Positions 1-30,844 of a stretch of DNA of 30,844 nucleotides are shown here, in pieces. The stretch lies in IMG/VR virus record IMGVR_UViG_3300020470_000129, positions 1-30,844 of that record. One strand, 5' to 3'. The notes beneath the pieces are model-generated. The model did not search any database. It saw nothing but the letters and a program-made list of their open reading frames with translations, and had not been told where the DNA came from. The translations under genes and the position numbers were made by a program. The stretch's first letter is position 1. Each line of letters opens with the position of its first letter. The DNA comes from a virus.

Positions 1-324
1 GTCAGCAAAGAGGAGGGTGCTAAATGGCATCTAATTCAGAGTTGTTCTGGAGATCAGACCGATGGTTATTCAGGAGTCCCAGGTATTGGGGTTAAGAGAG
101 CTGAAGCTTTGTTTGAAGAGCATGGTTATAGTTGGAAGACTGTACTCAAGGCTTTTACAGATAAAGGTTTAACTGAAGTTGATGCTTTAATTAACGCTAG
201 ACTTGCACGTATACTTACAGTAGATGACTATGACTTCAAAAAAAGAGAACCCATCTTATGGACCCCCGCCACCGATTACAGAGTTGACGATGGAACAGGA
301 TCTAAAACTGAGAGTACTGCATGA
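1..324 (+). CDS. 5'-3' exonuclease, T7 gene 6-like (3' part only)
   Basis: The reading frame is open from base 1 and ends with TGA at 322-324, so the gene is cut by the window start and only the last 107 residues are seen. The visible part contains GDQTDGYSGVPGIGVKRA, the helix-3-turn-helix DNA-binding signature of FEN/T7 gene 6 type 5'-3' exonucleases (a GD followed by a GVPGIG loop). The tail, with LARILTVDDYDF and a final LW-P stretch, also resembles the end of T7-type exonucleases. In T7-like phages this enzyme degrades host DNA to nucleotides and removes RNA primers during replication. The catalytic acidic cluster would lie upstream and cannot be checked. The position just before nucleotide-metabolism genes and the structural module fits gene 6. 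Confidence 0.9.
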   Translation, partial: VSKEEGAKWHLIQSCSGDQTDGYSGVPGIGVKRAEALFEEHGYSWKTVLKAFTDKGLTEVDALINARLARILTVDDYDFKKREPILWTPATDYRVDDGTGSKTESTA

Positions 325-517
325 TAAGGTACAAGAGACTTTCCATGAGCATAAAGAAGATGTTATAACACTTCTAATGGCTCTACAACACCAGAACTTT
401 ATTCTGGGTAATTCAATTACAAATTTAGTTCAAAAATGGCCACCACCTCCGAAGGTCCGTCCTACTATCGACGAGGTTCCAGCGATGTTTGGGATTTTAT
501 TAGAGACCAAGGACTAA
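224..517 (+). CDS. small hypothetical protein, 97 aa
   Basis: I do not recognise this protein. It begins with a short proline-rich stretch (GPPPPITEL, residues 13-21), followed by a charged, probably helical segment (residues 23-75) and a second proline cluster near residue 74. The annotated ATG at 224 makes it overlap the exonuclease by 101 bases. A second in-frame ATG at 290, at the start of the helical part, would cut the overlap to 35 bases and cannot be excluded. Neither start has a convincing Shine-Dalgarno sequence. Its 3' end overlaps the next gene by 82 bases. The long overlaps suggest co-translation with its neighbours in the DNA metabolism operon. Confidence 0.6.
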   Translation: MTMTSKKENPSYGPPPPITELTMEQDLKLRVLHDKVQETFHEHKEDVITLLMALQHQNFILGNSITNLVQKWPPPPKVRPTIDEVPAMFGILLETKD

Positions 518-735
518 ACTTCCACCTCGGTAATGCTATTAAGTATATCTGCAGAGCAGGTTACAAGGATAGTAAAATACAAGACCTTGAAAAGGCAATC
601 CACTATTTACAGAATGAACTTGAGCATGAAGAGAACCTTTCTATCAGAACAGGCGAAGGAATTCCGATCCAAATACGGGATTCAGAACAGTCCTTCACGT
701 ATGACGAGATCGTATCAGAAGGATCTTATAGTTGA
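436..735 (+). CDS. DUF3310 protein (T7 gp1.7 nucleotide kinase family)
   Basis: The 99-residue product has the DUF3310 pattern: an N-terminal YYRRG, then DFIRDQGLNFHLGNAIKYICRAG (key residues DFI, NFxLGNAIKYICRAG) and DLEKAIHYLQNEL at about residues 50-62. Known members include T7 gp1.7, described as a nucleotide kinase, so a role in nucleotide metabolism is likely here. That is family inference, because the phage protein is shorter than T7 gp1.7 (about 196 residues). The conserved motif begins soon after the ATG at 436, which supports that start even though it overlaps the upstream gene by 82 bases. The poorly conserved C-terminal 35 residues overlap the MazG-like gene in another frame. Confidence 0.8.
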   Translation: MATTSEGPSYYRRGSSDVWDFIRDQGLNFHLGNAIKYICRAGYKDSKIQDLEKAIHYLQNELEHEENLSIRTGEGIPIQIRDSEQSFTYDEIVSEGSYS

Positions 736-1009
736 GGAGTTTAAAGAGTTCCTCGAAGCTGATGGGTTTCTATTCAGACATGGTGCTAATCATCAAGAGG
801 ATTGTTTAAAAGAACTAGCTGATTTAGTTTATGTATGCTATCAGTATGCATCAAACATGGGTTGGTTCTTAGATGAAGCTCTTAACAGAGTCCACGAAAG
901 TAACATGTCCAAACTCGGTGAGGACGGTAAACCAATACGCCGAGAGAAAGATGGTAAGGTTCTAAAAGGACCAAACTACAAACCACCCGATCTATCTGAT
1001 TTAATTTAA
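614..1009 (+). CDS. MazG-like nucleotide pyrophosphohydrolase
   Basis: The product (131 aa from ATG 614, or 127 aa from ATG 626) shows the all-alpha NTP pyrophosphohydrolase metal-binding signature: EEFKE at residues 41-45 (EExxE) and ELAD at 67-70 (ExxD). The C-terminal part, SNMSKLGEDGKPIRRE followed by GKVLKGPNYKPPDL, is the ending usual in phage MazG-like proteins. Family members hydrolyse nucleoside triphosphates to monophosphates. In cyanophages such enzymes are thought to recycle nucleotides or alter alarmone levels. The frame is open back to ATG 533, but family proteins begin close to the 'FLSEQAKEFRSKYG' helix, so 614 or 626 is preferred. It overlaps the DUF3310 gene by over 100 bases and ends one base before the reductase gene. 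Confidence 0.85.
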   Translation: MNLSMKRTFLSEQAKEFRSKYGIQNSPSRMTRSYQKDLIVEEFKEFLEADGFLFRHGANHQEDCLKELADLVYVCYQYASNMGWFLDEALNRVHESNMSKLGEDGKPIRREKDGKVLKGPNYKPPDLSDLI

Positions 1010-1010
1010 A

Positions 1011-2381
1011 ATGACACAACTCATATCTCGCACAGGGCGGGTCCAGTCTTGGCTGGATAATCCTGAGTCACGTCTCCCAGTTTCATGTACCGTTTTCGTC
1101 GTAGAGGATTCTATGGAGGGAGAAAATGGAATCGAAGCGTCGTGGAGATACGTCAGTCATGGACTACGCTATGGAGCAGGAGTTGCGGTCCATCTATCTA
1201 AGCTCCGTCCCAAAGGAGCAGAAAACGGCAAAGGTCTTACAGCTTCTGGACCTGTATCGTTCGGTAAAATCTACTCATCCTTAAATGAAACATTACGACG
1301 CGGAGGAGTCTATAAGAATGGTGCTGTTGTGCTCCATCTTGACCTCAATCATCCTGATATCCTTGAGTTTATCACGACCCCTAGGTCAGAACTCCCATGG
1401 GTCAAAAGGTGCGTCGACATTGATACGGGATGGTGGAACAGCTGTGATAATCAAATAAAAGATGCTCTACTACACAGTATAAAGTCAGGTGATATCTGGC
1501 TAAACAAAATAAAATATGAAAATGGAAAACGAATCTTCGGGAACGTGTGTCTTGAGGTTTACCTGCCATCACGCGGAACATGCTTGCTCCAACATGTCAA
1601 TCTCGCTGCCTGTAGAACACGGGATCTCAAAGAGGCTTTTACTAGAGGTATGTCCGAGCTGTGCGATCTTCATGGCAGAACAGGTGTTGGAGGGACTGGA
1701 GAGTACCTACCCTCGGACCAAGACAGGCAAGTCGGGCTCGGAATGCTTGGCTTATCCAACCTACTCAGACGATATGGAGTCAGCTATGCCGAATTTGGAA
1801 AGCAACTAGAAAATGTAAACCAAGGTGAATATGGTGAAGGTAACGCTTACGATATCGCCTTTAATTTAATGGAAGGTATTCATGACGCTGCAAAGATTGC
1901 CGAAGAGAACAACATGGTTAGAGCATTTGCTATCGCTCCTACCGCGTCCTGTTCCTACAGAAGTAAAGACCTCGATGGTTTTACAGCGACACCAGAAATA
2001 GCTCCACCTATAAGTACCTGGGTAGACCGTGATAGCGGAACCTTTGGTGTACAAAGATATAAATATGGCGATGTAGAAATCGCTAGTGAAGTCGGTTGGG
2101 ATGCTTACAAGAAAGTAGCAGACGAACTGATGATAATGTTAGATAATACGGGACTTCTTCACGGCTATTCATTTAATAGCTGGAGTGATGTCGTTACTTA
2201 CGACAGGAACTTCGTGGAAGAGTGGTTGCTATCTCCGCAAACCTCCCTTTACTATTCCTTACAAGTAATGGGCGACACGCAAGATAAGACCAATGCATAC
2301 GCAGCATTAGATCAAAGTGAAGTCGATGATTACTTGCAGGACATTCTTAATGAACCTGTAACCTGTGATTGTCAAGAGTAA
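1011..2381 (+). CDS. ribonucleotide reductase large (alpha) subunit, cyanophage type
   Basis: This 456-residue protein reduces ribonucleotides to deoxyribonucleotides for phage DNA synthesis. The active-site parts are visible. Cys26 (LPVSC) matches the first redox cysteine. N178-C180-E182 (NVCLE) is the radical cysteine loop. Cys191 lies 11 residues further on, the spacing found in class II enzymes. A CxC pair (452, 454) sits at the C-terminus. Two adjacent tyrosines (Y414-Y415 in SLYYSLQ) match the class I radical-transfer pair, and the next gene looks like a class I small subunit, so a class I enzyme is the better reading. It has no ATP cone and a very short N-terminus. Stops lie immediately upstream in this frame, so ATG 1011 is the earliest start. 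Codons here appear richer in C/G than in the tail genes. Confidence 0.9.
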   Translation: MTQLISRTGRVQSWLDNPESRLPVSCTVFVVEDSMEGENGIEASWRYVSHGLRYGAGVAVHLSKLRPKGAENGKGLTASGPVSFGKIYSSLNETLRRGGVYKNGAVVLHLDLNHPDILEFITTPRSELPWVKRCVDIDTGWWNSCDNQIKDALLHSIKSGDIWLNKIKYENGKRIFGNVCLEVYLPSRGTCLLQHVNLAACRTRDLKEAFTRGMSELCDLHGRTGVGGTGEYLPSDQDRQVGLGMLGLSNLLRRYGVSYAEFGKQLENVNQGEYGEGNAYDIAFNLMEGIHDAAKIAEENNMVRAFAIAPTASCSYRSKDLDGFTATPEIAPPISTWVDRDSGTFGVQRYKYGDVEIASEVGWDAYKKVADELMIMLDNTGLLHGYSFNSWSDVVTYDRNFVEEWLLSPQTSLYYSLQVMGDTQDKTNAYAALDQSEVDDYLQDILNEPVTCDCQE

Positions 2382-3103
2382 TGAGAACACATCCTTATCA
2401 AACACTACTAGATAGAAAAAGAACATGGACACCAGTCCAAGGAACCAAGGGTACGTTTCGTGATGGATCAGAAGAAACCATTAAACGTGCCCTCGCAATA
2501 CGTCATATGGAGTTACCAGTGGGTACCTTCATTCAGGAAGGTCTTGAAAAGACTGTTCCCGATAACGCTAGAACATTATTAGAATCTAACGTTAAAGACG
2601 AAATAAAGCATGATATTGCGCTACAGTACATAGTAAATGCCGTAGGCGCAGATGAAAATGCAGAAAAAGAAGCTCTTCTCTTACGTAAAGCGTGGGAAGA
2701 GCACCCTGACCACACTATAACTAAAGCATTGGTAATTGAACGTGCAATATTTTTTGTCATTCTTCCCTTCTTTCGTTTTAACGGCGATGGTGCTACTCGT
2801 ACTGTCAGCGCCGACATATCAAGAGATGAACAAATCCATGTTGCAACTAATACCCTTGTATGTCGTGAGCTGGGTTTATCTCATAGCAATTCTTTGGATA
2901 AACTTAGGAAGGCCACCATTAACTGGATTGTTCAACCTCTAGGTATAAATACTACCTGTAAATATTTGGACAAAAAATTTTGGCTAGATGCCAGTGATCG
3001 CTTAATGTATGAGGGTAAGGCACCTGAATTAATCTCCACAAAAACAGCCAGAATGCCAGCTTTTTTCGAACATGACAACACAAATCTCCCTCAATACGCT
3101 TAA
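2381..3103 (+). CDS. ribonucleotide reductase small (beta) subunit-like ferritin-fold protein
   Basis: The 240-residue product has the two-times-repeated carboxylate/histidine pattern of R2 di-metal proteins: E44, E74-xx-H77, then E120 and E150-xx-H153. ATG 2381 overlaps the stop of the alpha subunit (TAATG), a common coupled arrangement; the frame opens earlier only with a TTG at 2369. The residue four after H77, where class Ia enzymes carry the radical tyrosine, is Leu81, so a stable tyrosyl radical cannot form in the usual place. A tyrosine at the penultimate position (Y239) could serve as the subunit-interface tyrosine. The protein is shorter than typical R2 (about 320-375 residues). Its position directly after the alpha gene supports a reductase role; another ferritin-like oxidase is possible but less likely. 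Confidence 0.78.
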   Translation: MRTHPYQTLLDRKRTWTPVQGTKGTFRDGSEETIKRALAIRHMELPVGTFIQEGLEKTVPDNARTLLESNVKDEIKHDIALQYIVNAVGADENAEKEALLLRKAWEEHPDHTITKALVIERAIFFVILPFFRFNGDGATRTVSADISRDEQIHVATNTLVCRELGLSHSNSLDKLRKATINWIVQPLGINTTCKYLDKKFWLDASDRLMYEGKAPELISTKTARMPAFFEHDNTNLPQYA

Positions 3104-3263
3104 GTTACATAACCAAAGACTGGATGAACTAATTAGCAGGCTTGATTCCCACTTCGGTTGGAAACCAGTTCATCCTAAAGAACCAATCGAATCAATTATG
3201 TATCGAGCGGGTCAGGCCAGCGTCATTGAATACATACAATCCATTATGGAGGAAGAAATCTAA
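3072..3263 (+). CDS. small hypothetical protein, 63 aa
   Basis: I do not recognise this protein. It begins inside the 3' end of the reductase small subunit (32-base overlap) and its stop overlaps the start of the next gene (TAATG). The sequence is charged and probably mostly helical, with an aromatic-rich centre (HFGWKPVHPKEP) and an acidic end (SIMEEEI). Codon structure and tight packing between genes favour a real gene. Similar short genes stand just before the portal module in T7-like cyanophages, but no function can be given. Confidence 0.6.
   Translation: MTTQISLNTLKLHNQRLDELISRLDSHFGWKPVHPKEPIESIMYRAGQASVIEYIQSIMEEEI
3248..3252 (+). promoter_or_regulatory. Shine-Dalgarno sequence GGAGG
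   Basis: GGAGG lies 10 bases before the ATG at 3263, inside the end of the preceding gene. It is one of very few good ribosome binding sites in this window and supports the start of the proline-rich pre-portal protein. Confidence 0.6.
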
Positions 3264-3526
3264 TGTGTTTTGGAGGAGGCCCGTCCTATAACCCGCCACC
3301 ACCACCTCCTTTAGCGCCGCCACCACCACCACCTGCACCACCACAAGCGCCGCTACCGGAGCCAACACCTGTTGAAACAGATATAAATCCACAGGTAAGG
3401 GAAAATAAAACAAGGAAAACTCGTAACGAAATGTCACGAGGTACAAGTGAACTTAGAATACCACTAGACTCTGGAGTTAACGCAGCTGGAGCTGCACCTG
3501 GAGCTGGAGGTGGAGTAAACGTATGA
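3263..3526 (+). CDS. proline-rich small protein preceding the portal
   Basis: The 87-residue product starts MCFGGG, runs through a polyproline tract (residues 11-32, mainly PPPPPP blocks with Ala), a basic middle (ENKTRKTRNE) and a Gly/Ala-rich end (GAAPGAGGG). No enzymatic motif is visible. A short protein at the T7 gene 7 position, directly before the portal and overlapping it by four bases (ATGA), suggests a virion or assembly role such as host-range or head-tail joining, but this is positional inference only. The MC-F/L-G start resembles that of the gp14-like protein at 12488. A good Shine-Dalgarno site precedes the ATG. Confidence 0.7.
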   Translation: MCFGGGPSYNPPPPPPLAPPPPPPAPPQAPLPEPTPVETDINPQVRENKTRKTRNEMSRGTSELRIPLDSGVNAAGAAPGAGGGVNV

Positions 3527-5091
3527 ACGCACGTGAGCGCTACAACAAATTAACTTCGGATCGTTCTCAGTTTCTGGACACCGCAGTTGAATGTTCTAAA
3601 CTCACGTTACCATATCTAATACAAGATGATTTAAATTTAAAAATTAATCATCGTAATCTCATCACTCCGTGGCAGAGTGTAGGAGCCAAGGCGGTAGTAA
3701 CTTTAGCAGCTAAACTAATGCTAGCTTTACTACCACCTCAAACTACATTCTTTAAACTACAAGTAAGAGATGATAAGTTAGGTGATGAACTACCTAAAGA
3801 AGTTAGAAGTGAATTAGATCTATCGTTCTCTAAGATTGAGAGAATGATCATGGACTACATCGCAGCTTCTAGTGATAGGGTAGTTGTACATCAAGCACTT
3901 AAGCATCTGATTGTAGGAGGCAACGCGCTAATCTTTATGGGTAAGGATGGTCTTAAGAACTTCCCACTCAATAGATACGTTGTAAATAGAGATGGAAATG
4001 GTAACGTCCTAGAGATAGTTACAAAGGAACTAATAAGTAGAAAAGTATTAGGTGTTGAGCTACCTGATCCCGAACCCAACAATGTTGCGGGCGGTATGAC
4101 AGGCTCGGATGGAGAAGACGTTGAGGTGTATACCTGGGTCAAATTGGATAGCAAGAGTGGTCGCTGGGTCTGGCATCAAGAGGCAGATGATAAGATCTTC
4201 CCTAATAGCCGTAGTACAGCACCGAAGTCTGCAAGTCCATGGTTAGTTCTCCGATTCAATACAGTAGATGGTGAAGATTATGGTAGAGGTAGAGTTGAAG
4301 AGTTTGTAGGGGATCTTAGATCACTTGAAGGACTCTCTCAAGCACTCGTAGAAGGCTCCGCAGCAGCAGCTAAGGTTGTCTTCCTTGTATCACCATCATC
4401 AACTACTAAACCACAGACTATAGCCAACGCTGGTAACGGTGCTATTGTTCAGGGAAGACCTGAAGATGTTGCTGTTATACAGGTAGGTAAGACTGCTGAC
4501 TTCTCAACTGCAGCTAACATGGCTCAACAGTTAGAGAAAAGAATAGCAGAAGCGTTCATGCAACTGAACATCAGGCAATCAGAACGCACGACTGCAGAAG
4601 AGGTACGCCTCACACAGATGGAATTAGAACAACAGTTAGGTGGGATCTTCTCACTACTAACTATTGAGTTCTTGATTCCTTATCTTAATAGAACTCTCTT
4701 AATTCTACAACGTAGTAAAGAGATACCTAACATACCTAAAGATTTAGTACGTCCACAGATTGTTGCGGGTGTTAATGCATTAGGTAGAGGACAAGATAGA
4801 GAAAGTCTAACAGCATTCATAGGTACTATTGCTCAGACACTAGGACCAGAAGCACTGATGAAATATATTAATGCATCAGAAGCTATCAAGAGATTGGCAG
4901 CAGCTCAAGGTATAGATGTACTTAACCTAGTTAAGACTGAACAAGAGATGGCACAAGAACAGCAACAGGCACAGCAACAAGCTGTACAACAATCAATGGT
5001 AGAACAAGCTGGTCAATTAGCAAGTTCTCCGTTAGCTGATCCAAGCAAGAACCCTGCTGTAGGCGCTATGACAACCCCACCACAAGAATAA
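3523..5091 (+). CDS. portal protein (head-tail connector), T7 gp8-like
   Basis: The 522-residue length is close to T7 gp8 (about 535). Recognisable family features include the N-terminal 'ARERYNKLTSDRSQFLDTAVECS' helix, the WQSVGAKAVVTLAAKLMLALLPP segment at about residues 50-72, and the AEEVRLTQMELEQQLGG helix near residue 365. Portal proteins form a dodecameric ring at one capsid vertex through which DNA is packaged and ejected. The C-terminal tail is strongly glutamine/alanine-rich (residues about 470-500, QEQQQAQQQAVQQ). It overlaps the preceding gene by ATGA and ends directly at the scaffold start, which is the usual T7-type gene order and implies coupled translation. Confidence 0.95.
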   Translation: MNARERYNKLTSDRSQFLDTAVECSKLTLPYLIQDDLNLKINHRNLITPWQSVGAKAVVTLAAKLMLALLPPQTTFFKLQVRDDKLGDELPKEVRSELDLSFSKIERMIMDYIAASSDRVVVHQALKHLIVGGNALIFMGKDGLKNFPLNRYVVNRDGNGNVLEIVTKELISRKVLGVELPDPEPNNVAGGMTGSDGEDVEVYTWVKLDSKSGRWVWHQEADDKIFPNSRSTAPKSASPWLVLRFNTVDGEDYGRGRVEEFVGDLRSLEGLSQALVEGSAAAAKVVFLVSPSSTTKPQTIANAGNGAIVQGRPEDVAVIQVGKTADFSTAANMAQQLEKRIAEAFMQLNIRQSERTTAEEVRLTQMELEQQLGGIFSLLTIEFLIPYLNRTLLILQRSKEIPNIPKDLVRPQIVAGVNALGRGQDRESLTAFIGTIAQTLGPEALMKYINASEAIKRLAAAQGIDVLNLVKTEQEMAQEQQQAQQQAVQQSMVEQAGQLASSPLADPSKNPAVGAMTTPPQE

Positions 5092-5916
5092 ATGGCAGAA
5101 ACACTTACATATGATGCGGGTACTGACACTATCACAACTGAAGATAACCTGAACGAAGCAGAACAGGAGGCTCTGAAAGTTGGTGAGGAGATGCAGGCAC
5201 AGCAGGAACAACTTCTTGCTGGAAAATATAAGAACGCAGAAGATTTAGAAAAAGCCTATGTCGAACTCCAAAAAAAATTGGGAGGCGAAGGCAATGAAGA
5301 TAGCAGAACAACTAGCGAGTCTGAGGTTTCTGAAACCGACGAAGTATCAGAAGAAACAGAAAAAGCTAAGGAAGATTCTCCAGCACTTGCCTTAGTCAAT
5401 GAAGCAGCTGCTGAGTACTGGGATAATGATCAATCATTGTCCGAAGATACCATAGCTAAGCTTGGTGAGATGAGTGGTTCAGATTTACTGGCTGCTTATT
5501 TACAAGCACAAGAAACCAATCCCCGTGACCAAGGAGCTGCAGTTCCTGATTTAACAACTCAAGATATTACAGATGTTAAAGCAGTCGCAGGTGGAGACAA
5601 AGAGTATGGTACCTTAGTTGAATGGGCAGCACAGAATATGGATAGAGCTGACGTCGAGGCGTTTGATTCTTTACTAGCTTCTGGTAATGTTGGTGCTATT
5701 AAGTTAGCAGTCAGCGGTATGAAAGCCCAATACGACAATGTAAATGGATATGAAGGACGTATGTTATCAGGTAAACCAGCGACATCATCTAAAGATGTCT
5801 TCAGAAGTCAAGCAGAAGTCGTTGCAGCAATGAGTGATCCTAGATATGATAAGGATCCAGCTTATAGACAAGACTTGATTGAAAAATTAGATCGCTCATC
5901 CAATGTAAAATTCTAA
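5092..5916 (+). CDS. capsid assembly scaffolding protein, T7 gp9-like
   Basis: A 274-residue, strongly acidic protein with low-complexity Glu/Ser-rich regions (residues about 15-105), including a KNAEDLEKAYVELQKKLG helix typical of podovirus scaffolds, and a basic C-terminal end (DLIEKLDRSSNVKF) expected to contact the coat protein. Scaffolds direct procapsid assembly and leave before maturation. It starts immediately after the portal stop (TAAATG), as in T7. Function is inferred from position, composition and the helix motif. Confidence 0.88.
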   Translation: MAETLTYDAGTDTITTEDNLNEAEQEALKVGEEMQAQQEQLLAGKYKNAEDLEKAYVELQKKLGGEGNEDSRTTSESEVSETDEVSEETEKAKEDSPALALVNEAAAEYWDNDQSLSEDTIAKLGEMSGSDLLAAYLQAQETNPRDQGAAVPDLTTQDITDVKAVAGGDKEYGTLVEWAAQNMDRADVEAFDSLLASGNVGAIKLAVSGMKAQYDNVNGYEGRMLSGKPATSSKDVFRSQAEVVAAMSDPRYDKDPAYRQDLIEKLDRSSNVKF

Positions 5917-5918
5917 TT

Positions 5919-6038
5919 ATGTCAATTAAAGAAGTTGCCCTGAAAACAAAGTATAAGAATTATCTTATATTAGGTGGGCAGAAAGAATATCCAGATTGGA
6001 AAGCAGAATATTTATCAAACAAGAAATCTAAGAAGTAA
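5919..6038 (+). CDS. small basic hypothetical protein, 39 aa
   Basis: A short open frame begins two bases after the scaffold stop and encodes a lysine- and tyrosine-rich peptide (starts MSIKEVALKTKYKNY, ends SNKKSKK). Nothing in it is recognised. Tight placement after the scaffold and plausible codon use support translation, but at this length the call is tentative. Confidence 0.45.
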   Translation: MSIKEVALKTKYKNYLILGGQKEYPDWKAEYLSNKKSKK

Positions 6039-6045
6039 AATACAG

Positions 6046-6076
6046 TGGCGGCCCGAACAGTTCATCGTACCCGCCC
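6046..6076 (+). repeat. inverted repeat in the leader of the high-light-inducible gene
   Basis: GGCGG at 6047-6051 is complementary to CCGCC at 6071-6075, and the loop holds GAAC-a-GTTC. This can form an RNA stem in the 61-base gap before the high-light-inducible gene. No T-run follows, so it is not a terminator. Role unknown. Confidence 0.35.
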
Positions 6077-6099
6077 AGTAAAACTTATTCTAACCCCTA

Positions 6100-6261
6100 A
6101 TGCCAAAAAATATTCACGCGACTGAACCACAAGTAGAAGTAATCGATGTAGATTACTATGAAAATGCTGAACGTGTTAACGGACAGTTAGCTATGATTGG
6201 GTTCATCGCAGCAATCGGTTCCTATATATTTACTGGACAGATTATACCTGGTATATTCTAG
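6100..6261 (+). CDS. hli: high-light-inducible protein (Hli, chlorophyll-binding)
   Basis: The 53-residue product carries the single-helix light-harvesting-like signature ENAERVNGQLAMIGFIAA (E24, R25, N27, G28, A31, M32, G34, F35), the ExxNGxxAMxGF chlorophyll-binding motif of cyanobacterial high-light-inducible proteins. The hydrophobic segment at residues 29-53 is one transmembrane helix for the thylakoid membrane. These proteins bind chlorophyll and carotenoid and protect photosystems under stress. Cyanophages carry them to keep host photosynthesis running during infection. Here it sits between scaffold and capsid, as in related podoviruses, but no psbA gene is present beside it in this window. 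The short N-terminal extension (MPKNIHATEPQVEVIDVDYY) is typical. It has no obvious ribosome binding site. Confidence 0.92.
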   Translation: MPKNIHATEPQVEVIDVDYYENAERVNGQLAMIGFIAAIGSYIFTGQIIPGIF

Positions 6262-6310
6262 GTAAAACTTGGCGGCTCGATAGTCGAATCAGCAGAAGCC
6301 ACCTCAATGT

Positions 6311-6376
6311 CACGTCCGTTCATCCCTTCGGGGGACGCATGAAACCACATCATGGAACGGGGGTGTGGTACTGGAG
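6311..6376 (+). ncRNA. candidate glutamine-II (downstream-peptide) riboswitch
   Basis: The leader contains the core CGTTCATCCC-TTCG-GGGGACGCATGA followed by GGAACGG, which I recognise from memory as the downstream-peptide (glutamine-II) aptamer of picocyanobacteria. Pairings seen directly are CGTCC 6313-6317 with GGACG 6333-6337, CCGTTC 6316-6321 with GAACGG 6355-6360 (all six bases), CCC-TTCG-GGG at 6324-6333, and ACCACA 6344-6349 with TGTGGT 6364-6369. The GTTC of the first loop can pair with GAAC in the second loop, giving a pseudoknot. A Shine-Dalgarno GGAG (6373-6376) and a tiny DUF4278 ORF follow directly, the arrangement that named the motif. Such RNAs bind L-glutamine and block translation when nitrogen is ample. 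Identification without a covariance search is probable, not certain. Confidence 0.72.
6373..6376 (+). promoter_or_regulatory. Shine-Dalgarno GGAG for the DUF4278 micro-ORF
   Basis: GGAG lies eight bases before the ATG at 6385, just 3' of the structured leader. This spacing decides the start of the 16-residue peptide and places its ribosome binding site where riboswitch folding could control access. Confidence 0.6.
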
Positions 6377-6384
6377 TATTAGCA

Positions 6385-6435
6385 ATGACTGTTAAACTAA
6401 GGTATCGTGGTATTGAGTACACTAAAAAAATTTAA
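6385..6435 (+). CDS. DUF4278-type micro-peptide, 16 aa
   Basis: The frame encodes MTVKLRYRGIEYTKKI. The core LRYRGIEY matches the Y-R-G-x-x-Y signature of DUF4278 peptides of cyanobacteria and their phages, found as the 'downstream peptide' behind glutamine-II riboswitches. A Shine-Dalgarno GGAG stands eight bases before the ATG, and the RNA leader lies just upstream. The biochemical role of these peptides is not known to me; a link to nitrogen status is inferred from the riboswitch. The ORF stops seven bases before the next gene, so it might also influence translation of that gene. Confidence 0.65.
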   Translation: MTVKLRYRGIEYTKKI

Positions 6436-6442
6436 TTAACTC

Positions 6443-6802
6443 ATGAAAACAATTGCACTAGCCCTAGCGGCATCCACTCTCGCTTCGACTCCTGCAATGG
6501 CAGGCGTTTATTTAAACGCTGAATCCAACGCATCTTATACAGGCGGTGACTATACTTCCCGTACTACCGATCTACACGTAGGCTATGAAGGGGACGTAGG
6601 ACAACTTGGATACTACATTCAAGGTGGACCTGCTCTAACCGGAGCTGATGGTGAAGATGGTACCACAGAATTCTCAGGTAAACTCGGAGCTTCTATCCCT
6701 GCATCTGAGAAACTCGATGTGTATGGTGAAGTATCATTCATCACTGATGACGATGCTGACAACGCATACGGCACCAAAATAGGTGCAAAATATAATTTCT
6801 GA
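6443..6802 (+). CDS. exported outer-membrane beta-barrel-like protein
   Basis: The 119-residue product starts with a clear Sec signal peptide (MKTIALALAASTLASTPAMA, predicted cut after AMA at residue 20). The mature 99 residues alternate polar and hydrophobic positions in several strands (for example TTDLHVGYEG, LGYYIQGGPAL, FSGKLGASIP, KLDVYGEVSF) separated by Gly/Asp-rich turns, and the protein ends in Phe (KIGAKYNF), the usual terminal residue of outer-membrane barrels. This points to a small porin- or OmpA/OmpX-like barrel in the host outer membrane. Similar short proteins occur in cyanophages, but their role is not established. Envelope modification, superinfection exclusion or release are possibilities. 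Its stop overlaps the next start (TGATG). Confidence 0.72.
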   Translation: MKTIALALAASTLASTPAMAGVYLNAESNASYTGGDYTSRTTDLHVGYEGDVGQLGYYIQGGPALTGADGEDGTTEFSGKLGASIPASEKLDVYGEVSFITDDDADNAYGTKIGAKYNF

Positions 6803-6954
6803 TGTCACAACAAAGTTCTCAAGCACCAGCTTATGTAACTAAACTTACACCTGAATCTGAGACAGTGGATACTATGCCACATGATTCTCAACCACCAGGT
6901 GTTGATGAGGAATGGGAACCTCAATCTCTAGAGGAAGCACTTCTAGGAGAATGA
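6802..6954 (+). CDS. small acidic hypothetical protein, 50 aa
   Basis: This short ORF starts within the stop of the barrel gene (TGATG at 6800-6804) and ends within the start of the next (ATGA at 6951-6954), so the three genes are probably translationally coupled. The peptide starts MSQQSSQAPAYVTKL and is acidic towards the C-terminus (GVDEEWEPQSLEEALLGE), with no membrane segment. I do not recognise it. Confidence 0.55.
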   Translation: MSQQSSQAPAYVTKLTPESETVDTMPHDSQPPGVDEEWEPQSLEEALLGE

Positions 6955-7085
6955 AGTTCAACGAACTATGGTTAGCAGTCTTCGGGCTGCTAGCCTTTTT
7001 CATATTAATAGAAGTCTTACATGTCAATTATCATAGACAAGGTAAGGCATGGTTAGAGGCACCTCAGTGTCGGACCTCTAGCTAA
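6951..7085 (+). CDS. small single-pass membrane protein, 44 aa
   Basis: The product has one hydrophobic helix at residues about 5-22 (LWLAVFGLLAFFILIEVL) followed by a basic, polar tail (HVNYHRQGKAWLEAPQ). It overlaps the preceding gene by four bases (ATGA) and is the last gene before the capsid leader. Its size and topology would suit a small envelope protein, perhaps holin- or regulator-like, but there is no motif and the function is unknown. Confidence 0.5.
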   Translation: MKFNELWLAVFGLLAFFILIEVLHVNYHRQGKAWLEAPQCRTSS

Positions 7086-7195
7086 TTGGCTTTTGCCCTG
7101 TACGCAGGATACCATTAGCCGTCTAGACGGTGGGATAGACCACAAATTTGAACGTTCGAAGATTAGTTATACACACAATTATTTATCTTTAGATC
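7086..7195 (+). promoter_or_regulatory. capsid gene leader with three inverted repeats
   Basis: This 110-base gap before the capsid gene holds CCTG-TACG-CAGG (7097-7108), a perfect 12-base palindrome CCGTCTAGACGG (7119-7130) that can be extended across a bulge by CCA 7112-7114 and TGG 7131-7133, and GAACGTTC (7150-7157). An AT-rich stretch follows up to the ATG and there is no Shine-Dalgarno sequence. Such a gap before the most strongly expressed late gene is a likely site for a phage promoter, RNA processing or an mRNA-stabilising structure. Which one cannot be decided from sequence alone. Confidence 0.45.
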
Positions 7196-8344
7196 ATGGC
7201 ACAACAGAGTACCGCGCATCAGGCGTCGGTAACTATTCCAGGCGCCGATAATGGAGACGCCGCGGATAGAAGAGCCCTTTACCTGAAATTGTTTTCAGGA
7301 GAAATGTTTAAGGGTTTCGAATATAATACCATAGCTAGAGATCTTGTCACAAAGAGAACCCTAAAGAACGGTAAGTCATTACAGTTCATTTACACGGGTC
7401 GTACCAAGGCTGAATACCATACACCAGGTAATTCAATACTAGGTAACTCTGACGGAGCACCACCAGTAGCTCAGAAGACTATCACTGTTGATGATCTTCT
7501 GATCTCAAGTGCCTTCGTTTATGAATTAGATGAGACTCTTGCGCATTATGAGTTACGTGGAGAGATTTCCAAGAAGATTGGATATGCACTAGCTCAGAAA
7601 TATGATAGATTAATCTTCCGTGCTATTGCACGTGGAGCTAGAGCCGCTTCGCCTATTACTAAGGCTAACTATATAGAACCAGGCGGCACCCAAGTCCGAG
7701 TAGGTTCTAACAACGTGGCATCTGATGCTTATGTATCAAGTTCCTTGGTGAATGCCTTCTATGATGCAGCTGCTGCATTAGATGAGAAGGGGATTAGTTC
7801 TGACGGACGCGTGGGTGTATTGAACCCAAGACAATACTATGAACTTATTCAAGCAGTAGGTTCTAATGGTCTTGTTAACAGGGACGTACAAGGTACTGCA
7901 TTGCAGAATGGTAATGGAATCATTGAGATTGCCGGAATTAAAATATTCAAATCAATGAATATTCCATTCATGAGCAAGTATGGTACTAAGTATGGTTCTG
8001 AGTCTGCTACAAACCCTGGAATAACATCTCCTGGCAACGTTGGTTCCTTTGTAGAAGAGGATATTGAAGATGCTGCTAACGATGTAACAGGTATTCATAA
8101 CGAGTACGGTGAAGAAACAGAATTCGCTAACTCCTGTGGACTTATCTTCCAGAAGGAAGGCGCAGGTGTTGTCGAAGCAATCGGTCCTCAAGTACAGATC
8201 ACTTCAGGTGATGTCTCCGTGATTTATCAGGGTGATGTTATCCTAGGTCGTCTTGCTATGGGTGCTGACTTCCTAAACCCAGCTGCTTGTGTTGAGCTTG
8301 TTGCAGGTGCTGCTGCAGGTTCTTCAGGAAACGCTGCTTTCTAA
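7196..8344 (+). CDS. major capsid protein, T7 gp10-like
   Basis: The 382-residue product has the features of podovirus coat proteins of the HK97 fold: an N-terminal arm (AQQSTAHQASVTIPGADNGDAADRRALYLKLFSGEMF), a FEYNTIARDLVTKRTLKNGKSLQFIYTGR region, the DDLLISSAFVYELDE segment, and a GVLNPRQYYELIQ helix near residue 207. It forms the icosahedral shell. Its length is close to T7 gp10A (344 aa). It stands after the accessory cassette and is followed directly by an intrinsic terminator, as in T7. I see no sign of a programmed frameshift extension at the 3' end. Confidence 0.95.
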   Translation: MAQQSTAHQASVTIPGADNGDAADRRALYLKLFSGEMFKGFEYNTIARDLVTKRTLKNGKSLQFIYTGRTKAEYHTPGNSILGNSDGAPPVAQKTITVDDLLISSAFVYELDETLAHYELRGEISKKIGYALAQKYDRLIFRAIARGARAASPITKANYIEPGGTQVRVGSNNVASDAYVSSSLVNAFYDAAAALDEKGISSDGRVGVLNPRQYYELIQAVGSNGLVNRDVQGTALQNGNGIIEIAGIKIFKSMNIPFMSKYGTKYGSESATNPGITSPGNVGSFVEEDIEDAANDVTGIHNEYGEETEFANSCGLIFQKEGAGVVEAIGPQVQITSGDVSVIYQGDVILGRLAMGADFLNPAACVELVAGAAAGSSGNAAF

Positions 8345-8368
8345 ATTATATTTTATTAACCAACATAT

Positions 8369-8395
8369 GGGGAGTTCTCACGCTCCCCTTTTTTT
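8369..8395 (+). terminator. intrinsic transcription terminator after the capsid gene
   Basis: A perfect six-base-pair G+C-rich stem, GGGGAG (8369-8374) with CTCCCC (8383-8388), closes an eight-base loop and is followed by seven T residues (8389-8395). It lies 25 bases after the capsid stop and 20 bases before the next start, the same place as the T7 early-late terminator T-phi. It would reduce, but not abolish, transcription of the tail genes. Confidence 0.9.
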
Positions 8396-8415
8396 ATTCA
8401 CAAAAATTTATACCT

Positions 8416-9027
8416 ATGGCTACCTCGACAATTGACACCGATACCGAACTATCCGCAGTGAACTCAATTCTGGGTAGCATTGGACAAGCTCCGATAACTA
8501 CTCTTAACTATGAGAACCCTGAAGTATCGTTTATATATAATTTACTAACTGAAGTTAATAAAGATGTACAGAATGAAGGATGGCATTTTAATACTGAATA
8601 CCATATAGCTGTTGAACCAGATGCTGATGGTTATATAACTATACCTAATAACGCATTAAGATATGATATACATGATGGGTTTAAAGATAGATCTAAAGAT
8701 GTAGTACAACGTAATGGGAGACTATATGATTTAGTAGATCATACTGATGTATTTTCAGAGACTCTCTACCTTGACTTAGTGACGCTGTATCCTTTCAATG
8801 ATCTTCCTAATGTCTTTCAACGTTACATCACTTACAGGACTGCTGTAAGGGCTGCTACACAGCTTGTATCGAATGCTCAGTTAAGTCAGCTACTGAAGGA
8901 AGATGAATTCAAATCAAGAGCAAGTTGTTTAGAATACGAATGTGATAAAGCTGACCCATCATTCTTCGGTAACCCACATGAGAGTGTTTATAAATCTTAT
9001 CAACCATACAATGCACTGAGACGCTAA
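8416..9027 (+). CDS. tail tubular protein A, T7 gp11-like
   Basis: The 203-residue length matches T7 gp11 (196 aa). The N-terminal ELSAVNSILGSIGQAPITTL is the recognisable start of this adaptor family, and the aromatic DVQNEGWHFNTEYHI segment follows at about residues 50-64. The protein forms a dodecameric ring linking portal to tail nozzle. Its stop overlaps the start of tail tubular protein B (TAATG), the conserved T7-type order. The TTATACCT stretch before the ATG shows no ribosome binding site. Confidence 0.93.
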   Translation: MATSTIDTDTELSAVNSILGSIGQAPITTLNYENPEVSFIYNLLTEVNKDVQNEGWHFNTEYHIAVEPDADGYITIPNNALRYDIHDGFKDRSKDVVQRNGRLYDLVDHTDVFSETLYLDLVTLYPFNDLPNVFQRYITYRTAVRAATQLVSNAQLSQLLKEDEFKSRASCLEYECDKADPSFFGNPHESVYKSYQPYNALRR

Positions 9028-12000
9028 TGGCTAGTATTACACAAACAATTCCTAATTATAATGGTGGTATCTCACAACAACCTGACTCAACGAAGTTCCC
9101 TGGACAGGTAAAGACAGCAAAGAATGTATTTCCTGATCTAGTTCAAGGACTCTCGAAACGTCCTGGTGGTAAACTTATTGGTTCATTCAGTGATGGTTCT
9201 CTGAATTCCGCTACTAATGGTAGGTGGTTTCATTACTATAGAGATGAAAATGAACAGTATATAGGGCAGGTTAGTACAGCAGGTGTCATTAGGATGTGGT
9301 GTTGTGTAGATATCTACGATACAGGTGGTACTAAACGACACAGCGCTGGTGACGAAATGAATGTCACATACCCAGGTAATATATCAACTCAAAGCACATT
9401 AGTTAATTACCTTACACACACTGATGATGAAGATCTTCAAACTTTAACTCTTAACGATTATACATACATAACTAATCGTACTAAGACTACAGCTATGACT
9501 AATGATACTGCAGATGCTAGACCTTATGAAGCATATGTAGAATTAAAAAAAGTTTCCTACGCTAGTCAGTACGCTTTAAACCTTTTCAATGATACATCAA
9601 CAACAGTATCAAGAACTGCTACAAGAATTAAAGTTGATTTAGTAAAATCCAGTAATAATTATTGTCATACTGACGGTACTCTTAGAAGTAGAGCTGAAAG
9701 AATCACTGATAATACTAGATGTACATCTGCAGCTGGTGATAGTAGAGACGCATGGGCTGCTAATGTTGCTACAGAACTCTTTGCTATTTCTGATGGAACT
9801 ACTTTAACAGATACAGGGGTATCAGGTTCTGAGACATATACTATTGACGTTAAAGATAGTGGTAATAATAGTGTTAATAGAGGAGTAAATTTATATTTTA
9901 GAATAGCAACTATCGGACAGTCCGTACCTTATGGTACAGGTTCAGATGTAACATATCAAGCTAGATACACTACCACTCATGATATGTTATACGGTGGAGA
10001 AGGTTGGGAAACAGGTGATTACTTTTATCTATGGATGAAGGATGCTTATTATAAAGTAACTATCACAGAAACCAGTGCTTCTTTGGTACAAGGTAACTTA
10101 GGTATTATACGTCCTACACCTACATCGTTTGATACACAAACAACAGTTACAGCTGAAAGTATTCTAGGTGATCTTCAAGCTGAAATAGTAGCAACTAGTG
10201 AATTTGATTCTTCAGAAGTACAGATAATTGGTAACGGTATATACCTTACAAATGCTACTGCTTTTAACGCTACTTCACCAACAGGTGAGTTACTTAATGT
10301 TGTTACTTCAGAAGCTAATAATATAGAAGACTTACCTACACAATGTAAGCATGGTTATGTAATACTAATAAAAAATAGTATAGCTACAGAAGACGATTAT
10401 TACGTTAAGTTCTTTGGAGAAAATAATCGTGACGGCCCTGGAGTATGGGAAGAATGTCCTGCACCTGATCGTAAGATTACTATAGATTCAGCTACAATGC
10501 CGATTCAAATAGTACGTAACTATGTAGACAATGCTGTTAGGTTTGATGTAGACCATGTAGTCTGGGATGATTGTACCGTAGGTAATACTTCAACAGTACC
10601 AGAACCTTCGTTTATAGGTAAGAAGATTAACAAGATGATCTTCTTTAGGAATAGAATGGTTATGCTCAGTGATGAGAATGTAATCATGTCTCAACCTGGA
10701 GACTTCTATAACTTCTGGCCTAGGTCTGCTATTACATACACAGCTACTGACGTTATTGATCTCTCTTGTAGTTCTGAATACCCTGCTGTTGTTTATGATG
10801 GAATACAAGTTAACTCTGGTTTAGTGTTGTTCACTAAGAATCAACAGTTTATGTTAACTACAGACTCTGACGTTTTGAGTCCACAAACTGTTAAGATAAA
10901 TGCTTTAGCTACTTATAATTTTAATTATAAAACTAATCCAATTAGCTTAGGTACTACTATAGCATTCTTAGATAATGCTGGTAAGTATTCTAGATTTTGG
11001 GAGGTTGCTAAAATAGTACGTGAAGGTGAACCAGTAGTTATTGACCAGACAAAAATTGTTAGTAAGTTATTTGATAAAGACCTTGAATTAGTCTCTAACT
11101 CAAGAGAGAATGGAGTGATTTTCTTTAGTAAAAAGAATACTCCTACTTTATACGGGTATAAATACTTTAACAGTAGTGAGAAACGTTTGCAACAATCATG
11201 GTTTACATGGGAACTAATGGGTGATGTACAACATCATGCTGTATTAGATGATGCTTTATATGTTGTTGTACGCAATGGCAGTAAAGATGTATTGCAAAAA
11301 TTTTCATTGAAAATAGATGATGGTGAATTCGAAATAAACGATAACCAAACTACTCCTGATGATGCTACTGATGATATTTTATACAGAATTCATTTAGATA
11401 ATAGTACTGCTATCCCTTCTAGTTCATTATCTGCATATGATGAGGTTAATGATAGAACTACTTTTGCTTTACCTACGGGTTTCAATAATAGTTCAGGACA
11501 ATTAGCAGTATATGTAGTACCAACTGATACAGATTTAACTTTTCAAGGTCGCTCAGAAAATGTAACTACCTTCGATGATAACGGAGTTACAAAGGTAATC
11601 CTACCTGGTAACTGGAAAACATATGATCCACAATATGTAGAAGATGGTAGCACAGCAGATGACGTAACACCTGATAATAATATTATATTAGGTTATCAAT
11701 TTGATATGGAAGTTGAATTCCCTACTATCTATTATGGACAACCTGATGGTAACATGTGGAAGTCACTACTCAATGGATCTTTAATTATACATAGAGTTAA
11801 ATTAGACTTTGGTGCTAGTGGTCTTTATACAACTACTGTAAAAAGAGTTGGTAAAGAGAAAGATTATGTTGAGACATGGGAACCTAATATCTCTGATCAA
11901 TACGATGCTAATGCTGTACAGATTAATTCATTACGTACACAAACCATTCCAATTTATGAGAAGAATAAGAACTTAACTTTAAAACTTAAATCGACACATC

Positions 12001-12071
12001 CCACACCTGCCACGTTATATTCAATGACATGGGAAGGTGATTATACCGCTCAAAATTACAAACGTGTCTAA
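9027..12071 (+). CDS. tail tubular protein B (nozzle), T7 gp12-like
   Basis: The product is 1014 residues (T7 gp12 is 794). It starts with the conserved PNYNGGISQQPDSTKFPGQV and FPDLVQGLSKRPGG motifs of the family, and has the characteristic central FFRNRMVMLSDENVIMSQPGDFYNFWP at about residue 545. The protein forms the hexameric tail nozzle. It is longer than the T7 protein, which may reflect extra surface domains. A very AT-rich codon usage begins here and continues through the tail genes. It overlaps the next gene. Confidence 0.93.
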   Translation: MASITQTIPNYNGGISQQPDSTKFPGQVKTAKNVFPDLVQGLSKRPGGKLIGSFSDGSLNSATNGRWFHYYRDENEQYIGQVSTAGVIRMWCCVDIYDTGGTKRHSAGDEMNVTYPGNISTQSTLVNYLTHTDDEDLQTLTLNDYTYITNRTKTTAMTNDTADARPYEAYVELKKVSYASQYALNLFNDTSTTVSRTATRIKVDLVKSSNNYCHTDGTLRSRAERITDNTRCTSAAGDSRDAWAANVATELFAISDGTTLTDTGVSGSETYTIDVKDSGNNSVNRGVNLYFRIATIGQSVPYGTGSDVTYQARYTTTHDMLYGGEGWETGDYFYLWMKDAYYKVTITETSASLVQGNLGIIRPTPTSFDTQTTVTAESILGDLQAEIVATSEFDSSEVQIIGNGIYLTNATAFNATSPTGELLNVVTSEANNIEDLPTQCKHGYVILIKNSIATEDDYYVKFFGENNRDGPGVWEECPAPDRKITIDSATMPIQIVRNYVDNAVRFDVDHVVWDDCTVGNTSTVPEPSFIGKKINKMIFFRNRMVMLSDENVIMSQPGDFYNFWPRSAITYTATDVIDLSCSSEYPAVVYDGIQVNSGLVLFTKNQQFMLTTDSDVLSPQTVKINALATYNFNYKTNPISLGTTIAFLDNAGKYSRFWEVAKIVREGEPVVIDQTKIVSKLFDKDLELVSNSRENGVIFFSKKNTPTLYGYKYFNSSEKRLQQSWFTWELMGDVQHHAVLDDALYVVVRNGSKDVLQKFSLKIDDGEFEINDNQTTPDDATDDILYRIHLDNSTAIPSSSLSAYDEVNDRTTFALPTGFNNSSGQLAVYVVPTDTDLTFQGRSENVTTFDDNGVTKVILPGNWKTYDPQYVEDGSTADDVTPDNNIILGYQFDMEVEFPTIYYGQPDGNMWKSLLNGSLIIHRVKLDFGASGLYTTTVKRVGKEKDYVETWEPNISDQYDANAVQINSLRTQTIPIYEKNKNLTLKLKSTHPTPATLYSMTWEGDYTAQNYKRV

Positions 12072-12510
12072 ATACATCCACCGCTTAACACCAGAGGCTG
12101 CTTTTGAAGTGGCCTCTAACTTATTACCAGAAGACCGTAGAGAGGTTGAAGAGGGTCATGGATATGATCCTACTGTAATCTTACCTTCTACCTATGACAT
12201 GGGAGACTCTGTATACTTCAAAGTCCCTAACGGTGAACTAGCTGGTATTGCAGGAGTACATGATAAAGGGCAGATCTGGATGCTTTGTACACCCGCTATC
12301 CTGAAATATCCAGTAACCTTTGCTAGGGAAGCAAAGCGTTATGTAGACAGCAGAGAAGAAAAGTTGCTTTGGAACATTGTTGATAAAAGAAATACTGTTC
12401 ATTTAAAGTTACTTAAATTCCTAGGGTTCCAATTTTTAAGGGAATTAAAACATGGACCCAACAAACTAACCTTTATAGAGTTTTGCCGTGTGTTTAGGAG
12501 CGCAAGCTAG
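12037..12510 (+). CDS. internal virion protein A-like, T7 gp13 family (DUF2833, GNAT-like)
   Basis: The product (up to 157 residues) fits the T7 gp13/DUF2833 position and shape: an N-terminal HRLTPEAAFEVASNLLPEDRREVEEG helix region and a C-terminal LLKFLGFQFLREL like that of GNAT acetyltransferase folds. No intact acetyl-CoA loop is obvious, so enzymatic activity is doubtful. T7 gp13 is needed for virion assembly. Both possible starts are GTG: 12037 gives a 35-base overlap with the nozzle gene, and 12064 gives eight bases with the conserved N-terminus just after it. The shorter form (148 aa) is equally plausible. Confidence 0.78.
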   Translation: MIIPLKITNVSKYIHRLTPEAAFEVASNLLPEDRREVEEGHGYDPTVILPSTYDMGDSVYFKVPNGELAGIAGVHDKGQIWMLCTPAILKYPVTFAREAKRYVDSREEKLLWNIVDKRNTVHLKLLKFLGFQFLRELKHGPNKLTFIEFCRVFRSAS

Positions 12511-13075
12511 AGCTGCTAACAAAGCAGCCAAGCGAGATTATGAATACAAGCTCCGCAAAAGGGAGCGAGAATGGATGCAAACTCTTAGTCTAACTAAGAC
12601 TGAGCACATCCAATATGAACAAGGAATAGATGCTAGTAATCTTGGCTTAGCTAACGTCTACTCAGAATTACAAGAGAAACATGGTGATTTAGTTGACCAA
12701 ATGTTTACTCAAAGCCAAGAAGATTGGAAACAATTTTTACAAAAAAATACAGGTGATCAACTAAAAGCTTCTGGTAGATTAGGAAGATCAGCTGAAAGAA
12801 TTAGTGCTATTGAGTTTGGTCAGTACTCGAAAAGAGGTGCAGACATGGTAAATTCTTTAACCAAAGCATCTCAGAAATTAAGTAGAGCTGGTGCAGTCGC
12901 AGCTTCACAAGCTAGACAACAACAAATGCAGATGTTTACTAACGTAGCCTTTGTCAAGAATCCTGATATGGTACCTCCAAAACCTGTCATGCAGAATGTA
13001 GGTCATGCTGCATTTATGGATGCATTGAAGATTGGTAGTTCTGTAGCTAGTATGGCTATGCCGTTCATTCCATAG
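12488..13075 (+). CDS. internal virion protein B, T7 gp14-like
   Basis: The 195-residue length matches T7 gp14 (196 aa), and the order gp13-gp14-gp15-gp16 is preserved. It starts with GTG (12488), overlapping the preceding gene by 23 bases, and begins MCLGA, similar to other gp14 proteins that start MC. The N-terminal half is a highly charged helix rich in Ala/Arg/Lys (residues 5-40), the middle has Gln/Ser-rich helices, and the C-terminus is small and hydrophobic (GSSVASMAMPFIP), consistent with membrane contact. gp14 is ejected into the outer membrane during infection to form the start of the DNA channel. Confidence 0.85.
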   Translation: MCLGAQARAANKAAKRDYEYKLRKREREWMQTLSLTKTEHIQYEQGIDASNLGLANVYSELQEKHGDLVDQMFTQSQEDWKQFLQKNTGDQLKASGRLGRSAERISAIEFGQYSKRGADMVNSLTKASQKLSRAGAVAASQARQQQMQMFTNVAFVKNPDMVPPKPVMQNVGHAAFMDALKIGSSVASMAMPFIP

Positions 13076-13085
13076 GTTAATTATT

Positions 13086-15590
13086 ATGGTAAGAAATTTT
13101 TATCAACCTACACCTCCTGTTGATTGGACTGAAAAATTATCAGAAGTTTATGCTAGACAATCCAGGCAGTTAGAAGAGCACCATGCTAATCTCAGACATA
13201 GAGATCAGCAGATGGTTGCTAAAGCAAAAGCAGAAGATCCTGTAGATACTATTGTAGCAGTGACAAAGTTTATTGGAGATGTGAAACAATTATCTAATAA
13301 AGTTTCTGCTGGTAAAAAGAAAAGAGAAGCGAAAGCTAAAGATAAAGTTGCAAGTGTTGTTGAACAATTTCCAGAAGGTTCAAAGGAAGTTCTTGATGCA
13401 ATCCAAGAGTACGGATGGGAGTCAGGTAAAGTATGGAAAGAGAGTAAAGCTTATGATTATTTAAAAAATAATGCACAGAATAATGGTGCGCCTGAGCTTT
13501 TACAATCTATTGAGAAATTAGATCCTAGAGAAATACTTCAACTTAGAGAAGTATTAGCCGATATGCAAGCGCAACGTTTGTCTAATCGAGATCGTTTTGA
13601 TACTTATTTAAATTCTAAAGGTAACGAAGGATTATTAGCTGAGTACAATGCAAAAGATTCAGCAGGAAAACAGCAGCTACATAATATTTGGAAAAACGAA
13701 GAGATACAAAAGTTTGGACTTAGTGATCCTTTACTACTAAAAGTTGTATCAAGAGATTATCATAGACAAAAGGCTACAGGAAAAGGTACTAGTCAAGCAA
13801 AAGCATTTTCAGCTTATTCTGCTGAACTGAGACATAAACAGAAAACTTATCTTGGTATAACTGGAAATTCTGCAAACCATACTTTGAATGCTGAAGTTCT
13901 ACATGGACAGATACTACTAGCAGCTGGTAAATATACTGATATAGAAGGTGGTAAAACAGCTATACAACAAGGTACGGATGAAGTTCTTGAAGTTCTACAT
14001 GAATTAAATGTAAACGGTTATCTACCTCCAAATGTTTTAGCAGGATTAAAAGAATATAAGTTTAAGCATCCAGCAGGTAAGGACGGAGAAGCTACTTTAG
14101 ATATTGCTTTTATGAACGATTCACAATACAATCGTTTTGTAAAAGGTTGGGAGATAGGCGCATCAAAAGTAGTAGGTGTTGCTAGAGAAGCAGCTAATAT
14201 TGAAGCTGACTCATTAGTTGGGTTAGCTCACACAGGTCAAATTAGTCAAGATCAATTAGATCAAAAGATACAAGCTTTAGAAAATACTGGATTTTTAAGT
14301 TCTGAAAAAATAACTCAATTAAAAAAAATAAACATTGCTGCACAACATAAAACAGTAGAACAAATTCAACTTGCAAAAGTAGAAGACTGGAGTATTACTG
14401 GATTTTATGGTAGAACTCAAGCAGAGATAGATGCTACCTTCTCAAACGATGTAGCAAGAAATTTAGCAACGCTTAGATTTAGTCAACTACAAGAACATCT
14501 AGTTTCTAATAAGGATCATGTAGGTAGTCATGATAGTGACATAAATAAACTTATCACTGGTAACCCATTAGGACCAGGCCAATCCCTAGGTGGGATAGGT
14601 GGTCGAATTTCAAGTGAGCTTGATAAAGAAGCCCAAGCATTTCAGGCACAATTAGTATGGGCTCAATATGATGGTAAGAATAAAGTAAGGCCAAATAATA
14701 ACATTGCTATTGAGGTTGATAATTATAAAACTGGTTTATGGACAAGTAGAGGCGGTGGTACTACAGATGGAGCTGGTATATATTCATTTGATGTTCAGGC
14801 TAAAGATTTTGTTAATAAGAGGGTTGCTGACCAATTAACAGTAAAAGCTGAAGTCCGTCACCGTGTAAATTGGACTGAAAAAAATGATCAACAATGGAGA
14901 AAGCAGGTTACTTCTGATTTAAATACTAAATATGAAGGTGACACTAAGAAAGCTATTGCTGATGGTGGAGGTCTTACTAAAGAGGATCTAGCTGGAGTAG
15001 CTATTACTGGAGAATATTCAGATAGAATGTTTGTAATAGCTGATGCATTAAATACAGATGTAACAACATTATTTAATAATGCAATTGCTAAATTAAATGC
15101 CAGCGGTAACGAAGTTGATCAACAATTCACTGTATCATGGGGGTTTGAAGCAGATCCTAAAGTACAAGGAAAAGGGAAGAAAAAAAATCAACAGATGAGA
15201 ACTCCTAATGAAGTAATATTAGAAAGTTTAGATTTAGCTTATGATAGAGTGGAGGGTGTACAAGGTTTACGTATAGGTACTTTAAGATATAAGTTAAGAA
15301 CTCAAGGTTGGAAAAATCTTAGTAATCCTGAAAGATCAGAGCTAATAGGTATATTACAGAAATCACAAGCAACAGATCCTGAAATACGACCTCTTGTACA
15401 AGCTAGAGAAGAAGAAAAAGCTGCTCAATTATTAGAAGTTAATAGAAAAAAAGCTCATATTAAAGCAAATCAAGCAGCTTTAGCAGAGGAAAGTGAGAAT
15501 AATACTGGTTCTTATTTTAGAGATACGGTAGATACCAGAACTGACGAAGAGTTAGATGCTCAATTTAATGCACAACCTGGTAAATTTTAA
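13086..15590 (+). CDS. internal virion protein C, T7 gp15-like
   Basis: An 834-residue protein (T7 gp15 is 747) at the gp15 position. It is helical, lysine- and glutamine-rich, with coiled-coil-like stretches (residues about 20-90) and no known enzymatic motif. The N-terminal NFYQPTPPVDWTEKLSEVYARQSRQLEEHHANL is typical of ejection-core proteins of this group. In T7 gp15 forms with gp16 the ejection core and periplasmic tunnel. It begins ten bases after the gp14 stop without a clear Shine-Dalgarno site and ends three bases before the gp16-like start. Confidence 0.85.
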   Translation: MVRNFYQPTPPVDWTEKLSEVYARQSRQLEEHHANLRHRDQQMVAKAKAEDPVDTIVAVTKFIGDVKQLSNKVSAGKKKREAKAKDKVASVVEQFPEGSKEVLDAIQEYGWESGKVWKESKAYDYLKNNAQNNGAPELLQSIEKLDPREILQLREVLADMQAQRLSNRDRFDTYLNSKGNEGLLAEYNAKDSAGKQQLHNIWKNEEIQKFGLSDPLLLKVVSRDYHRQKATGKGTSQAKAFSAYSAELRHKQKTYLGITGNSANHTLNAEVLHGQILLAAGKYTDIEGGKTAIQQGTDEVLEVLHELNVNGYLPPNVLAGLKEYKFKHPAGKDGEATLDIAFMNDSQYNRFVKGWEIGASKVVGVAREAANIEADSLVGLAHTGQISQDQLDQKIQALENTGFLSSEKITQLKKINIAAQHKTVEQIQLAKVEDWSITGFYGRTQAEIDATFSNDVARNLATLRFSQLQEHLVSNKDHVGSHDSDINKLITGNPLGPGQSLGGIGGRISSELDKEAQAFQAQLVWAQYDGKNKVRPNNNIAIEVDNYKTGLWTSRGGGTTDGAGIYSFDVQAKDFVNKRVADQLTVKAEVRHRVNWTEKNDQQWRKQVTSDLNTKYEGDTKKAIADGGGLTKEDLAGVAITGEYSDRMFVIADALNTDVTTLFNNAIAKLNASGNEVDQQFTVSWGFEADPKVQGKGKKKNQQMRTPNEVILESLDLAYDRVEGVQGLRIGTLRYKLRTQGWKNLSNPERSELIGILQKSQATDPEIRPLVQAREEEKAAQLLEVNRKKAHIKANQAALAEESENNTGSYFRDTVDTRTDEELDAQFNAQPGKF

Positions 15591-15593
15591 CTA

Positions 15594-18500
15594 ATGGAAA
15601 ATGAAACTATTGATATTGATTCTATGGATGCTGCTCAATTAAAGGAGTATCTTGGAGATGATTATCAAACAGAATTGCCAGATCAAGTAGTACCTACGGA
15701 TACTCCACAAGCATCTGACATACAACAACCTTCTACGGAAGGAGAACAAACAGGCGGGATCCGTAGCATGGATCAAGTCTATCAAGATAGAATGGCAGCT
15801 GGGAGAAGCCCTGGCAGACCTGGTGTAAAAGGTTTCTTACAAGATACAGTTGAAGGTACTGCACGGAATATGTATTCCTCAGCTGCACCTATTGTTGGGC
15901 TTTCAGATACTCTTATAGATGCTATTAACTTTGCTTCTGCAGGAGATCAATTTGATATACCTAAACTCCCTGCATATGAAAGTAAAATGCACACTGCTGT
16001 GCGTAATATATCAGGACTTGTAATCCCATCCCTTGGTCTTAGAAGCATGGCGATACAAGGTTTTAGTAAACTACATGCAGCTGGTAAAGCAGCTCCTTGG
16101 TTACAAAGACTAGGTAATACTAAATCATTTTCATACTTTGCTAAGTTTGGTATTGATGTAGGTACTGGTGCTTCAGTTGATTATGTAGCAGAACAAAACC
16201 AGAAGGATGATAACCTATTTGGTGTTCTTAAAAATTACTGGCCTAAGACATTTCAATTTATACCTAATAGTATAGCTACAAACGAAGATGATTCAGCAGG
16301 TGAGAAACGTGCTAAGAATGTTAATGAAGGTGCTATCTTCAGTATCTTTGCTAGTATTATTGAAGGTGTAGCTTACTTAACTAAAGCTGGTAGAAGTGTT
16401 GCAAGGACTGCAAAATTTATACCATCAAAAGAGAAGGGCGTAGCTAATGTAAATGAATTAGCTAAAGATCAATTCTCTGATATCAAGTTCTCTGATAATA
16501 TAACAGAGGATGCTGTACTTAGAAATTATGCTAGAAAAGAGAATTCATTAAACGAACTTAGTGAATACTATCTTAGTAAAGGTGAACAACCTCCTAACTG
16601 GCCTGAACTTGATGAAGGTGATACCTTAGTTAGAACTAGGGATCCTGACGGTATTATTGGTGCTCAAGCTGATGCAGCTCAAATACAGAATAACATAGAA
16701 TCTGGTTGGGGTAGACTTGGTACTATTATCAGTGAAGCTGCTAGAAAAGAAGGGCTTGAAATTAATAATCTAACCAATCGTACTCTTGTCAGTGAATTAA
16801 CAGATCAACTTAAAAAGAGTGGTAAGTTTCGTAAAACTTTAAGATCTGGTACAGTAATAACTGAACGAATGATTGATAAAGCTGGTAAACATTTAGCAGC
16901 TACACTCTTACATCCTAGAGTTGACCCTGATGATATACTTGGAATCTTAGATGAATTTAAGAGATCAGTAGATGGTTCAGCAGTTAGAATTGTAGGTAAG
17001 AAAGGTATTAATAGAGCAGTTAAACAACTAAAAGCTCAGATGTTAGACCTTGATGCTCAGAAAGCCAGAGCATATCTAGTTACTTCAGAAGCTGGACAAG
17101 TTGCAGATTTCTCTGAAGGTGCTAGACTTATGGAAGATGGTACTTCAGTAATGCGGACTATCGATCTAATGGCAGACCGCCTAGAAGTACTGATGGTAGA
17201 GAAAGGTTTAGCTAATTTTGAATCAGGCTCTATGTTTGCTAAGATGCATGCTTGGCAATCTGCTGTAGATACAGGTGATGCTAGTATTATGAATGCAGCT
17301 GCTGAAACTATTTTAGATAGTAGCACTGCTAAACTAACAGAAATTATACCTAAAGCTAAGGAATGGACTAGTACATTAAAAGCTGTAGCTAGAGAAAATC
17401 CACAATTCCTTAGACCTTTACTATTGGCAAATGAGTTTACTGATGGTAATGTTGATACCTTATTCAAACTACATGAATGGGCAGCTGATAATTTAGCTAC
17501 ATTCAGGAAGGCTGCTTATGATGCTAAGCCAGAAGTACCTTCTATTATCAATAAAGCAATGTGGAGTAATATATTTAACTCTGCACTATCTGCTATCTCA
17601 ACACCTATGAATGCTGGTGTAGGTAACTTAACTGGTTTATTAGGTAAAGGTACGGCTACTGTTACTGGAGCTGTATTACAAGGTGATTTAGTTAAAGCTA
17701 AAAAAGCTATGGTAGCTCATTTTGCATTAGATGATACTTTACAGAAATCATTTGAGCATATGAGATTAGTCTTTAGGAAGGCATCTACAAACCCTAAAGA
17801 AGTAAGTTACGTAATGCGTGGTGACATTGCTAGAGAAACTGAGAGAGGATTAGAAACACTAAGAGCTTGGGCAGATGCTGCAGAAGCGAATGGTGAGTTA
17901 GGTGGTAAGATGCTTCTAAAAGTATATGAAGATTTAGATGCCTTATCAGTAGATCCTGTACTTAGGTTTGGTGGTAACTCCATGACTGCATTAGATGGTT
18001 TTTCTAAATCAGTTATAGCAAACACAGAAGCTAAGTATCTAGCATTTAATAAACTTGCTCAATCAGGTGAAGAGATTACTGAGAAGAATTTTAGAGCAGC
18101 TGTAGATAGTATATATAATAAAATGTTTGACTCTAATGGGATGATTAGTGATGAAGCTGTAGATATAGCAACTAGTGAAATAGCGCTTAATGCTGATTCA
18201 CCTGTTGTGGAAGGTATGAATGAATTCATTAAACGATTCCCAGCTGCTAGAACTTTCATTTGGTTCCCTAGAACTACTGCAAACGTTATCGATACTTTTG
18301 GTAAGTGGAGTCCTGCAGGTATATTATCTTCAGATTATCACAAAATGTGGGGTCCATTAGGGCGTAAGAAAATATCTGAATTCTCTATGGATGAGATAAA
18401 ATCTATATTACAAAGTAAAGGTAAGAAGTTTGATGAGTTTGCATTAGATACTTTCGAAACATTACGATACGAAACTAAAGGTAAAGCTGCTATAGGTAGT

Positions 18501-19601
18501 CTCTTTGTCACTGCAGCAGGTTTTGCAATGGCTAATGATAGGTGTACTGGTAATGGTCATTACGATAAATCTAGACAGCGTATGAGAGTACGTAGTGGTT
18601 GGAAACCTAAGTCCTGTAAAGTACCTGGTACTAATAAAGTAGTCAGTTATGAATGGATGGGTCCGATAGGTGATTGGTTGTCTTTAACAATCGATGTAGC
18701 AGATAATTTTGATAGTCTAACTACTGCTGTACAAGAAGATTTATACAATAAATTAGCTTTTGTCTTAGGTTCTGCTGTTACTAATAGATCAGTTCTATCT
18801 CAATTAGAACCTATGTATGATGTATTACAAGGTAACGGAGCCGCAGCTACTAGATTCTTAACTAACTTTGGTAACAATTTAGTACCTTTAGGTAGTGCAA
18901 GAAATGAGCTTGGTAAGATCTTATATCCTCAGTTACGTCAGATTCGTAGTGAATTAGATGATGCCTTAAGAAATAGAAACGCTTGGTTAGATGCTTTTGA
19001 CCCTGAACGTGCATTACCTTCTGTTGTTGACCCTATAGATGGTAAGGAAATAGGTAATGAAGACAATTGGTTTATTAGAGTTTGGAATAGAACACCATTT
19101 AAAGTACATTCTCAACCTTCAAAAGAATCTCAATTTCTTATTGATATTGAATTTAATAGTAACCCAACTATGCGGTTAAGTCAACGTGGTGCTTTACTAG
19201 AGAACCATGAGGTAACTGCTATTAATTCTAAAATGGGTGAACAAGGTTATTATAAAAATGAGATTAGAGAAATCATGAAAGATGCTGCTAAACTCACTTA
19301 TACTGGACCTGATGGTGTAACCTATAAAGGGTTTATTAATATTATACAAGCTCAAAGAAGAGGTTTAATTCCATCTGATATTTTAGATACTGCTAAATTT
19401 GCAAGAATTTATAGTAGAATTACTGTAGCTTATGCTGCAGCTAAACGTTATGCTGAAGATAGTTTAGATGAACCAATGAGATCTGGTATAAGAGAACGTG
19501 AGTATGAAAAAATCAATGCAGATTACAATCAAAAAGCTGGAGATCTAGATACACTATACGAGGACTCCGGTCTCCAAGAAACACTGAACATAGCTAAATG
19601 A
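15594..19601 (+). CDS. internal virion protein D / DNA ejection protein, T7 gp16-like
   Basis: A 1335-residue protein (T7 gp16 is 1318), the largest internal core protein. The C-terminal third has the family signature: DRCTGNGHYD (residues about 981-990) followed by GWKPKSC and VSYEWMGPIGDWLSL. Hydrophobic alanine/glycine segments (about 650-690 and 960-980) could enter the inner membrane. The N-terminal region (about 1-110) is acidic and low in complexity. The lytic transglycosylase domain found at the N-terminus of T7 gp16 is not visible, so cell-wall digestion must come from elsewhere or be unnecessary. The stop overlaps the first fibre gene (ATGA). Confidence 0.9.
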   Translation: MENETIDIDSMDAAQLKEYLGDDYQTELPDQVVPTDTPQASDIQQPSTEGEQTGGIRSMDQVYQDRMAAGRSPGRPGVKGFLQDTVEGTARNMYSSAAPIVGLSDTLIDAINFASAGDQFDIPKLPAYESKMHTAVRNISGLVIPSLGLRSMAIQGFSKLHAAGKAAPWLQRLGNTKSFSYFAKFGIDVGTGASVDYVAEQNQKDDNLFGVLKNYWPKTFQFIPNSIATNEDDSAGEKRAKNVNEGAIFSIFASIIEGVAYLTKAGRSVARTAKFIPSKEKGVANVNELAKDQFSDIKFSDNITEDAVLRNYARKENSLNELSEYYLSKGEQPPNWPELDEGDTLVRTRDPDGIIGAQADAAQIQNNIESGWGRLGTIISEAARKEGLEINNLTNRTLVSELTDQLKKSGKFRKTLRSGTVITERMIDKAGKHLAATLLHPRVDPDDILGILDEFKRSVDGSAVRIVGKKGINRAVKQLKAQMLDLDAQKARAYLVTSEAGQVADFSEGARLMEDGTSVMRTIDLMADRLEVLMVEKGLANFESGSMFAKMHAWQSAVDTGDASIMNAAAETILDSSTAKLTEIIPKAKEWTSTLKAVARENPQFLRPLLLANEFTDGNVDTLFKLHEWAADNLATFRKAAYDAKPEVPSIINKAMWSNIFNSALSAISTPMNAGVGNLTGLLGKGTATVTGAVLQGDLVKAKKAMVAHFALDDTLQKSFEHMRLVFRKASTNPKEVSYVMRGDIARETERGLETLRAWADAAEANGELGGKMLLKVYEDLDALSVDPVLRFGGNSMTALDGFSKSVIANTEAKYLAFNKLAQSGEEITEKNFRAAVDSIYNKMFDSNGMISDEAVDIATSEIALNADSPVVEGMNEFIKRFPAARTFIWFPRTTANVIDTFGKWSPAGILSSDYHKMWGPLGRKKISEFSMDEIKSILQSKGKKFDEFALDTFETLRYETKGKAAIGSLFVTAAGFAMANDRCTGNGHYDKSRQRMRVRSGWKPKSCKVPGTNKVVSYEWMGPIGDWLSLTIDVADNFDSLTTAVQEDLYNKLAFVLGSAVTNRSVLSQLEPMYDVLQGNGAAATRFLTNFGNNLVPLGSARNELGKILYPQLRQIRSELDDALRNRNAWLDAFDPERALPSVVDPIDGKEIGNEDNWFIRVWNRTPFKVHSQPSKESQFLIDIEFNSNPTMRLSQRGALLENHEVTAINSKMGEQGYYKNEIREIMKDAAKLTYTGPDGVTYKGFINIIQAQRRGLIPSDILDTAKFARIYSRITVAYAAAKRYAEDSLDEPMRSGIREREYEKINADYNQKAGDLDTLYEDSGLQETLNIAK

Positions 19602-20983
19602 CTTATTCAACGGAAGTTAGCCATACTCAAACAACAACAGGTAATAGGGATTTCTCTGTTACCTTTCCATTCCTTGCTGTTACTGATTTAAGGGTTCAAC
19701 TAAATGGAGTTACTAAAACAGTAACTGACGATTATACGATTGTTCAATCAGGAGCTAACACCGTTGTTAATTTCAACACAGCTCCTGCTGATAATGATAC
19801 TATACGTATCTATAGAGATACAAATATAGATAACATAGAAGCTACTTATGCAGCTGGTAGTTCTATTAGATCTTCAGATTTAAATACTAACAATAAACAA
19901 CTACTATATGCTATACAAGAATTTGGTGTACTAGAGACAACTACTAGTCCAAATTTTTCATTAGGTAATAAAGGTGATATATCAGTTAATAGTGCTACTG
20001 ATTGGACCATACAAAATGGTTCCGTTGAAGCAGCTCATCTTGCTGATAATAGTATAGATAGTAATAAGTATATAGATGGTAGTATTGATAGAGCACACCT
20101 AGCTGACAACGCTGTAGGTGGGACTAAGTTAGCTACTGATGGCGTTGACTCAGAACACCTAGCTGCTGATTCTATAGATTCAGAACACTATGCACCTGGT
20201 TCTGTAGATGAGACAGCCTTAGCAGATAATGCTGTAACTAATCCAAAGGTAGCAGATGATGCTATAGGTATTGCTGAATTGTCAGCTACAGGTACTGCAG
20301 ATGCAACGACATGTTTGAGAGGTGATAATACATGGGCAACACTTCCTACCAATAATAATCAACTAACCAACGGTGCTAATTATGTTGTAGCTGGTTCTGG
20401 TGTTGGTAAGAAATTAACTATATTCACCTCTACTGGTACATTCACCCCTCAATCAAGTACAAATAATGTTGAAGTATGGGCTATTGGTGGTGGAGGATCT
20501 TCGGGATCTGGTAACTCTAACTATGATGATTCTAATAGAGTTGGTAGATCCGGTGGAGGTGGTTCAGCTCCTTTAGCTGTACGTATTTATACACTTACTG
20601 AGATAGGAACTAGTGCTTCTGTAACTGTTGGGCAAGGTGGTACTGCACCATCATGGGCTGATAGCGGTAATGCAGGTGGTGATAGCTCATTTGATCCTCA
20701 AGGAAGTGGTGATACTTTAACTAGTGGAGGTGGTGCTGGTAGTCTTTATGCTAATGAATGGACTCAAAGCGCTGGAGGTGCTGCAGGTACAGCCACTAAC
20801 GATCAATGGGGATGGGCTGGTAATCAAGGAGCACATGGTAACGACGGGGATGGTATTGTAACTAGAACAAACGGTCCCTTAGATATTAAAGGCTATGGTC
20901 GTGGAGGTGCTTCAAGGGTACACGGCGATAATACATCAGGTTATGCAGGAAGTGATGGAGCTGTCTACGTATTCGAATATTGA
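19598..20983 (+). CDS. tail fibre protein, T7 gp17-type N-terminus with glycine-rich tip
   Basis: A 461-residue protein. Residues 1-110 match the T7 tail fibre attachment domain (TTTGNRDFSVTFPFL, DYTIV, IRIYRDTNIDNIEATYAAGSSIRSSDLN). Residues about 140-240 are short repeats of the D-x-A-(V/I)-xx-xHLAD type, which form the fibre shaft. After a LRGDNTWATL linker, the C-terminus (about 265-461) is glycine/serine-rich with VWAIGGGGSSGSG and GAVYVFEY, a common phage receptor-binding tip. It attaches to the tail at the gp11-gp12 junction. It shares its attachment domain and HLSATGTA-type linker with the fibre at 21704, so the two are paralogous. The 3' end overlaps the next gene. Confidence 0.92.
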   Translation: MTYSTEVSHTQTTTGNRDFSVTFPFLAVTDLRVQLNGVTKTVTDDYTIVQSGANTVVNFNTAPADNDTIRIYRDTNIDNIEATYAAGSSIRSSDLNTNNKQLLYAIQEFGVLETTTSPNFSLGNKGDISVNSATDWTIQNGSVEAAHLADNSIDSNKYIDGSIDRAHLADNAVGGTKLATDGVDSEHLAADSIDSEHYAPGSVDETALADNAVTNPKVADDAIGIAELSATGTADATTCLRGDNTWATLPTNNNQLTNGANYVVAGSGVGKKLTIFTSTGTFTPQSSTNNVEVWAIGGGGSSGSGNSNYDDSNRVGRSGGGGSAPLAVRIYTLTEIGTSASVTVGQGGTAPSWADSGNAGGDSSFDPQGSGDTLTSGGGAGSLYANEWTQSAGGAAGTATNDQWGWAGNQGAHGNDGDGIVTRTNGPLDIKGYGRGGASRVHGDNTSGYAGSDGAVYVFEY

Positions 20984-21707
20984 TAAGCTTACTCAAATAT
21001 TTGAATCCAACCTAGAAGAAATTAAAAGAACTTCTACTGCTGATTCTATATCTAATTGGAAAGATTACTTATCTAAAGACGCTTTGTTGTCTATAATTAA
21101 TGACGAAGTTCCTAAGAATAGAACGAGTAATCTTTCAAGATGTAGTATAGAAGTACCAGGAAAAGAGATAAAAGCATTAGTACAAGAAGCTTATCCAGAT
21201 AAATTTGTTTGGTGTAGTGGTTATTTCTACTATCCTCCTACAGGATATATGGGATGGCATACTAATCATGATAATCCTGGTATTAGAATATACATTACTT
21301 ATTCTTCAGAAGCAAATAAATCATTTTTTAGATACTATAAAGATGGTGAAATTGTAACTGATTATGATAAGAAAGGTGTTACTATTAGACAGTTCCAATG
21401 TCCTGGTAGTAGACCTTATTATTGGCATTGCGTAGGCAGTGAGTGTGATAGAGTAAGCATAGGTTTTACAGTACAAAACTATACTAAACAATTGATAAGC
21501 CCTAAAACAAATTATGCAATTATCAAAGAGAATAAAGTAATTAATATTATCAAGTGGAATGGAGATACATCAATATGGCAACCACCTTCTGGTACTATTG
21601 CTGTCTATATCGGTGATAATAACATAAATATAGGCACTAAATATATTGATAACCATTTTATAATAACTTCAGTTACCACCACTGACCCTAAAACAATTGA
21701 ATTATGA
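20955..21707 (+). CDS. 2OG-Fe(II) oxygenase-like protein fused to a tail-type C-terminal domain
   Basis: From ATG 20955 the product is 250 residues; in-frame ATGs at 20943 and 20895 give longer forms that overlap the fibre gene more. AGGAAG stands just before 20955. Residues about 85-175 resemble phage 2-oxoglutarate/Fe(II) oxygenase-type proteins: YYPPTGYMGWHTN, RIYITYSSE, KSFFRYYKDGEIVTDYDKKG, then PYYWHCV (H158) and DRVSIGF (R166). The metal motif is H102-T-N104 rather than HxD, so activity needs proof. Residues about 185-240 (NYAIIKENKVINIIKWNG, then WQPPSG) look like a domain found at the ends of fibre-associated phage proteins. The setting between two fibre genes suggests fibre modification or assembly. 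Confidence 0.7.
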   Translation: MELSTYSNIDKLTQIFESNLEEIKRTSTADSISNWKDYLSKDALLSIINDEVPKNRTSNLSRCSIEVPGKEIKALVQEAYPDKFVWCSGYFYYPPTGYMGWHTNHDNPGIRIYITYSSEANKSFFRYYKDGEIVTDYDKKGVTIRQFQCPGSRPYYWHCVGSECDRVSIGFTVQNYTKQLISPKTNYAIIKENKVINIIKWNGDTSIWQPPSGTIAVYIGDNNINIGTKYIDNHFIITSVTTTDPKTIEL

Positions 21708-24700
21708 GTGTAACAACTGAACATTTTTATACGGGTAACGCTTCCACCACTAGTTTTGCCTACACATTTCCATATTATAAAACGTCAGACATCAAGGTAA
21801 CTTGGGATGACGTACTAAAAACTGAATCAACAGACTACAATATCGATGGTACTAACGTTGTCTTTACAGCTGGTAGTGTACCTGGTAATAATGTAGTTAT
21901 ACACATTTATAGAGATACTGATGTAGACACATCCAAAGCAACTTTTGCTGCAGGGTCATCTATTAGGTCTACAGACTTAAATAATAATGAAACACAATTA
22001 TTATATCATGCTCAAGAACAAGAACAGAAGATATTATCAGGTGATATAAAAGATCAGCATATTATTTCAACTAAACTTAAGGATGGTAGTGTAGATACAA
22101 TTAAATTAGCTGATGGTGCTGTTACTTCAACAAAGATAGAAACAGGTACTATAACATCTACTAACTTATCTGATGCTGCAGTCACTACTGGTAAGATAGA
22201 GGATAACGCTGTTACTATGGATAAGCTAGCTGCAGGTACTTTACCTACAGATATAACTATCCCATCAGCTAGTATCGGTACAGGTACTATTACAAATACT
22301 CAACTACAGGCTGACTCTGTAACAGGCGGTAAGATAGCTGCTAATTCTATAGACTCACAACACTATGTAGATGGAAGTATAGACCCTGAACATCTTGCTA
22401 GTAATTCTGTTACTGCTGCAGCTATTGCACCTGATGCTGTTAATGAGACTGAGATTAATGATAACGCTGTAAAAACAAATAAGATAGCAAATCTACAAGT
22501 AACAAGAGTTAAGATAGCTAATGATGCGATTGATGAAACAAAGATAGCAGATAATTCTATAAATTCAGAGCATTATGTAGCTGGAAGTATAGATAACGAA
22601 CATCTATCTAGTAATTCTGTAGATAGTACTGAGATAGTTAGTGGTGCTGTTGATATAAATCACCTATCTGCTACAGGTACTGCTTCAAATACAACCTTCC
22701 TTCGTGGAGATAATACATGGGAAACTCCTGAATTAACAATACCTGATGAAGCTATAGACTCACAGCACTATGTAGATGGTTCTATTGATGCTGAACATAT
22801 AGCTACTGGTGCATTAGATGGTAGATACTTCACAGAAACAGAACTAACTGATGGTGCTCTTGACGGTAGATATTATACTGAAACAGAGTCTGATGCTAGA
22901 TATTTCAATATAAGTACTGGAGATACTATTAAAGATGGAGATACATTCCCTGATAATGACACAACCATTGCTACAACAGCAGCTATTAACGATAGGATCA
23001 TTGATCTTATTGACGATGTAGGTGGTTTTGTACCTATAGCTAGTGAAACAAGCTTTCCTTCAGCAAACCCTGACGCAAATGATGGTGCTGGTACTATTGT
23101 TAGTATTAAAGAAATTGGTACAACTAGAACTCCTTCAGGTGGAACAGTTACTATTACTGATGGTGCTGGAGAAGCATGGGATGTTACTATTACAGGATGT
23201 GGTTCAACAGAACTACCAGCTGGATATGGCTGTCTTGTAGAAACAACTACAACATTACATACTTATACATTCCATAGACTTACACCTAAAGCAACAGAGG
23301 TAACAACAGTTGCAGGAAAGGCTACAGAAATTGGTAGGTTAGGTACATCTGACGCAGTATCTGATATGAACACACTTGGCACTACTGCCATTGTGTCTGA
23401 TATGGATACACTAGCTGATATAGCATCTGATATAACTTCAGTAGCAGATATAGCTTCAAACGTTACTTCAGTAGCTAATAACGCTACCAATATTAATGCA
23501 GTAGCAAACGATTCTGCAGATATAGGCGCTGTAGCAGGTAAAGAAGCTGAGATAGGAAGACTTGGAACAACTGATGCTGTAGCAGATTTAGCAATACTTG
23601 GTACAACTGATGTTGTCAATGATATGAACTTACTCGGTACTACCGATGTAATAGCTGATATGGCAGCATTAGCTGACATAACAAGTAATATCAATACAGT
23701 AGCTGATAACGATTCCAATGTTACTTCAGTAGCAAACAATGCTTCTAATATAAATACAGTAGCTGGTAATAATTCTAACATTAATACTGTTGCAGGTAAT
23801 AGCTCAAACATCACAACAGTAGCAAATAATAATACAAACATTACTACAGTAGCTGGTATCGATTCAGATATAACTACAGTAGCTGGGATTGATTCTAATG
23901 TTACTTCAGTAGCTGGCAATGCTGCGAATATTAATACTGTAGCGAATGATATCGCAGACATTGATGATGTAGCTGCAAAGTCAACTGAGATAGGTAGGTT
24001 AGGTACAGCAGCAGCTGTAGCTGATATGGCGCTACTTGGTGATACAGCTGTTATAGCTGACATGGCTACAATCGCTGATACAAGTGGATTAATAGCTGAT
24101 ATTGGAACAGTTGCAGATATTAATTCTAATGTTACAACAGTAGCTGGAATATCTTCTGACGTTACAACTGTAGCCAACGATGCTACAGATATAGGTGCAG
24201 TAGCAGGTAAAGAGACTGAGATTGGTAGATTAGGTACAGCTGATGCAGTAGCTGACATGGCTTTGTTGGGTACAACAGATTGTATCGCTGATATGGCGTT
24301 ATTAGGCGATTCAGCTGTTATAGCTGATATGGCAACGATAGCTGATACAAGCGGATTGATAGCTGATATTGATACAGTAGCAGGTATAGCTTCAGATGTT
24401 ACAGCAGTAGCTGGTGATGCAACAGATATAGGAACAGTAGCAGGAAAGGCCACTGAAATAGGTAGGCTAGGTACTGCTGATGCTGTCAGCGATATGGATA
24501 CATTAGGTACATCAACTAATGTAACTAACATGAATACCTTAGCAGGTATCTCAAGTAACGTTACTACAGTTGCTGGTATCTCAGGTAATGTAACTACAGT
24601 GGCTGGTATAGCTTCAGACGTTACATCAGTTGCAGGAGACGCAGTAGATATTGGAGCTGTAGCTGATAATGAAACTAACATTAACGCTGTAGCGGGTAAT

Positions 24701-27430
24701 GCTACAAACATCAATGCTGTAGCTGGTAACGCTAGTAACATCAACTCTGTTGCAGGTAATGCTACTAATATTAATACAGTAGCTGGTAATAACACTAATG
24801 TAACAAATGTTGGTGGAAGTATATCCAACGTTAATACAGTAGCTGGATCTATTTCAGATGTTAATAGATACGCAACTGAGTATGTGATAGCTTCTAGCGC
24901 ACCTGGTAGTCCTTCAGAAGGTGATCTTTGGTATGATGATGTAAATAACTTATTAAAGTATTATAACGGTAGTTCTTGGGAATCTATATCTTCAGGCGGT
25001 ATAACAAGTGTATCTGCTGATAATGCACCTGTATTAGGTGGTAATCTGAATGCTAATAATAACAATATCACATCTGCAGGAAGTATCGCTGCTACTAGTT
25101 TAGATATATCTGGTAATGTAGATATTGATGGTACACTAGAAACTGATGGATTAACTATCAATGGTATAAGTGTAACTGCATTCACTAGTGATGATAATAC
25201 CAAATTAGATGGTATAGAAATAGGTGCAACAGCTGATCAAACAGATGCAGAAATAAGAGCTGCAGTTGAAGGGGCGGCTGATTCTAATGTCTTTACAGAT
25301 GATGATCATACTAAATTAAACGGTATAGAAACAGGTGCAACGACTGATCAAACAGCTGCAGAAATACGTGTACTTGTAGGCGACGCTTCAGATAGTAATG
25401 TTTTTACAGATGACGATCATAGTAAACTAAATGGTATAGAAACTAATGCTACAGCAGATCAGACAGATGCTGAGATTAAAACTGCTTATGAAAATAATTC
25501 AGATACAAATGCTTTCACTGATGCAGATCATTCTAAGTTAGATGGTATAGATACAAACGCTAATAACTATACTCACCCAACAAGCGCTGGTAATAAGCAC
25601 ATACCTTCAGGAGGTTCTTCTGGTCAATTCCTTAAGTATGATTCTTCAGGAACTGCTGTATGGGCTGATGACAATAATACCACATATACTGCAGGAACAG
25701 GTTTAAACCTCAGTGGTACTGAATTCTCAGTAACTGCTTTAGCTTTAACAACAGTACAAACAGCTGCTAATGAATCAGCTATGCTTGGTTTAACAACCCA
25801 AGAAGGTGATGTAGTTGTACGTTCTGATGAGAATAAGAGCTATGTTCGTAACTCTGGAACAGCTGGAACAATGGCTGATTTCACGTTACTTGCTACTCCT
25901 ACAGATGCTGTTTTAAGTGTTAATGGTAATACTGGAGCTATAACTGCTGCACAAATTGCAAGTGCTGTTGAAGCTGCTAGCGATTCAAATACCTTTACAG
26001 ATGCTGATCATACCAAGTTAGATGGTATAGATATGTCTGAAAAGCTTGATACAACAGGTGGAACAGTATCGGGAATACTAAATTTAACTTCAGATAGTTC
26101 AGGACCATTAAATATTGATGGAGATCACAATATAAAGGTCGAGCTTAAAGGAGCTGATTACCCTGCAATACAATTCCGCAACTCATCGGGAAATCTTAGA
26201 AGTTTTATTCAGTGGAGTGAAGCTAATGATTATCTCTCAATTGGAGCGCAAGGTGGTAGTGACACTGCTACGTTCTATTTGTCATCTGACTTTAGAATGT
26301 ATGCTTCGGGCACGACATATAAAATATGGAACGAATCTAATGATGGTTCAGGTTCAGGATTAGATGCTGATAAATTAGATGGTCAAGAAGGTTCTTACTA
26401 CTTAGATGCTTCTAATCTTTCATCAGGTACAGTAGGAACTGCCAGACTTGGATCTGGAACTGCAGACAGTTCGACGTTCTTGCGTGGAGATGGAAGTTGG
26501 GCTGAGACAGCAGATGGTACAACAATAAATAATAATGCAGATAATAGAATCATCACTGGTTCAGGTACAGCTAATACACTAAATGGTGAAGCGAATCTTA
26601 CCTTTGATGGTAATAATTTAACTTTAACTGCTGGCAACTACATATATCTAGGTTCTACGGATCAATTTGTATATGGTGATGGTAGTGGTAATGTTCAGCT
26701 TAGAACTAATAATGGTTCAGCTTACATTGAAGGTAGCTCTGAAGCAAGAATTCAGGGTGGTTCCAATGGATATATGGGAGTTAAAGTTACAGGAGATAAT
26801 GGAGTAACATCATTATATTGGCAACAGAATGAAAAATTAGTCACTAGTAACGAAGGGGTGACAATTACTGGTACTGCTACATCTACTAGTATTACCACAG
26901 GAGATATAACAGCTACTAGTAATATAACTGCTCAAGACGATGTACAAATTCAGTATGCTGGTTCTAATTTATTATTCGGCTCCACTAACAAGATAATATG
27001 GGATAGTGATAATACTAATGGATATGCAATTTCTTTAAAAGCACCTACCACACTAACAAAAGATTCTGACTATATTTTACCAGAAGATGGTTCAAGTGGT
27101 GAGTATTTAAAAACTGATGGTTCTGGTAATTTATCCTGGGCTGAAGTAGATTCAGGAGCACCTGAAACACTATTTATTGGATTCAGTAGAGCTTCAGATG
27201 GTACTCTCTCATGTACTTATTCAGAAGTAACTGACTCTATTACTTATGAAACCTCTGATTATGAACATAGAGGTGGAGCACAGTGGATGATTGAAGACAA
27301 TGGTTCTTTACACACTACAGCTTCTTTAGCAAGACTTGGGTCTTATACTAGACCAGACGGAACTTCGCCAGCTGTTGGAGAACCGAAATATCATATAAAC
27401 TCAGCTGGACACTTAATTCTTACTGTTTAA
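21704..27430 (+). CDS. giant tail fibre protein with T7 gp17-type N-terminus, 1908 aa
   Basis: Residues 1-110 are a second T7-type fibre attachment domain (STTSFAYTFPYYKTSDIKV, IHIYRDTDVDTSKATFAAGSSIRSTDLN). The shaft follows in tiers: short (D/N)xAVxxxKIAD and SIDSQHYVDGSIDPEHLA repeats (about 120-345), a (L)DGRYYTET motif pair (about 365-405), a long region (about 540-1055) of ten-residue N-I-x-x-V-A-G units with five KxxEIGRLGT modules, then four DDHxKLxGIE repeats (about 1160-1285). The C-terminal 500 residues contain GSGTANTLNGEANL-type beta-structure and a unique end (GHLILTV). It starts within the stop of the oxygenase-like gene (ATGA). Its size implies a very long fibre for receptor search. 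Confidence 0.9.
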   Translation: MSVTTEHFYTGNASTTSFAYTFPYYKTSDIKVTWDDVLKTESTDYNIDGTNVVFTAGSVPGNNVVIHIYRDTDVDTSKATFAAGSSIRSTDLNNNETQLLYHAQEQEQKILSGDIKDQHIISTKLKDGSVDTIKLADGAVTSTKIETGTITSTNLSDAAVTTGKIEDNAVTMDKLAAGTLPTDITIPSASIGTGTITNTQLQADSVTGGKIAANSIDSQHYVDGSIDPEHLASNSVTAAAIAPDAVNETEINDNAVKTNKIANLQVTRVKIANDAIDETKIADNSINSEHYVAGSIDNEHLSSNSVDSTEIVSGAVDINHLSATGTASNTTFLRGDNTWETPELTIPDEAIDSQHYVDGSIDAEHIATGALDGRYFTETELTDGALDGRYYTETESDARYFNISTGDTIKDGDTFPDNDTTIATTAAINDRIIDLIDDVGGFVPIASETSFPSANPDANDGAGTIVSIKEIGTTRTPSGGTVTITDGAGEAWDVTITGCGSTELPAGYGCLVETTTTLHTYTFHRLTPKATEVTTVAGKATEIGRLGTSDAVSDMNTLGTTAIVSDMDTLADIASDITSVADIASNVTSVANNATNINAVANDSADIGAVAGKEAEIGRLGTTDAVADLAILGTTDVVNDMNLLGTTDVIADMAALADITSNINTVADNDSNVTSVANNASNINTVAGNNSNINTVAGNSSNITTVANNNTNITTVAGIDSDITTVAGIDSNVTSVAGNAANINTVANDIADIDDVAAKSTEIGRLGTAAAVADMALLGDTAVIADMATIADTSGLIADIGTVADINSNVTTVAGISSDVTTVANDATDIGAVAGKETEIGRLGTADAVADMALLGTTDCIADMALLGDSAVIADMATIADTSGLIADIDTVAGIASDVTAVAGDATDIGTVAGKATEIGRLGTADAVSDMDTLGTSTNVTNMNTLAGISSNVTTVAGISGNVTTVAGIASDVTSVAGDAVDIGAVADNETNINAVAGNATNINAVAGNASNINSVAGNATNINTVAGNNTNVTNVGGSISNVNTVAGSISDVNRYATEYVIASSAPGSPSEGDLWYDDVNNLLKYYNGSSWESISSGGITSVSADNAPVLGGNLNANNNNITSAGSIAATSLDISGNVDIDGTLETDGLTINGISVTAFTSDDNTKLDGIEIGATADQTDAEIRAAVEGAADSNVFTDDDHTKLNGIETGATTDQTAAEIRVLVGDASDSNVFTDDDHSKLNGIETNATADQTDAEIKTAYENNSDTNAFTDADHSKLDGIDTNANNYTHPTSAGNKHIPSGGSSGQFLKYDSSGTAVWADDNNTTYTAGTGLNLSGTEFSVTALALTTVQTAANESAMLGLTTQEGDVVVRSDENKSYVRNSGTAGTMADFTLLATPTDAVLSVNGNTGAITAAQIASAVEAASDSNTFTDADHTKLDGIDMSEKLDTTGGTVSGILNLTSDSSGPLNIDGDHNIKVELKGADYPAIQFRNSSGNLRSFIQWSEANDYLSIGAQGGSDTATFYLSSDFRMYASGTTYKIWNESNDGSGSGLDADKLDGQEGSYYLDASNLSSGTVGTARLGSGTADSSTFLRGDGSWAETADGTTINNNADNRIITGSGTANTLNGEANLTFDGNNLTLTAGNYIYLGSTDQFVYGDGSGNVQLRTNNGSAYIEGSSEARIQGGSNGYMGVKVTGDNGVTSLYWQQNEKLVTSNEGVTITGTATSTSITTGDITATSNITAQDDVQIQYAGSNLLFGSTNKIIWDSDNTNGYAISLKAPTTLTKDSDYILPEDGSSGEYLKTDGSGNLSWAEVDSGAPETLFIGFSRASDGTLSCTYSEVTDSITYETSDYEHRGGAQWMIEDNGSLHTTASLARLGSYTRPDGTSPAVGEPKYHINSAGHLILTV
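23410..24870 (+). repeat. two-tier coding repeat in the giant fibre
   Basis: About 1.4 kb encodes tandem ten-residue (30-base) units of the type N-(A/S/T)-x-N-I-x-(T/S/A)-V-A-(G/D/N), for example GNATNINAVA and NNNTNITTVA. They alternate with five copies of a longer block starting EIGRLGT and containing DMxxLG(T/D) and IADMATIADTSGLIADI. The blocks start near 23326, 23551, 23989, 24217 and 24457. The units are degenerate in DNA but clear in protein. Confidence 0.85.
25184..25560 (+). repeat. four-copy DDHTKLDGIE repeat, about 110-base period
   Basis: Four consecutive units of about 37 residues carry (D)D(D/N)(H/N)xKL(D/N)GI(E/D) followed by GAT/NATADQTDAEI. In DNA they are similar but not identical. 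A further single copy, ADHTKLDGID, lies near 26005-26034. Confidence 0.8.
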
Positions 27431-27434
27431 ACTA

Positions 27435-30215
27435 ATGGCACAAATTGATTTAGGAAAACTAAAATTCGCGTGGAAAGGTAATTATGCAGATTCCACAGCA
27501 TACGAGGTAGATGATGTAGTATTTGATAAGAGTACTGCTTGGATGTGTACTACTGCAGTTGCTGCCTCTAATACAACTGATCCAGAAGCTAACTCTTCAT
27601 TTGAGAGAATGGCTAGTGGTTTAAATTGGCGTGGAACTTTCGACTCATCTTTAACATACTATCTAAATGATATAGCTAAAAACGGTACATCATTGTATCG
27701 TTATAAGCATACTACAGCGTCAAGTCAGGAACCACCTAATGCTACATATTGGGATGTCTTCTTACAAACAGGAGACTCCAATGTAATTACAACTTCTGGT
27801 GACTTAACAACAGCTTCTAAGGATGACGTAATAGAACGTTTCCCTATAAGTACAGTAAAAGATGCTACTTTGTCTGTAAAAGAGCAGACTTTAGAAACTT
27901 TCCCTGCAACACAAAAAGTAGTATACTCTGTTAATACAACAGGTACAAACACAGCTATTTTAACAGGTGAAGATAGTTCTAATGTCGGTGGAGGTGGTGA
28001 CTCAGCTAACGCAGCTGTAACTCTAACTAGAGGTAAAGAGTACTACTTCCAAGTACCAACAGGTCAGACATATTCATTTAAGGATACTGCTTCTGGTAGC
28101 TATAGTACATCAGGTACAGGTGGTCGTTTGACTACAGGTCTTGATAAGTACTCAGTTACAGGCGGAGGTATGTTTAGATTTGTTCCTACACAAGATCATC
28201 CTAATAGTACAGTTGTACTTAGAGATGAAGCTGGTGGGGCAGATGTTGTAGCAATTACTTTAGTCGATCAAAAGTATGGTATTTCTTGGACTACAAATGA
28301 GGTAGATTATGGTAAGAGAATGCCTAGACTCTACAATCATATATACAATACCTTTACTGAATCCGTTTCTGCAGATGCTAAAATACCCGCAGCTGTAAGG
28401 AAGTGGGGTAGAGGCTTGAGTGGTACTGGACACCAATCTGGTTCTTACAGAACAGGTGGTTATATAGATAGTGCTGGTCAAGGAGTCTTCTGGGGGTATA
28501 CAGATAATTCTTCACCTTCACATGGTTTAGGTTTCCCAGATAATGGTCAAGCTCAGAATCCTATGACCAAAATGTTCCGTTGGCCGTTATATTATTTTAG
28601 AGCTTTAGCTGGTAAAACTGCAGATGCTAAATGGTTAAAATCTATCGATGGACAAGATTTAGGACTTACTGTAGGTAAAAAACCTAAACTAAAAGAGCTA
28701 ATTACAAACTATTACGGTTCATACGCTCTATTTGAAAATGGTATGCTATTCTTTAGTGGAGAGAATAGTTATGGAGCTGTAGGATCTGGTAGAACTAGCC
28801 CAAGTACTTTCTACGGATATGTACCTTGTGTATTTTATGATGATAGCGATAATTTATTAACAGGTACTGATAGGCCTAAAATAAAATATGTATGTGATAG
28901 TAGAGGTAATAATGATGGTAACTATAATTACGGTACTTATTTTGCTATTGATACAGAAGGATATCTATATTGCTGGGGTTATAATGGATATAAGTCAGTA
29001 GGTGATACTACTTATACTAACCTACATAAAGCTAAACGAATGGCTTCTTCATTATTTAATAATGAGAAGATCGTATTAGCTTACGGTAGTTCTCCACAAT
29101 TCTGTACTTCTTATGCTATTACTGAAACAGGTAAACTATATGCTTGGGGTCAGAATGATGACGGACAAGTAGGTAATGGTAACCAAGATGATACAGGCAC
29201 ACCGTTTGAAATAACTGGACGCGCTAGTGCTAACGGTCAAACCAACCCTCTTCTTAATAAAAAAGTAGTTGCAATTAACACTTCCGATGGTAATCAAAAC
29301 TATCAAGGAATTCATATATTAACTGATGAAGGTAAAGTATACTTTCTAGGTTATTCGCAAAGTTATGGTGAATCATCAGGAGTATGGCACTCTACTTCAA
29401 CAATGAGGTATGGTTCTACATCAAGTGGAGCTGATACAGACTACGCTAAGGAAATATCTTTCGCTTCTACTACTATCAACAGTGATAACCAGAAAGTAGT
29501 CTCAATGTGGAGATCAGGTGGTGCTTATTATTCTACTTGGTTTATAACTGATGGAGGTGATTCTAATAAACCTAAAATCTATGCTTGTGGTAGAAACGAT
29601 CATGGACAATTAGGTATTTATAGAGGTACTGGTTATAATGCTGATAGTTCTTCTAGAGGTAGTACATCAGATAACGAGGGTTCAGGTAGCTCATCTTGGC
29701 ATTTAGCAGAATGTCAGTTCAGAACTTTTGGTGATGTAGAACAAACTACTTCAAGTGATACTTATCCAAACGAAGTATCTGGTACGCAGTATACATTCTC
29801 TGATTCAACACATGCTAACTATCAGCAACTTCAAATTGGTAGGCCTGTAAAAGTCTCAGCTCACCAAGTTACTAGTGAAACATCCTGTCCTGCAGTTCTA
29901 TTAGATGATAACGGACAACTATTTTTATGTGGATACTGGGGACATGGGTATAAGCTTAATATGTATAACCGTTTTGACGACTGGTCTTATTTCGATCAAT
30001 CAAGAGATTGGGTAAATAGATGGACACCTGTCTGGAATCAACCAGAACCTATGGAAGACTTCGCTATGATGGGTAATAACTCAGAAGACCAGTGGATTGC
30101 TATAGGCAAATCTGGTAGAGTTTATCTAGGAGGTTATTCTGCGAACCATTCAGGTGGACATGGTGACAATGAATACTGGCATGGTCTACAAGCAGCACGA
30201 CACATTGGTTTCTAA
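27435..30215 (+). CDS. tail fibre-type protein with C-terminal RCC1-like beta-propeller
   Basis: A 926-residue protein. Residues 10-110 hold two modules of the type W-(K/R)-G-x(Y/F)-x-x-S-x-x-Y-x-x-(D/N)-D-(V/I) (WKGNYADSTAYEVDDVV and WRGTFDSSLTYYLNDIA), resembling carbohydrate-binding type 5/12 folds. Residues about 115-290 form beta-rich linkers. From about 340 to the end, seven or eight RCC1-type units appear with the G-x-(L/V)-(Y/F)-x-(W/C)-G core: FFSGENSYGAVG, LYCWGYNGYKSVG, LYAWGQNDDGQVG, VYFLGYSQSYG, IYACGRNDHGQLG, LFLCGYWGHG and VYLGGYSANHSGG. This predicts a beta-propeller, probably a receptor- or glycan-binding head. It follows the giant fibre with a four-base gap and is likely part of the adsorption apparatus. 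Confidence 0.82.
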   Translation: MAQIDLGKLKFAWKGNYADSTAYEVDDVVFDKSTAWMCTTAVAASNTTDPEANSSFERMASGLNWRGTFDSSLTYYLNDIAKNGTSLYRYKHTTASSQEPPNATYWDVFLQTGDSNVITTSGDLTTASKDDVIERFPISTVKDATLSVKEQTLETFPATQKVVYSVNTTGTNTAILTGEDSSNVGGGGDSANAAVTLTRGKEYYFQVPTGQTYSFKDTASGSYSTSGTGGRLTTGLDKYSVTGGGMFRFVPTQDHPNSTVVLRDEAGGADVVAITLVDQKYGISWTTNEVDYGKRMPRLYNHIYNTFTESVSADAKIPAAVRKWGRGLSGTGHQSGSYRTGGYIDSAGQGVFWGYTDNSSPSHGLGFPDNGQAQNPMTKMFRWPLYYFRALAGKTADAKWLKSIDGQDLGLTVGKKPKLKELITNYYGSYALFENGMLFFSGENSYGAVGSGRTSPSTFYGYVPCVFYDDSDNLLTGTDRPKIKYVCDSRGNNDGNYNYGTYFAIDTEGYLYCWGYNGYKSVGDTTYTNLHKAKRMASSLFNNEKIVLAYGSSPQFCTSYAITETGKLYAWGQNDDGQVGNGNQDDTGTPFEITGRASANGQTNPLLNKKVVAINTSDGNQNYQGIHILTDEGKVYFLGYSQSYGESSGVWHSTSTMRYGSTSSGADTDYAKEISFASTTINSDNQKVVSMWRSGGAYYSTWFITDGGDSNKPKIYACGRNDHGQLGIYRGTGYNADSSSRGSTSDNEGSGSSSWHLAECQFRTFGDVEQTTSSDTYPNEVSGTQYTFSDSTHANYQQLQIGRPVKVSAHQVTSETSCPAVLLDDNGQLFLCGYWGHGYKLNMYNRFDDWSYFDQSRDWVNRWTPVWNQPEPMEDFAMMGNNSEDQWIAIGKSGRVYLGGYSANHSGGHGDNEYWHGLQAARHIGF

Positions 30216-30218
30216 ATT

Positions 30219-30461
30219 ATGGCAAAAACACAATACTCAGGAGATATCTACAAATACGTAGAAGATGACTCTAAAATGCAATCATGGGGAATTGGACTTC
30301 AAATGGATGAGGCTAAGATGCAACGTTGGCCTCCTAACTATTTCGCTTTAAAAGGTGATACTACTCTAAGTGATGTTGAGAATGTAACTATTACTATTAG
30401 CACAGCTAGTACTGATGAGGTTGCACAACTCACTACAGATTTTAATTTGGAGAAGGTGTAG
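30219..30461 (+). CDS. small hypothetical late protein, 80 aa
   Basis: I do not recognise this protein. It starts three bases after the propeller gene. The N-terminal half is rich in aromatic and charged residues (GDIYKYVEDDSKMQSWGIGLQMDEAKMQRWPPNYF). The C-terminal half is Thr/Ser-rich and probably beta (VTITISTASTDEVAQL). No signal or membrane segment is seen. Position after the fibre genes suggests a virion or lysis-related role. Confidence 0.6.
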   Translation: MAKTQYSGDIYKYVEDDSKMQSWGIGLQMDEAKMQRWPPNYFALKGDTTLSDVENVTITISTASTDEVAQLTTDFNLEKV

Positions 30462-30467
30462 ATATCA

Positions 30468-30844
30468 ATGGGGATTAATATACCTAAGCTAACGCTACCT
30501 AAATCACCAGGTATACCAGATCCACCTACAATCCCCTTGAAGGTGCCTTCAGCTCATATACCATCCTTTACCCCTATAGTGGTGCCTCCGAGCGATCTGG
30601 AGGCCCCTGAAGGTGTGGAAGCGGAGAATAAAAGTGAAACACAACCTGAATCGCCGAAATTAACTATACCTTATATTGATATACAATTACCATTACCGAC
30701 AGCAGAGATAGTAACTACAGCTACGTATGCAGCAGTTACTGCCGTAGCAGCTACTACTCTTGCAACCCCTTTCTTCGATACAATTAAGAAGAAAGTTCAG
30801 AAATTCTTACAAGGCAAGATTGATAAATGGAAGGAAAACCGGAA
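30468..30844 (+). CDS. proline-rich membrane-anchored hypothetical protein (cut by window end)
   Basis: An ATG at 30468 opens a frame that runs without a stop through the last base (125 codons visible). Residues 5-75 are proline-rich with a repeated I-P-x-L pattern (IPKLTLPKSPGIPDPP, IQLPLPT). Residues about 80-103 form a hydrophobic alanine/threonine-rich segment (IVTTATYAAVTAVAATTLATPFF), followed by a basic helix (DTIKKKVQKFLQGKIDKWK). This looks like a single-pass membrane or virion protein; similar proline-rich proteins occur among cyanophage structural genes. Function unknown. The gene's 3' end lies outside the window. Confidence 0.65.
   Translation, partial: MGINIPKLTLPKSPGIPDPPTIPLKVPSAHIPSFTPIVVPPSDLEAPEGVEAENKSETQPESPKLTIPYIDIQLPLPTAEIVTTATYAAVTAVAATTLATPFFDTIKKKVQKFLQGKIDKWKENR

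Follow-up and report, generated by a model that had tools for sequence, protein, structure and literature searches.

A short RNA element lies between the genes for a high-light inducible protein and an exported beta barrel in the late operon of a T7-like cyanophage, which raises the question of whether the phage reads a metabolite of its host and, if so, on behalf of which gene. The window analysed here is the 30,844-nt stretch at positions 1 to 30,844 of the IMG/VR virus record IMGVR_UViG_3300020470_000129; the riboswitch, the micro-ORF and the neighbouring genes are all on its plus strand. Our answer is that this glutamine-II riboswitch is likely to be a translational ON switch for a 16-residue DUF4278-type peptide.

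Identity and fold of the riboswitch

The whole window was scanned against Rfam 15 at the curated gathering thresholds. This yielded a single match, to the Glutamine-II family (RF01704) at positions 6314-6369, covering the full model (1-60 of 60). Its score of 57.8 bits, where the cut-off is 33, puts the match far above chance (E = 1.1e-11). In the crystal structure 6QN3, glutamine is contacted by C1, G18, C19, C39 and G40, and the fold also includes the C19-G41 and A33-G42 pairs (PMC6698751). With C1 placed at 6317, the core of the window RNA is in register with the crystal through P2 except for the length of the P1 loop. The ligand-contact nucleotides are all present (C6317, G6337, C6338, C6358 and G6359), as are the counterparts of the two pairs (6338-6360 and 6352-6361). 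Since the folding energy of the aptamer is ordinary (z about -0.6), it was not used as evidence; the covariance model and the comparison with relatives identify the RNA as a glutamine-II riboswitch, as the initial annotation had it. Judging from the contact nucleotides, the window copy is predicted to bind L-glutamine.

The aptamer occupies positions 6317..6369. Its P1 hairpin (TCCC/GGGA, 6323-6326 with 6332-6335), placed by covariation and Rfam, has a UUCG-type loop, while the 5' strand of the pseudoknot, CGUUC (6317..6321), pairs with 6355-6359 in the register given by 6QN3. The C6338-G6360 pair corresponds to C19-G41, and P2 (6344-6351 with 6362-6369), placed by covariation, is closed by the A6352-G6361 pair. 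The complementary segments named initially are all present and two of them belong to this fold: CCGTTC/GAACGG (6316-6321 with 6355-6360) is the pseudoknot and ACCACA/TGTGGT (6344-6349 with 6364-6369) the outer part of P2. The remaining one, CGTCC/GGACG (6313-6317 with 6333-6337), is no helix of the solved fold and would compete with the TCCC/GGGA stem of P1.

Relatives were collected with a core-pattern search, which gave at least 120 viral contigs. Sorting the matches listed by P2 pairing and the presence of A33, and adding the window itself and eight loci from named phages, resulted in a type II set of 89 phage loci, which represent 77 distinct RNAs. Rfam confirmed RF01704 in P-SSP7, P-SSP3, P-SSP6, P-SSP10, P-SCSP-R27W, NATL2A-133, NATL1A-7, P-GSP1, S-RIP1, S-RIP2, S-TIP37 and S-CBP1.

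An alignment of 74 sequences gave a covariation score of 0.405, compared to 0.114 in shuffled alignments, none of 500 of which reached the observed score, and at most 0.065 when the structure was slid along the alignment. Compensatory changes in related phages were thus found in both stems, with changes on both sides at 8 of 8 pairs in P2 and 3 of 4 in P1. The percentage of paired P2 positions is inflated because P2 was used for selecting the set, which leaves the range of P2 pair types unaffected. The pseudoknot is invariant in all rows, but its letters were fixed in the search pattern.

Directly 5' of the aptamer is a CGTC flank (6313..6316) whose conservation is confined to phages: 69 of the 77 distinct phage RNAs among the matches listed are preceded by CGTC or CGTA, as against 1 of the 41 RNAs taken from genome contigs. 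In S-TIP37-like phages, a TTCGTAC segment could pair with GTACGAA ahead of the start codon. A CAUG/CAUG anti-aptamer hairpin is also conserved in phages, yet its exceptions are uncompensated and this candidate was dropped.

A conserved micro-ORF follows the aptamer

A Shine-Dalgarno sequence, GGAG (6373-6376), is located 3 nt after P2 and is followed by the proposed 16-residue ORF, MTVKLRYRGIEYTKKI (6385..6435). This micro-ORF carries the YRGxxY motif of DUF4278 peptides, its core in the window being LRYRGIEYTK, and adjoins the glutamine riboswitch. An ATG-initiated ORF of 13-42 residues with YRGxxY was present just 3' of the aptamer in all 89 phage loci among the matches listed, whereas the same test at random positions of the same records succeeded in 55 of 20,000 cases. 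For an 11-codon core in 64 distinct sequences, pN/pS was 0.48 in frame, compared to 1.28 and 1.39 when the alternative frames were read, and the motif residues Y, R, G and final Y were invariant while their codons varied. By its recurrence and this pattern of substitutions the micro-ORF is a real, protein-coding gene; in P-SSP7, where the peptide has 17 residues, it is unannotated.

The assignment of the peptide to the DUF4278 type is supported by longer relatives. The best of these phage peptides matched PF14105 with 26.4 bits (cut-off 25.3), followed by 21.4, 19.0 and lower scores, and two relatives of 21-22 aa gave no PF14105 match; the 16-residue peptide itself is below the minimum length of 20 residues for hmmscan. 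In hosts, type II RNAs are followed by YRG-repeat peptides or by members of a second family (MNNLLQIREKIKRANRLYEAQLL...), and some phage peptides resemble a fusion of the YRG-repeat and MNNLLQIREKIKRANRLYEAQLL families.

Genomic context and the controlled gene

In the window, the upstream neighbour encodes a high-light inducible protein, Hli (6100..6261; phrog_178, E = 1.2e-20), and the downstream neighbour is Phage_OMP, an exported beta barrel of 119 aa (6443..6802; PF24653, E = 1.3e-45). Further downstream is the gene for the major capsid protein (7196..8344), which is similar to proteins annotated as capsid proteins in P-SSP7, NATL1A-7 and S-RIP1. The location had at first seemed unusual, but the slot is standard in T7-like cyanophages. 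At least one gene for scaffold, Hli, PsbA, Phage_OMP or capsid was found no more than 3 kb away and in the same orientation at 86 of the 89 loci among the matches listed (the exceptions being L047, L048 and L104), and in the named T7-like cyanophages the cassette is situated in the interval from psbA or hli to the major capsid gene. P-SSP7, which is one of the 86, has exactly one copy.

The initial annotation had allowed for control of the barrel gene as well. Accordingly, the micro-ORF might be a leader whose glutamine-set translation couples to the next gene, here Phage_OMP, as the real target. Where Phage_OMP comes next, it starts between 4 nt before and 26 nt after the stop of the micro-ORF and does so without a Shine-Dalgarno sequence, but most genes in the window lack such a sequence anyway. 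Moreover, the gene 3' of the micro-ORF differs among phages, being Phage_OMP in a minority and otherwise a short ORF or the capsid gene, so that the constant partner and presumable target is the micro-ORF and not the barrel. Together with the selection on the peptide sequence itself, this makes a leader function unlikely. We also rejected the barrel or the capsid gene as the main target more generally, both because the next gene varies and because a terminator-like hairpin lies ahead of the capsid gene in the window.

Direction of the switch

For the micro-ORF as the controlled gene, we estimated how the aptamer fold affects access to its start region. In the window, the predicted cost of opening this region was 9.8 kcal/mol and dropped to 7.7 kcal/mol once the fold was imposed. 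Across 85 phage sequences the mean gain was 0.9 kcal/mol, with 50 in favour of an ON switch and 18 against, and the host riboswitch copies showed no opening gain from the imposed fold. These models lend weak support to the ON direction. A universal anti-Shine-Dalgarno strand was considered and rejected: by eye, candidates were seen in P-SSP7 (CUCC/GGAG) and NATL2A-133 (ACCU/AGGU), and none in the window or in NATL1A-7.

An OFF switch, or another route such as mRNA stability, with the peptide being made at low glutamine, would accommodate both the weak folding support and the 18 of 85 phage copies with the opposite tendency, and the 5' flank can indeed pair with P1 (CGUCC/GGACG). Against this, the one Prochlorococcus type 2 switch that has been tested activates expression on glutamine, according to a review (PMC6316151), and the end of P2 lies 3 nt ahead of the Shine-Dalgarno sequence, as is typical of translational control. 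We therefore regard such a reversed or indirect mode of action as improbable, slightly more so than a leader.

As an ON switch, the element would work as follows. When host glutamine is high, L-glutamine would be bound in the pseudoknot and the P1-pseudoknot-P2 fold would form, leaving the Shine-Dalgarno sequence just 3' of P2 open for synthesis of the micro-peptide. At low glutamine, the strands would pair otherwise and initiation would fall. Host DUF4278 proteins are believed to act on nitrogen metabolism, and the peptide probably does likewise; from the riboswitch family it is fair to infer that the phage may sense host nitrogen status.

Relationship to host and phage glutamine riboswitches

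The phage RNA resembles the glutamine-II riboswitches of Prochlorococcus and Synechococcus (type 2, Downstream-peptide; RF01704, 6QN3) in P1, the pseudoknot with C19-G41, P2, A33-G42 and every ligand contact, as well as in the short DUF4278-type ORF that comes next. Type II switches ahead of small DUF4278 ORFs are known from hosts (PMC6316151). The host copies lie behind a promoter-like sequence of their own, which in many cases includes an NtcA-like GTA-N8-TAC box, and are followed by peptides of 30-60 aa. In phages, the aptamer begins 4-10 nt behind the stop codon of a gene in an operon, has the CGTC/CGTA flank and is often followed by a single-repeat peptide of 13-22 aa.

The cassette is absent from Syn5 and S-CBP2, for which no psbA or hli is annotated, indicating that it travels with the host-derived island. 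That it is an unselected relic of host DNA acquired with psbA and hli, as this absence might suggest, is highly improbable: it is contradicted by strong covariation and by purifying selection, both seen in many phages, and the host promoter was lost while the cassette was kept.

A functional parallel is the gifB/IF17 switch of Synechocystis, which likewise turns on a small DUF4278 protein in response to glutamine, although that aptamer is of type 1 with a three-way junction. DUF4278 forms the N-terminal part of IF17 and is dispensable for inhibition of glutamine synthetase (PMC6316151); the phage micro-peptide lacks the inhibiting part that IF17 has.

Among phages, glutamine riboswitches are on record for Melnitz (glnA type), Mosig and AG-345-P14 as well as for T4-like cyanophages. 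The Melnitz switch, by the ssrA gene of a myophage, is of type 1 and thus differs from the type II switch of the window. The T4-like cyanophage loci that we sampled mostly have the short glnA-like form, largely just below the Rfam cut-offs, and lie outside the capsid slot. Several glnA-like cores in these loci (L003, L013, L025, L046, L075, L080, L120, L252 and L253) are in tandem; many T4-like cores precede two-repeat DUF4278 peptides, and they mostly score just below both Rfam cut-offs. Our literature search found no paper linking P-SSP7 to a glutamine-II riboswitch. One phage is reportedly mentioned in the description of the Downstream-peptide motif in Rfam or Wikipedia.

A second structured RNA upstream of the capsid gene

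Two further elements were observed in the stretch that separates the Phage_OMP group from the capsid gene. One is the terminator-like hairpin, GGTTAGCAG-TCTTCGGG-CTGCTAGCC with TTTTT, at 6970-6995. The other is a second structured RNA at 7041-7145, 5' of the capsid gene, which starts with a hairpin that is T-arm-like in some phages and a real tRNA-Gly in NATL1A-7. It continues with TTGGC..GCC around a hairpin that has a TACG-type tetraloop and a stem occurring in many variants, and then with GTCTAGAC and GTGG-GATAGA-CCAC. This RNA was present in 76 of the 89 phage loci with glutamine-II switches among the matches listed and in 4 more named phages, and in none of 40 T4-like loci; it matched no Rfam family.

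Implications

The kind of aptamer and the occurrence of glutamine riboswitches in cyanophages were already known. What is added here is the fixed cassette in T7-like cyanophages, the single-repeat peptide, the CGTC flank peculiar to phages and a second RNA absent from the Rfam catalogue. To our knowledge, the use of metabolite riboswitches by phages has rarely been documented. The same riboswitch and micro-ORF near the capsid gene in most of the psbA/hli-carrying relatives examined suggests that the virus reads the nitrogen state of its host late in infection. More tentatively, T7-like cyanophages with psbA or hli might encode a glutamine-gated micro-peptide, reduced to the YRGxxY core that DUF4278 proteins have in hosts, that retunes host nitrogen metabolism during capsid production. 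Numerous marine cyanophages have this switch and its micro-ORF in a single slot, and with the model pair P-SSP7/MED4 among the cases, both the possible reading of host glutamine by a phage during infection and the role of the shortest DUF4278 peptides in picocyanobacteria can be tested in the laboratory.
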